DNA of 64,000 bases from Algoriphagus machipongonensis (GTDB lineage Bacteria; Bacteroidota; Bacteroidia; Cytophagales; Cyclobacteriaceae): assembly GCF_000166275.1 (NCBI RefSeq), contig NZ_CM001023.1, positions 806,001 through 870,000 on the forward strand, given 5' to 3'. Under the pieces are notes generated by a model, which was not told the origin of the DNA, did no database searches, and saw only the letters and a program-made list of their open reading frames with translations. This document shows, piece by piece, positions 1 to 64,000 of the stretch; the first letter of the stretch is position 1; each line of letters opens with the position of its first letter. Both the position numbers and the translations under genes were made by a program.

Positions 1-108
1 TACTGAACTAAGAACCTATTGAGATTTAAGAGAGGATTTAAATGAAACTCTTCTTCAAATATTTTTTTAGGGCAATATTTAATGTAAAAGCTGAGTACTT
101 TTAAGATA

Positions 109-1269
109 ATGAATCAAATTATTCCAACAGCAGGTTTAGTATTAGGGCTTTTGGTCAGTTTAGTGCTGATCATTTTTGCTAAGAAGAATCAAAATGGAAA
201 TTGGCTCTTAGGAACCTCTCTATTTTTTCTCTGGTACGGACTGGTGACCACTGAGATTTATCGCTCTGGACTCATCTTGGAATATCCTGCCTTTTCCAGG
301 ACTGGAAATATTTTCTCCTACCTCATTGCTCCATTTTTATACTTTTTTATCAGACAGATCATTGATAGAGGAATTGATTGGAAAAGATGGTACTGGTGGT
401 CTGTTTTTCCAGTCATCTTTTATATGGTGGATTTCTTGCCTTATTTTTTATTGCCCAATTCAGAAAAAATAATGCTCATTAAAGACCAACAAATGGGGGT
501 GTCCAATTTCAGTTTTTCTGAGGGTTGGATCACGCCGGATTATTTCCAATATCATTTTCGACAAATTTGGTCTTTTGTTTTTTTGATACTGGTATATCAG
601 ATGTTTTATAGCCGCAGAAAATTAATACTGCCCTTAAATAATAAGATTAATTTTAAGTTATTCTCCTTCATTTTTGTTCTCACCTGCTTGTATTCTGTTT
701 CCATTATTCCAGGTTACATCAAGAATTTCATCCCTATGAATTGGTATAATCTAACATACCAAAGTTTGACTTTATCCACCACTTTAATATCAACAGCTAT
801 CTTTTTGATATTCAACCCTGGGTTTTTGTATGGTTTTTACTGGGATAAAGAGCCTCAAATTAATGTGGATAACTCTATAAAAAAATCTCAAAAAGAGCCA
901 GAAATTAATTCATCAGATCTTTCCATTTGCAAGGCAATTGGGAGTTTTTTAGAGATGAAAAAAGTATTTTTAAATCCTGCCTATTCGATCCATGATTTAA
1001 GTAGGGAAATTGAAATACCTGTATATAAACTCTCGCCAGCCATTAATTCAGTACATGGGGTGAATTTCAACGTTTGGTTAAATACCTTCAGGATAAGAGA
1101 ATTTGAAAGATTGGCTGAGATAGAAAGTTATCAACAAATGGGGATGGACTTGCTTGCTGAAAAATGTGGGTTTACTAATCGAGCGACTTTTACCAATGCC
1201 TGTAAAAAAATTAAGGGAATGACTCCTGGAGCATATTTAAAAGAGAAGATAAATACTCGTGTCTCTTGA
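109..1269 (+). CDS. AraC-family regulator with seven-helix membrane domain
   Basis: The first 245 residues hold about seven hydrophobic segments (near 4-24, 32-51, 69-83, 95-115, 154-168, 184-204 and 222-243). Residues 275-380 form an AraC-type double helix-turn-helix ending in the usual GFTNRATFTNACKK and MTPGAYL signatures. This membrane-anchored AraC layout is common in Bacteroidota; members are thought to sense something at the cytoplasmic membrane and control nearby genes. It lies 200 bp upstream of, and on the same strand as, the sulfatase and DUF1254 genes, so it may regulate them, which is inference. ATG start; the upstream 108 bases show nothing definite. Confidence 0.85.
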   Translation: MNQIIPTAGLVLGLLVSLVLIIFAKKNQNGNWLLGTSLFFLWYGLVTTEIYRSGLILEYPAFSRTGNIFSYLIAPFLYFFIRQIIDRGIDWKRWYWWSVFPVIFYMVDFLPYFLLPNSEKIMLIKDQQMGVSNFSFSEGWITPDYFQYHFRQIWSFVFLILVYQMFYSRRKLILPLNNKINFKLFSFIFVLTCLYSVSIIPGYIKNFIPMNWYNLTYQSLTLSTTLISTAIFLIFNPGFLYGFYWDKEPQINVDNSIKKSQKEPEINSSDLSICKAIGSFLEMKKVFLNPAYSIHDLSREIEIPVYKLSPAINSVHGVNFNVWLNTFRIREFERLAEIESYQQMGMDLLAEKCGFTNRATFTNACKKIKGMTPGAYLKEKINTRVS

Positions 1270-1470
1270 CAAATAGATGTAAAGTTTTACTGAATCGTTA
1301 CTATTTTTTGAAAGTTGACTTAAAGCCTTACTATATTTTTTTAAATTTAATCTAGGTATTATATTATTTATTCGTTTCGCTGAAGGAAGAAGGTATGATT
1401 AATCGATAGAAATTAATACCTGCTTGAATTTTTGTTTCTGAGTTTTTATCAATCAACTATTTAATAAATC

Positions 1471-3822
1471 ATGAAAAAGTATTTTGTTTCACTTTTCACT
1501 GCATCTGTTCTTTGTGGCAGCCTAATCATATCTGGGCAGGCTCTGGCTCAAAAAAAAGAAGCTGTCAAAAAGCTCCCATATGATGACCCTGCATTCAAAG
1601 GCAAAATAGGAAGAACTTATAAAGACTCCGAAATGGACTGGCCGGAGTTTCCTTCCCCTCCTGAGGGAGCACCAAATGTAATTGTCATCCTACTGGACGA
1701 TGTTGGCTTTGGTATGACCAGTACCTTTGGAGGTTCGGTGCCTACCCCTTATTTGGATTCCTTGGCCAGCGAAGGATTACGCTACAACCGTTTTCATACT
1801 ACAGCGATTTGCGGTCCCACCAGAGCTGCTTTATTGACAGGAAGAAATCACCATAATGCCGCCAACGGATTTCTGCCGGAATGGGCTACGGGATATCCAA
1901 GCTATAATACCCTGATTCCGAGAAGTACTGCTACCATCGGAAAAATGGTAAAATACAATGGAATGAATACAGCCTGGTTTGGTAAAAATCATAATACTCC
2001 GGATTGGGAAACATCTGCTGCCGGGCCTTTCGATCGTTGGCCTACAGCCCTTGGTTTTGATTATTTCTACGGATTTAATACCGGGGAAACCGATCAGTAT
2101 AATCCAGTACTTTTTGAAAATACGGTACCAGTAGAGCCGGAAACATCTCCAGAAGAAGGCTATCACTTCATGACCGATATGACTGATCGGGCTATTTCAT
2201 GGATTCATGGTCAAAAAGCCATTGCTCCTGATAAGCCAGTATTTATGTATTTCGCTCCTGGAGCTATTCATGCGCCTCACCATACTCCTAAAGAATGGAG
2301 AGAAAAATTCAAAGGTCAGTTTGATCATGGCTGGGACCGTGAGCGGGAAATTGTCTATGCGCGTCAGAAAGAAATGGGCGTAATCCCTGCTGATGCCAAG
2401 CTTTCACCGAGAAATGAAAATATCAAAACATGGGATTCCCTCTCTGAAGACGAGAAGAAGTTTTATGCCCTTTTGCAAGAAAATTACGCAGGCTATATGG
2501 CATTTACTGACCATGAAATCGGTCGTTTGTTGGAGGCGATTGGCAAACTTCCTGACGCAGATAATACCCTGATCATGTATATCGTGGGAGATAATGGCGC
2601 CAGTACTGAAGGGGGATTAGAAGGAACGCTGAATGAAATCAAAGCATTGAATGGGATCCAAAGCCAACTTTCTGATAATTTGAAAAGAGCCGATGAAGTA
2701 GGTGAACCAGGTTCTGAACCGCACATTCCCGTCGGTTGGGCTATGGCCGCCAATACGCCGTTCCCATGGGCTAAGCAAGTGGCTTCTCACTTTGGCGGAA
2801 GCCGAAACCCAATGGTAGTTACCTGGCCTAAAGTGATCAAAGATAAAGGTGGTATCCGGTCTCAATTCTTACACGTGATCGATGTGTTGCCAACCATTTT
2901 GGAAGCGACCGGTTTGGAGATGCCGCAATATGTAGATGGTGTGGAGCAAAAACCACTGGATGGGAAATCTTTCCTATCCACTTTTATCGATGCTGATGCT
3001 CCTGAAATTCGGAATACGCAATACTTTGAGATTTTATCCAACCGTGCCTTGTATCATGAGGGTTGGGTGGCAGCACACCAACATACCTTGCCTTGGAGAC
3101 AGGATATCGCTCCGGGTTACCAAAATGAAGTTTGGGAACTCTATAATATTGAGGAAGACTTTTCGGAGGCTGTCAACGTAGCCGATCAATACCCTGAAAA
3201 ATTGGAAGAGTTGAAAGCTATGTGGGAAGAGGAAGCTCAGAAGTACCATGTCTATCCTTTGGATGATCGAGGAGCTGCAAGGTTGACCGTTCCAAAGCCT
3301 TCACTCATTACAGGACGTACTTCCTTTACTTACTACGAGGGGGCAACACGTATTCCAGAGCCTGTGGCGCCGAATACGAAAAATACTTCATGGACTATGG
3401 AGGCAATGTTGGAAACTGCCTCTGGGCATAAAGATGGTGTGGTCAATGCTATTGGGGGTTCCAGTGCAGGCTATGTGCTGTATGTGAAGGATGGCTATCC
3501 GACTTTCGAGTACAATTTCTTTCAGGATAAAATCACCACGATCAAATCCAGTAAAAAACTTCCTGATGGAATGGCTTCTGTGAAAATTGACTTTGCATAC
3601 GATGGTGGAGGTGCTGGAAAAGGAGGCATGTTTACGCTTTACCTCAATAATGAAAAAGTCGGAGAAGCTCGAGTAGATGCTACCGTTCCAGCGCGCTTCG
3701 GTATCGATACGTTTGGAATAGGCGAGGATACGGGTTCACCGGTGACAAAAAGTTATCCTGCACCATTTGAATTCCAGGGTAAAATTGCAGAGGTGAACAT
3801 TGAATTGAAACCTGAAAAGTAG
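1471..3822 (+). CDS. Secreted type I arylsulfatase
   Basis: 783 residues with a Sec signal peptide (about 1-26, ending in ALA-Q). The sulfatase fold starts at about residue 67 with the metal-binding LLDD (D76-D77). The CxPxR signature CGPTR begins at Cys114, the residue that is oxidised to formylglycine in active type I sulfatases, and is followed by LLTGR. A further metal site is seen in VGDNGAS. After about residue 620 there is a concanavalin/LamG-like beta-rich C-terminus. It should hydrolyse a sulfate ester outside the cytoplasmic membrane; the substrate cannot be read from the sequence. No sulfatase-maturing enzyme is present in the window. It is followed 34 bp later by the DUF1254 lipoproteins. 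Confidence 0.93.
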   Translation: MKKYFVSLFTASVLCGSLIISGQALAQKKEAVKKLPYDDPAFKGKIGRTYKDSEMDWPEFPSPPEGAPNVIVILLDDVGFGMTSTFGGSVPTPYLDSLASEGLRYNRFHTTAICGPTRAALLTGRNHHNAANGFLPEWATGYPSYNTLIPRSTATIGKMVKYNGMNTAWFGKNHNTPDWETSAAGPFDRWPTALGFDYFYGFNTGETDQYNPVLFENTVPVEPETSPEEGYHFMTDMTDRAISWIHGQKAIAPDKPVFMYFAPGAIHAPHHTPKEWREKFKGQFDHGWDREREIVYARQKEMGVIPADAKLSPRNENIKTWDSLSEDEKKFYALLQENYAGYMAFTDHEIGRLLEAIGKLPDADNTLIMYIVGDNGASTEGGLEGTLNEIKALNGIQSQLSDNLKRADEVGEPGSEPHIPVGWAMAANTPFPWAKQVASHFGGSRNPMVVTWPKVIKDKGGIRSQFLHVIDVLPTILEATGLEMPQYVDGVEQKPLDGKSFLSTFIDADAPEIRNTQYFEILSNRALYHEGWVAAHQHTLPWRQDIAPGYQNEVWELYNIEEDFSEAVNVADQYPEKLEELKAMWEEEAQKYHVYPLDDRGAARLTVPKPSLITGRTSFTYYEGATRIPEPVAPNTKNTSWTMEAMLETASGHKDGVVNAIGGSSAGYVLYVKDGYPTFEYNFFQDKITTIKSSKKLPDGMASVKIDFAYDGGGAGKGGMFTLYLNNEKVGEARVDATVPARFGIDTFGIGEDTGSPVTKSYPAPFEFQGKIAEVNIELKPEK

Positions 3823-3856
3823 TCTTAATAGATTTCAATCCGAGAATTTTTGAATT

Positions 3857-5380
3857 ATGAAAAAGCACATTTTAAACTTATCTCTGGCGGCAGCTGTCCT
3901 AGTGACGGCTTGCCAGCCACAAGAAAAAGAATCTACAAACGGAAACAACGAAACGTCCAATGGAATGGCACTGGAAAATGCCACTTTAGAAGGAGATGAA
4001 ACCATCACTACGCCTTATGGAGAGATAACATTGACAGATAATTATATTTCAGATGAAAGTTCCGAGAAGTTGTTTAATGCAATGGACTTGCAAAGGGCTT
4101 CTCAGGCGTACATCTGGTCTACTCCGCTAGTGAGTATAACTACCTGGAGAGATAATCAGGGTGAGGTGTATGGCTCAGATCAATTTGGAACTTTCGCTGT
4201 TCTGCAAAGTTTTAATGAAAAGTTAGGTATTGTTACCGCAAACCTCACAACACCTTATATTTTTTCATTTGCAAATTTATCGAATGGCGTGCTTGAGATC
4301 GATTACCCAGTAGGTCAAACTGCCGGAGGTATTCTGGATTTTTGGCAACGTCCAGTAGCCGATTTGGGACTCACAGGCCCTGATCAGGGGAAAGGTGGAA
4401 AATACATCATAGTTGGTCCTGAAGACGATTTATCAAAGTATAAGAAAGATGGCGTTTTTCTATTTCAATCTGCCACAAATAATATCTTGATTGCCACCCG
4501 TATCATCAACCCAGACCCTGCCTTTAGTAAAAAGTTTCAGAGCGAATTGGGAATGACCCAGGGGGGGACAAAAGCCGATATCAAGTTTACGGAAGGTTTG
4601 GACAAAGCATGGTCTGCCACTGCGCCAAGAGGTTTAGACTATTGGAAAAAGCTAAGCGACATCATCAACGATGAACCTGTAAGAGAACAGGATAAAGTTT
4701 GGTTGGCCATGTTAGAGCCTTTAGGAATTGAAAAAGGCAAGGATTTTAATCCCAATGAAAGACAGAAAAAAATACTTCTGAAAGGTGCAGCAATGGGGGA
4801 ATTGATGGCCAGAAACAACCAGATTAATCCAAGGTTTACCAAACCTTATTGGGAAGGAACCTATTGGTACAAAAGCTTTGATTTCACAACAGCTCAGGAA
4901 ACAGTTACAAAAGTTCAGTTAGACGAACGGGCCACTTGGTTTTATGAAGCGGTAGGAAGCTCTGAAGGCATGGTAAACCCTGTACCAGGAAAGGGTCAGG
5001 TGTACATGACATCTAAGCGGGATAAAAATGGGGAGCTTTTAAGAGCAGACAAAACCTATAAACTAAGAGTACCTAAGGATGTGCCTGTTGGGCAATTTTG
5101 GTCTATAACCCTTTATAGCGAAAACACCAGAAGAGCGTATGAAAACGGTACAGGAACCATTCGCGGATCGGGGCTTAATAGTCGGTTAGAGGATTTGGTG
5201 GTGAATGAAGATGGCAGCATAGATATTTACATCGGGCCAAAAGCTCCTGAAGGATTTGAGAAGAACCACTTAAAGACCGTTGGGGATGATGGATGGTTTA
5301 TCTATTTCCGATTATATGCACCCTTAGAGCCATTTTTTGATAAATCCTTTCAACTACCCGATTGGGAAATGATCGACTAG
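3857..5380 (+). CDS. DUF1254/DUF1214 lipoprotein (first paralogue)
   Basis: 507 residues with a lipoprotein signal peptide (MKKHILNLS... lipobox VTAC, Cys19). The N-terminal half (about 70-200) fits DUF1254, with the IDYP...GLTGPDQGKGGKY block. The C-terminal quarter (about 380-500) fits DUF1214, with the FWSITLY and GWFIYFRLY motifs. The biochemical role of this pair of domains is unknown. The gene follows the sulfatase by 34 bp and precedes a second copy of the same architecture, so the three are probably co-transcribed. The product is expected to be anchored in the envelope. Confidence 0.88.
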   Translation: MKKHILNLSLAAAVLVTACQPQEKESTNGNNETSNGMALENATLEGDETITTPYGEITLTDNYISDESSEKLFNAMDLQRASQAYIWSTPLVSITTWRDNQGEVYGSDQFGTFAVLQSFNEKLGIVTANLTTPYIFSFANLSNGVLEIDYPVGQTAGGILDFWQRPVADLGLTGPDQGKGGKYIIVGPEDDLSKYKKDGVFLFQSATNNILIATRIINPDPAFSKKFQSELGMTQGGTKADIKFTEGLDKAWSATAPRGLDYWKKLSDIINDEPVREQDKVWLAMLEPLGIEKGKDFNPNERQKKILLKGAAMGELMARNNQINPRFTKPYWEGTYWYKSFDFTTAQETVTKVQLDERATWFYEAVGSSEGMVNPVPGKGQVYMTSKRDKNGELLRADKTYKLRVPKDVPVGQFWSITLYSENTRRAYENGTGTIRGSGLNSRLEDLVVNEDGSIDIYIGPKAPEGFEKNHLKTVGDDGWFIYFRLYAPLEPFFDKSFQLPDWEMID

Positions 5381-5436
5381 AATATGAACTGTTTCAGATA
5401 AAGCAGAAAAAACTTAGGACCATACATTTTAAAATT

Positions 5437-6990
5437 ATGAACAAACATATTTTAAACTTATCCATAGGATTGGCAATTGTTTTTACCGCTTGCCAGCCAC
5501 AAGAAAAACAAACTACAATTGCTGAAACTGACCATTATGGAACTTTGGCAAACCTACCTTTTGAAAATGATTTCCCTACCAAGGAAACGGTAGAAACATT
5601 AGAAGACGAAGTTTATTTTCAACGTGCGGTACAAGTGTACCACTGGGCTCTACCTGCCATGAATATGTATTCCATGAAAGAGGCGGTAGCAAATGAATTT
5701 GGTAGTGGCTATGAGGTGTTGGCGGTGTATAAGGATAGGCTAAATGCAAAAACCATCATCACTACTCCAAATTCTGATGTGATATATGGAATAGGTTTTC
5801 TGGATCTAAAAGCGGATGGCCCGATGGTGATTGACGCTCCGCCCATGTTGCAGGCGTTGATTGATGACATGTGGCACCGTCCTATTGATGGGCCTACAAT
5901 TGATGGAAAAAAATATTCGGCGGATATTGGTTTGCCTGGGCCTGACAAAGGCAAAGGTGGAAAATACCTCATTTTGCCTCCCGATTATTCCGGAGATATT
6001 GATGCCAAAAATTATTTTGTTTACAACAGCCGAACGAATGGGGTGTTTGTGTTTTTAAGGTCCTTTTTTGAAGACCCTAACAATTTGAAACCTGCTGCTG
6101 AAAATATGATGAGGATAAAAATTTATCCTTACGGTAAAGAAAGTGAGGCGAAGGAAATGAAATTCCCAAATGCGTCTAACATTCCCGTTAATATGGTAGC
6201 TCCTCAGGATATCACCTATTTCGAAATGTTGAATCGATTTGTCCAAAATGAAGTGGTTGATGAATCTGATAGTTATATGCGGGGAATGCTCGCGGCAATC
6301 GGTATAGAAAAAGGGAAACCATTTGAGCCTACTGATCACCAGAAAGAATTGCTGAACGATGCCGCGCAAACGGCCTGGAAAATGGCCAAGGTCATTGCAT
6401 TTAATACTTGGGAAACCCTTCCAAAAGCAAAATGGTATAGTGACCGCCAATGGAATTCGCATATTAGGGATGGAGGGGAAACATTTGGAAAAGCATACGA
6501 CGATTTTGAATTCAAAGTAGCTGGTATGGAGGAAACTGATGTGGATGCAAGACTACATATGTTCTTAAATGCCTATTCCATTAGCCCGGGTATGGGAAGC
6601 ACCACACCAGGTGTCGGTGCCAAATATCTTGAAGCTGCAAAAGATTCGGACGGCAATTTCCTTGATGGCGGCGAGACTTATAAGCTGACATTACCAGCAA
6701 ATATTCCTGCGAAAAACTTCTGGTCTATCACGGCTTATGATCCTGTTACGGCTGCAGGGCTTGATAATGGGCAAGCTTTTCCTTCTCTAGGTTCAAGAGA
6801 TATGCCCAAGAAAAATGAGGATGGTTCTACTACTATCTATTTTTCTCCAGAAGCTCCCGAAGGTATGGAAGGCAATTGGGTGAAAACAGTACCGGGTAAA
6901 GGTTGGTTTACCTTACTTAGATTGTATGGTCCTGAAGAAGCCTTTTTTGACAAAAGTTGGGTTCCGGGAGATTTTGAAAAGGTTGAATAA
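5437..6990 (+). CDS. DUF1254/DUF1214 lipoprotein (second paralogue)
   Basis: 517 residues from ATG 5437. The open frame extends upstream to 5362, but 5437 gives a proper lipoprotein signal (MNKHILNLS, lipobox FTAC) almost identical to that of the preceding gene. DUF1254 covers about residues 60-190 (GLPGPDKGKGGKY) and DUF1214 about 400-510 (FWSITAYDP, GWFTLLRLYGPEEAFFDKSW). The mature parts of the two paralogues are clearly diverged while the leader peptides match even at the DNA level, pointing to an old tandem duplication. Function unknown. Confidence 0.88.
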   Translation: MNKHILNLSIGLAIVFTACQPQEKQTTIAETDHYGTLANLPFENDFPTKETVETLEDEVYFQRAVQVYHWALPAMNMYSMKEAVANEFGSGYEVLAVYKDRLNAKTIITTPNSDVIYGIGFLDLKADGPMVIDAPPMLQALIDDMWHRPIDGPTIDGKKYSADIGLPGPDKGKGGKYLILPPDYSGDIDAKNYFVYNSRTNGVFVFLRSFFEDPNNLKPAAENMMRIKIYPYGKESEAKEMKFPNASNIPVNMVAPQDITYFEMLNRFVQNEVVDESDSYMRGMLAAIGIEKGKPFEPTDHQKELLNDAAQTAWKMAKVIAFNTWETLPKAKWYSDRQWNSHIRDGGETFGKAYDDFEFKVAGMEETDVDARLHMFLNAYSISPGMGSTTPGVGAKYLEAAKDSDGNFLDGGETYKLTLPANIPAKNFWSITAYDPVTAAGLDNGQAFPSLGSRDMPKKNEDGSTTIYFSPEAPEGMEGNWVKTVPGKGWFTLLRLYGPEEAFFDKSWVPGDFEKVE

Positions 6991-7043
6991 ACCTGGCCAC
7001 CACTATGTGTATTTTGAGGTTGAATATTAAAAAGGCATGGTCT

Positions 7044-7066
7044 AGGCGTAATTTCTAATTACGCCT
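7044..7066 (+). repeat. REP-like 23-nt hairpin (left of RAYT remnant)
   Basis: Perfect 9-bp stem (AGGCGTAAT ... ATTACGCCT) around a 5-nt loop. It is not followed by a T-run, so it is a poor intrinsic terminator for the DUF1254 gene. It has the same length and layout as the hairpin at 7318-7340, with compensating stem changes. Confidence 0.6.
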
Positions 7067-7101
7067 TCCTTTAAATACAAAATTGAAATTTGCTATTTTA
7101 A

Positions 7102-7286
7102 AAACATGACTTTGTGGGAGAACATCAGATAAGAAATCAAGAACTACCTTTTTTTCTAACCTTCCATGTTGTGGGTCGGGCAGATGTTTTAGCAGAAAAG
7201 TACATCATGTTTTGATTTTGGAGAACCTTTAGGATTGCCGCATTGAAAAAGGCTTGATTGAAGTGGATTATTGGATAGGGTACTAA
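7102..7286 (+). pseudogene. Remnant of REP-associated tyrosine transposase (RAYT/IS200-like)
   Basis: Two decayed pieces can be read. At 7102-7215 one frame gives ...NQELPFFLTFHVVGRADVLAEKY then a stop. This resembles the start of RAYT (Y1_Tnp-related) proteins, which typically read YFxTFxVVGWxDVFTRKxY. At 7242-7286, in another frame, IEKGLIEVDYWIGY and a stop resembles a RAYT C-terminus (SSAR...KGLI/LxV). The catalytic core with the HUH motif and tyrosine is gone. Both pieces lie between two related 23-nt hairpins. Assigned by recognising family-like strings, not by a search. Confidence 0.55.
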
Positions 7287-7317
7287 GGTGAAGTTTCAAA
7301 ATTTAACCAGCCCCTCT

Positions 7318-7344
7318 AAGCGTAGATTGTATCTACGCTTTTTT
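7318..7344 (+). repeat. REP-like hairpin that also resembles an intrinsic terminator
   Basis: A 10-bp perfect stem (AAGCGTAGAT / ATCTACGCTT) with loop TGT at 7318-7340, followed by a T-run (7339-7344). It is the right-hand partner of the hairpin at 7044-7066 and could terminate transcription coming from the DUF1254 genes. Confidence 0.6.
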
Positions 7345-7385
7345 ATTTTATAGAATTTGTAATTCGAAGTTACCGGTACTTTTCG

Positions 7386-7447
7386 GCCTTTGCGCCTCCC
7401 GATAGCCACCGGGAGCGGGAGCCTTTGTGATCTTTGCAGTTAAGAAG
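7386..7447 (+). repeat. GCAAAG-type iteron interrupted by a CCCGATAG palindrome
   Basis: Reads cctttgcgcc, then a GC-rich stretch (about 7397-7420) containing the imperfect palindrome CTCCCGATAGCCACCGGGAG, then cctttgtgatctttgcag followed by ttaag. Without the inserted piece it would be a continuous series of CTTTGYG units like the one at 7630-7662. The palindrome is about 20 nt long. Confidence 0.5.
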
Positions 7448-7511
7448 AAAAAAAACCTCAAAGGTTATTTGTAAAGGCTTTTCTTACTGGTCGTGCCTTT
7501 GGCACTCAATT

Positions 7512-7562
7512 TTATAAAGAGATCTTTATACCCAGCATGGCGCTATGCTGATGCTGGGTTGA
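7512..7562 (+). repeat. Hairpin-rich mobile-element remnant
   Basis: An 8-bp stem CCCAGCAT...ATGCTGGG (7531-7558) encloses a second short inverted repeat, and small hairpins lie on either side (GTGCCTTTGGCAC at 7493-7505). The interval 7345-7690 contains no open frame; together with its neighbours it looks like a sink for short repeats. Confidence 0.4.
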
Positions 7563-7629
7563 AACGAATCGCACCTTTGGTGTTTAGATTAAGGCAGCAT
7601 TCAAGAGTTTTGCACTACGCCTACACAGG

Positions 7630-7669
7630 AGCCTTTGTGTTCCTTTGTGATCTTTGCGGTTAAAAAAAA
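7630..7669 (+). repeat. CTTTGTG/CTTTGCG iteron followed by an A-run
   Basis: The units cctttgtg, tcctttgtga and tctttgcggtt are followed by a run of A. Read on the other strand this is AACC-GCAAAG-at-CACAAAG-ga-ACACAAAG. The layout matches the AACC-GCATAG-CATAG-CACATAG termini at 35795-35962 and 36634-36799. Confidence 0.5.
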
Positions 7670-7772
7670 GTAAACCTTCGAGGTTAGAAAAAACCCCAAC
7701 TGAAAATCAGATTTCTCCAGCTTCAAATTATTGATTTCCCTAAATTATTTTTGGATTCACCTATGATTTCCC

Positions 7773-8765
7773 TCAAAACCAAAATCCAACTATCCGCTCT
7801 ATGGTCCAAAAAGTAGCGATTGAACCTATTGCATAGGCCGGAATCTGTTTAACATGAAGAGACCAGTCTTTTTTCATTGCTAATAAACTCATCGCTCCAC
7901 TGGCAACAATAACAAAAATAATCTGTCCCAGCTCAACTCCGATATTAAAGAAGGCTAATGCAAGAGGAATCTCAGTTTGCGGTAAACCGATTTCTGAAAG
8001 AGCTCCAGCAAATCCAAAACCATGAAGAAGGCCAAATGAGAATGCTACTAGCCATGGTTTTTTACTGGTAAGAGTTGGTGTTCCCTTCTCTAGTTTAATG
8101 ATTTCCATGGCCAAGAACACAATGCTCAAGGCAATGACAGCTTCTACTGGAGGTCCGGGTAAGTTAGCTATTCCCAAGACTGAAAAACTGAGAGTAATAC
8201 TATGTGCTAAAGTAAAAGCAGTAACTGTTTTTAAAAGTTTTTTGAAGCCGACAGAAATAATCAATAAGGCCAATACAAACAACAAATGGTCGAAGCCAAA
8301 TAAAATATGCTCAATCCCTAAAATTGAATAGGTTTTTGCCACACCCCATTTACTAGTCTTTCCCGGCAAAAGTATTTGTGGTTGATCTGGCTTTAGCATT
8401 AAGGTGATTTTTTCACCGTTTAGGTATTCTATATTCACCAATACATCGACCATCGTTTTTTCTAGATTGTTGATGGTCAATTGGGAACCCGGTAATCGAC
8501 TTGAACCTTCAAGATTGAAATGAAAGACAAGGGCATCTGCAGACATCGTTCTTTCAGAAGCTTCCGTCAAAGTGAAATTTTCAGAAAAAATAGGCTGGAG
8601 GCTAATGACCATATCTCCTTTGCGGGGAACTTTCCAAAGTACCTGGTACGAATTTTCAGAGATTTGTTTGATCTGAAGATAGGCTGGACGAATTTCATGA
8701 GCCCAGGAATTAGTTGAAAAGCCAAGGATGAAAAACAAGAGACCTATGACTAAGTATCTTTTCAT
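7773..8765 (-). CDS. HupE/UreJ-family membrane protein
   Basis: 330 residues. A signal peptide ends at AHEIRPAYL, the typical mature start of this family; an extracytoplasmic beta-rich part runs to about residue 145. Six transmembrane helices follow, with the conserved IEHILFGFDHLLF (about 150-162) and LLHGFGFAG motifs, histidine-rich in a way that suggests metal handling. Relatives are linked to nickel/cobalt uptake, but this subgroup has no proven substrate. The start codon overlaps the stop of the parvulin gene (ATGA), showing translational coupling. Confidence 0.85.
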   Translation of the reverse strand: MKRYLVIGLLFFILGFSTNSWAHEIRPAYLQIKQISENSYQVLWKVPRKGDMVISLQPIFSENFTLTEASERTMSADALVFHFNLEGSSRLPGSQLTINNLEKTMVDVLVNIEYLNGEKITLMLKPDQPQILLPGKTSKWGVAKTYSILGIEHILFGFDHLLFVLALLIISVGFKKLLKTVTAFTLAHSITLSFSVLGIANLPGPPVEAVIALSIVFLAMEIIKLEKGTPTLTSKKPWLVAFSFGLLHGFGFAGALSEIGLPQTEIPLALAFFNIGVELGQIIFVIVASGAMSLLAMKKDWSLHVKQIPAYAIGSIATFWTIERIVGFWF

Positions 8766-9645
8766 TCCGTGACTTTTAGAAGTGAGGAAATTTTTCCTAT
8801 TTGATCCTCATCCAATGATTCAGAATCAATGACGATCTCATAATTCTTTTTTATTTCCTGGTATATAACCTCTTTACTTTTTTGTTCCATATCATACTCA
8901 AAATCTCGCTGGACTTCATCTCTGATCTCAGCTAATTCAGGTAGATAGGCCTCTGTTTTATGAGTGATAAATAGAAGATGTTCTCCATACCCAGAATGAA
9001 TGGGGCCTACCCATTGGTTGATAGGAAGCTCATTCATGGAAGAGTGAAATTCAATGCCTAGTTCTCGATCAACTTTTTGTTTCGAAGCTTCTTCAAGTTT
9101 GGTTGGTATTTGTGTTATATCCCCCTTATTCAAAAGTGCCTCTAAATTGGACGGGTCTGCATCCCGAAGCAGGCTTTGGGAAAAATCTTTTGGATTGTCA
9201 TGATTTGAAGAAGTAAAGGTGAGTATATGGAAAGAATACTTTGGGGGGTATAAGAATTTTTCAGGATGTTCTTCCAAGTATTTTTGTAAAGCCTCGTCTG
9301 TTGCTGGCGCAATTAATTTGGTGAGATCGCTGGCCATAAACTCCATCTTTTGTGATAGCCTGCGCTTTACTATTTCATCATTATGATCAAGATTCATGCG
9401 GAGTGCCTCTCTATATAGAACCTCTTGTTCGACATAGTCAGCTATCAGACCTTCCAGTTCCTCAAAAGTTGGCTTTCGTTTCCACTGCAACTCCCAAAGG
9501 GCGCTGATATGTGTAAGAGTTTCATCGTTCAAGACGATTTGATCATCACCGGAACTCTCTCCAGCGTCTGTGATTTCATAAACAAAAAAATCACCGCCCC
9601 TAGAATGATAAAATGCAGGAGCGGTTCTTTTAACCAATTACTCAT
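8762..9645 (-). CDS. Parvulin-type peptidyl-prolyl isomerase, N-terminus out of frame
   Basis: PpiC/SurA-like protein. The uninterrupted frame covers 8762-9637, but the natural start is probably ATG at 9645, which encodes MSNWLKEPLLHFILGAVIF, the usual hydrophobic anchor of this family. That frame leaves the main one at an A7 run on the plus strand (9584-9590). One extra base there joins the anchor to YEITDAGESSGDDQIVL and the rest, including EEVLYREALRM and the PPIase domain near residues 130-240. ATG 9645 lies 4 bp after the DUF3604 stop, and the 3' end overlaps hupE, so the three genes form an operon. Either a real frameshift or a sequence error. Confidence 0.8.
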
Positions 9646-9649
9646 ATGT

Positions 9650-11545
9650 TTACTGTTGACCTGAATTGTACCAGATAGGAGAGCTATAGACTCTTTCTTG
9701 AATAGTAGCGGGATGCCCTGTCTCTTTTACATCTATGCCAAGGTAAATTGCATCAAGCAAAGAATATCTAGGAGTTGGGATTTCCAATACTCTGACATAA
9801 TAAAAAGCATTTTGATCTGAGTTGAAATCAGGGTCAGTCCAAAATACTTTTAATTCCGGATCTCCAATTGTATTGGTGTATTTGCCTGTTTCAAGGTCAA
9901 CGGTATTTCCCACTTTAACTTTTCCATCTGTTCGGTCATCAGATAAAGCTACATCATATACTTTCTCTTCCGAGGTTCCATCCGCTTTAACCCATCCTTT
10001 GATTACCTGAACTCGGTCCAAATTGGCACCATCCGGGTCTTTGATTGCTGAAATTAAAAAACCAGGAGCTTTTTGGGAATTGGCAAGATCACCTCCCATT
10101 GGGACACCTTTTTCATAGCCATTTTTCACCATTTCACCATTCAGATCAGCTTCGTTAAAATTATACCCTCCAAATACTCGTAATGTGATTCTTGGGCCGG
10201 TTGTGGCATATACTTCTTTACGCTGGAAAGCATCAACTAGGCTTTGGCGGGTATTGCTTTCGGCCCAAACACCTACCCAGCCGGCTGCACCCATATCCCA
10301 ACCTTTGGAAGAACCGATTCCGGTTGGATGAGGTCGTTTCTCGGGGGTAGCATCGTGCTGACCTTTTCCGGCAAAGTTGGTTTCCTCAATCGCTGTTAAT
10401 CCTGTATGCGAATCAGTACTTCCGACAAACCCAACTTTATAAGGATTACTGCCTATTTTTTTCTCCAATTCCAACCCGCGTTTTAATCCTGATCGAACGT
10501 AATCTGCTTTTGTGGGGGCGGGTCTAGCTCCATCGGGAGTTAGAGCAAAGTCATAGGTTTCAAAGTTCGCAAATTCATCATTGGGAGATAATACCGGATG
10601 AGTCTCTGAATCTCCTTTGATTTGAGTGATCTCCACTGATCTTTCCCATTTCATCCGTTTTTCTGCATAGTCTTTGTCAATCGGCTCACCATTCAATCTG
10701 GTTTCCGCAAACATCAACCCCAAACTAATATTCGGGTTGTGTGGAATGGCAACAAATTCAGCTCCTGTCTGTTGGCTGGTAGCTTCAAGCCAAGTCCAAA
10801 GGTCTTCTGGATCATCACTTTCAAGTGAACTGTAAGGGATAAATTGTTTAGCTACATCACCTCCTTGGGGCATAAAAACCACACGGTGCAAATTGGCTCC
10901 CCGGTTATTGGAAGTCCATTCCCAGCCGATTAGTGTAGTGAATTTTCCAGGGTCGTTATATTTCTCAGCTGTTTCGATATATCTCGTCCAGGCTTCTGTG
11001 ACCTTTGCTCCTCCAAAATCCTGAACCAGATCTTTGGCACCCAGGTTGGCCTCGTTGGGTTGATCGAAAGCGGCATAATTGAGAATGTCGTATATTTTTT
11101 GCAATCCAGCTTCATCATTTTTGTCTGGAGCTATTTCCAAAAATGTTTGGCCCGTCTTTGTGTCCGTTATCCCAGGTGTATTCGAGTACATCAATGGAAT
11201 AGAACCTAATAGTTCGGCATGGTCTGCAACTACCAAAAAATCTAAAGGCTTGGTCAGTTTCCAAGGCTTGCCAGTTGTCGGACTTTCCACTTCTTCCCCC
11301 ATTGCAAAACGATAGGCAATTTCCGGTGTTGAGTTAGGAGTTCCAAAAAGAAAAACATCAAAGGAGTTTCCAGTATGATTATGAGTGTCACCCCAATAAA
11401 CATCTTTTAAGGGGTTCTCTGATATTGATTCTTCTTTAGATGAAGGAGAACTTTCAGTTTCATCTCCTGTACTTTTGGATTCATTTGTACAACTAAAAAA
11501 TGATAAAAATGAAATAGCAATGAGCGAAAATTTGATCTTTTTCAT
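9650..11545 (-). CDS. DUF3604 lipoprotein, PHP-like
   Basis: 631 residues. Lipoprotein signal peptide (lipobox FFSC near residue 19). The body contains metal-ligand-like motifs reminiscent of PHP phosphoesterases: GDTHNHTGNSFD (about 51-62), VADHAE, IPHNP and GSTDSHTG. That is the profile of DUF3604 proteins, whose activity is not established. It is the first gene of the operon DUF3604-PPIase-HupE, an arrangement seen repeatedly in marine bacteria. It probably acts in the periplasm or on an outer envelope face. Confidence 0.9.
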   Translation of the reverse strand: MKKIKFSLIAISFLSFFSCTNESKSTGDETESSPSSKEESISENPLKDVYWGDTHNHTGNSFDVFLFGTPNSTPEIAYRFAMGEEVESPTTGKPWKLTKPLDFLVVADHAELLGSIPLMYSNTPGITDTKTGQTFLEIAPDKNDEAGLQKIYDILNYAAFDQPNEANLGAKDLVQDFGGAKVTEAWTRYIETAEKYNDPGKFTTLIGWEWTSNNRGANLHRVVFMPQGGDVAKQFIPYSSLESDDPEDLWTWLEATSQQTGAEFVAIPHNPNISLGLMFAETRLNGEPIDKDYAEKRMKWERSVEITQIKGDSETHPVLSPNDEFANFETYDFALTPDGARPAPTKADYVRSGLKRGLELEKKIGSNPYKVGFVGSTDSHTGLTAIEETNFAGKGQHDATPEKRPHPTGIGSSKGWDMGAAGWVGVWAESNTRQSLVDAFQRKEVYATTGPRITLRVFGGYNFNEADLNGEMVKNGYEKGVPMGGDLANSQKAPGFLISAIKDPDGANLDRVQVIKGWVKADGTSEEKVYDVALSDDRTDGKVKVGNTVDLETGKYTNTIGDPELKVFWTDPDFNSDQNAFYYVRVLEIPTPRYSLLDAIYLGIDVKETGHPATIQERVYSSPIWYNSGQQ

Positions 11546-11647
11546 ATGCCTCTAAGGTTACATGTTTCACTTCAAGTTATGAATTTATTTTTGCTTTCAA
11601 TTTATAGTCAGTACCATATGATTTGTTTTCTGCTTTTGAATTAGTTC

Positions 11648-12565
11648 TCAAAGATCCTTCAAGCCATACCTTACATAAGCGAACTTTGTTCCTTCAGGAT
11701 TCCAGGATGGAACATTGATGGTTCCTTGACCTCCATAAAACTCTTCGGTCAAATCGGTCACTTCTTTGGTCTCCAGGTCAAGTAAGCGCAGCTTTACCTG
11801 TCTCCCAAAAGGATGTCCTTCTTTCTGGTCTTCGAGATAGGTGATGATTGTAGCTACTTTATTATTTGGCGAGATATGCGCAAACCAATTGGAGTGATTA
11901 TCGAATGTCATCTGTTCGGGATCTGAGCCGTCTGGTTTTATTCTCCAGATCTGCATCATCCCTGTTCTGTAAGAATTGATGTAAATATATTTTCCGTCAG
12001 GAGAATATTCTGGACCATCGTCGAGACTTTCTTCAGAGGTCAATCTGATTTCTTCCCCTCCATTCACACTCATTTTATAGATATCGTAATTTCCATTCCT
12101 GGGTGCGCAGTAAACAATGTCTTTCCCATCTGGCGAAACTCCATGCCAATAAGAAGGGGAAAGAGGTGTGATCAGGGTAGGGTTTCCTCCCTCGGCTGCT
12201 ACTTTATAAATATAGGAGCCTCCTCTTTCTACATCGGGCTTTCCACTAGATATAAACAAAGTCTTACCATCAAAAGAATAACCATGGTCATTGTTGGCTC
12301 TTTGAATAGGTCCGGTATTAAGAAAACCTAAGTTTTCTCCTGTGGGACTTATTTTTTCCAGTTTCCCCTCGCTGTTTATTAGTAGGAAGGTTCCGTCAGG
12401 AGACCAATTTGGAGCTTCAAAATGACGATCTTCTTTTAAAATCATTTCTGATTTACCAGTTGCCATATCATAGATATAAAGTGAGCTGATGACTTGCTTC
12501 CCTTCTGGCACTTGTGCAAACACGCCAGAACTAAGTAAGAAGAAATAGACCGCTAGCTTTTTCAT
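11648..12565 (-). CDS. TolB-like beta-propeller protein
   Basis: 305 residues with a short signal peptide ending FAQ. The mature part is a series of PD40/WD40-like blades, each with a (F/W)SPDG-type motif (WSPDGTFLLINS, SFDGKTLFIS, SPDGKDIVYCA, SPDGKYIYINS, SPNNKVATII, WNPEGTKFAYV). It resembles the propeller of TolB but is much shorter and lacks the N-terminal TolB domain. Probably periplasmic and a binding protein; no catalytic motif seen. It lies 102 bp upstream of the DUF3604 operon on the same strand. Confidence 0.8.
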   Translation of the reverse strand: MKKLAVYFFLLSSGVFAQVPEGKQVISSLYIYDMATGKSEMILKEDRHFEAPNWSPDGTFLLINSEGKLEKISPTGENLGFLNTGPIQRANNDHGYSFDGKTLFISSGKPDVERGGSYIYKVAAEGGNPTLITPLSPSYWHGVSPDGKDIVYCAPRNGNYDIYKMSVNGGEEIRLTSEESLDDGPEYSPDGKYIYINSYRTGMMQIWRIKPDGSDPEQMTFDNHSNWFAHISPNNKVATIITYLEDQKEGHPFGRQVKLRLLDLETKEVTDLTEEFYGGQGTINVPSWNPEGTKFAYVRYGLKDL

Positions 12566-12839
12566 AGGTAAATTGGGTTAAATCAATTGTCCCTAAGCCA
12601 GATTCAACTTTGAGTCTTATTCATCTATTCACGAATTGCTCAATAGGATCTGACGAAGGATGTATAGAAAGTTAAGATAATGAACATTTTATGTTTGGGG
12701 ATAAATGAATATAAAATTCTGGCTTAAACTTAAAAACAAAATTTTTAGTAAATATTTTTTAAGATAATCTTAATGATTGCTAAAGGATGCTCTAATTGAT
12801 TTTTCTTGAACTTGTCAGCGAAATATCATCCTGTTTAAT

Positions 12840-13277
12840 ATGAAAAATAAAATTTCAAGAAATGAATTCCTTAAATCCTTAGGCTTTAAGGGAGCATCTT
12901 TGCTGGCTATTTATTGCGGAGCATCAACTTTGACATCTTGTATCAATGAAGCTGGAGATCCTAGCGGTCCTGCAGCTCTTGATTTTACTTTGGACTTGAC
13001 TGATTCTGCCAATTCTGCTCTGAATACGGTCGGAAATTACCTAATCATCAACAAAGTGGTGATTGCCAGGATATCTGCGAATGAGTTTGCGGCTGTGACC
13101 CAAATCTGTTCCCATGAAAATAGGTCGAAGGTAATTTATCAAGGTTCAGGGTTTTATTGTACCGAACATGGGGCAAAATATACTACCGAGGGAGTTGGTT
13201 TAAACTCAGAGGGTAAAAGAGGAATTAAAGCTTACAATACCGAATTTTCCGGAACTACACTTCGGGTTTTTGCATAA
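12840..13277 (+). CDS. Rieske [2Fe-2S] lipoprotein
   Basis: 145 residues. The N-terminus carries a hydrophobic signal with lipobox LTSC (Cys34). Rieske cluster ligands are visible as Cys90-x-His92 and Cys107-x-x-His110. The extra disulfide cysteines of respiratory bc1 Rieske proteins are missing (CSHEN in place of CTHLGC), so it is an atypical, ferredoxin-like or accessory Rieske protein. Followed closely by a DUF5777 barrel and YceI, a trio that suggests envelope electron transfer or small-molecule handling (inference). Confidence 0.88.
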   Translation: MKNKISRNEFLKSLGFKGASLLAIYCGASTLTSCINEAGDPSGPAALDFTLDLTDSANSALNTVGNYLIINKVVIARISANEFAAVTQICSHENRSKVIYQGSGFYCTEHGAKYTTEGVGLNSEGKRGIKAYNTEFSGTTLRVFA

Positions 13278-13304
13278 TTATCAAGGAATTAAACATTGCC
13301 TTAA

Positions 13305-14231
13305 ATGATCAAAAAACTAACAGTTGCGCTCTTATTTATTTTGATGTCCGGAGTTTCTTTTGCTCAGGATGATTTATTAAATCTGCTCAATGAGGACCTT
13401 GAAAAGGAAACTGTTTACACGCAGGCTACTTTCAAAGCAACTCGCCTCATCAATGGTCAAACTATTGAAACAATTTCCAAAAAGCATTTAAACTTCTGGA
13501 TTTCTCACAGATTCGGTTCCGTAAACAGTGGCTTTCTTTCCAACTTTTTCGGTTTAGATGAAGCAAGAATACGCTTGGGATTAGAATATGGATTGACGGA
13601 TCAGTTGCTGATTGGCGTAGGAAGAAGTTCGGAGGAAAAGACCTATGACTTCTATACCAAATACAAATTGTTGAGGCAATCAAATTTGTTTCCCATTACC
13701 TTATCGGCTTATGGAAGCTTGGCAGTGAATACGATGCCCACAGGCTATGTTATGAACTCGGGAAGCGAGATGAAGTTCTTCAATAACAAAGAGCGCTTGA
13801 CCTATACTACCCAGGCTTTAATTGCTAGAAAATTTAATGATAAGTTTTCTTTTCAGTTGATGCCCACTTTCATTCACATCAATAAGGTAGAAAATAACCT
13901 GTTCGATAATAATTTATTCTCCTTAGGAATGGGAGGTAGGTATAAAATAAGTTCGAGGGTTACTTTCTCTGCTGAATACTATTATAATTTCGTGGACAGA
14001 GATTCTTACCAACTCGAAACAGGAGTGCCATATCCTTTTCATAATTCGCTTTCTCTTGGATTTGATATCGATACTGGTGGCCACGTTTTTCAGCTTCACT
14101 TTACCAATGCAAGGGGAATGGTAGAAAGACATTTTATTGCCTTGAATACAGGGACTTGGGAAAATGCCGATATCTTTTATGGATTCAATATTTCAAGGAC
14201 TTTCAGCTTTGATAAAAGAAGAAAATTTTAA
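13305..14231 (+). CDS. DUF5777-family beta-barrel protein
   Basis: 308 residues with a signal peptide ending in FAQ. The mature part has alternating amphipathic strands and the family-typical stretches FKATRLINGQTIE and HLNFWISHRFG, matching DUF5777 outer-membrane barrels of Bacteroidota. It begins 27 bp after the Rieske gene and ends 5 bp before yceI, so the three are one operon. Function unknown; the neighbour with an iron-sulfur cluster hints at a redox-linked envelope module. Confidence 0.8.
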   Translation: MIKKLTVALLFILMSGVSFAQDDLLNLLNEDLEKETVYTQATFKATRLINGQTIETISKKHLNFWISHRFGSVNSGFLSNFFGLDEARIRLGLEYGLTDQLLIGVGRSSEEKTYDFYTKYKLLRQSNLFPITLSAYGSLAVNTMPTGYVMNSGSEMKFFNNKERLTYTTQALIARKFNDKFSFQLMPTFIHINKVENNLFDNNLFSLGMGGRYKISSRVTFSAEYYYNFVDRDSYQLETGVPYPFHNSLSLGFDIDTGGHVFQLHFTNARGMVERHFIALNTGTWENADIFYGFNISRTFSFDKRRKF

Positions 14232-14236
14232 AAACT

Positions 14237-14785
14237 ATGAGAAAGAGAATTATCCATTTAGTCCTTATTTTCTGTGCTGTAACCTTTACAGCTTCAGCTC
14301 AGACATTGTATTCCACTTCTAATGGTGATATTTCGTTTTTCTCTGATGCACCTTTGGAAAATATTCAAGCAGTCAATAAAGCAGTAGCTTCTATCATCAA
14401 TGCTGATAATAATGAGATTGCGGTGCAAATGAGGATCACTGATTTTGAATTTCCCAATAAATTAATGCAAGAGCATTTCAATGAGAATTACCTCGAAAGT
14501 GAGAAATATCCGACGGGAGTATTTAAAGGAAAAATCAAAGAAACATTGGATCTGAAAACAGCAGGGACTTATAAAGCAACGGCTGAAGGAACCATGACCA
14601 TTCATGGAGTGACTAAATCAGTGACTATTCCCGGTACGATTGTTTCCAATGGAAATCAGCTAAAACTTGATTTTAAATTTCCCATAAAATTGGAGGATTA
14701 TAAAATTGACATTCCAACTATCGTTTTTAACAAAATCGCAGAAGTGGTGGATGTGACAGGTTCGATGACCTTAGTGAAAAAATAA
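14237..14785 (+). CDS. YceI-family lipid-binding-like protein
   Basis: 182 residues with a signal peptide (cleavage after ASA near residue 20). A single YceI domain follows, with the motifs MQEHFNENYLESEKYP and GTMTIHGVTKSV typical of the family. YceI proteins are periplasmic lipocalin-like barrels that bind isoprenoid-type molecules. Last gene of the Rieske-DUF5777-YceI operon; its stop codon lies at the base of a hairpin at 14784-14815. Confidence 0.92.
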   Translation: MRKRIIHLVLIFCAVTFTASAQTLYSTSNGDISFFSDAPLENIQAVNKAVASIINADNNEIAVQMRITDFEFPNKLMQEHFNENYLESEKYPTGVFKGKIKETLDLKTAGTYKATAEGTMTIHGVTKSVTIPGTIVSNGNQLKLDFKFPIKLEDYKIDIPTIVFNKIAEVVDVTGSMTLVKK

Positions 14786-14815
14786 TAAGCTGGCTCAATT
14801 TTGGGCCAGCTTATT
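14784..14815. terminator. Convergent terminator between yceI and the GlxA-type regulator
   Basis: An 11-bp stem (AATAAGCTGGC / GCCAGCTTATT) with a 10-nt loop. The stop codons of both converging genes lie inside or at the edge of the hairpin. Confidence 0.65.
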
Positions 14816-15772
14816 GTATTTATTGCGGTATTCCAGAGGGGTTAAACCAGTAATTTTTTTGAAAGTGTTTCTAAATGCTTTGGTATCTGAATATCCCACA
14901 TCAAACATCACTTCTGAAATATTCTTCATGGTCGATTCAAAACTTCTTTTGGCAGCCTCTATTTTGACACGTTGGATATATTCCAAAACCGAATTGTTGG
15001 TCACCCGCTTAAATCTTCTTTCAAAACTTCTTCTACCTACTGCTACTTTTTCCGCCAGTGTTTCTACAGAAATCTTGTCTTCAATCATTTCTTCTATCAA
15101 TTCCTGTGCTTTTTTAACCGCCTCATCTTGATGTTTTTTTTGACCTGAGAAAATTGTAAAAGGGGATTGGCTATTTCTGTCAATATCAATAGCAAAATAT
15201 TTAGCCAATGTAATAGCAGTTTCCCGATCCGTAAATTTCTCAACCAAATGCAATAGTAAGTTCCAATAGGAATTCGCTCCTCCGCTGGAGTATATCCCCG
15301 ATTCTTCTGTAACTATACTCCCATCCTGGACATCAACTTCCGGATACATTTCCCGAAATAAATCGGTAAAGCCCCAATGGGTAGACACTTTTTTTCCATC
15401 CAGCAATCCCGTTGCACCTAACAGAAATGCTCCAATGCATAGGGAGGCGATTTCTACCCCTTGATGGTATTGCTCGTTGATCCAAGGAATGAATTTTTTA
15501 TTGGCGTCTATGGCGGTAGGTAAATCACCGAAAAGCGGTGGAATTATGATCAGGTCAGCACGGTCTGCGTCCTTCAAAAGAATATCTGGTGTTATAGAAA
15601 AATTTGGTCCAGATGGGAATACCTCGGTTTTTAAGCCTAATAATTGAACTTCAAAGAGAGCCTCTTTTCCAGATTGGATTAAGAAGTTGTTTACTGTATT
15701 GAAACAATATTGAGTCCCCGCAATTACCTGAAGGACAGAGTGCTCAGGAGTTAAGATATATATCCTCTTCAT
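14795..15772 (-). CDS. GlxA-family regulator (DJ-1/PfpI + AraC)
   Basis: 325 residues from ATG 15772; two codons upstream (TTG) are also open. Residues 1-200 form a DJ-1/PfpI-like fold with the family segment IASLCIGAFLLGATGLLDG, containing the nucleophile-elbow cysteine. Residues 225-320 form an AraC helix-turn-helix (VGRRSFERRF, VGYSDTKAFRNTF). GlxA-type regulators are usually activators. It is divergent from the SRPBCC/VOC genes at 15895, which are its likely targets. Confidence 0.9.
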   Translation of the reverse strand: MKRIYILTPEHSVLQVIAGTQYCFNTVNNFLIQSGKEALFEVQLLGLKTEVFPSGPNFSITPDILLKDADRADLIIIPPLFGDLPTAIDANKKFIPWINEQYHQGVEIASLCIGAFLLGATGLLDGKKVSTHWGFTDLFREMYPEVDVQDGSIVTEESGIYSSGGANSYWNLLLHLVEKFTDRETAITLAKYFAIDIDRNSQSPFTIFSGQKKHQDEAVKKAQELIEEMIEDKISVETLAEKVAVGRRSFERRFKRVTNNSVLEYIQRVKIEAAKRSFESTMKNISEVMFDVGYSDTKAFRNTFKKITGLTPLEYRNKYNKLAQN

Positions 15773-15850
15773 ATTCAAAAATAATTATCCTTGTCGTATT
15801 TCACCCCATTATTGTCTAATATGTACATCCAAAATTCAAAATGGGATAGG

Positions 15851-15865
15851 TACTTTTGAAAAGTA
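15851..15865 (+). promoter_or_regulatory. Candidate -7 box within a palindromic operator
   Basis: TACTTTTG fits the Bacteroidota -7 consensus TAnnTTTG and lies 30 bp upstream of the ATG at 15895. It forms the left half of the perfect inverted repeat TACTTTT-G-AAAAGTA, so a dimeric regulator could occlude it. No clear -33 element was seen. Confidence 0.4.
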
Positions 15866-15894
15866 AACAGTAGCCTAATTTAAACAAGCGAGAA

Positions 15895-16320
15895 ATGACA
15901 ACCTCTGAAAAAACAAAAATCACAGTTCAAGTGGTGGTGGATAAAACCCTGGAAAAGGTTTGGGAAAGTTGGATTAAACCAAAGCACATCGTGAATTGGT
16001 ATTTTGCTTCTCCGGATTGGCACTGTCCTAAATCTGAGAATGATTTGCAGCCAGGAGGAAACTTTGTTTTCAGAATGGAAGCGAAAGACGGGAGTTTTGG
16101 ATTTGATTTTGGTGGAGTATATCAGGAAGTCAAAAAGCAAGAACTTATTACCTACATCATGGATGATGGAAGGGCTGCGAGGATCGAATTTTCTGAATTA
16201 CCTGATGGCATTCTTATCAAAGAAACTTTTGAAGCTGAATCAACCAATTCTGTAGAAATCCAGCGTGGAGGATGGCAGGCAATTGTGGATAATTTTAAAA
16301 GCTATACTGAATCGCTGTGA
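15895..16320 (+). CDS. SRPBCC/AHSA1-domain protein
   Basis: 141 residues covering one SRPBCC (START/Bet v1-like, AHSA1) domain: VDKTLEKVWESWIKP near the N-terminus, NWYFASPDWHCP and PGGNFVFRMEAKDGS. Soluble; such proteins bind hydrophobic ligands and are commonly found beside regulators and VOC proteins in stress or xenobiotic operons. Its stop overlaps the GTG start of the next SRPBCC gene. Confidence 0.88.
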   Translation: MTTSEKTKITVQVVVDKTLEKVWESWIKPKHIVNWYFASPDWHCPKSENDLQPGGNFVFRMEAKDGSFGFDFGGVYQEVKKQELITYIMDDGRAARIEFSELPDGILIKETFEAESTNSVEIQRGGWQAIVDNFKSYTESL

Positions 16321-16775
16321 AAGATTTTAAAAAACTGTCTTTTGAAATTTTGATCAATGCACCCGTGGAGAAAGTTTACAGGATCATGATCGAGAAGTCT
16401 TCTTACGAGGTGTGGACGTCAATATTTTCCCCGAGTTCAACTTTTGAAGGAAGCTGGAGTGAAGGAAGTAAAATTCTTTTTGTGGGAATTGATGAAAACG
16501 GAAAAAAAGGAGGAATGGTCAGTAGAATCGATAAGAACATTCCTAATGAGTATTTAAGCATCGAGCACTTGGGAGAGTTAAGAGATGGAATGGAAATTTT
16601 GGATACTCCCGAAGTTCAAGCTTGGTCTGGAGCGCATGAAAACTACATTTTCGAGGTAAAAGGGGATGAGACTTTACTGAAAATTGAGCTGGACACTAAC
16701 CAAGAGTATGAGGATTACTTTGCTGGAATGTGGCCAAAAGCTTTGAAAAAGCTAAAAGAAATCTGCGAACGTTGA
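16317..16775 (+). CDS. SRPBCC-domain protein (GTG start)
   Basis: 152 residues. The start is GTG at 16317, overlapping the TGA of the preceding gene, which supports translational coupling. One SRPBCC domain (EILINAPVEKVYRIM, YEVWTSIFSP, GSWSEGSKILF). It is followed 10 bp later by a VOC protein. The ligand is unknown. Confidence 0.85.
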   Translation: MKDFKKLSFEILINAPVEKVYRIMIEKSSYEVWTSIFSPSSTFEGSWSEGSKILFVGIDENGKKGGMVSRIDKNIPNEYLSIEHLGELRDGMEILDTPEVQAWSGAHENYIFEVKGDETLLKIELDTNQEYEDYFAGMWPKALKKLKEICER

Positions 16776-16785
16776 TCCCAAAAAG

Positions 16786-17631
16786 ATGAGTAATACGATT
16801 TTTCCTTGCTTTTGGTGCGATGGTAACGCCAAAGAAGTGGCTGAATTTTATTGCCGAGTTTTTAAAGATTCCCAAATCTTGGAGGAGAATCCGATGGTGG
16901 TGACTTTTCAGGCTTCGGGAGAGAAGTTTATGTGCTTGAATGGTGGTCCTGAATTCCAGATCACACCGTCTATCTCTATTTACACCATAATTGACTCGGA
17001 GGAGGAAATACAAGCAATTTGGGATTTGTTGATTCAGGGAGGTTCTGAAATGATGCCTTTGGATACCTATCCTTGGAGTAAAAAATATGGTTGGGTAAAA
17101 GATAGATTTGGAGTTACCTGGCAATTAACTTTAGACAAGCCGGAACATTCAGATCAGAAATTTATTCCCTGCTTGATGTTCTCAGAGGGTAATTTTGGGA
17201 AAGCTGAAGCTGCAATCAATTTTTATACAACAATTTTCGAAGGCTCATCGCTCGTTTTTGCTGCTAATTATGGGAAAGAACATGGGGAGCAAGAGGGCAA
17301 AATTATGCATGCCCAGTTCTTTTTGAGAGGGAAGCTTTTTGCGGTCATGGACAGTTCCATCGTCCATGGATTTAATTTTAATGAAGGGTTCTCCTTAGTT
17401 GCGAGTTGTGATCAGCAACAGCAAATAGATCACTATTGGGATATGCTTACCAAAAATGGAACCGAAAGCATGTGTGGCTGGCTTAAGGACCAATTTGGCG
17501 TTTCCTGGCAAATCGTGCCTGCTAATTTGGGAAGATTAGTTGCCGACCCTATTCGTGGCAAAGAGGTCATCACAGAATTTATGAAAATGAAGAAGCTTGA
17601 CCTTGCCCAATTGGAAAAAGCAGGGACTTGA
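16786..17631 (+). CDS. Double VOC (PhnB-like) protein
   Basis: 281 residues consisting of two PhnB/3-demethylubiquinone-methyltransferase-like VOC domains (about 1-122 and 128-270). Each begins with a PC(F/L)xF/WxxGNxxEA-type segment and ends in KDRFGVTWQL or KDQFGVSWQIVP. The fold binds a metal or small ligand; relatives have no proven methyltransferase activity. Third gene of the SRPBCC-SRPBCC-VOC operon. It converges on doxX with one base between stop codons. Confidence 0.88.
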   Translation: MSNTIFPCFWCDGNAKEVAEFYCRVFKDSQILEENPMVVTFQASGEKFMCLNGGPEFQITPSISIYTIIDSEEEIQAIWDLLIQGGSEMMPLDTYPWSKKYGWVKDRFGVTWQLTLDKPEHSDQKFIPCLMFSEGNFGKAEAAINFYTTIFEGSSLVFAANYGKEHGEQEGKIMHAQFFLRGKLFAVMDSSIVHGFNFNEGFSLVASCDQQQQIDHYWDMLTKNGTESMCGWLKDQFGVSWQIVPANLGRLVADPIRGKEVITEFMKMKKLDLAQLEKAGT

Positions 17632-17632
17632 T

Positions 17633-18040
17633 TTAAAATAAGCTACGTTTTTTATTATTGTTAATACCATCAATGGAATAATCACCTGCTCCTAATATTA
17701 GGGTGCCCAGGAAAAGGACGAAAAAGAGTAAAGGTTTTTCTTTAGTGCCAAAAGGGTCATCGGCATGAGCATAAAGTGCTGCGGTAAGCATAGTAATCAT
17801 TAAGGGGATAGAAGCCAGTCGGGTTTTAAGTCCTATTATGATTAAAACCGCACAAATTACTTCGGCAAAAGTGGCTAAAGAAAGAGAAATCGCAGGACCT
17901 AAACCAAATGGATCCGAAAACCTGATTGGGCCTTCGCCAAACAATCTACTGATTTTAGGGATGCCATGCGTGAGGATCAAAGCTCCACTTCCAAGTCTAA
18001 GTACTAATTTTCCGAGATTATTTAATAATTCCTGATTCAT
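17633..18040 (-). CDS. DoxX-family membrane protein
   Basis: 135 residues with four hydrophobic segments. Typical DoxX features are the N-terminal LGSGALILTHGIPK and PLMITMLTAALYAHADDPFG. DoxX-family proteins are small inner-membrane proteins of unclear function, sometimes linked to thiol stress. It stands alone on the minus strand. Confidence 0.87.
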   Translation of the reverse strand: MNQELLNNLGKLVLRLGSGALILTHGIPKISRLFGEGPIRFSDPFGLGPAISLSLATFAEVICAVLIIIGLKTRLASIPLMITMLTAALYAHADDPFGTKEKPLLFFVLFLGTLILGAGDYSIDGINNNKKRSLF

Positions 18041-18505
18041 GTAGGTTTATTTTTTCTTTCTTTAAAACTACAATTCCTTATCAAAAACAAAATCAAATTT
18101 ATAACAACAGTGATATGATTAAATTACTGGTTGGATTTTTCAGGAAAGAAGACCTATTATAATTTAACCCCATTGTTTTTCTAAAGTTTTTGTTTTCCCA
18201 AAATGGGGATTTTTTTAAAAGTCTGCCCATTTTTCGTATGACAGCTTGTCACCAATCTTTGGGGTTAGTAGGATTTTTCTAAGTATTGATTATAATTTTA
18301 TTAATTGTGTCGGTGTATTTGGCAAATATCCCATTTCGGTACGAAGCTTGTTTCAATTTGTCAGGTTAAACTATTTTAAACCAATATTCTTTTTATTTCC
18401 AACCATTAAAAACACTAATTCAATTCTGATTTCTTTCGAATAATGAAGCTTCATAAGGGGACTTCCGTGTTGAGAAAAAATCAATTTAATCTAAAAAAAG
18501 TAAAA
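18041..18505. other. Intergenic region upstream of argB
   Basis: 465 bases with no convincing gene. A short frame at 18246-18443 and the upstream extension of argB (18443-18505) look like chance. The only structure seen is CCCCATT (18168-18174) pairing with AATGGGG (18202-18208), followed by a T7 run, which might be a terminator or attenuator upstream of the arginine operon. Confidence 0.35.
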
Positions 18506-19321
18506 ATGTCTAGGCAAAGAATTCTCATTAAATATGGTGGGAATGCGATGATAAATCCGGAGTTGCAAAAAGAAATTGCAGCTCAAATTTTTAAACTTCA
18601 GCAGAGTGGATTTGAAGTAATTATGGTTCATGGCGGAGGGCCTTTTATCAACAAGTCTCTAGAAAAAGCAGCTATCAAATCTCAATTTATAGATGGCTTG
18701 AGGGTCACTGAACCGATTGCTTTCGCAGAAATCCAAAAAGCACTGATAGGGGAAGTTAATGCCAACCTTATTTCAGTACTAAATCAAAATTCACTTAGGG
18801 CAGTTGGCTTGTCCGGAAAAGATGCCGGAATGGTAACTGCAGTGAAATATCAACACAAGGATGCCGAAGGTAAAGCGGTAGACTTAGGTTTGGTAGGTGA
18901 AATTACCACAATTGATCCAGGCTTGATTAATGTGCTTTGCAAGGAAGGCTTTGTTCCTGTGGTGGCTTGTATTGCTGATGGCAGTGATGGGCAATCATAC
19001 AATATTAACGCAGATACTTTTGCTGGGAAATTGGCAGGCGCAGTAAATGCCGACCAGTTTATTGTTTTAACAGACGTGGATGGTCTATTCTTAAAATATC
19101 CAGATCCGGATACTATTATACGCCAGTTGAATGAAAAGGAAGTGGCCGAACATATGGGGACTACCATCCTAGGAGGAATGATTCCGAAAATCCAATCCTG
19201 TGTGCAATCACTCAAAGAAGGAGTGAAAAAAGCGATCATTTTGAATGGAACTCAGCCACAGCAAATCACGGAATACGCGATAGAAAAGAAAGAAATAGGA
19301 ACCACATTGACTATTAAATAA
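18506..19321 (+). CDS. argB: Acetylglutamate kinase
   Basis: 271 residues from ATG 18506. A longer frame begins at 18443, but its 21 extra residues are not family-like, and ATG 18506 starts right at the conserved ILIKYGGNAM. ArgB phosphorylates N-acetylglutamate with ATP, the second step of arginine synthesis. Kinase motifs visible: KYGGNAM, VHGGGP (about 47-52), VGLSGKDAGM, NINADTFAGKLAG and TDVDGLF. First gene of the argB-argD-argC-argJ operon. Confidence 0.95.
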   Translation: MSRQRILIKYGGNAMINPELQKEIAAQIFKLQQSGFEVIMVHGGGPFINKSLEKAAIKSQFIDGLRVTEPIAFAEIQKALIGEVNANLISVLNQNSLRAVGLSGKDAGMVTAVKYQHKDAEGKAVDLGLVGEITTIDPGLINVLCKEGFVPVVACIADGSDGQSYNINADTFAGKLAGAVNADQFIVLTDVDGLFLKYPDPDTIIRQLNEKEVAEHMGTTILGGMIPKIQSCVQSLKEGVKKAIILNGTQPQQITEYAIEKKEIGTTLTIK

Positions 19322-19326
19322 AGATC

Positions 19327-20520
19327 ATGAATAATCAAGATTTATATACCAAAGACAAAGAGAACTATTTACCCACCTTCAACCGCTTTCCCATCGCTTT
19401 TATAAAAGGTAAAGGCAGTAGAATTTGGGATGCTGACGGCAAAGAATACATTGATTTGCTTGCAGGAATTGCTGTTAATAATGTAGGTCACTGCCATCCT
19501 AAGGTGGTCTCTGCGATTCAGAAGCAAGCAGCTGAGCTGATGCATATTTCCAACTTTTTTGTTAGCCCACAACAAGTAGCACTAAGTGAGTTACTTGTTA
19601 AAATTTCTGGGCTTGACCGTGTGTTTTTGAGCAATAGTGGAGCAGAATCAGTAGAAGGAGCAATAAAAATTGCCAGAAGGTACGCCCACAAGCATGGTAA
19701 GGGCGGAAAAGTCATCTCAATGGAAAGCTCTTTTCATGGTCGTACTTTGGCGACGATAGCTACCGGACAAAAGAAGTATCAAGAAGGCTTTGGTCCTATC
19801 CCAACAGGCTTTGCTCAAGTCCCTTTTAATAATTTGAAAGCGCTTGAAGAAGCAATTGATGATGATACTGCTGCAGTAATTCTGGAACCTGTACAAGGTG
19901 AAGGTGGGGTGATTCCAGCACAAAAAAACTATCTTAAAGGCGTTCGGAAGTTATGCGATGAGAAAGGTGTTTTATTGATCTTTGATGAGATTCAATGTGG
20001 GATAGGTCGTACAGGAAAATGGTTTGCAAAAGATCATTTTGGAGTTCAGCCTGATATTATGACACTTGCAAAAGGCCTGGGAGGCGGTGTGCCTATTGGA
20101 GCTTTTTTGTGTAACGAGAAAGTAGCCAGTGCTATTGAATTTGGAGACCATGGAACTACTTTTGGAGGAAATCCATTAGCAGCTGCAGCTTCCATAGCTA
20201 CGATCGAAACCATAGCGGAAGAAGGATTGTGCAAGCAAGCAACTGAAACAGGAGAGTGGCTAAAAGATAAAATTAAAGAATTAATAAAAGATCATAAGGA
20301 ACTGGAATCCATTCGGGGTTTGGGCTTGATGCTAGGAATTAAGCTTAAATCTCCTGGAGCACCTCTTGTCAAAAGATTATTGGAGGAAGGGATTGTTGCG
20401 AATGCCACGGCAGGGAATATTTTAAGACTGGTTCCTGCATTAAATGTCAGTAAAGCCGAGCTCCAGATTTTTATAGAGAAGTTGGATGAGATTTTAGTAG
20501 AAACCAAAACCACTGCCTAA
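19327..20520 (+). CDS. argD: Acetylornithine aminotransferase
   Basis: 397 residues; a class III PLP aminotransferase that converts N-acetylglutamate semialdehyde to N-acetylornithine. Motifs: LLAGIAVNNVGHCHP, SNSGAESVEGAIKIAR, SFHGRT, ILEPVQGEGG, LIFDEIQCGIGRTGKW and the PLP lysine in TLAKGLGGGVPIGA. It starts 5 bp after argB and ends 2 bp before argC. The rest of the pathway after ornithine is not in the window. Confidence 0.94.
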   Translation: MNNQDLYTKDKENYLPTFNRFPIAFIKGKGSRIWDADGKEYIDLLAGIAVNNVGHCHPKVVSAIQKQAAELMHISNFFVSPQQVALSELLVKISGLDRVFLSNSGAESVEGAIKIARRYAHKHGKGGKVISMESSFHGRTLATIATGQKKYQEGFGPIPTGFAQVPFNNLKALEEAIDDDTAAVILEPVQGEGGVIPAQKNYLKGVRKLCDEKGVLLIFDEIQCGIGRTGKWFAKDHFGVQPDIMTLAKGLGGGVPIGAFLCNEKVASAIEFGDHGTTFGGNPLAAAASIATIETIAEEGLCKQATETGEWLKDKIKELIKDHKELESIRGLGLMLGIKLKSPGAPLVKRLLEEGIVANATAGNILRLVPALNVSKAELQIFIEKLDEILVETKTTA

Positions 20521-20522
20521 TT

Positions 20523-21566
20523 ATGAGTCATCAAAAATTAAAAGTTGCGATTGTAGGAGCATCAGGATTTACAGGTTCGGAATTGGCGCGCCTTTTATTA
20601 AATCATCCAGATGTATCTATCTCTATAATTACATCCGAGTCACACGTCGGAAAGCCTTTTTCAGATTTACATCCTCAGTTTTTCAATAGATTAGATATTC
20701 CTTTAGAAAGTGCTGATCAAGTTTCCAAAATGGATTTGGATGTTATTTTCTTGGCCTTACCACATGGAGTTTCCATGGATTTTGTGGCTAAATGGAAAGA
20801 TTTAGGAGCAAAAATTATTGACCTTTCAGGTGACTTTAGGCTATCTTCCAAAGATGTTTACGAAGAGTGGTATCAAAAGAAGCACAGCTATCCGATTGGT
20901 TTTTCTGAAGCAGTTTATGGCTTACCTGAATTGTTTGCCAAAAAGATTGCTGATGCGAGGTTAGTGGCGAACCCGGGTTGTTATCCAACAGCCTCTATTT
21001 TGAGTTTAGCGCCTCTTTACGCCAAGCAGTTGGTGGAGGAAGGCTCTGTGATCATTGATGCTAAATCTGGTCTCACAGGAGCAGGTGTGAAAGCCAATCC
21101 GACCACTCATTTCTCCAATGTCAATGAGAACTTTAAAGCTTATGGAATAGCTGGGCACCGTCATACCATAGAGATAGAAGAGCAATTGGGAGGAATAGCA
21201 GGAAGCAATACGACTGTTCAGTTTACTCCGCACCTTTTGCCAGTAGATCGAGGGATTTTGGTAACTTCTTATGCGAAACTGAAAACAGAAATGAATCAGG
21301 AGAAGTTAACAGAAATCTATGCGGAATATTATCAGGATAAGCCCTTTGTAAGGTTAAGAAATCAGGCACCTGGTATCAAAGATGTCCGAGGAAGCCATTT
21401 TTGTGATGTGTTCCCTACTTGGGATGAGCGAACGCAAAAAGTGATTTCTATCTCAGTAATAGATAACTTGTTAAAAGGAGCTGCAAGTCAGGCAGTTCAC
21501 AATATGAATTTGATGTTTGATTTACCTGAAGCCACAGGCTTAAATCATATACCACTTAAACCTTAA
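20523..21566 (+). CDS. argC: N-acetyl-gamma-glutamyl-phosphate reductase
   Basis: 347 residues. NADPH-dependent reduction of N-acetylglutamyl phosphate to the semialdehyde. N-terminal Rossmann motif VGASGFTGSELARLL; the catalytic cysteine sits in NPGCYPT (about residue 157). GHRHTIEIEEQLG and HLLPVDRGI are further family motifs. Type 1 ArgC by length. Third gene in the arginine operon. Confidence 0.95.
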   Translation: MSHQKLKVAIVGASGFTGSELARLLLNHPDVSISIITSESHVGKPFSDLHPQFFNRLDIPLESADQVSKMDLDVIFLALPHGVSMDFVAKWKDLGAKIIDLSGDFRLSSKDVYEEWYQKKHSYPIGFSEAVYGLPELFAKKIADARLVANPGCYPTASILSLAPLYAKQLVEEGSVIIDAKSGLTGAGVKANPTTHFSNVNENFKAYGIAGHRHTIEIEEQLGGIAGSNTTVQFTPHLLPVDRGILVTSYAKLKTEMNQEKLTEIYAEYYQDKPFVRLRNQAPGIKDVRGSHFCDVFPTWDERTQKVISISVIDNLLKGAASQAVHNMNLMFDLPEATGLNHIPLKP

Positions 21567-21578
21567 TGGTAGAATAAA

Positions 21579-22790
21579 ATGATCCAAAATATTACGAATG
21601 TTAGAGGCATCAAATGTTGGGGTGCCCATACTGGTGTAAAATCCATGAAGAGGGATTTGGCCATAATTTACTCTGAGGTTCCGGCTGCAGCTGCAGGGAC
21701 TCTTACGCAAAATAAAGTGAGAGCAGAACCTATTAAAATCACAGAAAAGAATCTCAAGAATAATAAGGCGCAGGTGATCATTTGCAATGCAGGAAATGCT
21801 AATGCCTGTACGGGTGATCAAGGTCGAGAAGGTGCGGAAGCTATGGTGAAAACCACTGCGGAAATGCTAAAAATTCCTGAAGAAGATGTAATCGTTGCTT
21901 CTACTGGAATTATTGGGGTGGAATTTCCTACCGAAGATGTAGTAGAAGGGCTGAAAGTGAATATCCCGAAGCTAAGTGATGAGTTGAAGGCCGGTTCTTT
22001 CGTTGCGAATGCAATATTAACTACAGATACCTTTGCCAAAGAAGGTTTTGTAGAGTTTAAGCATGAAGGAGAGACTATAAATCTTGGTGGTGTTGCCAAA
22101 GGTTCTGGGATGATACACCCGAATATGGCGACGATGCTGGCATTTATTGTGACGGACTTTAATATTGATGAAAAGCTTCTTCAGGAGGCAGTGACATATT
22201 GTGTAGATCGTTCTTTCAATATGATTACTGTAGATGGAGACACCTCAACGAATGATATGGTAGCTGTGATGGCCAATGGTCTTGCTGGTAACAGAAAAGT
22301 AGAAAGCAAGGATGATCCGGGTTATGAGCTGTTTCAATCCAAATTGTTGGAAATTCTTACTCACCTTGCCAAATTGATCGTTTCTGACGGCGAAGGAGCT
22401 TCTAAGTTTATTGAGTATAAGGTGACCAAAGCAAAGTCTGAGGTAATTGCACGAACATTGATCCGTGCTATTTCTGATTCTACCTTGGTCAAAACAGCGA
22501 TGTTTGGGAGAGATCCAAACTGGGGTAGGATTGTGGCAGCTTGCGGGAATGCTGGGGTGCCTTTTAACTATAGGAAAGTAAACCTCTTTATAGGAGATCA
22601 AAACCATCTCGTACAAGTACTAGAAAAAGGAAATCCAGTCGAATTTGATAAAGCTTACATGAAGAAATTGCTTCGTGAATCTCATATCCAAGTTTTGCTT
22701 GAGGTGAACTCAGGTGAAGAAGAAGGAATAGGGTGGGGATCTGATTTGACAACTGATTACGTCATGTTTAACTCAGTCTATACTACTTGA
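21579..22790 (+). CDS. argJ: Glutamate/ornithine N-acetyltransferase
   Basis: 403 residues. ArgJ recycles the acetyl group from acetylornithine to glutamate and may also use acetyl-CoA. The precursor cleaves itself before the catalytic threonine; here that residue is Thr185 in HPNMATMLAF. Other motifs: AGNANACTGDQG, STGIIG, KGSGMIHPN, GRDPNWGRI. The presence of ArgJ indicates the acetyl-cycle route. Last gene of the operon, followed by a strong hairpin terminator. Confidence 0.95.
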   Translation: MIQNITNVRGIKCWGAHTGVKSMKRDLAIIYSEVPAAAAGTLTQNKVRAEPIKITEKNLKNNKAQVIICNAGNANACTGDQGREGAEAMVKTTAEMLKIPEEDVIVASTGIIGVEFPTEDVVEGLKVNIPKLSDELKAGSFVANAILTTDTFAKEGFVEFKHEGETINLGGVAKGSGMIHPNMATMLAFIVTDFNIDEKLLQEAVTYCVDRSFNMITVDGDTSTNDMVAVMANGLAGNRKVESKDDPGYELFQSKLLEILTHLAKLIVSDGEGASKFIEYKVTKAKSEVIARTLIRAISDSTLVKTAMFGRDPNWGRIVAACGNAGVPFNYRKVNLFIGDQNHLVQVLEKGNPVEFDKAYMKKLLRESHIQVLLEVNSGEEEGIGWGSDLTTDYVMFNSVYTT

Positions 22791-22810
22791 TATAGATGTT
22801 TTTCTAATCA

Positions 22811-22847
22811 AAAAAAGGCTTCTCTGAATTTTAGAGAAGCCTTTTTT
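22811..22847. terminator. Bidirectional terminator between argJ and the FAD oxidoreductase
   Basis: Stem AAAAAAGGCTTCTCT / AGAGAAGCCTTTTTT with a 7-nt loop. A- and T-runs on both sides serve both converging genes. Confidence 0.9.
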
Positions 22848-22867
22848 GCTTGCAGTGGAAATAGCTA

Positions 22868-24115
22868 CTATTGGTATCTCCCAACTTCAAAACCTGTTAT
22901 TTCCAGGCTTGAGTCCTTTTTTTGATGCAACTCACTAATGATTTTTCCAGAAGCTGGAGCCAAACTAACACCCATCATGGAGTGGCCTGAATTCACCAGC
23001 ACATTGGTTAGACCCGGAGCATATCCGATATAAGGAAGCCCATCTGGAGAGCAGGGTCTCAAGCCTTTCCATATTTGATCCTTTTCAGGGAATTTTGCTT
23101 CAAAAGAGGGGTAATATCGATTAATGGATTCGTAAATGCCTTTGACCCGATTGATATTTATTTTCTCGTTAGTTCCGGCAATCTCCATCGTTCCTCCAAA
23201 GCGAATATGGTTTCCATAAGGGCTTACAGCCACTTTCATTTCTGTCAAAATGGAAGCTTGCTTGATTTCAGGCTTGTTTTCTTGAAGAAAGGAATAACCT
23301 TTTCCACCCATCATTGGCATGCTGAAGCCAAGCATTTTAGCAAGTTCTCCTGACCAGGATCCACCGCAAAGGATGATTTTTTCTGCTTCAATTTTACCTT
23401 GGTCAGTTAAAACAGATTTCACCTGACCATTGGTTTTTTCAAACCCATGTACGGAAGTATTTGCTAAGAATTTAACTCCTTTTTCCTGAAGGTAGCTTTT
23501 CAAGAAAGAGTAAAGCTGGCCGGGATCTAAATGAGCATCTCCCGGGAAGCGAACGGCGCCACGGGCCTTCACTTCTAGGTTGGGTTCAAAAGTTTTAATA
23601 TCCTCAGGGCTTAAAATATCTGCCTCCAACCCATTTTTTCTAGCTAAATGAGCAAATTCCACTTCTTCCGTTTCCATGGCTTTGCTCTGATAAACCATCA
23701 TTAAGCCTTTTTTCTTCAAGGCAATGGATGACTCCGGGTGCTCTTCACTAAATTCTTGATAGAGTGCTTTGCTAAGTAGACTTAGATTTTTCAAAAATGG
23801 GATACTTCGTTCTACATGAGCTGGGGTTGCTGCTTTGTAAAATAGTAGACACCATTTTAGAAGCTTCGCATCGAGTTTGGGCTGTATGTAAAAAGGGCTT
23901 TTGGAAGAAAACATCCAGGAAATCCCCTTACTGATCATTCCAGGTGCTGCCAAGGGAATGATATGGCTTGGTACAATCATTCCTGCGTTACCCGTCGAGC
24001 AATTTTCATTCATGTCACCTTTATCGATAACCTGAACTTCAATTCCTTCTTTTTGAAGGAAATAGGCTGAGAATAGTCCGACTATTCCTCCTCCGATGAT
24101 GATGGTTGGTTTCAT
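22868..24115 (-). CDS. DadA-like FAD oxidoreductase, probable D-hydroxyproline dehydrogenase
   Basis: 415 residues from ATG 24115; the open frame extends 11 codons upstream into an AGAATCAAG repeat, but MKPTIIIGGG is the natural start. DAO-type flavoprotein: FAD-binding IIGGGIVGLFSAYFLQKEG at residues 5-23, STGNAGMIVPSH, and a C-terminal GLRPCSPDGLPYIG and SGHSMMGVSLAPASGK. In the hydroxyproline context it would oxidise cis-4-hydroxy-D-proline to pyrroline-4-hydroxy-2-carboxylate. Last gene of the cluster. Confidence 0.86.
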   Translation of the reverse strand: MKPTIIIGGGIVGLFSAYFLQKEGIEVQVIDKGDMNENCSTGNAGMIVPSHIIPLAAPGMISKGISWMFSSKSPFYIQPKLDAKLLKWCLLFYKAATPAHVERSIPFLKNLSLLSKALYQEFSEEHPESSIALKKKGLMMVYQSKAMETEEVEFAHLARKNGLEADILSPEDIKTFEPNLEVKARGAVRFPGDAHLDPGQLYSFLKSYLQEKGVKFLANTSVHGFEKTNGQVKSVLTDQGKIEAEKIILCGGSWSGELAKMLGFSMPMMGGKGYSFLQENKPEIKQASILTEMKVAVSPYGNHIRFGGTMEIAGTNEKININRVKGIYESINRYYPSFEAKFPEKDQIWKGLRPCSPDGLPYIGYAPGLTNVLVNSGHSMMGVSLAPASGKIISELHQKKDSSLEITGFEVGRYQ

Positions 24116-24152
24116 TTTTAGAATCAAGATGTAAGAATCAAGAATCAAGAAT
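24116..24152. repeat. Short AGAATCAAG direct repeats
   Basis: Four partly degenerate copies of agaatcaag lie directly upstream of the FAD oxidoreductase start. No function is apparent. Confidence 0.4.
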
Positions 24153-24196
24153 TAGAGCTAAACCCGCATTGGTTCATGGCTCTTTTCTCTTGGTTC

Positions 24197-25201
24197 TTAA
24201 ATGACTTGGAATCCGTGTACGTAAGGGTCATCATCGTCCAAGATGATGGTATTGTAACCATAAACTTTTGCCCAGCCTTCAATACTAGGGATGATCGCTG
24301 GTTTTCCGTTTATTTCTGTTTCTTGTTCAATCCTACCAATGAATTTTGATCCAATGAAGCTTTCATGAATGAAATCTTCTTCTGGCTTTAACAAGCCTTT
24401 GGCATACCATTGGGCAAGTCTTGCAGAGGTTCCAGTACCACATGGTGAGCGATCAATGGCTTTGTCACCATAGAAAACAGCATTTCTTGCAGTACTGCTG
24501 GAGTCCAGAGTTTTACCTGTCCAAAGGATATGAGAAACCCCGCTAATTTGTGGATGCTCTGGGTGAACGAACTCATATTTCTCATTCATTTTTTGGCGGA
24601 TGGATCGAGCCATTCGAATCAGTTGTTCTGCCTTATAATGCTCCAGTCCAGGGAAGTTTTCCTGAGGATCAATAATGCAATAGAAGTTGCCTCCATAAGA
24701 AACGTCAACAGATAGTTTTCCTAATTCCTCAGATTCTATCTCTAAATTTTCTGCTGCTAGAAAACTCTTTACGTTGGTAAGTTTTACTGAAGAGACTTTT
24801 TTGCCTTCTTGTTTATATTCTACTAAAACCAATCCTGCTGGAGTTTCTAGCCTCAGCTGCCCGGGAGTTTTCGGGTAAATTAATCCCTCTTCAATAGCAA
24901 TGGTTACAGTACCGATGGTGCCATGACCACACATGGCCAGGCAACCACTGGTTTCTATAAAGAGAACTGCTACATCGTTTTCAGGATTATGTGGAGGGAA
25001 TAGCATAGACCCTGACATCATATCATGACCTCTGGGTTCAAACATGAGTCCAGTCCTAATCCAATCGTAATTTTCAAGGAAGAATTGCCGTTTCTCAAGC
25101 ATGTTTTTTCCATCCAAAAAAGGAACTCCTCCTGAAACTACTCGCACCGGGTTGCCACAAGTATGGGCGTCGATGCAAGAGAAAGTGTGTCTTGTTGACA
25201 T
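24197..25201 (-). CDS. 4-hydroxyproline 2-epimerase
   Basis: 334 residues; proline racemase family. Both catalytic cysteines are present: Cys91 in MCGHGTIG and Cys254 in DRSPCGTGTSAR, so it is an epimerase/racemase and not the Cys-to-Thr dehydratase variant. In this gene set it should convert trans-4-hydroxy-L-proline to cis-4-hydroxy-D-proline for the neighbouring FAD enzyme. DTHT-type N-terminus (CIDAHTCGNP). Confidence 0.92.
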   Translation of the reverse strand: MSTRHTFSCIDAHTCGNPVRVVSGGVPFLDGKNMLEKRQFFLENYDWIRTGLMFEPRGHDMMSGSMLFPPHNPENDVAVLFIETSGCLAMCGHGTIGTVTIAIEEGLIYPKTPGQLRLETPAGLVLVEYKQEGKKVSSVKLTNVKSFLAAENLEIESEELGKLSVDVSYGGNFYCIIDPQENFPGLEHYKAEQLIRMARSIRQKMNEKYEFVHPEHPQISGVSHILWTGKTLDSSSTARNAVFYGDKAIDRSPCGTGTSARLAQWYAKGLLKPEEDFIHESFIGSKFIGRIEQETEINGKPAIIPSIEGWAKVYGYNTIILDDDDPYVHGFQVI

Positions 25202-25265
25202 GTAGTTGATCAGTATTGGATTGTCTTAAGACCCTCCAATTTTTTAAATTGTTTTAGCTAGGAAT

Positions 25266-26720
25266 TTAAATCTTTTCAGAGGTGAACTTTCCATTGACTT
25301 GACGCATGATACCTAATGGATTTCCATTTTTCAATGCTTCAGGAAGTAGTTCTTCAGGCATATCCTGGAAAGCGATAGGTCTCGCAAATCTCTTGATCGC
25401 ATGTGCACCAACAGAAGTACTTCTCACATCTGTAGTAGAAGGGAATGGTCCACCATGTTGCATGGCATATCCTACTTCCACACCTGTTGGAACGCCGGAG
25501 AACAATAATCTTCCGCACTTCTCTTCAAGGATATTAATCAATTCTTCATTGGATTTTAACTCAGACTTATCAGCCCAAAGCGTGATAGTCAGTTGACCAT
25601 GAAGCTTTTTGGCAACTTCAAGAAGTTCGGCTTCATTTTCATAAACCACCATCAAGGCGAAAGAGCCAAATACCTCTTGTTGGAAAAGGTCGTCAGCAAT
25701 CCAGTCTGAAGCTTTAATTTCGGCAAGTGCAGGACTCACATTAATCAAGTGCTTCGCGTTTGGAACTTTCACCCAGTTCAATTCAGAACGAGTTTTAAGA
25801 TTGTCCAAGGCGGTATAATAAGACTCAGCGATGCCTTCATGAAGCATGGGAGAATCAGGAGCTTTTTTGATGGCTTCTGACACTGCATTTTCAAAATTTT
25901 CAGCCAATGCTCTAGGTACGAAAATCAAACCTGGGTTGGTACAAAACTGTCCAGATCCCAAAGTCAAAGAACCTACAAAGCTTTCTGCTAAAGGAACCAA
26001 CTCATTGGTCATTCGCTCCTGAAAGGTGAAAATAGGGTTAACTGAACCCATTTCTGCATAAACAGGGATAGGCTCATCACGATCGCTAGCGATGTTAAAC
26101 AAGGATTTTCCTGCTCCATAAGAGCCCGTAAATCCAACTGCTTTGGCAGCAGGGTGCTTCACTAAATCCTGTCCCATTTTTACTCCGCCCACAACATGAG
26201 TAAATACTCCAGCGGGAAGGCCGGATTTTTCAACCGCTTGGGAGATACACTCTCCAATGAATTTAGAAGTATCAGGATGTGCAGGGTGCCCTTTATAAAC
26301 CACTGGGCAGCCAGCCGCTAATGCAGATATGGTGTCTCCACCTGCAGTAGAAAATGCCAAAGGGAAATTACTGGCACCAAAAACCACCACTGGGCCTAAT
26401 GGAGTCAGCATTCTTCGGATATCAGACTTTGGGAGGGGAGATCTGTGAGGGTCGGCTGGATCGATCGTGGCTTCAAGCCAACTGCCTTCTCTGACTTGAT
26501 TGGCAAATAGCTTGATTTGGCCTGTTGTACGACCAAGCTCTCCATTGATTCTTCCTTCTGGAAGATTTGATTCTCTACAGGCCATCAGGACAATGGCCTT
26601 TCTATTTTCTTCGAGGGTTTCGGCGATTTTCTCTAAGAAATCAGCCTTTTTGCTTCCAGAAAGGTTTTTATAAGATAGAAATGCTTCTTGTGCTGCTGAA
26701 AATATGGTGTCGAGATTCAT
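25266..26720 (-). CDS. Alpha-ketoglutarate semialdehyde dehydrogenase (aldehyde dehydrogenase)
   Basis: 484 residues; NADP-preferring aldehyde dehydrogenase of the 2,5-dioxovalerate type. Catalytic Cys260 in SGQFCTNPG and general base Glu223 in YAEMGSVNP; cofactor motif VFGASNFPLAFS. It performs the last step of hydroxyproline breakdown, 2,5-dioxopentanoate to 2-oxoglutarate. Lies between the epimerase and the DapA-like deaminase genes. Confidence 0.9.
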   Translation of the reverse strand: MNLDTIFSAAQEAFLSYKNLSGSKKADFLEKIAETLEENRKAIVLMACRESNLPEGRINGELGRTTGQIKLFANQVREGSWLEATIDPADPHRSPLPKSDIRRMLTPLGPVVVFGASNFPLAFSTAGGDTISALAAGCPVVYKGHPAHPDTSKFIGECISQAVEKSGLPAGVFTHVVGGVKMGQDLVKHPAAKAVGFTGSYGAGKSLFNIASDRDEPIPVYAEMGSVNPIFTFQERMTNELVPLAESFVGSLTLGSGQFCTNPGLIFVPRALAENFENAVSEAIKKAPDSPMLHEGIAESYYTALDNLKTRSELNWVKVPNAKHLINVSPALAEIKASDWIADDLFQQEVFGSFALMVVYENEAELLEVAKKLHGQLTITLWADKSELKSNEELINILEEKCGRLLFSGVPTGVEVGYAMQHGGPFPSTTDVRSTSVGAHAIKRFARPIAFQDMPEELLPEALKNGNPLGIMRQVNGKFTSEKI

Positions 26721-26840
26721 ATAGGTTTGTTAATTGGTAAATTGAAAAGATAAGAATTCAAAATTGGCAAAGACGCCAGGCCATAAGTTACAATTTTTTG
26801 CTCCTATGCCCTGACATCATACCGTCAAATTCAGTTAAGA

Positions 26841-27731
26841 TTAAAGATTTGGTCTTTTAGCGATTCCATCTTTGATAATCTTTTCTATTCTTTCTCTTTC
26901 TTCTCCTACTAGAGTTAATCGAGGGGCACGAACGTATTCAGAGCCTATACCACAGTGGTACTCGGCAAGTTTGATGTACTGAACCAATTTTGGGTGAATA
27001 TCCAATTCAAGCAAAGGAAGGAACCAACGGTAGATTTCGCGAGCTTCTTCTATTTTACCTTCATTTACTAAATTGAAAATGGTAACTGTCTCTTTTGGGA
27101 ATGCACAAACTAATCCTGCTACCCAACCAACAGCGCCCATCAATAACTCTTCCATTGCCAAGGTGTCAACTCCACATAGCATTTGGTAACGATCTCCAAA
27201 ACGGTTGATCATTCGAGTTACATTAGAGATATCTCTGGTAGATTCTTTGATCGCCTGGATGTTTGTGCAATCAGCCAATTCTGCAAACATGTCAATTGTT
27301 ACCAAAGTTTTATAATCTACTGGATTGTTATAGATCATGATTGGTAAATCAGTGCTATTTGCTACTGCCTTGAAATAGGCAACTACTTCTCTTGCATCTG
27401 CTGAATATCTCATTGGAGGTAAAATCATCAAGCCTGATGCTCCAAGTTCTTTTGCTTTAGCAGCCCAAAATAAGGCATCTTGCGTTGCACCTTCAGCAAT
27501 ATTCAAGATCACAGGTACTTTTCCTGCTACATAGTCGACAGTCTCCTTAGTAAGAGTGATTTTTTCTTCCTGACTTAAAACAGAGCTTTCGCCTAATGTT
27601 CCTCCCAAGATGATACCATGCACACCTGATTCTAATTGAAAATCAATGTTCTTGAAAAACAAATCCATGTCAAGACTTCCGTCCTCATGAAATTTTGTTG
27701 TTACTGCGGGGAATACGCCTTTCCAGTTCAT
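26841..27731 (-). CDS. DapA-like pyrroline-4-hydroxy-2-carboxylate deaminase
   Basis: 296 residues; dihydrodipicolinate synthase/N-acetylneuraminate lyase superfamily TIM barrel. Schiff-base Lys162 in IQAIKEST and Tyr134 in IMIYNNP are visible, as is GGTLGESSVLS. Its place in a hydroxyproline cluster indicates deamination of pyrroline-4-hydroxy-2-carboxylate to alpha-ketoglutarate semialdehyde, not lysine synthesis. First gene of the minus-strand operon, divergent from the AraC gene. Confidence 0.88.
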   Translation of the reverse strand: MNWKGVFPAVTTKFHEDGSLDMDLFFKNIDFQLESGVHGIILGGTLGESSVLSQEEKITLTKETVDYVAGKVPVILNIAEGATQDALFWAAKAKELGASGLMILPPMRYSADAREVVAYFKAVANSTDLPIMIYNNPVDYKTLVTIDMFAELADCTNIQAIKESTRDISNVTRMINRFGDRYQMLCGVDTLAMEELLMGAVGWVAGLVCAFPKETVTIFNLVNEGKIEEAREIYRWFLPLLELDIHPKLVQYIKLAEYHCGIGSEYVRAPRLTLVGEERERIEKIIKDGIAKRPNL

Positions 27732-27747
27732 ATCGTTTTTTTTGTTT

Positions 27748-27755
27748 CAAAATTA
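27748..27755 (-). promoter_or_regulatory. Candidate -7 box for the hydroxyproline operon
   Basis: On the minus strand TAATTTTG fits TAnnTTTG, 17 bp before the ATG at 27731. No convincing -33 box was seen, so the call rests on one element. Confidence 0.3.
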
Positions 27756-27865
27756 GTAGCTATGATTTTGAGATGCGTTGGCTCATTTAGTAAAAAATGG
27801 TACTATATTGATCAAAAATTTGGCATATTGGAAAATAATGTAACAATTTAATATCATTGGTACTT

Positions 27866-28732
27866 ATGAGTAAGGTTATTTCATTTCAAATCCCCAAAGC
27901 TGGAACTACATTTATCCAATATCAAGAGGATCGAGGTATGCACTTCTATAATAACTTGCATCAGCATCCTCAATGTCAGCTAACAGTCATCATAGAAGGG
28001 AGAGGACAGTTATTGGTCGGAGATTATGTAGGAAGGTTTGAACCTGGAGATTTATTTCTATTAGGAGAAAATATACCTCATGTATTTAGAAGTGATGCTG
28101 AATATTTTGACGAAGAAAATAAGCTTTCCTCTTCTGGAAATACCCTATTCTTTGATTTTAAAGCAATTGAAAAATCCTTAGGCGAGGTGGATGAGTTTAG
28201 AGAACTGATCCATTTAAATGAGCAAATCAACGGCTGTTTTAAAATTGAGGGAACTGCCAAGAAATCCATTTTAGAACTATTTCAAAATTTTTCAAGCTGC
28301 TCAGGACTTGAGAAACTCCAAAAGGCTATTCACATGCTTTCCTTAATTAAGGTTGGCTCGAAAGAAATAATCGCTTTAAATTTAATTCCTGTGACAAGGT
28401 CACTATCAGAAAGGGATGGGAAGAGAATGGATCAGGTTATGCGATATATTTTAGAGAATAGTGCTAAACCTATTTCACTGGATGAAATTGCAGAACAGGC
28501 TTATATGAGTAAAGAGGCCTTTTGTCGTTTTTTTAAGCTAAGAACCCGTAGGACATTTACTCAATATTTGCAGCAACTTAGGATTACAGAAGCTAAAAAG
28601 CTTCTTTTGGAAACAGATCTAGGAATTTCTCAGATATCCTATCAAGTGGGTTTCCAAACCTTATCCCATTTTAATAAGACTTTTAAATCCATGACCAACC
28701 AGACCCCAAAGTCATGGAGAAAGCTGAATTAA
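27866..28732 (+). CDS. AraC-family regulator with cupin sensor (hydroxyproline cluster)
   Basis: 288 residues from ATG 27866; a TTG three codons upstream is also in frame. Residues 1-115 are a cupin (HQHPQCQLTVIIEGRGQLLVGDY, FEPGDLFLLGENIPHVF). Residues 190-288 are an AraC helix-turn-helix (MSKEAFCRFFKLRTRRTFTQYL, VGFQTLSHFNKTFK). Divergent from the catabolic operon, hence likely its regulator responding to hydroxyproline or an intermediate (inference). Confidence 0.9.
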   Translation: MSKVISFQIPKAGTTFIQYQEDRGMHFYNNLHQHPQCQLTVIIEGRGQLLVGDYVGRFEPGDLFLLGENIPHVFRSDAEYFDEENKLSSSGNTLFFDFKAIEKSLGEVDEFRELIHLNEQINGCFKIEGTAKKSILELFQNFSSCSGLEKLQKAIHMLSLIKVGSKEIIALNLIPVTRSLSERDGKRMDQVMRYILENSAKPISLDEIAEQAYMSKEAFCRFFKLRTRRTFTQYLQQLRITEAKKLLLETDLGISQISYQVGFQTLSHFNKTFKSMTNQTPKSWRKLN

Positions 28733-28941
28733 AGCTTGATTTAGGGGATTTTCTTCCCCGAAATAGGGCTACGAATAGCTAAAAATCTATTCATGTTTAT
28801 TGGATAATCTCAAGTATGATTTTTTATTAGTGGTCATAAGTATCAGTAATTCAAATAGTTATAATAATTGTCTGAGTTTGGGACAATATTTTTTTTAATA
28901 GGGCATTGGCTTTGGATTTACAGGGGAAAAACAAACCAACT

Positions 28942-29487
28942 ATGAAAAAGCTATTCTTATGTTTCACCTTCTTACTAGGAGGTTTAGCAGTTCAAGCTCA
29001 AGAGATGAGAGATTTAGACCAAATTAATGAAGATAACTCTTGGTTAAAATTGGGAGTCAATTTGGGAGTTCCAGTGGGTGATGTTAGTAACATTTCATCC
29101 CTTGCCCTAGGATTAGATGTTGCCGCACAATTTATGCGAACAGATAATTATGGATTGGGTGTAGCGACTGGTTATACCAACTACTTCAAAAAATCAGATA
29201 TCGGCGAAGGTACAGGTTTAACAGATGGTTTTGGAGCTGTTCCACTTGGACTAATGTTTAGATATTATCCGCAACCATCAGGCCTCTTCGTAGGGACAGA
29301 TGTGGGTTATACTTTCTTGACAGGCGCTAATTCTGCAGATGGAGGAGCTTATATCAGACCTCAAATAGGTTATCACAATTATGACTGGAATATTTTCGGT
29401 TATTACAATCAGGTGTTTAGAGGTGATCCAGGCATAGACATTCAGAGTGTTGGGGTCGCAGTGACCTATAATATTCGATTTAAATAA
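28942..29487 (+). CDS. Outer-membrane beta-barrel protein
   Basis: 181 residues from ATG 28942, chosen because it begins a clean signal peptide (KKLFLCF...VQAQ); the frame stays open 12 codons further upstream. The mature protein has glycine/aromatic-rich alternating strands (DVAAQFMRTDNYGLGV, GLMFRYYPQPSGLFVG, RPQIGYHNYDWNIFGYY) ending in a C-terminal aromatic-type residue pattern, as in small porin-like barrels. Function unknown. Confidence 0.8.
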   Translation: MKKLFLCFTFLLGGLAVQAQEMRDLDQINEDNSWLKLGVNLGVPVGDVSNISSLALGLDVAAQFMRTDNYGLGVATGYTNYFKKSDIGEGTGLTDGFGAVPLGLMFRYYPQPSGLFVGTDVGYTFLTGANSADGGAYIRPQIGYHNYDWNIFGYYNQVFRGDPGIDIQSVGVAVTYNIRFK

Positions 29488-29510
29488 TTTTTACATAAAC
29501 CATATCAACC

Positions 29511-29720
29511 ATGAAAAATCAAGTAATTAAGTACACGCAAAATTTATTGTTGTTTTTTCTTGCCATGACTGCAAGCATTGCAACTTATGCACAAGATGGA
29601 GGGCTTGACATCGATGTGAATATCGGAGAGCCTGAATGGTATCAGCAACCTTGGGTATGGATCGTCGGAGCAGCGATTTTCGTATTAATTTTAGTTGCGC
29701 TACTCAGGAAGAAAAAATAG
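29511..29720 (+). CDS. Small membrane protein with signal peptide
   Basis: 69 residues: signal peptide ending TYAQ, a short acidic linker (DGGLDIDVNIGEPEW), one transmembrane helix (about 48-64) and a basic end RKKK. The same plan is frequent in Bacteroidota, with no known role. It follows the barrel gene by 23 bp and ends in a shared hairpin terminator. Confidence 0.75.
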   Translation: MKNQVIKYTQNLLLFFLAMTASIATYAQDGGLDIDVNIGEPEWYQQPWVWIVGAAIFVLILVALLRKKK

Positions 29721-29756
29721 AAAAAAGGTCGTTTCATATTTGAAACGACCTTTTTT
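29721..29756. terminator. Bidirectional terminator
   Basis: Stem AAAAAAGGTCGTTTCA / TGAAACGACCTTTTTT with loop TATT. It abuts the stop codon of the converging ABC-peptidase gene. Confidence 0.92.
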
Positions 29757-32700
29757 TTATAATATGTCTACACTTATTGTATTGTCATCCGGTATTCGGT
29801 CGATCAATTTATTGTAAGGATCAATCCCTGCCTTAGCTGGTTCTCCTTTAACCCGAATTGTAATGGATGTTTCCCCTGGCTTAAGCTTATATTTTTTAAC
29901 GTATAGTGGGTTTACCCGGTCTTTGCCTGCTTCATCCTGATCATCTGCAGCAAAAACGCCTACATCTATATAGTCGCCTTCGTATTCAGCATTTGATTCT
30001 TCTCCTGAGGGAGTTGCATAGAGTTTTTGAGATCTCAACTTTATAGTGACATCGTATTCCCCTTCAGAAACTTTAGTGGCAGTCACTTCCTCTGCTTTAT
30101 TATCATACAAAGTGATTTTGTTCCAAGTGTCATCCAAGTAATATTTTAGACTGTCAGGAGTAACAGCTTCCAAATGTCTGTACAAATCAGAACTTCCAGG
30201 GAATGGTGGTGCAGTTCTCAATCCATACTCTGCATTGAAGTTGTACAGCGCACTATCAATTGCTTCCTCACCTATCAAATCCCGCAGTCCGTAAAGAATC
30301 AAACTACCTTTATTGTACCACTGATATGCACGGTTACAATTGATGAAAACATTCTCTTTCTTGCTTTCATTGGACCTTCCGCGGAGGTAATCATCAAGCT
30401 CATCCTTTAAGAATCGTTTCATATTTTCTTTTCCATATCTTCTTTCGGAAAGAATCAAGGCTGAAAATTCTGCCAAAGCTTCTGAAGTCAAATTTGCTCC
30501 TCTGGTATAATTCGGAGTGATCTGGTGCCCCCACCATTGATGGGCGAGTTCATGGGCTGTGACATAATAGACATAGTCAAAACTATTAGGATCGGAGAAG
30601 TCAGCGACCCATCCAAAGCTTTCAGCAAAAGGCACCGTGTTTGGAAAAGATTGTGCAAAACCGGCATACCGAGGGAATTCCAAAATTCTCATTTGCCTAA
30701 ACTGGAAAGGTCCATAAGTTTCAGAGAAATAGGTCAAGCCATCTTTGTAAGACTGGACAAACCGATCCAGATTATATTCATGACCCTTTTGGTAATAAAT
30801 TTCAATGTCAATCTCCTGACCACTGGGCAATGAAGTTTTGTCTCTTAATACCTCATAATCTGCCGAAAGAACTGAGAAAAATGACTGAATTGGGGTGTCT
30901 TGGATGTAATGAAAATACCTTCTGTCACCTTCAGTCCATTCTTTTTGCAGGTATCCCGGCGCAATTGCGATTTGACTTGGGATGGTACTGACAGTCGCTT
31001 CGAATTGGATTAAATCAGCTTCATCAGAGAAAAGAAGAGTGTTTCTTCCATAAGGATCATCATGCGGAGGAAGATCATCTGGTTTCTCAGGAAGTTCATG
31101 TTCCCGACGTTTCTCATCACTGCTTATTTCTCTACTGGCAGAATACCCTATATCAGGAATACCCCCGGAAATAAAACTTCCATTGTAAACCAACTCTCTC
31201 CCAAATCCTGAATTTGGAAATCCTTCATTAATCACTTTACTCTTGATCACGATTTCCAGCGTATCACCTGGCATCATTGTATTTGGCAAGGCCGTAATTT
31301 TATACCATTCAGTATCAGGCTTTTTGCCGAAAATCTGGAATTTGTATGGTTTATTTGTTAAAGGATATCGATAGCTAAGTTCCTCACCTTGAAATAACAC
31401 TTCAAAATCTGTCAAGTCAGTACTATTGAAGTGAACTGAATCAATAGGCTCATTGGTTTTGTTAACCATTTGAATTTCAGCTTCGAAATAAGCGTCACGC
31501 TCCATAGGATAAAGATCTGCTTTAAGATTTACCTTCGTGATTTTTGGCTGGGGCATAAATTCATATTGCTTCAAGCTCTTTTCATATGTCACCTGCCTCA
31601 ATTCAAATTCCTCTGTTGTTCTGTAATTGTTTTCATACACCACCGTATGATAGATGTATCCTGCGCTCGCAAGACCTATAACTAAACAGACATAAGAGGC
31701 CAATGCAGTCTTTTTGCCTAGCTTTTCCTTTGCGGTTCTAAATCGGCTTTTTATGGAATTATCGGTGCCCCTACTATAGAAAATGCTAAAGAATAGAATG
31801 AGGAATAATCCAATGGCAGTCCAATAGAGATTAAACCAGAATAATGGTTCTGCAAAATGCCCTATGCCATTCATGTCACTCCATCGATATCCAGGTTTAT
31901 AGGAAAAGAAAAACAGGTTGAAATTATATCCTGCAAAATCCCTTAAAACTATTATCAAAACCCAGATTCCTATAGCAGCGGCGTGACCCGCAAACTTGTT
32001 GTTTACAAATAAATGGACAGCAAAGACCAACATGACCATTTGTAAGTAATCTGGAAGTGAAATCAGATAACTGTCTATTAGATATACTCCTAGATCATAA
32101 TTGAAATATCCCTTCAAAGTCTGGATAATGATGCCTACGATAATAGGAAGGGTAGTCAAAATCAAACAGATAAATGCCATTCCTGAGAATTTGGAAGCGA
32201 TTACCGCCCCGTCTTTTACTGGAAAGGTGTCGTTGATGACAGAATATCCAGAAGCCTTATCCCGATGCAAAGTTTCACCGGTAAAAAACACGATAATGAT
32301 GAAAACGAAGATGTTGTAATCAAAAGTCTTATACTCCATCAAGAAAGATGTGGAGGGGAAATTTGGGACAGAATAAAGCGTGTTTCCAATCCAAAAATCC
32401 AATATTAAAAAGACCATTCCGCCCAATAAAATGGATCGAAAATAAACGTCCTTCAAAATATTTTGTACTTCGATTTTGGTCAAAGTTTTAAAGCTGTTCC
32501 ACTGATAATTTCCAGCAAAACTTGCCTTTGCAAAGACTTTTGACAGGTTAGGGACAAAGGTAGCTTCCTCCTCTTTCTTACTTTTTTTCTGGTCTGTTCT
32601 AAAGAAATAAGCAAAACTAAATCGGAAATAGGCAGCGATGAAAAATGCCAATCCAATCCCTGACCACAATAAGCGATTCCAAAGTAGGTTTCCCGCTAGT

Positions 32701-33401
32701 GGAAGAATAAAATTATTCTGCTCAAAAGGAGTCAAATACCGAGTCTGGTAATCAAATGTATTTAGTCCAAATGGGTCTAAAAGCTGAACCAGATCTTTAT
32801 TTTCAATGTCACTGGCAAGGAAGTTTGCCAGTAGATAGGCGATGAAAACGACAATTCCTCCGGAATAAATGGATTTAATATTTCTGGTGAAAACAATCAG
32901 CGCAAAGAATAATGTTGATGCAAACCATAAATTCGGTATCGTGAGCGTCAGCCAAGGATGTAAATAATTCATCAGTGGGTTTGGCCCATATCTCAGTGCA
33001 TCAGTTCCAAAGGACGGTCCCAAAATACTACCCAGATAGATCCCCACGATACTTCCGAAGGAGATGAAAAGTAAAGTCACGAAAGAACCCCAAAATCTCC
33101 CCATAAAGTAGGCGAATTTGGAGATTGGGTAGCTGAAAAGGAAGGTTCCAGTTTTATGTTCCAAATCTCTGTAGAGTGGGACACCCATTACTGCCGAGGC
33201 AAGAAGAATCCCAAACAAAGAAATTATAAGCTGAAGGTTAGCAATCACTATAGGAGCATTGTGAAATACTTTTTCGGAAGCAGGAGTGTTTCCGAAGCCA
33301 ATCAAAAGCATTGCTACTACAAGCAATAGTCCGAAGTAGATATAGGTGGCCGGTCGACTAAACCGGTATCTCAATTCAAAAATGAAAATATCAAAAAACA
33401 T
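29757..33401 (-). CDS. ABC permease fused to M1 aminopeptidase
   Basis: 1214 residues. The N-terminal part (about 1-590) contains two sets of ABC-2-type transmembrane helices separated by a hydrophilic loop. The C-terminal part is a peptidase M1 domain: HELAHQWWGHQ at residues 950-960 supplies the HExxH zinc ligands, and E in LTSEALAEF supplies the third. The catalytic domain should be extracytoplasmic. The ATPase gene lies 10 bp upstream, so the pair forms a transporter with a built-in peptidase. The substrate is unknown; possibly antimicrobial peptides or peptides for uptake. Confidence 0.9.
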   Translation of the reverse strand: MFFDIFIFELRYRFSRPATYIYFGLLLVVAMLLIGFGNTPASEKVFHNAPIVIANLQLIISLFGILLASAVMGVPLYRDLEHKTGTFLFSYPISKFAYFMGRFWGSFVTLLFISFGSIVGIYLGSILGPSFGTDALRYGPNPLMNYLHPWLTLTIPNLWFASTLFFALIVFTRNIKSIYSGGIVVFIAYLLANFLASDIENKDLVQLLDPFGLNTFDYQTRYLTPFEQNNFILPLAGNLLWNRLLWSGIGLAFFIAAYFRFSFAYFFRTDQKKSKKEEEATFVPNLSKVFAKASFAGNYQWNSFKTLTKIEVQNILKDVYFRSILLGGMVFLILDFWIGNTLYSVPNFPSTSFLMEYKTFDYNIFVFIIIVFFTGETLHRDKASGYSVINDTFPVKDGAVIASKFSGMAFICLILTTLPIIVGIIIQTLKGYFNYDLGVYLIDSYLISLPDYLQMVMLVFAVHLFVNNKFAGHAAAIGIWVLIIVLRDFAGYNFNLFFFSYKPGYRWSDMNGIGHFAEPLFWFNLYWTAIGLFLILFFSIFYSRGTDNSIKSRFRTAKEKLGKKTALASYVCLVIGLASAGYIYHTVVYENNYRTTEEFELRQVTYEKSLKQYEFMPQPKITKVNLKADLYPMERDAYFEAEIQMVNKTNEPIDSVHFNSTDLTDFEVLFQGEELSYRYPLTNKPYKFQIFGKKPDTEWYKITALPNTMMPGDTLEIVIKSKVINEGFPNSGFGRELVYNGSFISGGIPDIGYSASREISSDEKRREHELPEKPDDLPPHDDPYGRNTLLFSDEADLIQFEATVSTIPSQIAIAPGYLQKEWTEGDRRYFHYIQDTPIQSFFSVLSADYEVLRDKTSLPSGQEIDIEIYYQKGHEYNLDRFVQSYKDGLTYFSETYGPFQFRQMRILEFPRYAGFAQSFPNTVPFAESFGWVADFSDPNSFDYVYYVTAHELAHQWWGHQITPNYTRGANLTSEALAEFSALILSERRYGKENMKRFLKDELDDYLRGRSNESKKENVFINCNRAYQWYNKGSLILYGLRDLIGEEAIDSALYNFNAEYGLRTAPPFPGSSDLYRHLEAVTPDSLKYYLDDTWNKITLYDNKAEEVTATKVSEGEYDVTIKLRSQKLYATPSGEESNAEYEGDYIDVGVFAADDQDEAGKDRVNPLYVKKYKLKPGETSITIRVKGEPAKAGIDPYNKLIDRIPDDNTISVDIL

Positions 33402-33411
33402 ATCTGATAGC

Positions 33412-34299
33412 TTAGATAGTAATAGGATCTACTTTTTTAGAAATATAGCTGAAGTAGACATCTTCCAGGTCAGCTGGAACAGATGCAAATCCATTTCCTG
33501 GATCTGTTTCACTTTCCACTCTCAGACTGAGTCTTCCTTCGATCAGTTTTGTTGAGATTAAGTTGTAATCATTTCTATAGGATTCAAGGTCTCCTTTGTC
33601 AATTGACTTCTGATAAATTCTTCCTTGAACAGTGGCTATTCCTTCTTTTGGCTTTCCTTGCATCAGTACTTCTCCTTTGCAAATGATCGCCATATTAGAG
33701 CACAGCGTATTAACGTCCTCTACAATATGAGTAGATAGAATGACAATGGTGTTTTCGCCTATTTCAGAGAGTAAATTATAGAACCGATTTCTTTCTGATG
33801 GATCCAAACCAGCGGTAGGTTCATCTACAATAATCAAGGATGGATTTCCTACCAGTGCCTGAGCGATTCCAAATCGTTGTCTCATTCCGCCAGAATAAGT
33901 CCCTAAGCCCTTTTTTCGGTCTTTATATAAATTGACTTTTTGAAGTAAACTTTCTACCAAAATCTTTCGGTCAGATTTATTCCCGATACCTTTCATTTGT
34001 GCAATATGATCAAGCATGACCTCTGCACTAATTCTTGGGTAGAGCCCAAAATCCTGTGGTAGGTAACCTAACTTTTCTCTTACTGCTTGTTTATCCTCTA
34101 AAACATTGATATCATCTAGCATGATGCTTCCCTGATCTGCATCTTGAAGAGTGGAGATTGTTCGCATCAATGTGGATTTGCCAGCACCATTGGGGCCGAG
34201 TAAACCAAACATCCCTTGGGGGATTTCTAAAGAAATGTCATTCAAAGCCTGAACTCCATTGGGGTAGGTCTTTGAGAGGTTTTTAATAATAAGTTCCAT
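33412..34299 (-). CDS. ABC transporter ATP-binding protein
   Basis: 295 residues. ABC-2-type ATPase: Walker A GPNGAGKST (about 35-43), signature SGGMRQR, Walker B SLIIVDEPTAGLD, and the H-loop in STHIVED. C-terminal 70 residues form the accessory domain usual in these ATPases. It precedes and partners the permease/M1 fusion protein. Confidence 0.95.
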   Translation of the reverse strand: MELIIKNLSKTYPNGVQALNDISLEIPQGMFGLLGPNGAGKSTLMRTISTLQDADQGSIMLDDINVLEDKQAVREKLGYLPQDFGLYPRISAEVMLDHIAQMKGIGNKSDRKILVESLLQKVNLYKDRKKGLGTYSGGMRQRFGIAQALVGNPSLIIVDEPTAGLDPSERNRFYNLLSEIGENTIVILSTHIVEDVNTLCSNMAIICKGEVLMQGKPKEGIATVQGRIYQKSIDKGDLESYRNDYNLISTKLIEGRLSLRVESETDPGNGFASVPADLEDVYFSYISKKVDPITI

Positions 34300-34516
34300 T
34301 TTTTTATTAGTTGTGGTTTTTAGTGAGTAGTTAAAAAAATGTTTTTACTATCCTTAAAATTCTTTGCTTTTGGAATATAAGGAATTGTTTTTAAAAGGTT
34401 TAGAAAAGAATTACATGTCCTGTTTTGTCATAATAGATGCTGGATTTACCAAAAAGGTTGCTCACAAGTGAAAACTTATTCCTAAACTCAATCTTTAAAC
34501 AAATGAAAAATTGAAA

Positions 34517-35770
34517 ATGGATTCTTTGAAAAGCATAGGAAGGTTGTTGATCCCAATCTTGATTATGGCCGTCTTTTTTTCTTGTCAAAAAGTAGACTTC
34601 CAAAAAGAGGCGGGTGCTTTTGAGTCTTTTGCAGAAATGGTTCATGCGGGGGTGAAACCTATCGCTTTGAGCGAGCCTATGGAACCTGCCGAGCTGGACT
34701 TGTTTATGCCATTAGCGGAGAAGCTTTCTGAAAAATATGATATATCAGTTTATAGAGAGTCTGATTTGATAGGTACAAGTTTATTTGATTCCTCGGTAGT
34801 GCAAGATAAAGAGGTCTTGATCCTTTATACAGGAAATCATCTAGAAGCCTATCAAATGCTTAAAACCAAAGCGAGTGAACTGGTGAATTCCAATGAATAT
34901 TCTGGAAAGAAAAAAGAGGAGGTTTCCAGATCTTTTGGAAGATTGCTAGGATACCCTGAATCAACTATCAATGACTTACTTTCGCAAAATTCAACATTTA
35001 AAGATCTGGAGGATTTTGGGATACAAGGGCAGGAGTTAATTTGGTTTTACAAGGATCTTCCCGCAGCAAAGACGTTTTACAGAGAAACCTTGGGGTTGAA
35101 ATTGCTTGAAGAAGGAGAGGGAGCTGTTACCTTTCAGATCGCTGGTGATTCTAGATTAGTACTCAAAAGCTTGACTGGTACAGAATATTCTGGAGGTGAA
35201 CCGAAGTCTGTTGCCCTTGCACTCCTGACAGACCATTTGGAAATATGGTATGATCATCTTCAAGCATCAGGTGTAAAAATAAAATATACTTTGAAAGTAA
35301 ACCCAGAAGGAGCTCATGATGGGTTTGTGGCGGTGGATCCTGAAGGATATTTATTAGAATTCGAGATGTTTCGAATGCATCCTGAAAATGAAAAGTTTAT
35401 TCCTGAATTAAAAAGTATGCAACCCATGGTGACCACTTTGGGACAAGGATTTGATTTTTACGCAAGTATCACTTGGCTTTATTATCAGGACATGCTTCCA
35501 ATGGAAAATTTCATGAATCAAAATCTCGGTCTAGAAATGTCTGCGGACCAAGGCTGGGCAAAAATCTATCGGCTTACGGGAAATAGTTATATCGGATTGG
35601 TGGACGAAAAACGGGGGATGAATTCTTTTTCTGAGGAAAAGTTGGTGGAGGTGAAAATTAATTTATCGGATCCAGACTCATGGGAAGAGTATCTCAAAAA
35701 TCAAGATGCTGGCATGGAAAGGGATGCTGGTACTTTTGAAGATCCTGGAAGATATTTGTTTCGCTTTTGA
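34517..35770 (+). CDS. VOC-domain lipoprotein
   Basis: 417 residues from ATG 34517; the ORF can start at a TTG two codons earlier. Signal peptide with lipobox FFSC. The first 150 residues are helical and unassigned; a VOC/glyoxalase module lies at about 170-290 (FYKDLPAAKTFYRETLGLKLLEE, VAVDPEGYLLEFEMF) and a second, weaker one at about 310-417. Metal ligands are not certain. Envelope-anchored; no partner gene. Confidence 0.75.
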   Translation: MDSLKSIGRLLIPILIMAVFFSCQKVDFQKEAGAFESFAEMVHAGVKPIALSEPMEPAELDLFMPLAEKLSEKYDISVYRESDLIGTSLFDSSVVQDKEVLILYTGNHLEAYQMLKTKASELVNSNEYSGKKKEEVSRSFGRLLGYPESTINDLLSQNSTFKDLEDFGIQGQELIWFYKDLPAAKTFYRETLGLKLLEEGEGAVTFQIAGDSRLVLKSLTGTEYSGGEPKSVALALLTDHLEIWYDHLQASGVKIKYTLKVNPEGAHDGFVAVDPEGYLLEFEMFRMHPENEKFIPELKSMQPMVTTLGQGFDFYASITWLYYQDMLPMENFMNQNLGLEMSADQGWAKIYRLTGNSYIGLVDEKRGMNSFSEEKLVEVKINLSDPDSWEEYLKNQDAGMERDAGTFEDPGRYLFRF

Positions 35771-35794
35771 GGGTAAAATCCCCTCTTTTTTTTT

Positions 35795-35962
35795 ACCGCA
35801 TAGTTGCATAGGTCACATAGTTTTTTGATGGAGTGAAAAGAGGTGTTTTGGGATTCAAATCGATGTTTGGGTTATAAAAATCTGAAAAAATCTTTTACCA
35901 GTTAGATCAGTTTATCATTGTTAAATCCCATTGCTCTGTTCACTATGTGTCTATGTGGTTTT
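35795..35962. repeat. Inverted-repeat element A with CATAG iterons
   Basis: Left end ACC-GCATAG-tt-GCATAG-gt-CACATAG (35795-35820) and right end CACTATG-tgt-CTATG-TGGT (to 35959) form an imperfect inverted repeat about 165 bp long. Its last 29 bases (35934-35962) are identical to 36771-36799. The left termini of the two elements match in 24 of 26 positions, while their interiors differ. No gene lies inside; the surrounding 35771-36093 holds no other feature. Confidence 0.65.
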
Positions 35963-36093
35963 GTTTTTTTTACAGCAAAGTGTCGTAGTTCTAAAAGTTT
36001 TTTAACTATCTCTGACACATATGTTTTAACTAATTTATAAATTAACCTAAGAAGTGTTAATTTCAGTTGTATTTAAACCACTTTTTAAGCCTA

Positions 36094-36507
36094 ATGGGAA
36101 TTACTAGAAAAGAACTCGATGATTTGACTTATCGTGTTGTAGGAGCAGCAATAGAAGTGCATAAACATATTGGGCCAGGATTGCTTGAAAGTGCTTACCA
36201 GAAATGCCTTTCAATTGAGCTCAAAAATCGTGATATTATCTTTATTGAAGAATTTCAAATCCCCTTAAATTATAAAGGGAATATGATAGAAACACTTTTT
36301 AGGTGTGATTTTTTGATTGAAGATATAATTGTTTTAGAGTTGAAATCGGTTTTTGAAATTATGCCAATTCATCAGGCTCAAGTCATCAACTATATGAATC
36401 TTCTAAAAGTCCCCAAAGGTATCCTTATCAATTTTAATGTTGTAAATTTATTTCATCAGGGGCAAAAGACTTTTGTCAATAAATACTTTGATCTTTTGGA
36501 TTGTTAG
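36094..36507 (+). CDS. GxxExxY protein (PD-(D/E)XK-like)
   Basis: 137 residues from ATG 36094; an upstream TTG at 36067 is in frame but not needed. The family motif is exact: Gly29-Leu-Leu-Glu32-Ser-Ala-Tyr35 in GPGLLESAYQ. A PD-(D/E)XK-like core is visible as Asp72 (RCDFLIED) and Glu82-Leu-Lys84 (LELKSV), with Gln96 in HQAQVINYM. GxxExxY proteins are related to restriction-type nucleases but have no demonstrated function. It lies 131 bp after element A and 126 bp before element B. Confidence 0.9.
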   Translation: MGITRKELDDLTYRVVGAAIEVHKHIGPGLLESAYQKCLSIELKNRDIIFIEEFQIPLNYKGNMIETLFRCDFLIEDIIVLELKSVFEIMPIHQAQVINYMNLLKVPKGILINFNVVNLFHQGQKTFVNKYFDLLDC

Positions 36508-36633
36508 TAAATTTTCAAGGAAGTAAGATACTAGATGCCAAATACCCTAATGCATAGAATTGCTTGAAGTTAGGTTTACGATTTTTTATTAATTCTTTTC
36601 TCTCTGTTACTATAAGGTTACTTTATTTTTTTG

Positions 36634-36799
36634 ACCGCATAGTTTCATAGATCACATAGACATTGATCTGGCCCGAATAGTTAATTCGTATTGATTGAAA
36701 CGTTATGGACTAATTAAGCCTAATAAATTATCTATTTCATAAAACTGAAGGCTATACATTAGACTACCTTCTCTGTTCACTATGTGTCTATGTGGTTTT
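36634..36799. repeat. Inverted-repeat element B with CATAG iterons
   Basis: Left end ACC-GCATAG-ttt-CATAG-at-CACATAG from 36634, right end identical to element A over 29 bases (36771-36799). Length about 163 bp. Inside (36661-36770) the sequence is unrelated to that of element A. The gene-free stretch 36508-36959 contains only this element. Confidence 0.65.
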
Positions 36800-36959
36800 A
36801 CCTTTTTTAAAGCACAATTGGTATTTTCTAAATGCTTTCACTTTTTTAACTAAAAAGTATACCCTCTTTTAAAAACAGGAATTCGATCGCTTATCAAAAA
36901 ACCAAATGGAATAGGCTTAAAAAGAGTAATTTAATGGATTCACTACACCACCAACAATT

Positions 36960-38642
36960 ATGAGAAAAACATTACTACTAATTTTATTAAGCTTGACGGT
37001 GAGCTTAGCCTCGGCCACAGAGCTGGTAAAAATCATTGAGACCTACCAGGCAGATTGGGGAGCTCTTCGAAGACTTTATACCAATAATATGTCTTTGGAA
37101 TATTTTGATCGGATGGAGGAATTCAATAAACAATATTTGGAAGACCTTCAAAAGATGAATTATAATGGCCTTTCTGAAGATGGGAAGATCGATTATGTGT
37201 TATTTAGAAACTTTTTGGAGAAGGAAGTTGCCGAGCTAGACCTAGAGCGAAGAGCATTCGAGGAGATTTCATCTGTTGTTGCTTTTGGAGTTCCTCTGGA
37301 GGAATTTGTTATAGGAAGAAGAAGAGCAAAAATCCCTGAATCCCAGGAATTGGCAGCCACATGGAATGAGGTGGCAGATAAGGTAGATGCACAACGTGAA
37401 AACCTGTCAAGCAGTCCAAAATATACAAGTTGGCAAAAAGCGGATCTTGCTGCTTCAGCTGTGGAACGACTGGATAGAGTAGTAGAGGAAGCTTATAACT
37501 ACTATTATGACTATGATCCTATGTTTACCTGGTGGATGCCCGAGCCATGGAAAAGATTGGATGAAAGCATGAAAGCTTATGCAAAAGCTTTGCGTGAGCA
37601 TTATACCAATTCTGTCAAGGATGATGGAAGCGGAATCATCGGAAAGCCGATTGGAAGAGAAGCTTTACTAAATCAACTGGCATTTGAAATGATTGCCTAC
37701 AGCCCAGAGGAATTAATCGCAGAAGCTGAAAAGCAGTTCGCTTGGTGTGAAGAAGAAATGCTGAAAGCTTCTAATGAATTGGGATTTGGAGATGATTGGA
37801 AAGCTGCTTTGGAGATGGTGAAAGAGACTTACCTTCCTGCAGGTGAATGGCCTGCTGAAGTGATCAGACTGGCAGAGGAGGCTACGGAATATGTTGAGAG
37901 CAGGGATTTGATTACAGTGCCACCTTTGGCAAAAGAGACTTGGAGAACGACCATGATCTCCGCTGAGCGCCAAAGAGTAAGTCCATTTTTCTTGGGTGGA
38001 GAAACCATCCAGATTTCTTACCCTACCTCTGAAATGAGCCATGAGGATAAAATGATGAGTATGCGTGGAAATAATCCGCATTTCTCAAGAGCTACCGTAC
38101 AGCATGAGTTAATCCCTGGGCACCATTTACAGCAGTTTATGAACCAGCGGAATATGACTCACCGCCGCATGTTCAGAACTCCATTCTGGACTGAAGGTTG
38201 GGCATTGTACTGGGAGTTTATTTTATGGGATAAAGGTTTCCCAAGAGATGCCAAAGATAAAATAGGGATGCTTTTCTGGAGAATGCACAGATGTGCAAGG
38301 ATCATCTTCTCATTGAGCTATCACTTAGAAGAAATGACCCCTCAGGAGTGCATTGATTTATTGGTAAATAAAGTAGGACATGAGCCTGCAAATGCTGAAG
38401 CAGAGGTAAGGAGATCCTTTGAAGGTAGATATGGACCGCTTTATCAAATCGCTTATATGATCGGAGCTTTAGAGATATACTCTCTAAGAGATGAAGTGGT
38501 GAATTCTGGTGAAATGGGAGAGAAAGAATTTCATGATTTGATCATGAGCCAGAATGCTATGCCGATTGAAATTCTGAGAGCGAAAGTCACTGGCAACTCC
38601 CTCAAAAGAGACCATAAAGCCAGCTGGAAGTTTTTGGATTGA
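36960..38642 (+). CDS. DUF885-family peptidase-like protein
   Basis: 560 residues with a signal peptide (ending ASA near residue 20). DUF885 proteins are distantly related to M3/M32-type metallopeptidases. Here the zinc motif is HELIPGHHL, with His382, Glu383 and His388/389, followed by FWTEGWALYWE as the probable third-ligand region. Probably a periplasmic peptidase; the substrate is unknown. Monocistronic, ended by a hairpin. Confidence 0.88.
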   Translation: MRKTLLLILLSLTVSLASATELVKIIETYQADWGALRRLYTNNMSLEYFDRMEEFNKQYLEDLQKMNYNGLSEDGKIDYVLFRNFLEKEVAELDLERRAFEEISSVVAFGVPLEEFVIGRRRAKIPESQELAATWNEVADKVDAQRENLSSSPKYTSWQKADLAASAVERLDRVVEEAYNYYYDYDPMFTWWMPEPWKRLDESMKAYAKALREHYTNSVKDDGSGIIGKPIGREALLNQLAFEMIAYSPEELIAEAEKQFAWCEEEMLKASNELGFGDDWKAALEMVKETYLPAGEWPAEVIRLAEEATEYVESRDLITVPPLAKETWRTTMISAERQRVSPFFLGGETIQISYPTSEMSHEDKMMSMRGNNPHFSRATVQHELIPGHHLQQFMNQRNMTHRRMFRTPFWTEGWALYWEFILWDKGFPRDAKDKIGMLFWRMHRCARIIFSLSYHLEEMTPQECIDLLVNKVGHEPANAEAEVRRSFEGRYGPLYQIAYMIGALEIYSLRDEVVNSGEMGEKEFHDLIMSQNAMPIEILRAKVTGNSLKRDHKASWKFLD

Positions 38643-38655
38643 AAGAGACCCTAAA

Positions 38656-38690
38656 CAAAAAAAGGAACCCAATTTTGGGTTCCTTTTTTA
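38656..38690. terminator. Bidirectional terminator
   Basis: Stem GGAACCCAA / TTGGGTTCC with loop TT, flanked by A-run and T-run. Lies between DUF885 and the converging Spy-plug gene. Confidence 0.9.
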
Positions 38691-38710
38691 ATTCCTATCA
38701 ACCAAATAAT

Positions 38711-39472
38711 TTACTTAGGTTCGTTTCTCAGCTTAATTAAAATTGCTCCGTTTTCAGCCTTTTTTCCGAATTTCTCTATCGCTTTTTCGCCTTTAAAAAC
38801 TTCCATACTTTGGATGTCTGAAGGATCAATATTATCTAAATTCTTAACCTCTTTCAAACCGTCTTTGGTGTCAATATAGAATACTGGTTTTTTGTTTTCA
38901 TCGGCACCAGCCACCATTACAGATACTTTTGGGCTATAGGCCTTAGTTCCAGAAACTATTTTGTCATCATTCCACGTGATGACGGATCCAGGAGAAGCTG
39001 TATATCCAGTTACCACATTAGAACCTTTAATACTGGATGCGCCTCTAACACCATTTACTTGGCCTACTCCACGAATGATATAGATATTGTTTTTTTGCAG
39101 AAGTTCCTGTTGTTCTGAGCTTAGCTCATTCTTAATGGCAACAAGGTTGTCCAATTGCATTTTCTTCAATTGGTTTTCCAGTTTCAGAACCACATCCATT
39201 TGCTTTTGAACCGCTGTCTGATCTATTTTGGATTGGTCTATAAGGCTTTTTAATTTCTCAGTTTCCTCATCCAAATCCCATTTGAGGGTGCTAAATTCCC
39301 CCGCATTTTTACTGTAAGCTTTTTTGATGTTGGCAACTTGAGAATCTGTCAGGTCTAGTTCCTCTCGCATCTTCATTACTTTGTCAGCGGAGTATAGGTT
39401 TTTTTGAAAGAGGTCTTGGCCTTTCACTATTCCTGCACTCAGGAAAAAGAATAAAAGCAATAAATTTTTCAT
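38711..39472 (-). CDS. Spy/CpxP-like protein with TonB-plug-like C-terminus
   Basis: 253 residues from ATG 39472; the frame continues upstream over the anti-sigma gene, but only 39472 gives a signal peptide. Residues 20-125 are helical and Spy/CpxP-like (LDLTDSQVANIKKAYS, LSSEQQELL). The C-terminus (about 165-253) looks like a TonB-receptor plug (VFYIDTKDGLKEV, LDNIDPSDIQSMEVFKGEKA, ENGAILIKL). The two parts are rarely associated. Third gene of the sigma/anti-sigma operon; probably envelope-stress related. Confidence 0.7.
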   Translation of the reverse strand: MKNLLLLFFFLSAGIVKGQDLFQKNLYSADKVMKMREELDLTDSQVANIKKAYSKNAGEFSTLKWDLDEETEKLKSLIDQSKIDQTAVQKQMDVVLKLENQLKKMQLDNLVAIKNELSSEQQELLQKNNIYIIRGVGQVNGVRGASSIKGSNVVTGYTASPGSVITWNDDKIVSGTKAYSPKVSVMVAGADENKKPVFYIDTKDGLKEVKNLDNIDPSDIQSMEVFKGEKAIEKFGKKAENGAILIKLRNEPK

Positions 39473-39482
39473 AATAGTTGGT

Positions 39483-39794
39483 TTAGTATTCAGTAAGTAA
39501 TGATGCTGTAGGAGATTCCCATACATCAAGGTATGCCTTCTCCTCAATAATAAATTCCTGCTCCTCATTTGGTCCATCTTGTAGGGTGATAACGATGACT
39601 TCTGAGGGCGCTTCTGATATCGCTCTAGGCTCTTGCATTACCCAGCCAAATAGCACCAAGGTTGCTGCAATTCCTGCGGGTATCCAAAAGTTGATTTTTT
39701 TTGATTTATAACTTGGTACAGGTGGGATCTCCAATTGTTGATCCTCCTTTTTCATATTTTCAAAAAACCGTTTTAATTCTGCATCATTTTCCAT
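39483..39794 (-). CDS. Small anti-sigma-factor-like membrane protein
   Basis: 103 residues: a short acidic cytoplasmic N-terminus (ELKRFFENMKKEDQ), one transmembrane helix (about 34-51) and a short acidic exterior. It follows the sigma gene with one base between, which in Bacteroidota marks an anti-sigma or membrane partner. It is too short to hold a full zinc anti-sigma domain. Confidence 0.6.
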   Translation of the reverse strand: MENDAELKRFFENMKKEDQQLEIPPVPSYKSKKINFWIPAGIAATLVLFGWVMQEPRAISEAPSEVIVITLQDGPNEEQEFIIEEKAYLDVWESPTASLLTEY

Positions 39795-39795
39795 C

Positions 39796-40278
39796 TTATT
39801 CCTGCATTTGGGTTTTTGTGATTAAATCTTTTAGTTTCATTTTACCGCGACTGTAATGTGTTCTGGCGGTTCCTAGGCCAATTTGCAATACTTCGGCACT
39901 TTGCTCTATGGTCATTTGATGGTAGAAAACCATCAATAAAACCTCTTGCTGCATTTTAGGCAATTGCTTGATCATCGCTTGATAATCGGTATGATCTATT
40001 TCCTCCTGGACATCTTCAAAATCATATGAATCTTCCAGTGAGAGTAACTTTCCTGAGACTCGAAGTGCATCAATGGCTGTATATCTGATTATCGAGAATA
40101 ACCAGGTTTTGGCCTTGCTGGGATCTTTTAACTTAGCCCGGCCTTCTAGTATCTTGAGGTAAACTTGTTGTAAAACATCTTTGGCCAGCTCGTCGTCAAA
40201 CATAGCGCATTGCCTTGCCCAGATATATGCTTCTCTGTGATAGGAATGGATAATATGATCTAGCTGCTTCCGATTCAT
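39796..40278 (-). CDS. ECF RNA polymerase sigma factor
   Basis: 160 residues; region 2 near 10-75 (DVLQQVYLKILEGRAKLKD, KTWLFSIIRYTAIDALR) and region 4 near 100-155 (LPKMQQEVLLMVFYHQMT, AEVLQIGLGTARTHYSRGKMKLK). An extracytoplasmic-function sigma-70. It heads a three-gene operon with the anti-sigma-like and Spy-plug genes, which suggests envelope-signal control. Confidence 0.92.
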   Translation of the reverse strand: MNRKQLDHIIHSYHREAYIWARQCAMFDDELAKDVLQQVYLKILEGRAKLKDPSKAKTWLFSIIRYTAIDALRVSGKLLSLEDSYDFEDVQEEIDHTDYQAMIKQLPKMQQEVLLMVFYHQMTIEQSAEVLQIGLGTARTHYSRGKMKLKDLITKTQMQE

Positions 40279-40357
40279 TTACATAGGTTAGTCGAAGAAA
40301 GCATCTTATATATGACAAAGCCCTAAAAAAAATGAAAATTTATTTTCGGCGAAGAAA

Positions 40358-41035
40358 TCAATCTTCCGTATTGGAGCTTTTTAACTCTCTTATTCTAAAT
40401 AAGTACGCAAGAGTAAATTCTAAGGTCGTGAAATTCATATCAAAAATCCGTTCTTGGGATTCTGGGTTTGTAAAATCATAACCAAATCGAACTTCACCTG
40501 CGAGGGTACTTTTGCCAAAAAGTTTGGAGATTCCAGCTCCAGCAGTCAATCCATACATTAGTTTCTTTGGCTTATCATCAGATCCTCCATAGGTAGGGAT
40601 TTCTGGAGGGTTAAAGCCTGAGGTTTCTCTGGTTACATCATTGGCACTTAATAAATAGCCAAGATGTGGACCAAATTTGATCTGAAATCTTCCAGATCTC
40701 CCCGCATAAAAACTCGCCATAATTGGAATTTTCAAGTAATTCAGTTCGGTCTCATTGTATGAAATAGCGTCTTCTGAATCTGTAAAAGACTGTCTGAACC
40801 CCGTAGATAAATATTGGAAGTTTACTTCTACTCCGGCATTTTTTGCACTAAAATGCTCTACTACCAAGGCAAAAGTAGGAGAGGCTAATCCATCTACCGA
40901 AATGCTCCTGATGTTCAAAGCAGGAATATAGTTAAAAGAAGAAGTGGTGTATCCTCCTTTGATACCAATGCTAGTTTGGGCTTTGACACTAAAGGAACTG
41001 ATTCCGATTAGCAATAGCAGAATGAATCGATACAT
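40358..41035 (-). CDS. PorT-family outer-membrane beta-barrel protein
   Basis: 225 residues from ATG 41035 (a TTG two codons earlier is open). Signal peptide ending VKAQ. The mature part has barrel strands of the kind seen in Bacteroidota porin-like proteins: TSIGIKGGYTTSSF, FQYLSTGFRQSF, LKIPIMASFYAGRSGRF, FGPHLGYLLSA. C-terminal strand ends with aromatic/leucine pattern before a short tail. Function unknown; it lies between the TonB-plug protein and the sigma operon on the same strand. Confidence 0.8.
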   Translation of the reverse strand: MYRFILLLLIGISSFSVKAQTSIGIKGGYTTSSFNYIPALNIRSISVDGLASPTFALVVEHFSAKNAGVEVNFQYLSTGFRQSFTDSEDAISYNETELNYLKIPIMASFYAGRSGRFQIKFGPHLGYLLSANDVTRETSGFNPPEIPTYGGSDDKPKKLMYGLTAGAGISKLFGKSTLAGEVRFGYDFTNPESQERIFDMNFTTLEFTLAYLFRIRELKSSNTED

Positions 41036-41071
41036 GTTCAAAATTAATGAAATCCTGAGAGCCTTGGTGAA

Positions 41072-43291
41072 TTATTTGGGATTGATTGTGAAAGTACCCG
41101 AAAGTGGCTCTCCATTTACACCAAGTCCTCTTACGTAAACTGTCATAGGCCCTCCATTATCATTTGTATAAAATGAAAAAGTTAAAGTGCCGTTTTCATC
41201 AGTCACTAAATATGGATTCCAATACAAAGTTTGCCTTTGGTCTATCAAATTTGGGTCATTTTCTTGTTCATAGTCTACTTGATAAAAAGAGCTGGCAGAA
41301 GTATACCCCTCAATGGTATAATTATTCATGCCTTTTCCTGATTCAAAAAGATTCTCCCCGCCTTCTTTGTATTCTTTTAGATAAACAGAGATAACACCAT
41401 TTCTACCTTGATCACCTAACATAGAAACTGTTTTGTTAACGATTTCTACCCGATCGATATTATCTACATTGATGTTTCGTAAGTTATCAGCAGCAGTAGT
41501 TCCTCCTGTTTGAACCATGATCGTGTTATTAACCATTACAATGGGCTCCATGGAACCTGATAATGTCATGGCTCCACCTCTTAATCGGATTTGCTGTTTT
41601 CCGCTGACACCAGCCACAGTGACGCGCATTCCCGGTACATTTCCAGCGAGGCTGTTGACTAAATCCACAGTGTTTCCCGTAGCCATCAATTTATCTCCTT
41701 CCACTACATAATCTGGTTTGCCATAAATTGCCTCTTCCTTGGTACTTTCTTTATCCTCTTCCTCATCATCTTCAGCTTCGGTTATTTCTTCCTCTATCAC
41801 AGGTCTAATAGGCGTTTGAACTGTTTCCTTTTTGGGGAAATACGGGTTTGCAGGAAGAGCGATCGGTGCTTTTAGATCATCGATAATCTGCACTTTTCCA
41901 GCAGGCTTTCCTTTTTTATCAGTTGCCTGAAAAGTAATATTCAATGGACCATAAAACTCCATGTCCTCCATAAGAAACTCTCCTTTTCGGTCGGATTCTA
42001 AGTTGATAAGCCCCTCAAAATTATTGACGAAAGCTGTTACATCCGTAGCCGTAGGTTTTCCTTTATCATCTGTCACAAAGCCCCTGAGTGAAATTGCCTT
42101 TTCAACTGGATAAGAAAATCTGTCCAAGCCTATGCTGGAAGAAATATCTTCTAATTTCAATGAAGTGAAAATATCAGGTTGAGTGGAGATTGGGACGATC
42201 TGTTCTTGGTCAAGTACTGCTACAGATAAGCTTGCTGCCAAGGCTTTTTGACTTTCCGAAGAAGCCTTGATTGTCAAGGTTACCTTTTCTCTTTTCCCAT
42301 AAGTTTCCTTGTCGCTTTTTAATGAGATTCCTTTAGGCTCGCCCATTTCTTCCTCCTCAAACTCCACAACCCGCTGGTAGGGAGATAGAATGCTTAATGG
42401 CTGCATGTAATAGTGGTCTGGACCATAATTTTTTTGCCAGTTGGTATAAGCTCTCAAATAGTAGTTTTCCTGAGATAAGCTGTCAGGTAAAACAAAGTTT
42501 CCTACCGCCACGCCATCTCGGATTTGAAGTTTTTTCTCCAGAATATAATCTCTATTGCTATTGATAAGCTCAAGGTGAAGTACTGAGCTCAGTTCTTCTC
42601 TCAGGTATTTATTTCCATAATTGAAATAGGCTTTGAAGAAGATTTCATCCCCTGCATAATAGTAAGGCTTGTCAGTATGCACATAAACCTTCTCTTGGTA
42701 ATTTGCCGCAGTTTTATCAAGGTTCTGTAATTGAATTGCTTTCTCAGCGTCATAATCTAAGGGTAAGAGAGTGGAAATACGCTTGGTGTCCATATCTCCT
42801 GAAAAGACCAAATCCTGTGGATTGAGAATCATTCCATTTTCGTCCACTCTTACCGTATTATTAGTTACTTCAAGCCATGAAACAGGATAAGGAGCATCTC
42901 TGTAAGTATTCACTTGAGAATAACCTTTTTGATAATGGATCTCAATTCTTCCTTTCATGTTGATCAGATATTCACCCGCTTGATCAGCAGGTCTAACCAA
43001 TTGATCAGGCTTGTAAGGGACCACAGAGTTTCCTAGCTCATTGGCAAAAATATCAGACCTCATGTTTCTGGAGGCTGATCCTCCGGCCTTGTCCCCGTAG
43101 AGATAAAACCCTTCTTGCTCTTGGGTGCCAGTAATCATAGCCCGGAACATATTCATAGGTGATTTCCTGTAGATTTCGGCCCGATTGTTTTCCCAAGTAG
43201 TGCGTTGTTCTTCTGATTCAGGTTTCATTTCCTCAAATCTTGCTGCGCCAACTATTCGGTAATTGGTCGGGGAGTCAAAAAACTCTTTCAA
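41072..43291 (-). CDS. TonB-plug/MG2-like protein, C-terminal part (frameshifted from 43333-43836)
   Basis: 739 residues, lacking its own signal peptide. Residues around 200-320 look like a macroglobulin MG2 domain (VYVHTDKPYYYAGDEIFFKAYF). Another stretch near 545-650 is a TonB-dependent-receptor plug (MATGNTVDLVNSLAGNVPGM, QIRLRGGAMT, IDRVEIVNK). The frame continues upstream to encode IIN(N)YLGYQITFNLKEFFD before meeting the N-terminal ORF in another frame. One extra base in the T6 run at 43365-43370 would fuse both into a protein of about 920 residues. The piece is therefore probably not a separate gene. Confidence 0.75.
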   Translation of the reverse strand: MKEFFDSPTNYRIVGAARFEEMKPESEEQRTTWENNRAEIYRKSPMNMFRAMITGTQEQEGFYLYGDKAGGSASRNMRSDIFANELGNSVVPYKPDQLVRPADQAGEYLINMKGRIEIHYQKGYSQVNTYRDAPYPVSWLEVTNNTVRVDENGMILNPQDLVFSGDMDTKRISTLLPLDYDAEKAIQLQNLDKTAANYQEKVYVHTDKPYYYAGDEIFFKAYFNYGNKYLREELSSVLHLELINSNRDYILEKKLQIRDGVAVGNFVLPDSLSQENYYLRAYTNWQKNYGPDHYYMQPLSILSPYQRVVEFEEEEMGEPKGISLKSDKETYGKREKVTLTIKASSESQKALAASLSVAVLDQEQIVPISTQPDIFTSLKLEDISSSIGLDRFSYPVEKAISLRGFVTDDKGKPTATDVTAFVNNFEGLINLESDRKGEFLMEDMEFYGPLNITFQATDKKGKPAGKVQIIDDLKAPIALPANPYFPKKETVQTPIRPVIEEEITEAEDDEEEDKESTKEEAIYGKPDYVVEGDKLMATGNTVDLVNSLAGNVPGMRVTVAGVSGKQQIRLRGGAMTLSGSMEPIVMVNNTIMVQTGGTTAADNLRNINVDNIDRVEIVNKTVSMLGDQGRNGVISVYLKEYKEGGENLFESGKGMNNYTIEGYTSASSFYQVDYEQENDPNLIDQRQTLYWNPYLVTDENGTLTFSFYTNDNGGPMTVYVRGLGVNGEPLSGTFTINPK

Positions 43292-43332
43292 GTTAAAGGT
43301 GATCTGATAGCCCAGGTAATTATTTATGATCT

Positions 43333-43836
43333 CTATTGGAATGTCTGCAGATGCAATGAAATTGTTTTTTCTTCACTCTCAGGGAAGTCAATAACCCATG
43401 GGTTCTCAATGGTAGATTTACTGGCTATTTCATCGTTTCCCAAGAATAGATTTTCAAATTTCCTTAAGTCACGCTCCCAGCTTTTATCTCGGGATGCTTT
43501 GATTTCCACATCATTCAATTCCTGAGCAAAAGGCTTCATATTAAGGTTTAGGGTAGCTGTGCCACCAGGGTTGACAGTTATTTTTTTCGTGTCCGCGATA
43601 TAACCCATAAATGAAAACCCAATTTCATAGGCCCCAGGTTCTAAACCTTCCAATGTATAGCCTCCCTCCATATCTGTAACCGTGGAAATGGTGGTGTTAT
43701 TCACAAATACATTACAATAGGGAAGAGTTTCTCCTGTCTCTGCATCTTTAACTGTACCTGTGATGTTGCCAGATTGAGCAAATACTGTAAATAGTAGCCC
43801 AAGGAATAAATAGAGAGTTGTAAAAATTTGCTTCAT
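43333..43836 (-). CDS. CarboxypepD_reg N-terminal part of the same broken gene
   Basis: 167 residues: signal peptide (ending VFAQ) and a carboxypeptidase-D-regulatory-like beta sandwich (GTVKDAETGETLPYCNVFVNN, GGYTLEGLEPGAYEIGFSFMGY). The frame ends early with an out-of-family tail (TISLHLQTFQ). The other frame supplies NNFIASADIPIEIINNY, which continues the expected protein. Together with 41072-43291 this is one surface or outer-membrane-associated protein, which may act with the TonB system. Confidence 0.75.
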   Translation of the reverse strand: MKQIFTTLYLFLGLLFTVFAQSGNITGTVKDAETGETLPYCNVFVNNTTISTVTDMEGGYTLEGLEPGAYEIGFSFMGYIADTKKITVNPGGTATLNLNMKPFAQELNDVEIKASRDKSWERDLRKFENLFLGNDEIASKSTIENPWVIDFPESEEKTISLHLQTFQ

Positions 43837-43853
43837 CTTATAAATAAATAAAA

Positions 43854-43876
43854 AAAAGCCTCATCATGAGGCTTTT
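43854..43876. terminator. Terminator hairpin
   Basis: Stem AAAAGCCTCAT / ATGAGGCTTTT with a single-base loop as written. It lies 27 bp after the small charged ORF at 43903-44106 and would end the gltX transcript. Confidence 0.75.
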
Positions 43877-43902
43877 AGTTTGTTAAATTTTCTTTGAGGG
43901 GA

Positions 43903-44106
43903 TTACTTTTCCTCATTATCGTCCAAATCCAAGTCATCTCTGTCTTTCAGCTTCTTATCTTCTACATTCTTGTTGAGAAACTCATTGATCTTATCAATAG
44001 GGAAGCTGCTTGAAATCTCTCCAAAAGAATTAATATCCATTTTGAAGCCTTTCAAGTCATCGTGAACTTTAGGATCTATCGCTTTCTTTTTTTTCTTCTT
44101 AGCCAT
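43903..44106 (-). CDS. Small charged hypothetical protein
   Basis: 67 residues, starting with a lysine-rich run (AKKKKKKAIDPKVHDDLKG) and ending in an acidic run (DRDDLDLDDNEEK). No signal peptide or membrane helix. It starts 11 bp after the gltX stop and probably is co-transcribed with it. Not recognised; it is real by its position, coding look and a hairpin after it. Confidence 0.6.
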   Translation of the reverse strand: MAKKKKKKAIDPKVHDDLKGFKMDINSFGEISSSFPIDKINEFLNKNVEDKKLKDRDDLDLDDNEEK

Positions 44107-44117
44107 AATTATAGGTT

Positions 44118-45656
44118 TTAGGCAACTACTGGAAGTGTATCTAACGCATATTGGATACGCTTGGATACTTCTTCAGCACCTAAAATAGCAAAAACTTCCA
44201 TCAAATCCGGGCCTGCACCTGATCCAGTTACGGCTAGGCGTACGGCTTGCATGACTTTTCCAAGCTTTACTCCTTCACTTTCTGCTGAAGCTGCTAATAA
44301 GGATTTGGCGTTTTCTGCGTCATAGGTTCCTTCATATTGGTCAATAGATTTGGCGTAATTACTTAAAACTTTGACCGCATCTCCATTCCATTTCTTATCG
44401 GCAACGTTCATGTCAAAGGTTTTAGGAGCAATGACAATAAATTTGCTGCCATTCCAAAGATCGGCAGGGAAGGTTGCTCGGTCTTTTGTCAAATTGGCAA
44501 TGGACTCTGCTAGCTCTTTGGAGATTTCTGATCCTTCAGCGAGCGCATCCTTCATTATGTATTCTGCTAACTCCGAGTTGGACTTTGCTCTCAGGTATTG
44601 TTCGTTAAACCACTTGGCTTTAGCGATGTCAAATTTTGTCCCTGACTTTCCGATTCTCTCTACGGAGAAGGCTTCTACTAATTCTTCCAAGCTAAATATT
44701 TCTCGGTCGTCACCTGGGTTCCATCCTAAGAATGCCAAGAAGTTTAAGAATGCATCAGCAAGGTATTCTTGCTCTCTGAAGCCAGCAGCAGTTTCGCCAG
44801 TGGCTTTGTTTTCCCAGTTTAAAGGGAATACCGGAAAGCCTAGCTTATCTCCGTCACGCTTAGAAAGTTTTCCATTGCCATCAGGCTTCAGTAAAAGAGG
44901 TAGGTGCGCAAACTGTGGCATGGTATCTTCCCAGCCAAAAAACTTATACAAAAGAACGTGGAGTGGAGCTGAAGGCAACCATTCCTCACCTCTAATCACA
45001 TGTGTGATTCCCATCAAATGATCATCGACAATATTTGCCAAATGATAGGTAGGCATTCCATCTGATTTCATCAAAACTTTATCATCTAAAGTGGAGGTGT
45101 GTACCATCACCCAACCTCGGATCATATCATTTAATCTAACTTCTTCCTTTCGCGGGATTTTTACTCGGATTACATAAGGGTCTCCAGATGCCAAGCGTTC
45201 TTTGACTTCATCCTCAGAAAGTGTCAATGAATTCTTCATCTGCATTCTAGTGATGCTATTGTATTGCGGCTGAACTACACGAGCAGCGGTCAGTCGCTCA
45301 CGCATGGCTTCCAGTTCTGCTGAGGTGTCAAAAGCATAGTAAGCATGCCCTGCTTCTATTAAATCCAAGGCATATTGCATGTAATCTGGTTTACGTTCAG
45401 ATTGGCGGTAAGGACCCACGGAACCAGGGTTCCATGGACTTTCATCAGGAGTGATACCTAACCAATCTAAGGATTCTTTGATGTACTCCTCGGCACCGGG
45501 CACAAATCGGGTTTGATCAGTATCTTCAATTCTCAACAGGAATTTACCTCCCATTTTTTTTGCAAAAAGGTAATTGTAAAGTGCTGTACGAACACCTCCG
45601 ATATGCAATGGCCCTGTGGGTGAAGGGGCAAACCTTACTCTAACTTCTTTACTCAT
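44118..45656 (-). CDS. gltX: Glutamyl-tRNA synthetase
   Basis: 512 residues; class I aminoacyl-tRNA synthetase. HIGH-like motif in SPTGPLHIGGVRTALYN (about 12-28), LRIEDTDQTR, RGEEWLPSAPLH, and the KMSKS-like loop KLSKRDGDKLGF. The C-terminal anticodon-binding domain runs from about 345. A TAnnTTTG -7 box lies 59 bp before the start. Essential housekeeping gene, full length. Confidence 0.97.
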   Translation of the reverse strand: MSKEVRVRFAPSPTGPLHIGGVRTALYNYLFAKKMGGKFLLRIEDTDQTRFVPGAEEYIKESLDWLGITPDESPWNPGSVGPYRQSERKPDYMQYALDLIEAGHAYYAFDTSAELEAMRERLTAARVVQPQYNSITRMQMKNSLTLSEDEVKERLASGDPYVIRVKIPRKEEVRLNDMIRGWVMVHTSTLDDKVLMKSDGMPTYHLANIVDDHLMGITHVIRGEEWLPSAPLHVLLYKFFGWEDTMPQFAHLPLLLKPDGNGKLSKRDGDKLGFPVFPLNWENKATGETAAGFREQEYLADAFLNFLAFLGWNPGDDREIFSLEELVEAFSVERIGKSGTKFDIAKAKWFNEQYLRAKSNSELAEYIMKDALAEGSEISKELAESIANLTKDRATFPADLWNGSKFIVIAPKTFDMNVADKKWNGDAVKVLSNYAKSIDQYEGTYDAENAKSLLAASAESEGVKLGKVMQAVRLAVTGSGAGPDLMEVFAILGAEEVSKRIQYALDTLPVVA

Positions 45657-46122
45657 GCTTGGCTGTTATTTCTTATCGAGGTACATGACCTCAAGGATTC
45701 AATTAAATCAGCTGCAAAGATAGGGAAATGTATGCCTTTACGCATGGAGGAAGACTATAATCTGAATTTACTGCCTTATTTAGGCTGATCTTATACAGCT
45801 AGGAAAGGGTCAAGATTCCAAATCTTGATCTGGAGACATTGAACCAGGAGGGAAATAAAAATTCTTGGTTATCAGGATAAAAATGAGAAACAATAAAAAA
45901 AATATTATTTCGGAAAAAAATCAAAAACAGAATAAAACAATTGTTTTTTCAGGCTGCAAAAAAGGTAATGAGCTGAGGTCTGGTCTTATTCTGAAATTAA
46001 AAAATAGCAAAACAAAGTGGTTTAGCTGCCTGAGTATTAGAAGATTAGTTTAAAAGAATTTATAAGTTTACATTTGCGACACAAAACCAAACCAATTATT
46101 ATTTACTGCAAAAAAATAAATT
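45657..46122. other. Intergenic region between gltX and the lipoprotein remnant
   Basis: 466 bases without a supported gene. The short frame at 45865-46053 has no coding signature. An 8-bp stem-loop TCAAGATT-CCA-AATCTTGA sits at 45810-45828. Otherwise AT-rich. Confidence 0.4.
45715..45722 (-). promoter_or_regulatory. gltX: Probable gltX -7 promoter box
   Basis: Minus-strand TATCTTTG is an exact match to TAnnTTTG, 59 bp upstream of the gltX ATG. The -33 element is not obvious. Confidence 0.5.
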
Positions 46123-46580
46123 ATGAACTCAAAAAATCACAAAAAATCACAAAAATTTTATTTTTGTTGATGATGGTAATTTCATTTTCATGTGTTGAAA
46201 ATGAAAACTTACCTTTGAATCAAAATCAGGAGTCAATATCTGCTTCTTCCGAAAGCAGTTTAGAATATGAAAAAAAATTAACGGAACTCACTTTGGTGTT
46301 CGGAGAAGTTCTAAAAGACAAAAGTGCCATGAAGGAACTTTTTTCCTTTTCGGAAATTGAGGGGAATTCTGGGAGTATAAAATACAATCTCAAAACCTTG
46401 TTTCAATAATCAAAAAGCCCAAACTCGAGAAGAAGTTCTGCAATTGTCGAGCGATTCAAAAGTTTGGATTCCCAAAATGCAAGATTGTCCAATAGTGTTT
46501 CAATCAATGAACTAATAAGCTTTATTGAAGAGAATAATATTTCTGTGACAGCTCCTTATTTCACCCTAGAAACATTATGA
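46123..46580 (+). pseudogene. Lipoprotein gene broken by a frameshift and an in-frame stop
   Basis: The probable start ATG 46123 leads to the right signal peptide only if one base is gained at the tandem AAAAAATCAC repeat (46131-46150): MNSKKSQKITKILFLLMM... with lipobox FSC. The frame then runs (SLEYEKKLTELTLVFGEVL) to TAA 46407-46409 and resumes without a shift (SKSPNSRRSSAIVERF ... IEENNISVTAPYF) to TGA 46578-46580. That TGA overlaps the ATG of the next gene, as in a coupled operon, so the longer frame is the ancestral one. Function unknown. Confidence 0.6.
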
Positions 46581-47149
46581 TAAAATTAAGATTTCAAGTG
46601 CTTCTTTTGTTTTATTGTGGTTTAGTCTTTACCACCTATGGACAAACTGAAAGCGATTTAGGAAAAAACAATCTGACTTATGATTATTCCTTTTACCAAG
46701 GTGAAAGAGCCGCAGGCGGTGAAATTTTATCACAAGGATTCGTTTTAGGTTTCTCCAGATATTTGACAAAAAAAGTATATGGTGATATCACACTAGGATT
46801 TATGAATTTTGAAGGAAGGAACAGTCAATTTTTTTTAGATCCTGAAGAAATGAGTTTCTTAAATATGAGAATTTTAACCATTGGGGGAGGGTATGATATT
46901 TTCCAATCAAGAGAATTTATTTTGTCTGGAGAATTGGCATATTTAAGACAATCTAATGAAATGTTATTAGTTAATGAACCAAATTATCGAGAAACAGGAA
47001 TATCTATTGATTCTAGTGCCAGATTAAGGCTAAAATCGAGGTTTTTTATAACGGAAAACTTGCAAGGATTAATTTCATATTCGCATGGATTTGGATTAAG
47101 TAGATATAAAAGCGATTGGCTAAGTCTGGGAATTGGCTATAGCTTTTAA
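46577..47149 (+). CDS. Outer-membrane beta-barrel-like protein
   Basis: 190 residues with a signal peptide ending TTYGQ. The remainder has alternating polar/apolar strands ending in aromatic residues (GFVLGFSRYLTKKVYGDITLGF, LTIGGGYDIFQ, GLISYSHGFGLSRY). C-terminus LSLGIGYSF is a typical barrel closing strand. The ATG overlaps the stop of the broken lipoprotein gene. Function not recognised. Confidence 0.7.
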   Translation: MIKLRFQVLLLFYCGLVFTTYGQTESDLGKNNLTYDYSFYQGERAAGGEILSQGFVLGFSRYLTKKVYGDITLGFMNFEGRNSQFFLDPEEMSFLNMRILTIGGGYDIFQSREFILSGELAYLRQSNEMLLVNEPNYRETGISIDSSARLRLKSRFFITENLQGLISYSHGFGLSRYKSDWLSLGIGYSF

Positions 47150-47303
47150 GGACTGACAAGTCCTGAATAAGCGATACAGTTTAACAATAATAATTTGATC
47201 AGATAGCATCGAGATGGTTCTCGGTGCTATTTTTAGTTTTATAGGTTTTTATTTCAAGTCTCGATTAGCTGAGCGGGATAAAATCGATCTGAAATCTTGC
47301 TTC

Positions 47304-47594
47304 TTATTCTTTACGGATCACTTTTCCTAAATAAGCCAAAAGAAAAAACGCAATAGTGGAGATCAAAGCAGGGATGGCAAAAAACATTGTTTGCCAGAAA
47401 GTAGTACTGCCAGACCAGTAGATTTCTCCATCAGATAGTTCATGAACGATATGCCAGTCTGGGAAAAGATCTAAATACGTCAGGTACCCTAAATAAATAG
47501 AGAGGCAAAAAAGCAAAACACAGAAACCTTGAAATATCCGGATAGATACAGCCGCTAAGTTTTTTGCAGGATCAATGGTGCTAAATGTGTTCAT
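47304..47594 (-). CDS. Two-helix membrane protein of unknown function
   Basis: 96 residues with two hydrophobic helices (about 20-40 and 67-88) separated by a polar loop (PDWHIVHELSDGEIYWSG). No motif recognised. It lies alone on the minus strand, 70 bp after the ThuA gene. Confidence 0.6.
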   Translation of the reverse strand: MNTFSTIDPAKNLAAVSIRIFQGFCVLLFCLSIYLGYLTYLDLFPDWHIVHELSDGEIYWSGSTTFWQTMFFAIPALISTIAFFLLAYLGKVIRKE

Positions 47595-47663
47595 TTCAGA
47601 AAAAGTTTAAATAAAGCTAGTGGATATCCTTCAGTAAATCAATGGCTTGAATCTTAAAATGCG

Positions 47664-48479
47664 TTAAGGTAATTTTTTGTTTAAAAGCCAGAGAAGCGTA
47701 TTGATAACGAGCTGGTCTTGTATTTTATTTCCAAAAGTATGGGAAAGAGTTTCATTTGTGCCTCCATCGTAATCCATGTCATTATGGCCCATATTGAAAT
47801 AGACCATGTGATAGTTTTTATTGGCCCAAACCGTTGGGTAGTATCCTTCGTGCCAGATTTCATGTGGTTTTGGGCCTGTACCAAGAGGAAAACTAACAGG
47901 ATCGATTGATGCCAAAATTTCTATTTCTGGATTATTTCTAAGGTCATGTTCCCAGTTATACCACTCGTTTGGAGAAGCTTGAAAGGTATTTGGGATTTCA
48001 TTAAATATAGGATGATTAGGGTTTTCTACTTTTAAAATAGCGGAAGTGGGTCTCCAGGTATTGCTTGCATATTGACCTGAGCCGAGAAATTCCTCATGGT
48101 ACCAATCCCAGTTTTGAGGGAAATCCGATGGAGTTAAGGCGAAAGCAGAAAAATGAAATCCCATCCATGCACCACCATTTTTCATATAATTTTCAAAAGC
48201 CAAGCGCTGATTTTCATTTTTGGGTCTTGTATCTAAAAAGACTACCAAATCAATGGTTTTTAATTCCTCGGAATTCAGGCGGTCCCAATCCTGGGTTGCT
48301 TCAAAGTCAAATCCATTCATTTCTGCTTGTTTTCCAAACCATGGCAAAGCTTCATTTACAAAAGAAATATGTGCTAAGTCATTTTTGGCGGTGTAGAATG
48401 CCAATACATGTTTAGATTTTTGTGCTATTGCAAAAAGAGGGATAAAAAAGAATACAAGAAGAATTAAGAGATTTTTCAA
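47664..48479 (-). CDS. ThuA-like (trehalose-utilisation fold) secreted protein
   Basis: 271 residues from the TTG at 48479, which begins a regular signal peptide (KNLLILLVFFFIPLFAIAQ). The longer frame's ATG at 48527 lies in the loop of the rplS terminator, so it is unlikely. ThuA domain with a class I glutamine-amidotransferase-like fold: AFYTAKNDLAHISF, DWDRLNSEELKTIDLVVF, GGAWMGFHFSAF and HPIFNEIP. Proteins of this group act on sugars or on glycoside-linked substrates but few have a proven activity. Confidence 0.85.
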   Translation of the reverse strand: MKNLLILLVFFFIPLFAIAQKSKHVLAFYTAKNDLAHISFVNEALPWFGKQAEMNGFDFEATQDWDRLNSEELKTIDLVVFLDTRPKNENQRLAFENYMKNGGAWMGFHFSAFALTPSDFPQNWDWYHEEFLGSGQYASNTWRPTSAILKVENPNHPIFNEIPNTFQASPNEWYNWEHDLRNNPEIEILASIDPVSFPLGTGPKPHEIWHEGYYPTVWANKNYHMVYFNMGHNDMDYDGGTNETLSHTFGNKIQDQLVINTLLWLLNKKLP

Positions 48480-48511
48480 TGACGTAAGATTAATAGGGAT
48501 GAAATTAAAGC

Positions 48512-48546
48512 AAAAAAAGGAACCCATTGCTAGGTTCCTTTTTTAT
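48512..48546 (-). terminator. Terminator of the rpsP-rplS operon
   Basis: Stem AAGGAACC / GGTTCCTT with flanking A- and T-runs; loop of about 8 nt. Confidence 0.88.
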
Positions 48547-48563
48547 CGAAAGAGCAATTGCTC

Positions 48564-48929
48564 TTAGTGCTTCACTCTGATTTTCTCCTTGATACGTGCA
48601 GCTTTACCCTGACGTCCTCTCAAGTAGAATAGACGAGCTCTTCTCACTCTACCTTGTCTCAATAGATCGATTTGCTCGATTGCAGGAGAGATGATAGGGA
48701 AAATACGCTCTACTCCGATACCGTTAGAGATCTTTCTTACTGTGAAAGTCTCACCATTGGTATTCGGGTTTTTACGTTGGATCACAGTTCCTTGGAACTG
48801 CTGAACACGCTCTTTGTTACCTTCTTTGATACGTACGTGTACGTTGATGGTATCACCAGCTTTGAAAGTAGGGAACTTAGCTCTAACCTCGCTGTATTCT
48901 GCCTCTACTATTTTAATTAGTTCGCTCAT
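48564..48929 (-). CDS. rplS: 50S ribosomal protein L19
   Basis: 121 residues; bL19. Motifs: [49 protein letters not shown], and a basic C-terminus [20 protein letters not shown]. Last gene of the rpsP-rimM-trmD-rplS operon; 51 bp after trmD. Confidence 0.97.
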
Positions 48930-48980
48930 AGCTTTATCTTTTTATGCTTTCGCTTTATGCCATCTCGGTGGCTTTTTTAA

Positions 48981-49697
48981 TTACTTCTCATTCGATGCTG
49001 TATCGCTTCCCCCATTTTCCTGTTTGTTGAGCAAATCAGGTCTTCTTTCTTGGGTTCGGCGAACCGATGCCTCAAATCTCCAATCATTTATTTTGGCTTC
49101 ATGTCCGGAAAGCAACACTTCAGGAACATTCATTCCTTCATAGTTTGCAGGCCGAGTATATACTGGCGGTGCCAATAAGCCGTCTTGGAAAGAGTCTGTC
49201 AAAGCTGATGTTTCGTCATTTAATACCCCTGGAATTAATCGGATCACGGCATCAGCTACTACTGCTGCTGCTATTTCCCCTCCAGAAAGTACAAAGTCAC
49301 CGATGCTTATTTCTTTGGTGATGTATTTTTCTCTCACTCGCTCATCAATTCCTTTGTAATGACCACAAAGGATCAAAAGATTTTGATGAAGTGAAAGAGC
49401 ATTTGCCATGGGTTGGTCAAAAGTCTCTCCATCAGGCGTCATATAGATGATTTCATCATAAGTCCGCTCTTTTTGGAGTGCTTCGATGCATCGGGCTATT
49501 GGCTCGATCATCATGACCATTCCGGCTCCACCACCAAAAGCATAGTCATCCACTTGCTTTTTCTTGCCTACTGCATAATCCCGTAAATTAATCACCTGTA
49601 TCTTGGCGAGACCTTTATCTTCTGCTCTTTTCAGAATAGAATGGGAGAAAGGGCTTTCCAATAAACCGGGGACCACCGTGATAATGTCAATATGCAT
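48981..49697 (-). CDS. trmD: tRNA (guanine-N1-)-methyltransferase
   Basis: 238 residues. SPOUT-class trefoil-knot enzyme that methylates G37 of tRNAs. Motifs: [45 protein letters not shown] and [11 protein letters not shown]. The C-terminal DNA/tRNA-binding arm (about 170-238) is present. Three-base gap after rimM. Confidence 0.96.
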
Positions 49698-49700
49698 GGC

Positions 49701-50231
49701 TCAGTCTTCCAAATAAATTTCAAGTAAACCTTCGGGTAAATGACAGAAAACTTTTTTTGCTGTCTTGTCCACTTCCTGGATTATTCCGTCTTGAATCGGT
49801 ATCAAAACTTCCTTTCCCTGATGTGTCACCCCGAGGAGATCCTGGGTTTCCAGATCGTAAACGACCTGAACAGTTCCGATCAGTCCTATGGTCTCGTCAA
49901 AGACCTCAAATCCGATCAATTCGTGGAAGTAATATTGGTCATCTTCTAATTCAGGTAAAGCTGTCAGTGGAAGATAAACTTCCGATCCAACGAGTTCCTC
50001 TGCCTGGTTAAGTGAGTCATAATCCTCAAATTTTGCCAGTACTTTATTTCCAGGCTGGAGTACAAAGTGCTCCAAGAAAAAAGGTACTAAGCGGGATTTC
50101 TGCTCAAGAAATAGGTGCTCAAGATCTTCATAATCTTCTGGATTATCTGTATCCAGCACCACAACCACTTCTCCACGAAGTCCATGAACCTTGGCGACAT
50201 AGCCTAATTGAAAGCATTGCTCCTTGTTCAT
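49701..50231 (-). CDS. rimM: Ribosome maturation factor RimM
   Basis: 176 residues. Two domains: an N-terminal RimM barrel (GYVAKVHGLRGEVVVVLDT, YLP) and a PRC-barrel-like C-terminal domain (FEVFDETIGLIGTVQVV). 16S processing and S19 assembly role. Follows rpsP by 15 bp. Confidence 0.95.
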   Translation of the reverse strand: MNKEQCFQLGYVAKVHGLRGEVVVVLDTDNPEDYEDLEHLFLEQKSRLVPFFLEHFVLQPGNKVLAKFEDYDSLNQAEELVGSEVYLPLTALPELEDDQYYFHELIGFEVFDETIGLIGTVQVVYDLETQDLLGVTHQGKEVLIPIQDGIIQEVDKTAKKVFCHLPEGLLEIYLED

Positions 50232-50246
50232 GGGGAGGTTTCTATA

Positions 50247-50840
50247 TTAAGATTTTGCTTCTTCGCCGTCTGCGGAAGCCTCAGGAGCTGATTCTTCAGG
50301 AGCTGCCTCTTCAGAAGCTTCTTCTGTAGTTTCTTCAGTTGGATTGTTTGCAGCTTCAGCAGCAGCAAGAAGAGCTTTTTGCTCATCTTCTCTTGCTTTG
50401 ATAGCATCCAATCTCGCCTGGTTTTTAGCAGTTTCTGCATCCAATGCTTTCTGACGAGCATCAGCTTTCGCTTTATTGATACCTTCAGTCTTACCAGCAA
50501 TTTTTGCGTCTTTTTCTTCTAACCACGCTTCAAACTTCGCGTCTGCTTGTTCTTGTGTGATCGCACCTTTTAATACACCAATTTGAAGGTGTTTCTTCAG
50601 CATGATACCTCTGTAAGAAAGCATAGCTTTTACAGTATCGGTAGGCTGAGCTCCGTTCAACAACCATTTAAGAGCGCGCTCATTGTTGATGTTGATAGAA
50701 GCAGGATCTGTGTTTGGGTTATATGACCCGATTTTTTCGATGAAGCGTCCATCACGTGGAGCTCTTGCATCAGCTACAACCACGTCGTAGATAGCCATTT
50801 TCTTTCTACCTCTTCGTGCTAATCTGATTTTTACTGACAT
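50247..50840 (-). CDS. rpsP: 30S ribosomal protein S16 with long acidic tail
   Basis: 197 residues. The S16 core (about 1-85) is canonical: [37 protein letters not shown] and EDLKW-like [12 protein letters not shown]. The remaining 110 residues are an Ala/Glu-rich coiled-coil-like tail ([33 protein letters not shown]), a known feature of Bacteroidota S16 proteins of unclear role. First gene of the operon, preceded by a leader hairpin (50864-50882) and a TAnnTTTG box. Confidence 0.95.
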
Positions 50841-50863
50841 ATAATTTAGTATGTTTAGTGAGT

Positions 50864-50882
50864 GGATGGAACCCGTCCATCC
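50864..50882 (-). promoter_or_regulatory. rpsP: Leader stem-loop upstream of rpsP
   Basis: Perfect 7-bp stem GGATGGA / TCCATCC around a 5-nt loop, between the -7 box and the ATG. It could be an autogenous ribosomal-protein leader or a chance hairpin. Confidence 0.4.
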
Positions 50883-50895
50883 TAATTTTGGAGTG

Positions 50896-50903
50896 CAAAG
50901 ATA
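50896..50903 (-). promoter_or_regulatory. rpsP: Probable rpsP -7 promoter box
   Basis: TATCTTTG on the minus strand matches TAnnTTTG, followed by GCAC. It is 56 bp from the rpsP start. Confidence 0.55.
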
Positions 50904-51057
50904 GGTTAAATACTTGTAAAGCCATAAGTTGGCTAAAGAATATTTGCCTAAAAGAGCTGTTTTCTTTTATCTTGCAAGCCGATTTCATGGATGTTAACTT
51001 GAAAAAGGGTAAAAGCGTTCATTGGCAAGTACATAGCCTACTTTTTATCAAAAATCT

Positions 51058-51094
51058 TGGCCCTGTACCTGCCTGCCGGCAGGCAGGGTTCAAC
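51058..51094 (+). pseudogene. tRNA-Arg 5' fragment with one palindrome insert
   Basis: tGGCCCTGTA, then an exact 20-nt palindrome CCTGCCTGCCGGCAGGCAGG (51068-51087), then GTTCAAC and divergence. The tRNA pieces are identical to the first nine and next seven bases of the intact tRNA-Arg at 51568. Confidence 0.7.
51068..51087. repeat. Perfect 20-nt GC-rich palindrome (reference copy)
   Basis: CCTGCCTGCCGGCAGGCAGG equals its own reverse complement. Related copies at 51193-51213 (21 nt), 51226-51245 (5 transitions) and 51280-51299 (1 change) all lie in tRNA copy fragments. Confidence 0.85.
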
Positions 51095-51183
51095 GCCGGC
51101 TCAGTCAAGACCAGTCGGACAAGGATAGAGGAAGCACAATAGAATTGATAATTCTACCTTTATATGGAAGGTGAATGGATTAT

Positions 51184-51304
51184 GGCCCTGTACCTGCCTG
51201 CCGGTAGGCAAGGGTTCAACGGATATCTACCTGTCGGTAGACAGGGAACAAGCGTTTCCTAAACGCTAGATCTAGGTTCCCCGCCTGCCGGCAGGCAGGG
51301 ATTC
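51184..51304 (+). pseudogene. tRNA-Arg(CCT) copy interrupted by three palindromes
   Basis: Collapsing the three inserts gives an exact copy of the first 55 or so bases of the tRNA-Arg at 51568: GGCCCTGTA (51184-51192), GTTCAACGGATA (51214-51225), GAACAAGCGTTTCCTAAACG onward (51246-51279), and GATTC (51300-51304). Inserts are 51193-51213, 51226-51245 and 51280-51299. The 3' acceptor strand is absent, so it cannot be a tRNA. Its anticodon stem is intact and still CCT. Confidence 0.85.
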
Positions 51305-51329
51305 TCAACAAAAGGATAAAAAATTGAAT

Positions 51330-51563
51330 ATGTTCACCGTGTATGCCTTAAAAAGTGAAAAGGATGGTAGGATTTATGTTGGTTTTACCCAAGATATTAA
51401 CAGGAGGTTGAAGGAACATAATTCAGGTAAAACCAGATCGACAAAAGGTTGGGTGCCTTGGTTTATTATATTTGCCGAGGAGGTAGAAACTAGAGAAGAA
51501 GCCCGAGCTAGAGAAATTTATTTGAAATCTGGTGTAGGAAAAGAATATTTGAAGTCATTATGA
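51330..51563 (+). CDS. GIY-YIG nuclease family protein
   Basis: 77 residues from ATG 51330; a TTG two codons upstream is in frame. One compact GIY-YIG domain: VYALKS (Tyr5) and IYVG (Tyr16-Val-Gly18) form the signature, Arg25 and His30 follow in RRLKEHN, and the catalytic Glu62 is in REIYLKSGVGKEYLK. Close in size to UPF0213-like or UvrC N-terminal-type proteins and to GIY-YIG homing enzymes without DNA-binding tail. It lies exactly between the broken tRNA copy and the intact tRNA; its stop is 4 bp before the tRNA. Confidence 0.9.
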   Translation: MFTVYALKSEKDGRIYVGFTQDINRRLKEHNSGKTRSTKGWVPWFIIFAEEVETREEARAREIYLKSGVGKEYLKSL

Positions 51564-51567
51564 ATAT

Positions 51568-51639
51568 GGCCCTGTAGTTCAACGGATAGAACAAGCGTTT
51601 CCTAAACGCTAGATCTAGGTTCGATTCCTAGCAGGGCTA
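51568..51639 (+). tRNA. tRNA-Arg (anticodon CCT)
   Basis: 72 nt, full cloverleaf: acceptor GGCCCTG/CAGGGCT (G-T wobble at the first pair), D-stem GTTC/GAAC, anticodon stem AGCGT/ACGCT with loop TTCCTAA (anticodon CCT, decoding AGG), variable AGAT, T-arm CTAGG/CCTAG with loop TTCGATT, discriminator A. No CCA is encoded. Confidence 0.97.
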
Positions 51640-51654
51640 CTTCCTTTTTTTATA

Positions 51655-52452
51655 TCACTTTAAGGGAACCGAATTTTCATCTTTTGGGATATTCCTTCCA
51701 ATCATCGGGAATTGTTCTAGATCCACAACTTGACCACTGATAGGGCCACTTTCATCCGCCAGCCAATAAATGGTTGCTGCAGCTATTTCCTCCGGTAAAA
51801 TAATTCTCCCCGCAGGAGCATAGTTTTTCGGAAGGTTTTCATACCAGGTATCAGATAAACCGTGCTCTTTCTTTCGGGCGATTTCATTTTCCGTTAATAC
51901 CCAGCCTGGGTTTATTTGATTTACACGAACACCGTTTTCACGAAAAAGTGAATCTCCCAGATTTCGGGTCATAGTCATTAAGGCTCCTTTGGAAATACTG
52001 TAGGCCAATAGATTATGCTCTCCACTATAAGCGTTGATAGAGCCAATATTTAAGACTGCGCCTTTGTTTTGGATCAACTGGGAAATAGCTGCTTGGGTCA
52101 ATAAAAATGGAGATATGGTGTTGACTTCCAGAATTCGATTTAAAAATGCTTTATCTGTATCAAATAAAGTGGAAGCTGCTACTATAGCGGCATTGTTTAC
52201 AATGGAGTCAAGTTTTCCCCATGTTTTGACAGCTATATCTACCAATCTTTGTGCAGCACCTTCATTGGAAATATCCTCTATGTGCAATTTGGCATTATCT
52301 GCTCCTAATTCAGATACTACCTGTTGGCCTAAGTCTTCTTCCAATCCATGGATGATGACTTTAGCGCCTTCAGATACCACTTTTTTTGCAATGGCCTTCC
52401 CGATGCCCGTAGTACTCCCTGTGACGATGATGACTTTTCCTGTTAGTCGCAT
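51655..52452 (-). CDS. SDR-family oxidoreductase
   Basis: 265 residues. Classical short-chain dehydrogenase: TGSTTGIG at 11-18, NNAA at 86-89, catalytic Ser138, Tyr151 and Lys155 (YSISK). Substrate not clear; the C-terminal part lacks an obvious specificity hint. Converges on the tRNA-Arg. Confidence 0.9.
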   Translation of the reverse strand: MRLTGKVIIVTGSTTGIGKAIAKKVVSEGAKVIIHGLEEDLGQQVVSELGADNAKLHIEDISNEGAAQRLVDIAVKTWGKLDSIVNNAAIVAASTLFDTDKAFLNRILEVNTISPFLLTQAAISQLIQNKGAVLNIGSINAYSGEHNLLAYSISKGALMTMTRNLGDSLFRENGVRVNQINPGWVLTENEIARKKEHGLSDTWYENLPKNYAPAGRIILPEEIAAATIYWLADESGPISGQVVDLEQFPMIGRNIPKDENSVPLK

Positions 52453-52568
52453 ATATTTTGGATTTATGGTGAACTATACTTTTCCAGAACCCTAAAGATG
52501 GAAATCTCAGGAATTTTAGAATAGAAATAGATCAATAGAATTGTTTAGAGTTTATAGTTAGGATAAAA

Positions 52569-52940
52569 TTACCTATGCTGGTCTATTAAGATATTGTTCC
52601 CATCAGGATCTGTAAGTGTAATGCTACCTGGCCCAGAACCGTTTTCATCCACTTCAGAAATCAATTCTATGCCCTTTCCTTTAAGATGCTTTTGGATATC
52701 CCTTACATCCTTAAAATTCTCTAGATTCTCTGCATTTTCATTCCATCCCGGATTAAATGTCAAAATATTTCCTTCAAACATCCCTTGGAATAAGCCGATA
52801 AGCGAGTTTCCATTTTTCATGATGAGGTAATTATGTTCCATGTTTCCTCCAAATTTCTCAAAACCTAAATTCTCATAAAATTTCTTTGATACCTCTAAGT
52901 CCTTGACACTTAGACTTACTGAAAATGCTCCTAGTTCCAT
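52569..52940 (-). CDS. VOC (glyoxalase-like) family protein
   Basis: 123 residues from ATG 52940 ([14 protein letters not shown]); the TTG at 52970 is also open. Single VOC domain with [13 protein letters not shown] and [11 protein letters not shown]. Glu in the last strand replaced or shifted relative to glyoxalase I, so metal-dependent activity is not assured. Stands alone. Confidence 0.82.
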
Positions 52941-53165
52941 GGCTTTTTTGAGTTTAATCTGTGGTATCAAGAAGTTCTCTTTTAAAGCTCATCTAAAAAT
53001 TGTGTTGAGGAAGAGAAGCTTATTCCCGATTTCCAAAGAATGATGTTTTTCCTTTTTAAAATAAACTAGATCGTCCATTCTAATCCCGTTCATCTAATAT
53101 AAAACCTAGTTTTAAAAGTTAGGGGTAACACCTTTGATTTTATACTCTTTAAAGTCATGATATAG

Positions 53166-54203
53166 TTACCTCTTTTTAACAATCTTCATAATCTTATTGA
53201 AAATAGACTCATGGATACCCCAAGCCTTTCCTCCACTTGTGTTGACAAATTGAATCACCACAGCATCAATGTCTGATTGATACCTAGCAATGCTTTGGTA
53301 ACCAGGGAGAAGGCCAGTATGCCCATATTCATATACTGAAGAATAGATTTTTTGCTCTTCTCCATTGAATATTGTTCCATCATTTAATGCCCTGAGGAAA
53401 GTGCCTACATCTTCTGCGGTAGCCACCATGGAACCACCTGGTGTGATGTAATCATTGGGCATCACGTCAAATTCATACCCATCTACATAGCCACTCGTCA
53501 TTTTATCCAAATCCACCTCACTTAGCAGACTGTAGGTTTCATGTAGACCCAAAGGTTCTAAAATCACCTCTTTAATGTATTGATGATGGCTATAGCCAAG
53601 CGTCTGATCCAGGATTTTACCTATCAATAGATAGTTGGTATTTGAGTAGCTATATTTTTCGTTGGGAGGAAAATAGGCGGGTTTGTCCAAAGCATATTCC
53701 AAAGTACTTTGATTGTCCTTGGGTAAATTGTCCCAAGGGAATTCTTGTTGATCGGTGAAGTTTGGAATTCCAGAGCGATGCTGAAGTAACATTTTCAATG
53801 TGATCTCCTCAGAATTTTCAATTCTATTTGAAACCGCTGGCAAATATTCCGTTAAGGTTTGATCCAATGACAAGCGATTTTCAGCTACTAGCTTGGTAGC
53901 AGCAAGAGCAATGTATAATTTACTGATGCTCGCAATTTTAAATAAAGCATGTGGGTCAGCAGGAATTTGATTCTCTCTATTTTTCCACCCGGCAGCGTAA
54001 AATTCAGGGTCTCTACCCGCTTGATCAACATAGACTATGATGCCATCTAAACCATAATCTATCGCTTTTTCCACTTGCTCTTGAACTGTGGCCTGTTGAG
54101 GCGCTAGCCATACTCTGAGCAAACCCCAGGGGATGAATAGCGATGAAATAATAATGACCAGACTTGGGATTAGTATTTTTTTTAAAAGCGTCTTGTTTTT
54201 CAT
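53166..54203 (-). CDS. Membrane-anchored serine hydrolase (beta-lactamase class C family)
   Basis: 345 residues from ATG 54203 (TTG 54215 also in frame). N-terminal membrane anchor (about 8-30). The SxxK nucleophile motif is Ser92-Ile-Ser-Lys95 in IASISKLY, and the YxN motif is YSN in KYSYSNTNYLL; a GGS-like motif lies in TPGGSMVATAEDVGTF. Penicillin-binding/class C family, probably a peptidase or esterase in the periplasm. Confidence 0.9.
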   Translation of the reverse strand: MKNKTLLKKILIPSLVIIISSLFIPWGLLRVWLAPQQATVQEQVEKAIDYGLDGIIVYVDQAGRDPEFYAAGWKNRENQIPADPHALFKIASISKLYIALAATKLVAENRLSLDQTLTEYLPAVSNRIENSEEITLKMLLQHRSGIPNFTDQQEFPWDNLPKDNQSTLEYALDKPAYFPPNEKYSYSNTNYLLIGKILDQTLGYSHHQYIKEVILEPLGLHETYSLLSEVDLDKMTSGYVDGYEFDVMPNDYITPGGSMVATAEDVGTFLRALNDGTIFNGEEQKIYSSVYEYGHTGLLPGYQSIARYQSDIDAVVIQFVNTSGGKAWGIHESIFNKIMKIVKKR

Positions 54204-54245
54204 TTCGTTAAGCAAAAAAAGATAGACTTTATTTGAATTCAGTAG

Positions 54246-55397
54246 TTAAATGCTGTCGGAAGTATGAGTGTTTTTTATTGAAACGTTAGAAGGATAAAGG
54301 AGACTTTTCATTTTATCCTCACCCAATTTCGGATTTCTTTTTGACAGGAGGTTTCCTTTAAGTCCAAAAAATGGCCGAAGCAGTTTCATCCTTTTGATAA
54401 ATATTTCATACATCCCCAAACAGCCAATACCTGTAAATACCACCAATAGTAGAAATTTCAATATAACGGGAATCGGTAATGGTAAAATGAGCATGGCACC
54501 TGCATACAAAACAAGCATGTGGATTATGTAAACCGGATATGCAGCTTGGCTTAAATAATTTAATGCTTTACTGGGTTTGTTCAAGTACTTGAAACCAAAT
54601 CCGAATACTGAAAAGATCCAACAATTCGATTCGATGGCCATAAGATACCCGGGCGAAGCAAGGTCATACACAGTCCATCGAATCAGGTAAAAACCAAGTG
54701 CCAAAACCAAGTAAATCCATCGATACTTTAGCACTGTTTGCCAGAAATTTTTGCCACTATAAACCAAGATGAATCCAAAGAAGAAAGCCAAAAACCCAAG
54801 GAAGAACCCATGCCAGGTCATTGCATACATCTCGAAAACCTGTGGTTTGACAAGGGTCGTTTCCAGGATAAAAAGGGCTGAAATGGATAAGGGACCAAAA
54901 ATATGGCTCATATATCTTTCCAGTCCTTTTTGAAAGGAACTACCTTCTGTTTTTTTCAAGTAAAAAAAGAGAGGGAAAAGGATCAAAACATACAAGAAAA
55001 TATTGCCTAGGAACCATAAATGTGCAGGGTGCGCTACGTAGGATAAAGGTAGGCCAACATGTTTTTGGAATAGCAGAAAATGCAGAGGGACTATCGCTAT
55101 CATTCCAAACAGAAAAGGGATTAAAATCCTTTTACTCCTTTCTAGCAACAACTGCTTCCAGTTTCTTCGACGAATAGCAAAATACACTCCCATTCCAGAA
55201 ACGTAAAATAGAAATGGAATTCGCCATACGTTAAGAAGTGTCATAGGCTTCCACAGGCTTTCTATCGCCTTATCACTTTTAATAAAAGCTAGAAACATTG
55301 CCCATGGTTGAAAAACGATAGCGATGTGGTAGATCAGTAGAAGCCCAATCGCTATCACTCTAAGCCAATCTATATCATATCTTCTTTGAGTGTCCAT
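54246..55397 (-). CDS. Acyltransferase 3 family membrane protein
   Basis: 383 residues with about ten hydrophobic segments. The N-terminus has RRYDIDWLRVIAIGLLLIYH, containing the conserved acyltransferase-3 histidine (His22). Such proteins O-acylate cell-surface polysaccharides. It lies 43 bp upstream of the serine hydrolase, on the same strand. Confidence 0.86.
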   Translation of the reverse strand: MDTQRRYDIDWLRVIAIGLLLIYHIAIVFQPWAMFLAFIKSDKAIESLWKPMTLLNVWRIPFLFYVSGMGVYFAIRRRNWKQLLLERSKRILIPFLFGMIAIVPLHFLLFQKHVGLPLSYVAHPAHLWFLGNIFLYVLILFPLFFYLKKTEGSSFQKGLERYMSHIFGPLSISALFILETTLVKPQVFEMYAMTWHGFFLGFLAFFFGFILVYSGKNFWQTVLKYRWIYLVLALGFYLIRWTVYDLASPGYLMAIESNCWIFSVFGFGFKYLNKPSKALNYLSQAAYPVYIIHMLVLYAGAMLILPLPIPVILKFLLLVVFTGIGCLGMYEIFIKRMKLLRPFFGLKGNLLSKRNPKLGEDKMKSLLYPSNVSIKNTHTSDSI

Positions 55398-55419
55398 CGT
55401 GGTTTAGTTTTAGAAATGA

Positions 55420-55992
55420 TTACTGAAGCATCATCGCAACAACAGGAAGGCTTTTTTGGAGCTCCTCCATGTCCAATTGAAATCCTAGCGGCTCCAATTG
55501 TTGCTTCATCATTTCATAAATTGGTTTCATGTCTGCGAACGGAGCCATTACGGTTTCCCTAGGTGTTGCACCATAATTGTTTTTCAAAGTTTTGTCTGCC
55601 TTCGCGTCAATGAGCATTTGGACGATTTCGGTTCTTCCAAAAAATGCGGCAGAGTGTAATGGAGTTGACCCATCATTATTTGCAATAGAAAGGTCTGCGC
55701 CTGCTTCGATCAATGCCTTTGCAATATCAGTTTTGTCAAAAGTGGCAGCAGAAATTAAAGGAGTGGACCCGTTAAAAGGCTCTTTGGTGTTCAGGTCTGT
55801 TCCTGCTGCAATATGTTGCTTGACTACCTCTATGTTATTGCTTAATACTGCGGTATGAAGATCCATTTCCGGAGCTTCCACATTGGATTCATTATTGGCT
55901 TTTTCTTTTGTTTGGCTGCACGCAGGTGTTATTATGATAATTGCGAATAAGCAGGCAAGTGTTACGAGTGATTTGAATTTGAATGATTTCAT
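55420..55992 (-). CDS. Ankyrin-repeat lipoprotein
   Basis: 190 residues with a lipoprotein signal (lipobox TPAC). Three to four ankyrin repeats follow (about 50-150): LHTAVLSNNIEVVKQHIAAG, GSTPLISAATFDKTDIAKAL, GSTPLHSAAFFGRTEIVQML. Envelope-anchored protein-interaction module. It lies upstream of the acyltransferase and hydrolase genes in the same direction. Confidence 0.88.
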   Translation of the reverse strand: MKSFKFKSLVTLACLFAIIIITPACSQTKEKANNESNVEAPEMDLHTAVLSNNIEVVKQHIAAGTDLNTKEPFNGSTPLISAATFDKTDIAKALIEAGADLSIANNDGSTPLHSAAFFGRTEIVQMLIDAKADKTLKNNYGATPRETVMAPFADMKPIYEMMKQQLEPLGFQLDMEELQKSLPVVAMMLQ

Positions 55993-56228
55993 GATGTGAT
56001 TTTTTTAGTTTTTACTTTTTTGATTTTGTTTCTCACAAAGCTAGGGTGAGTGCCAGAGCTAGGTGTAAAAGGCAAGTTGCCAAAAGCATAAAGTATCAAG
56101 CGAGCATAAAAATTATGATGCAGTCATATAAACTATGATGCAAAAGGCGCTCTTTAGCTGCGTTTGACTGCAGTTTTTCTGGATTGGGTTTAGGTAAATT
56201 TTTCTAAATTCACTTTCCAAATAGAATC

Positions 56229-58307
56229 ATGTCAGAAAATCCTATCAACAGGGAGAATTTCCTAAGTCAAGCCACCTCCATCATTGTAGAAAATGCCTCC
56301 AATGAACAATTTGGAGTATCTGAGCTTGCAGAAGCGATGAGTATGAGTCGATCCAACTTGCTGCGAAAAATCAAAGGGGCTACGGATCTATCGGCAAGTG
56401 TTTTTATCCGTCAAATCAGACTGGAAATTGCCATGGACTTGTTAAAGGAAGGTTCGCAAACTGTTTCTGAGGTTTCTTACCAAGTGGGATTTGGGTCAGC
56501 TTCTTATTTCATCAAATGTTTTCGAGAGCACTATGGTTTTCCTCCAGGCGAGGTAGGGAAGCATGAGCAAACATTACCAGAGCAAACATTAAATACCCCA
56601 CCATCATCAAAGAAGCCAAGAGATAGGAAAATTTCTCTCCCGATGATTTTGTTGGTCCTATTTGCAATCACAACAGTTGCCTTTTTAACACTATATAAAT
56701 GGCCAGCAAGTAATACTCCGTCCAACCAAATTGAGAAGTCGATTGCTGTTTTGCCATTCAAAAATGAAAGTAGCGATTCCTCAAATCTCTATTTTGTCAA
56801 TGGGCTGATGGAGTCAACTCTAAATAATCTACAGAAGATAAAAGACCTCCGAGTGATCAGCCGAGCCTCAGTTGAAAAGTATAGAAACAGCGAGAAAAGC
56901 CTAGTGGAAATAGCGGAAGAACTTCAGGTTTCTTATTTCGTGGCAGGCAGTGGTCAAAAGGTAGGTGATCAGGTTTTACTTAATATTCAATTAATTGAAG
57001 CCACGGGAGATCGGCAACTTTGGGCAGAACAATACAACCGACAGGTGGTGGATATATTTGCTATACAGAATGAAGTTGCTTTTCAAATTGCTGAAGCAAT
57101 AGAAGCGATTGTCACACCTACCGAATTGGAACAAATTGAAAAGCAGCCCACTGAAAATCTTTTGGCTTATGATTATTACCTGCAAGGGCTTGATCCATTT
57201 CTTTCCCGGACAACAGAAGGATTGATTCAAGCCATTGGGCTATTCGAAAAAGCTATTGAGCAGGATCCTGAGTTTTCTTTGGCTTATGCGGATATTGCGA
57301 TCTCTTATTATTTGCTTGACATGTTTCAAGTGGATAAGCAGTTTACAGAGCAGATCAATTCCAATGCTGATAAAGCCTTGCTATTTGACTCTAAATCTGC
57401 TGAAAGTCTATGTGCCAAGGCTTTTTATTACATCCAATCTAATGATCTAAAGCTTGCTCAGCCTTATTTAGAAAAGGCATTGGAATACAATCCCAACTCC
57501 TCTTTAGCGATTCAAATGCTTGCGGATTTTTATTTTCGATTGGTTCCGGATAATGAGAAATATTTGGAGTATGCCTTAAAAGGAGTACAGCTTCAGGTGG
57601 GCGCTTCTGATTCGACGACACAGAGTTATAGTTATTTGCAGTTGGCAAATGCATTGATTTCATCTGGCTTCATAGATGAAGCTTTAACTTATGTAAACAA
57701 GTCACTGGATTTCGATTCAACAAATTATTATTCTCCACATTTGAAAGCATTTATACTTTTTGCAAAAGATCGAAATGTAAAAAGAACCCAACAGCTTTTG
57801 ATCAAGGAATTGAAAAAGGATCCTTCTCGTTTAGATATTTCGCAGGATTTAGCCAAGCTATATTATGGAGAGGAAAATTATGATTCTGCCTATTTCTATT
57901 TTGCAAAGGTGGTCAAAGCCAGAAATGAAGGTGGCCTGGATATTTATCACTCAGAGGATGTTAAGATTGGTGATGTTTACCAAAAGTTAGGTTTTGAAGA
58001 TGAGGCAGAGAAATTATTCAAATCCTTCTCAGAATATTGTGAGCAAGATCAGTCTATCTACAAAAACTTAAATCTTGCTATGAAGTATGCGCATGATGGC
58101 AAGTTGGAGGAGTCCATGGATCAGCTCAAACTTTTCGCCAATGAGGAAAATTATCTCTATTGGTTTTTGCTCATAGAAGATGACCCTATTCTTCAACCAT
58201 TGAAAAGTCATCCAGATTTTGATAAGACTATTCAAAAAATCAAAGACCAATTCTGGCAAAAGCATAAAAGGATCAAAGAAAACCTTATCGAGGAGGACTT
58301 GATTTAG
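56229..58307 (+). CDS. AraC-TPR transmembrane regulator
   Basis: 692 residues. An AraC helix-turn-helix lies at the N-terminus (about 10-110: AEAMSMSRSNLLRKIKG, VGFGSASYFIKCFREHYG). A transmembrane helix follows near 136-155. Next is a domain like the TolB-N/adenylate-cyclase-associated module (IAVLPFKNESSDSSNLYFVNGLMESTLNNL...RVISRASVEKY), then about ten TPR-type repeats. It is divergent from the ankyrin lipoprotein. It likely senses an envelope or cell-state signal and controls transcription. Confidence 0.85.
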   Translation: MSENPINRENFLSQATSIIVENASNEQFGVSELAEAMSMSRSNLLRKIKGATDLSASVFIRQIRLEIAMDLLKEGSQTVSEVSYQVGFGSASYFIKCFREHYGFPPGEVGKHEQTLPEQTLNTPPSSKKPRDRKISLPMILLVLFAITTVAFLTLYKWPASNTPSNQIEKSIAVLPFKNESSDSSNLYFVNGLMESTLNNLQKIKDLRVISRASVEKYRNSEKSLVEIAEELQVSYFVAGSGQKVGDQVLLNIQLIEATGDRQLWAEQYNRQVVDIFAIQNEVAFQIAEAIEAIVTPTELEQIEKQPTENLLAYDYYLQGLDPFLSRTTEGLIQAIGLFEKAIEQDPEFSLAYADIAISYYLLDMFQVDKQFTEQINSNADKALLFDSKSAESLCAKAFYYIQSNDLKLAQPYLEKALEYNPNSSLAIQMLADFYFRLVPDNEKYLEYALKGVQLQVGASDSTTQSYSYLQLANALISSGFIDEALTYVNKSLDFDSTNYYSPHLKAFILFAKDRNVKRTQQLLIKELKKDPSRLDISQDLAKLYYGEENYDSAYFYFAKVVKARNEGGLDIYHSEDVKIGDVYQKLGFEDEAEKLFKSFSEYCEQDQSIYKNLNLAMKYAHDGKLEESMDQLKLFANEENYLYWFLLIEDDPILQPLKSHPDFDKTIQKIKDQFWQKHKRIKENLIEEDLI

Positions 58308-58334
58308 TGCTTTATTCCTTAAAGTAATTTCTTA

Positions 58335-59213
58335 TCAGTAGTGATATTTATTCGCTTCAAATCCTCTGGTGTTAGTTTTTACCATAAACACATCCCCGCT
58401 CATCGGGTATTCTAAGAGTTGTTGCTCACTTAAATTTTCCTGTGCAGTGGTAATCAAAAGCGTATCCAGATTCTCTCCACCAAAACAACAGGATGTCACA
58501 TGAGGTACAGGAAGTTCGATTTTGTCTATCATTTCACCCGTTGTTGGGTCCCATCGTATGACACCGAAGCCTCCATAATGTGCTACCCAAAGCATGCCTT
58601 CCTGATCTATACACATGCCATCGGGGAATCCAAGTTCTTCTGGAATCTCTACAGCAATTCGTTCAAATCTTATGTATCCACTTTCTAAATCAAAAGAAAA
58701 TGCCTTGATCTCCCTAGTTGGAGTATCAATGAAATAAAATGTTTGGTTATCCTCTGTCCAAGCCATTCCATTGGAAATGGTCAATTGATCTAATTGCTTA
58801 ACCGGCTTCAAATCCTTGCCAACTCTATAAAGTGATCCGGCGCTTTCCGTAAATAAGGTACTCAAAGTCCCGATCCAAATTCTTCCTTTCGGGTCGACTT
58901 TTCCGTCATTGAAACGATGAAGAGGGAATTCCTGCTCTACTTCAGCAATCCAAGTCAGTTCTTTTGATTCTAAGTGATACTTGGCCAGCTTGCAGTCTAG
59001 GCCTAAAATCAATTCATTTTCTTTTCCTTCCAAAACCACCGTGAGCCGGTGTGGGAAATTTATTGTATTGGTGTCTCCAGATTTAGGGGAATGTTCAAAG
59101 AGATTTCCGTTTTCGATATCTACCCAAAAAAAGCTTTGTCGATCGGAATGCCAATAGGGGCCTTCAGCAAGAAAGCACTGGGAGGGAATGGATGTGTAGT
59201 TATAGGTTTTCAA
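58335..59213 (-). CDS. SMP-30/gluconolactonase-type protein
   Basis: 292 residues. SMP-30/gluconolaconase/LRE six-bladed propeller: CFLAEGPYWHSDRQSFFWVDI near the N-terminus, HRFNDGKVDPKGRIWIGTL, SNGMAWTEDNQTFYFIDT, FPDGMCIDQEGMLWVAH. These form the Glu/Asn/Asp metal site of lactonases. Probably opens a sugar lactone in the pathway coded by the three genes upstream. Confidence 0.9.
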   Translation of the reverse strand: MKTYNYTSIPSQCFLAEGPYWHSDRQSFFWVDIENGNLFEHSPKSGDTNTINFPHRLTVVLEGKENELILGLDCKLAKYHLESKELTWIAEVEQEFPLHRFNDGKVDPKGRIWIGTLSTLFTESAGSLYRVGKDLKPVKQLDQLTISNGMAWTEDNQTFYFIDTPTREIKAFSFDLESGYIRFERIAVEIPEELGFPDGMCIDQEGMLWVAHYGGFGVIRWDPTTGEMIDKIELPVPHVTSCCFGGENLDTLLITTAQENLSEQQLLEYPMSGDVFMVKTNTRGFEANKYHY

Positions 59214-59312
59214 TATTTTAGATTATTTCAATTTAAAGAAGTGATTATACAAACCTTCGAGGTTTCAAAAACCTCAAAGTTTAACTCTATCACGTATTTC
59301 ACTTTTCTTCAT

Positions 59313-60200
59313 TTAGGGATGCCAATATTGTGAAATTTTCTTTTTCAAGAAACCAACGCTTCTCGCTAATTGGTCCATACCATCCACCCCATCTTCAATG
59401 CTGATCCAGGAATCAAAGTCCACCCTTCGAAGCTCAGTGAAAATGGCATCGTAATCATTCATTCCCTGTCCGATTTCTCCATGACTCAAACGCTTTGCAT
59501 AACCTTGAGCTCCTCCTTCTTCCTTTCGTAAGTCCTCAATGGTGCCATATTTTAAAAATCTATCGCTGGCATGCATGGTGACAATTCTTTCAGAAACATC
59601 ATAAAGTAAGTCCAAAGGATCTTCACCTGCCAAAAAAGCGTTGCTCGGATCATAATTCACCCCGAAATTAGGATGATGAATGCTATTGACAAGTTGAGTG
59701 AAAATGCTTCTTTTTTGAGCAAATTCAGGGTATTCCCAGAAATCATCTTTGTAGTGATTTTCAATAATTAAGGTGATTCCCAAAGATTGAGCATAGGGGA
59801 GACAGGATTCAATACAATCCTTTGCCAATTTTATTCCTTCATCTATGGATAATTCCGGTCTAAATTGGCCTGAAAGGACCCTGCAATACTTGCCTCCTAG
59901 CTCATCAGTCATTTCTATCCAATGCTTTTGTTTTTGAATTTCCTTCTCCCGGAAAGCTTTGTCCCGATGAGTAAAGTCAGGAGAACAGCACATCATGGGG
60001 ATTTCCATGCCTTCATCTTCCACCATCTTTCGAAAGAGGGACCAATTTTTTCTGTCTTCCATCTCCAAAAAACCCGCATACCATTCTAAGCCGTCAATGT
60101 CGAGAGGGGCAGCTAGTTTGATCCATTCAGAAATTTTCATGCTTCCATCTTTGCACAAGGCATGCATAAATGCTTTAGGAAAAGCGGCTAGTTTGGGCAT
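59313..60200 (-). CDS. Sugar phosphate isomerase/epimerase (xylose-isomerase-like TIM barrel)
   Basis: 295 residues. AP-endonuclease-2/xylose-isomerase-like TIM barrel with putative metal ligands in IIENHYKDD, NYDPSNAFLAG, MHASDR and SIEDG. Family members are sugar or inositol epimerases, isomerases or dehydratases. It lies 99 bp upstream of the lactonase gene and belongs to the same minus-strand set. Confidence 0.85.
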   Translation of the reverse strand: MPKLAAFPKAFMHALCKDGSMKISEWIKLAAPLDIDGLEWYAGFLEMEDRKNWSLFRKMVEDEGMEIPMMCCSPDFTHRDKAFREKEIQKQKHWIEMTDELGGKYCRVLSGQFRPELSIDEGIKLAKDCIESCLPYAQSLGITLIIENHYKDDFWEYPEFAQKRSIFTQLVNSIHHPNFGVNYDPSNAFLAGEDPLDLLYDVSERIVTMHASDRFLKYGTIEDLRKEEGGAQGYAKRLSHGEIGQGMNDYDAIFTELRRVDFDSWISIEDGVDGMDQLARSVGFLKKKISQYWHP

Positions 60201-60277
60201 TTTCTATTATTGTTAATGGTTGTACTTCAAAAAAATAGGGATTCATTATCTAGAGCTTTTTGAACTCAGTCATGCAT

Positions 60278-61312
60278 TTAAACTGGTTTAAGAACGGATT
60301 TGACTACCTCTCCATGATGCATTTTGGTAAATGCTTCCTTCCAATCAGTAATAGGCCAAACTCCGCCGATAATAGGTTTTACATCTAAAGCCCCACTTGC
60401 CAAGAGCGCAATCACTCGCTCCCAAATAGGCCAGTTATGGCTAAAGCTTCCTTGAAGGCGTACATTCTTTTGAATGATAGGATCTAAAGAAAAATTACAA
60501 GGCTTAGGTCCCCAGCCAACTTTCGTAATTTGACCATTTGGCCTTACGAGCTGCATGGCGATTTTCAATGTTTCACTGACTCCAGCGGCATCGATGACCA
60601 AATCGGCTCCCATTCCATCTCTTTTTCTTGCCCAATTTTCAGCATTTCCTACTAAGGTTTCGCATCCATATTTTTTGGCAATTTCCAAGCGTCCTTTATC
60701 AGCTTCTAATCCCAAGATGGCGACTTCTGCTCCGCAAAGTTTTGCTACAGCGGCACATAAAATTCCGATGGTGCCCGGTCCAATTACAATCACACGATCT
60801 CCCGGTTGAATAGAGGAGTTCCCTACCACAGCATTATAGGCGACGCAGCAAGGTTCCGTTAAGCATGCTTCTTCGAATGAAAGTTGTGCTGGCACTGCGT
60901 GCAGGCAGCGTGCCGGAACTCTCACGAAACGGGTCATTGCCCCATTTACACCATAACCAAATCCTTTTCGGGTAGGATCTAAATTATATAACCCAACTTT
61001 ACTCATGGGGTTTTCTGAGTCAATAATGGCCGCGGTTTCACTGACAACTCTGTCTCCAATTTTCCAGGTTTTTACGCCCGAACCTAGGGCAGCGATTTTC
61101 CCTCCAAATTCATGGCCGAGAACGACGGGATAGTTTACTGGCCAACTATGGTCAGAAGTCCACTGATGCAAGTCGCTTCCACAAACGCCCACATTGGCTA
61201 CTTCCATTAAAATATCATCTACTCCAATTTCAGGTATTGGTATTTCTCTGATTTCCACAGAGAATTTATCTTCTGCAAAGTTGACGACAGCAGGGGTTTT
61301 TGTACTTGACAT
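60278..61312 (-). CDS. Medium-chain alcohol dehydrogenase lacking the structural zinc site
   Basis: 344 residues. Sorbitol/threonine-dehydrogenase-like MDR: catalytic zinc ligands Cys44 (CGSDLHQW), His67 and Glu68 (GHEFGG), and Glu153 (TEPC); Rossmann motif VIGPGTIGILCAAVAKL. The lobe around residues 90-112, which normally has four cysteines, is SETAAIIDSENPMSK...GLYNL with none. Oxidises a polyol or sugar acid, probably on NAD. Starts 3 bp after the decarboxylase gene. Confidence 0.88.
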   Translation of the reverse strand: MSSTKTPAVVNFAEDKFSVEIREIPIPEIGVDDILMEVANVGVCGSDLHQWTSDHSWPVNYPVVLGHEFGGKIAALGSGVKTWKIGDRVVSETAAIIDSENPMSKVGLYNLDPTRKGFGYGVNGAMTRFVRVPARCLHAVPAQLSFEEACLTEPCCVAYNAVVGNSSIQPGDRVIVIGPGTIGILCAAVAKLCGAEVAILGLEADKGRLEIAKKYGCETLVGNAENWARKRDGMGADLVIDAAGVSETLKIAMQLVRPNGQITKVGWGPKPCNFSLDPIIQKNVRLQGSFSHNWPIWERVIALLASGALDVKPIIGGVWPITDWKEAFTKMHHGEVVKSVLKPV

Positions 61313-61315
61313 AGC

Positions 61316-62023
61316 TTAGGCTTTTAATGGGGGAATGGTGTCTTGACTGTGAATGGCTTCGCAGATCATCCGAAGTGAACTTTCCAGGTCACCAGAAGCG
61401 GTTTTAAAAGAGTCTGCATCTATTGTCAATGGTGCTCCAAGAACCACTAGAGGCGCACCATATTGGGGACATTGGATGGCTTGTTCTAAGCTTAGCCCAC
61501 CAACAGCCTGAACGGGCACATCGACTGCTGCAACTACTTCTCTGAGTTGATCCAAAGGGCTTGGCATTCTTTTGCCGGAAGCTGCAATTCCTCTTCTTTC
61601 ATCGTATCCAATATGGTGGATGACATAATCACAGCCTAGGTCTTCTAAAAATTTCGCCCCTGAAATCATGTCCTCACTTACCATATTATCTCCCATGACT
61701 TTTGCTCCAAAATCTCTTCCAGCTTGCACGACGCATTTGATAGTTTCCGCATGAGCTCTAGCCATCACGACTACATGAGTAGCACCTGCTTTTGCCATCA
61801 TCTCTGCTTCTAAATAACCGCCATCCATCGTTTTGAGGTCGGCAACAATGGGGACATCCGGAAAAGCCTCACGGAGTTTTTTGACGCCATGAAGGCCTTC
61901 GGCCAAAATTAGGGGAGTTCCTGCTTCCAGCCAGTCTACACCAGCTCTCATTGCCATAGCGGCTGTTTCCAGTGCTTCATCAATGTTTGTAAGATCTAAA
62001 GAGATCTGTACAATTGGTTTCAT
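61316..62023 (-). CDS. HUMPS/KGPDC-like decarboxylase-fold protein
   Basis: 235 residues. OMP-decarboxylase suprafamily TIM barrel: the DxKxxD signature is Asp62-Leu-Lys-Thr-Met-Asp67, and WLEAGTPL (Glu33) is the conserved acidic site found in hexulose-phosphate synthase and 3-keto-L-gulonate-6-phosphate decarboxylase. First gene of the lactonase-isomerase-dehydrogenase set. No kinase is present in the window, so its phosphorylated substrate has to come from elsewhere. Confidence 0.83.
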   Translation of the reverse strand: MKPIVQISLDLTNIDEALETAAMAMRAGVDWLEAGTPLILAEGLHGVKKLREAFPDVPIVADLKTMDGGYLEAEMMAKAGATHVVVMARAHAETIKCVVQAGRDFGAKVMGDNMVSEDMISGAKFLEDLGCDYVIHHIGYDERRGIAASGKRMPSPLDQLREVVAAVDVPVQAVGGLSLEQAIQCPQYGAPLVVLGAPLTIDADSFKTASGDLESSLRMICEAIHSQDTIPPLKA

Positions 62024-62145
62024 AGTAATTGGGTTTTATTGAATTGAAAAAGTGAAACCTTAATATAAGTCTTTTTTGAAAGGGGACTTTCTGTGTGTTT
62101 CCTGTTTGTACTCAGATCTTTTAAAAATTGAAGGCCAAAAAATAA

Positions 62146-62175
62146 AAAACCTCAGCCTGGAAAGACTGAGGTTTT
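62146..62175. terminator. Hairpin terminator
   Basis: Stem AAAACCTCAG / CTGAGGTTTT with a 10-nt loop. It follows the PEGA gene (minus strand). Confidence 0.82.
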
Positions 62176-62192
62176 ACTAAAATCTTTAATGA

Positions 62193-63530
62193 TTACTGCT
62201 GTAACCTTGCCTGCACTTCTTCTATCAGGCCTTCGTATTTTTTGAGGATTCTAGCCCAGTCTTCAAACTTCTCATCGTCTTTTACTGTGACTTGGTTTTG
62301 GCCATCTAGGAAAGCTTCCTGACTGATTAATTTGATGACATAGGTCAGTTGATCCGAATTTCCTCCACTACTCACGATAACTCTTGTTCGGATGATACTT
62401 GACTGGAAATTTTGAACCTGCCAAGAGCTCGTCAAATAACCCGTATTATAATCTACCGTTTCCAGAATATCGAAATATCTGGTGATAATAGAGCTCAAAA
62501 TTCTCCAAGCTTCTTCAGAGCTATGGGCAGAGTTTACAGGTACTGTGATTCTCACATTGGCTAGATCAGATGAAACTGAGGATGTATAAGCCTCATCAAT
62601 ATTCATCTCCACAAAGTCAGTTACCGGAGGCTCCTGCATGTTTGTTTGGTTACAGTAGTTTTTCACATATCTAACATATCCCTCTTTGGAGATTCGGACT
62701 TCCACACATCCATTTTTAGGAACCATCAGATCATATCCACCTGTACCTACTCTTTTCCCTGCGAGTTCAATGACTGCATCATTGGGGTTGGTGGTGATTT
62801 TCACTAACCGATCTTCCAAAAGTGCTTTTTCTCTCACTGGTGGTTCTGGATCAGTATCAGGTTTGTTACAAAAAACTTTGGTGTACTCTACGTAACCATC
62901 TTTGTTTACAGAAACTGTAACACATTCATCGAGGGGAACATTGATGTCTTGGTTTCCTTTTCCGACGCTGATCCCGTTTGAAGTAACATTGGCATCTGCT
63001 GGACTAACTTCCAAACGAACCTGTCTGTCTTTTAATTGAAAATAATCTCTTGCTGGTGGTGTCTCTCTATCTGAAGAATTGTAATAACTCTTTGTGATTG
63101 GAGCAAATCCAGGCTTTTTAACTTCTACCGTATGGAAGCGGTCTTTTTGGATGATTAGGTAAATGGATTTGGAGCCGATCATTCTACCATCAACATAGAT
63201 TTCAGCATCATAGGGCTCTGCAGTGATTTCTACTCTTCGAGCATCCAAAGAGACGTATTGCTCTTTATCCCACTTGAGGCTTTTGTTGAACTCCTTGATG
63301 ACAGGTTCATATCCTGGCTTGGTTACTTTGATTCTGTTCCTGCTATCTTTTTCAAGTTTGTACTCGATAGCTCCCATTCCCAATTCTTGTTTGTCAGAAT
63401 CATCATAATCATTTAGCAAAATGAATTTTGCATCGGAATGGTTAGCGGTGATTTGTAGTTTTTGAGAAAAGGAAAGACTGGTTGAAAGAAGGAAAAAGAA
63501 AATTAGAGTGAGTAAATTTTTATACATCAT
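62193..63530 (-). CDS. Secreted PEGA-repeat protein
   Basis: 445 residues with a signal peptide (ending LSFSQ). Three or four PEGA-like beta-sandwich repeats occupy residues 20-310 (DAEIYVDGRMIGSKSIYL, DANVTSNGISVGKGNQD, DAVIELAGKRVGTGGYDL). A C-terminal domain (310-440) is alpha/beta and unassigned. PEGA domains are common surface or periplasmic binding modules. A perfect 16-bp palindrome lies 17-32 bp upstream of the start. Confidence 0.85.
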   Translation of the reverse strand: MMYKNLLTLIFFFLLSTSLSFSQKLQITANHSDAKFILLNDYDDSDKQELGMGAIEYKLEKDSRNRIKVTKPGYEPVIKEFNKSLKWDKEQYVSLDARRVEITAEPYDAEIYVDGRMIGSKSIYLIIQKDRFHTVEVKKPGFAPITKSYYNSSDRETPPARDYFQLKDRQVRLEVSPADANVTSNGISVGKGNQDINVPLDECVTVSVNKDGYVEYTKVFCNKPDTDPEPPVREKALLEDRLVKITTNPNDAVIELAGKRVGTGGYDLMVPKNGCVEVRISKEGYVRYVKNYCNQTNMQEPPVTDFVEMNIDEAYTSSVSSDLANVRITVPVNSAHSSEEAWRILSSIITRYFDILETVDYNTGYLTSSWQVQNFQSSIIRTRVIVSSGGNSDQLTYVIKLISQEAFLDGQNQVTVKDDEKFEDWARILKKYEGLIEEVQARLQQ

Positions 63531-63546
63531 AGGTTGGTGTTTAGCG

Positions 63547-63562
63547 TTTAGCGATCGCTAAA
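63547..63562. promoter_or_regulatory. 16-bp palindrome upstream of the PEGA gene
   Basis: TTTAGCGATCGCTAAA is a perfect palindrome; a further TTTAGCG half-copy abuts it on the plus strand (63541-63546 and on). Position in the 5' region of the PEGA gene makes it a candidate operator. Confidence 0.4.
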
Positions 63563-63623
63563 TAATTCAATATGAAGTATTAATCCAACCTATTTGAAAA
63601 GGAATTGTCCAATTATTCCCCAA

Positions 63624-64000
63624 TTATGACCATTTTTTTCTTAAAAATTGAAGCCAATTTCCGTGCATAACTTTGGCGACATCTTGGTCTGAGTAGCCTC
63701 TTTCTCTCAGTAAATCAGGGACTTTCGTGAAGTCTGCGATGGTATCAAGATCCCAAGGCGCCTGCTCTTTTCCGAAAGCACCATCCAAATCCGAGCCAAT
63801 TCCTATATGATTGGCATTTCCTGCAACTTGACATATATGATCCAAATGATCCAAGACGGTATTTAAAGTGACATCCCGCTCTTTGGGTGTGGTTTTCCCT
63901 CTTTCCCAATTCGGACTTAGCATCCAAGCATCCATAGCTCCTCCGATTACTGCACCTCTGTCTATCAAAGCTCTGATCATGTCGTCGGAGAATTGCCTGT
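63624..64000 (-). CDS. Membrane dipeptidase (peptidase M19), C-terminal part, cut by window edge
   Basis: The frame stays open to the window end (RQFSDDMIRALIDRGAV...), so the N-terminal two-thirds lie outside. The visible part has ANHIGIGSDLDGAFG with the metal-ligand Asp of renal dipeptidase-type M19 enzymes, and the C-terminal RGYSDQDVAKVMHGNWL. It hydrolyses dipeptides, in bacteria often with D-amino acids. Confidence 0.9.
   Translation of the reverse strand, partial: RQFSDDMIRALIDRGAVIGGAMDAWMLSPNWERGKTTPKERDVTLNTVLDHLDHICQVAGNANHIGIGSDLDGAFGKEQAPWDLDTIADFTKVPDLLRERGYSDQDVAKVMHGNWLQFLRKKWS

Follow-up and report, generated by a model that had tools for sequence, protein, structure and literature searches.

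Short GIY-YIG nuclease genes that stand alone beside tRNA genes, accompanied by broken tRNA copies carrying small palindromes, apparently constitute an undescribed group of minimal mobile elements in bacterial tRNA genes. With a probability of about 0.55, we read them as minimal, intron-less homing elements of the SegB kind that would cleave a tRNA gene, move and duplicate their target. This partly supports an earlier note on the locus, which had proposed that a nuclease nicks tRNA DNA, that repair duplicates the tRNA and that the palindromes may be mobile parasites in their own right. The tRNA preference, the empty sites and the local origin of the copies give good support to an element that targets tRNAs, carries a GIY-YIG gene and duplicates the tRNA locally, and nicking of the tRNA DNA would follow by analogy with phage SegB. 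Palindromes and nuclease look coupled rather than independent, because palindrome type tracks nuclease clade; against this stands the occurrence of the same 20-mer away from tRNAs.

The tRNA-Arg(CCT) locus in the window and across the genus

The window, the whole analysed stretch of 64,000 nucleotides from Algoriphagus machipongonensis, contains an intact tRNA-Arg(CCT) with two interrupted 5′ copies upstream, for which the earlier note's coordinates proved correct (Table 1). Copy b had been said to become an exact 5′ part of the tRNA once three inserts (21, 20 and 20 nt) are removed, and its tRNA segments do match the intact gene exactly. In copy a, the 20-nt insert between tRNA positions 9 and 10 is where it had been placed, but it is not the single insert of that copy: a second, degenerate one follows, and by eye it resembles the palindrome that another GIY-YIG subfamily carries at the same point of the same locus in sister genomes. 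All four inserts noted earlier in copies a and b are abutted by GTTC or GAAC, and the D-loop point of copy b is that used by most tRNA-Arg loci elsewhere. With up to three mismatches allowed, the 20-mer matched three times in the window and not once in 100 dinucleotide shuffles of it.

Table 1 Features of the tRNA-Arg(CCT) locus, in window coordinates.
Feature	Position	Strand	Remark
Presumed bS16 gene, ribosomal protein	50247..50840	-	anchor for locating empty sites
Copy a, tRNA-Arg positions 1-9	51059..51067	+	
Perfect 20-nt palindrome (class K1), copy a, tRNA 9^10	51068..51087	.	
Copy a, tRNA-Arg positions 10-17	51088..51095	+	
Degenerate second-class (K2-like) palindrome, copy a, tRNA 17^18	51096..51123	.	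by eye
Copy a, tRNA 18-23 remnant	51124..51129	+	by eye
Copy b, tRNA-Arg positions 1-9	51184..51192	+	
21-nt K1 palindrome variant, copy b, tRNA 9^10	51193..51213	.	
Copy b, tRNA-Arg positions 10-21	51214..51225	+	
20-nt K1 variant, copy b, D-loop 3′ edge (GGATA^GAAC)	51226..51245	.	
Copy b, tRNA-Arg positions 22-55	51246..51279	+	
20-nt K1 variant, copy b, T-loop (GGTTC^GATTC)	51280..51299	.	
Copy b, tRNA-Arg positions 56-60 (GATTC)	51300..51304	+	
77-aa GIY-YIG nuclease ORF	51330..51563	+	Pfam PF01541, E 8.5e-16
Intact tRNA-Arg(CCT)	51568..51640	+	sole full-length match to own sequence in genome

As described earlier, the gene for the 77-aa GIY-YIG protein lies between copy b and the intact tRNA and ends 4 bp short of the latter. 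It is the only same-strand ORF of at least 50 aa there, and no integrase was found in this interval, on which ground a tyrosine-integrase tRNA island was rejected. The order in the window (dead copy, nuclease, intact tRNA) differs from the usual one in the genome, in which an intact tRNA is followed by the nuclease and then by the dead copy.

The invariant residues of the protein, its low dN/dS and its confidently predicted fold suggest that it has probably been kept active. Eight residues (Y5, Y16, G18, R26, H30, G33, E62 and K66) are invariant among 27 aligned relatives, and the invariant Y, Y, G, R, H and E are presumably those with catalytic roles in the GIY-YIG domain. dN/dS was 0.04–0.24 in seven of ten nuclease pairs, the other three being saturated, and the structure model reached a pLDDT of 96. 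The nearest solved folds were UPF0213 (E 2.8e-4), Slx1 (E 5e-3 and weaker), I-TevI (E 0.25) and UvrC (E 0.7); UPF0213, the only fold match below E 0.001, is also the closest solved sequence. Family libraries matched GIY-YIG, T5orf172 and homing endonuclease models, the PHROG homing endonuclease model at E 1.8e-6, and PADLOC gave only weak ones, PDC-S14 and homing endonuclease among them. The protein amounts to a bare catalytic domain, without a separate DNA-binding domain. At E 1e-3 it had neither phage nor plasmid matches, and an origin from either was rejected on this basis. An intron- or intein-borne homing endonuclease was likewise rejected, since the ORF stands alone and Rfam at the gathering threshold returned only tRNAs at 16 loci and nothing at 15 (one locus common to both), with no group I intron among them.

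Empty sites were sought at the orthologous locus, using as anchor the neighbouring ORF that we take, from sequence and synteny, to be bS16. The bS16 locus was located in 44 genomes of the genus, in 43 of which ARAGORN called a tRNA-Arg there, and a few of these stretches end within 1500 bp. Thirty-one of the 44 bear no trace of the element, leaving out a marginal opposite-strand match in L173 (E 0.001), in a comparison of occupied and empty sites that is between species, not strains. Genomes with an empty site thus exist, and their absence is what the earlier note had named as a refuting finding. In the empty locus L150 the upstream flank runs directly into the tRNA; in the filled locus L148 the same flank runs into a broken copy, and the intact tRNA comes after the nuclease. 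A full-length or nearly full-length nuclease is present in eight genomes (with an internal stop in L153), a decayed nuclease piece in two (L156, L184) and the palindrome pattern without a nuclease in three (L175, L178, L181).

Two nuclease subfamilies occupy this locus, with different palindromes and insertion points. That of the window, with CCTGCC palindromes, occurs at the bS16 locus of two genomes, and the other in six, five of which carry palindromes of the CCCGCCCG type elsewhere in the D-loop (exact in L157, L163, L169 and L177, a variant in L153, none seen in L179). The best match of the second subfamily in the tree set described below is L119, another locus with a CCCGCCCG palindrome, with CCTGCC-type loci close behind.

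Linkage to tRNA genes and dead tRNA copies in other genomes

The Algoriphagus genome, a single contig of 4.79 Mb, holds 23 PF01541 matches, two of them in long ORFs (611 and 460 aa) and the other 21 in small genes. Ten tRNA loci account for twenty of the small genes, which occur there alone or as tandem arrays: four each at Asp and Thr, three each at Pro and Met, and one each at Leu-TAA, Leu-CAA, Arg, a second Met-CAT, Val and Asn. A scored tRNA starts within 600 bp of 11 of the 21, and the remainder, bar one, are further array members. The arrangement of the window thus recurs at nine further tRNA loci of this genome, as well as in other genomes, which answers the concern of the earlier note that it might be an assembly artefact. 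The one small gene placed elsewhere, at 1723964 (L034, G000:C1:1721000-1727000), has no tRNA or Rfam match nearby, and together with 29 related tree rows it forms a separate clade of small GIY-YIG genes that are not at tRNA genes.

Dead copies in this genome are exact tRNA stretches with hairpins in the D, anticodon or T arm, and in some of them the anticodon arm is replaced by a hairpin. Element units measure about 300–430 bp. Across the loci collected here, arrays with one intact tRNA at their end were found at L094, L032 and L035, the L094 array consisting of two dead-copy and nuclease units followed by the intact tRNA, while L030 and L036 have two intact tRNAs each. At L036, 5′ pseudo-copies of tRNA-Val with a D-loop hairpin (2676-2715 and 2920-2960) precede the two intact tRNA-Val genes, duplicated together with them. 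In genome G243, L315 (G243:C34:5500-11500) comprises eight alike units of about 365 bp, each with a nuclease and a tRNA 3′ fragment with hairpins; this array starts at a tRNA 3′ half, and an intact tRNA is absent from that stretch. Both the L094 array and the eight-unit array fit repeated rounds of duplication.

Relatives were then collected by protein alone, by scanning named genomes with the window protein. In 72 of the resulting 74 loci, a tRNA gene on the same strand lies no more than 338 bp away, and a random distribution of GIY-YIG relatives, the point on which the earlier note had asked for a check, is refuted. The record titles name Bacteroidota groups, Ignavibacteria and Chlorobiota, Marinimicrobia, WOR-3, Parcubacteria, Elusimicrobia, Omnitrophota and a handful of other groups; metagenome bins or contigs, some shorter than 4 kb, are frequent among them, and placement in far phyla may partly reflect misbinning. 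The same structure is also found in named isolates, for example Algoriphagus iocasae and Flavobacterium species. A Pfam-based set comprised 89 loci, some of them overlapping, from 58 genomes (the own genome and relatives), 29 of them given automatically and 60 hand-picked among the listed small ORFs. Here 67 of 109 small nucleases (20 of 33 and 47 of 76) had a same-strand tRNA within 600 bp, a number to which counting tRNAs on either strand added none. The control was 6 of 567 mechanically called ORFs (minimum length 70 aa, from 464 kb of the Algoriphagus genome), the window's own nuclease among them.

Partial copies of the locus's own tRNA were detected within 900 bp in 66 of 72 loci, compared with 7 of 72 for a control tRNA of another isotype; the test is the more generous of the two, as it tried every tRNA of a locus and the control only one, and a few of its matches are shared T-arm letters. 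Of 35 tRNA-Arg loci in which a D-loop insert is clear, 29 continue beyond it with sequence that fits the local tRNA no worse than any different tRNA-Arg; the dead copies therefore most likely derive from the local tRNA gene. A fixed unit copied between loci was rejected, as the agreement of dead copies with the local tRNA, and the varying positions at which they stop beyond the palindrome, give no support to a donor segment carried over.

Insertion points, palindrome classes and nuclease clades

Chaining of tRNA copies yielded 109 inserts in 77 of 174 loci, a count that covers loci with chainable copies and in which arrays and twice-fetched loci repeat rows. The D arm received 56 (51 hairpin-forming, 44 exact), the anticodon arm 17 (15 hairpins, 6 exact) and the T arm or acceptor 35 (16 hairpins, 5 exact), with one elsewhere that is not a hairpin. 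Altogether 55 of the 109 are exact insertions, as for patchy short mobile palindromes such as double-hairpin elements (DHE) and GC clusters. Against letter shuffles, the median fold z of the inserts was -2.96, and 83 of the 109 were at -2 or below.

A hairpin lies directly between ATA and G, at the 3′ edge of the D-loop, in 38 of 55 tRNA-Arg loci, and in 17 of these it is the identical 20-mer; the other 17 of the 55 fail the strict D-loop hairpin test, some of them with variants or a hairpin elsewhere. Many Arg loci have GGATA ahead of the D-loop insert. The same point is used across records of several phyla, among nucleases that share as little as about half of their residues. In one genome (G028), the two copies of tRNA-Arg(CCT) that were found (L196, G028:C11:396000-401000) both carry D-loop palindromes, and a search of that genome for an intact or further tRNA-Arg(CCT) gave none; either this tRNA is dispensable there, or it can function with a large hairpin in its D-loop.

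To relate palindromes to nucleases, we built a FastTree phylogeny, here used without support values, from 194 of 215 GIY-YIG matches, 21 having been dropped for lengths below 60 or above 160. On this tree, tRNA isotype, with 'none' as a state, required 41 changes as opposed to at least 112 in 200 shuffles. Palindrome class, in classes set after seeing the data, required 15 changes, where the minimum was 46 over 500 shuffles and 20 when labels were exchanged only within an isotype; the clade of 30 of the 194 proteins not at tRNAs was excluded from these class shuffles. All shuffles treat rows as unrelated, and rows that stem from arrays or from loci retrieved twice, such as L045 and L247, are not independent. 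A classified palindrome lies within 200 bp of 127 of the 164 nucleases of the tRNA clades (37 being without one) and of 5 of the 30 outside those clades. The nucleases of two tRNA-Met loci (L092, L094) fall among Arg ones on the tree, and both loci carry the Arg-type palindrome at the equivalent D-loop point.

Palindromes of this kind also occur away from the element. The exact 20-mer is present in 33 of 295 genomes of the class, and 26 of 30 fetched loci with it lack an ARAGORN tRNA. It is abundant in a few genomes, reaching 43 copies in G088. In the Algoriphagus genome, four of 12 K1 places have a small GIY-YIG gene no more than 600 bp away, where 2000 random draws gave 0.04 on average and never more than 1; eight of the 12 have no scored tRNA and no such gene nearby. 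At L025 and L027, larger intergenic repeats (TTGCTGGC...GCCAGCGCTGGG) enclose the 20-mer and CCCGAT-type palindromes, and no Y1 transposase lies within 2 kb of them. The four Y1 genes were within 2 kb of none of 12 K1 and none of 20 K3 places, and mobilisation of the RAYT/REP type was rejected on this count. Palindromes as a bulk genomic repeat were rejected as well, GC-rich ones numbering 39 in 464 kb of genome against 28 in one shuffle; among 32 that are not terminator-like, four are of the 20-mer type. Of 33 genomes with the palindrome, 23 had related GIY-YIG genes, as did 17 of 33 genomes without it, a difference so weak that coupling at the level of whole genomes was rejected. The 20-mers away from tRNAs, together with this weak co-occurrence, suggest that the palindromes spread in trans or that they are a separate repeat attracted by dead copies.

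Proposed explanation, alternatives and known systems

On the SegB-like reading, the element would consist of a stand-alone GIY-YIG nuclease of about 70–130 residues and at least one dead copy of the adjoining tRNA gene. The nuclease would break or nick the loop-coding stretch of a tRNA gene, recognising a short sequence or DNA shape. Repair would then copy the nuclease gene in and duplicate part of the local tRNA, usually with one intact tRNA remaining; the local duplication and the intact copy are seen, and from them we infer the repair path. The dead copy would acquire a hairpin at the point of attack, of a type set by the nuclease subfamily, which would account for the observed position and association. 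An intact tRNA could be attacked again, and renewed rounds would generate the arrays of (dead tRNA + nuclease)n seen beside an intact tRNA. The palindromes would be the nuclease's own mark, whether a repair product, a binding site or a co-mobilised hairpin, and would protect the dead copy. Since the presumed target is kept in the intact tRNA, self-cutting must be tolerated or limited.

More tentatively, and with distinctly less assurance, we suggest that nuclease and palindrome may be one two-part mobile system, in which the GIY-YIG protein would recognise the hairpin of its subfamily and install it at the cut point in the tRNA loop, the tRNA being duplicated and the host surviving. If so, a 20-bp palindrome would be about the smallest nuclease-driven mobile DNA, and the bacterial equivalent of the mobile palindromes in fungal mitochondria that still lack an explanation. 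Pairing a nuclease with short palindromes bears on how GC-rich palindromes move in mitochondrial DNA. Such elements would be a recurrent burden on the tRNA genes of Bacteroidota and, provided that the binning is correct, of several other phyla, and would account for many tRNA fragments and contextless small GIY-YIG proteins.

Other explanations would account for parts of these data. The palindromes could be an independent short repeat, REP-like or GC-cluster-like, that enters hairpin loops anywhere and is tolerated by dead copies, with the nuclease only duplicating the tRNA. The spread of the 20-mer over the class, at up to 43 copies and mostly away from scored tRNAs, its place within larger intergenic repeats at several sites of the own genome and its weak co-occurrence with the nuclease are what such a repeat predicts. 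We nevertheless find it rather unlikely, as K1 places lie close to small GIY-YIG genes far above the random mean, one D-loop point is shared across the records of several phyla, palindrome class follows nuclease clade within a single isotype beyond the shuffles, and no K1 place has a nearby Y1 transposase. Unlikely, too, is a structure-specific, Slx1-like nuclease that cuts the hairpins or cruciforms of tRNA genes and palindromes, with the dead copy as a binding site or decoy and not a scar. The ranking of UPF0213 and Slx1 ahead of I-TevI and UvrC, the bare 77-aa catalytic domain and the mostly hairpin-forming inserts of the D and anticodon arms are in line with this; the isotype-specific clades argue instead for recognition of tRNA sequence, and the family matches are to GIY-YIG, T5orf172 and homing endonuclease models (those from PADLOC being weak).

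That the gene is an old, vertically kept neighbour of tRNAs with a cellular role, such as control of tRNA dosage by amplification, and not selfish, seems improbable to us. It would agree with the low dN/dS, with an isotype that stays constant over wide taxonomic distance and with the SegB-driven gain in dosage in phage (PMC13096335), but one orthologous locus in the genus is patchily occupied, by two subfamilies and decayed relics, and the extra tRNA copies are mostly broken, so that dosage does not rise. An assembly or binning artefact has a negligible chance of explaining the pattern: short metagenome contigs are common among the 74 loci, but the window genome is one contig and the named isolates share the structure.

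No description of this system was found among the listed open-licence papers. The folds closest to the 77-aa protein are UPF0213 and Slx1, the latter a branched-DNA nuclease by the titles of its structure entries. Integrative elements with tyrosine integrases target tRNA genes and keep the tRNA functional on entering them; unlike these, the units here, of the length given above, have no integrase between the tRNA copies, and the copies are interrupted. The atp6/orf360 element of Allomyces brings an endonuclease gene together with a duplicated end of its target gene, one functional copy being kept, but it concerns a mitochondrial protein gene and is not known to carry palindromes, whereas tRNA genes with palindromes are involved here.

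Neurospora mitochondrial palindromes, reportedly described by Yin in 1981, are said to flank tRNA genes. The double-hairpin elements of Allomyces and the GC clusters of yeast are very short, GC-rich and patchily distributed palindromes, some of them at tRNA genes (PMC7218506, PMC4478555), and the latter source cites Lang 2014 for the proposal that endonucleases move GC clusters (PMC4478555). Set against these fungal mitochondrial palindromes, those reported here are bacterial and lie beside a nuclease gene and inside tRNA copies; putative target-site duplications are reported for yeast GC clusters, and none was seen here.

The closest likeness is to SegB, reportedly characterised by Brok-Volchanskaya in 2008 as a free-standing GIY-YIG homing endonuclease of T-even phages. 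In phage T6, a 718-bp unit of tRNA-Tyr and segB needs this nuclease in order to be amplified in tandem; the nuclease cuts within tRNA genes, with the motif RAWTSGAAC at 23 of 83 cleavage sites, and is reported to be without isotype preference (PMC13096335). In our own comparison, the reverse complement of the T-loop of the window's tRNA holds GAATCGAAC, which fits RAWTSGAAC, and the T-loop palindrome splits GAATCGAAC. Both systems have a GIY-YIG nuclease adjoining tRNA genes and tandem units of tRNA and nuclease. SegB is a phage gene, whereas the proteins described here are encoded in bacterial chromosomes, are about 70–130 aa long and fall into isotype-specific clades, and, unlike SegB as reported, they are accompanied by dead tRNA copies with subfamily-specific palindromes. 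The elements proposed here would thus carry the idea of SegB-driven tRNA amplification over from phages to chromosomes.
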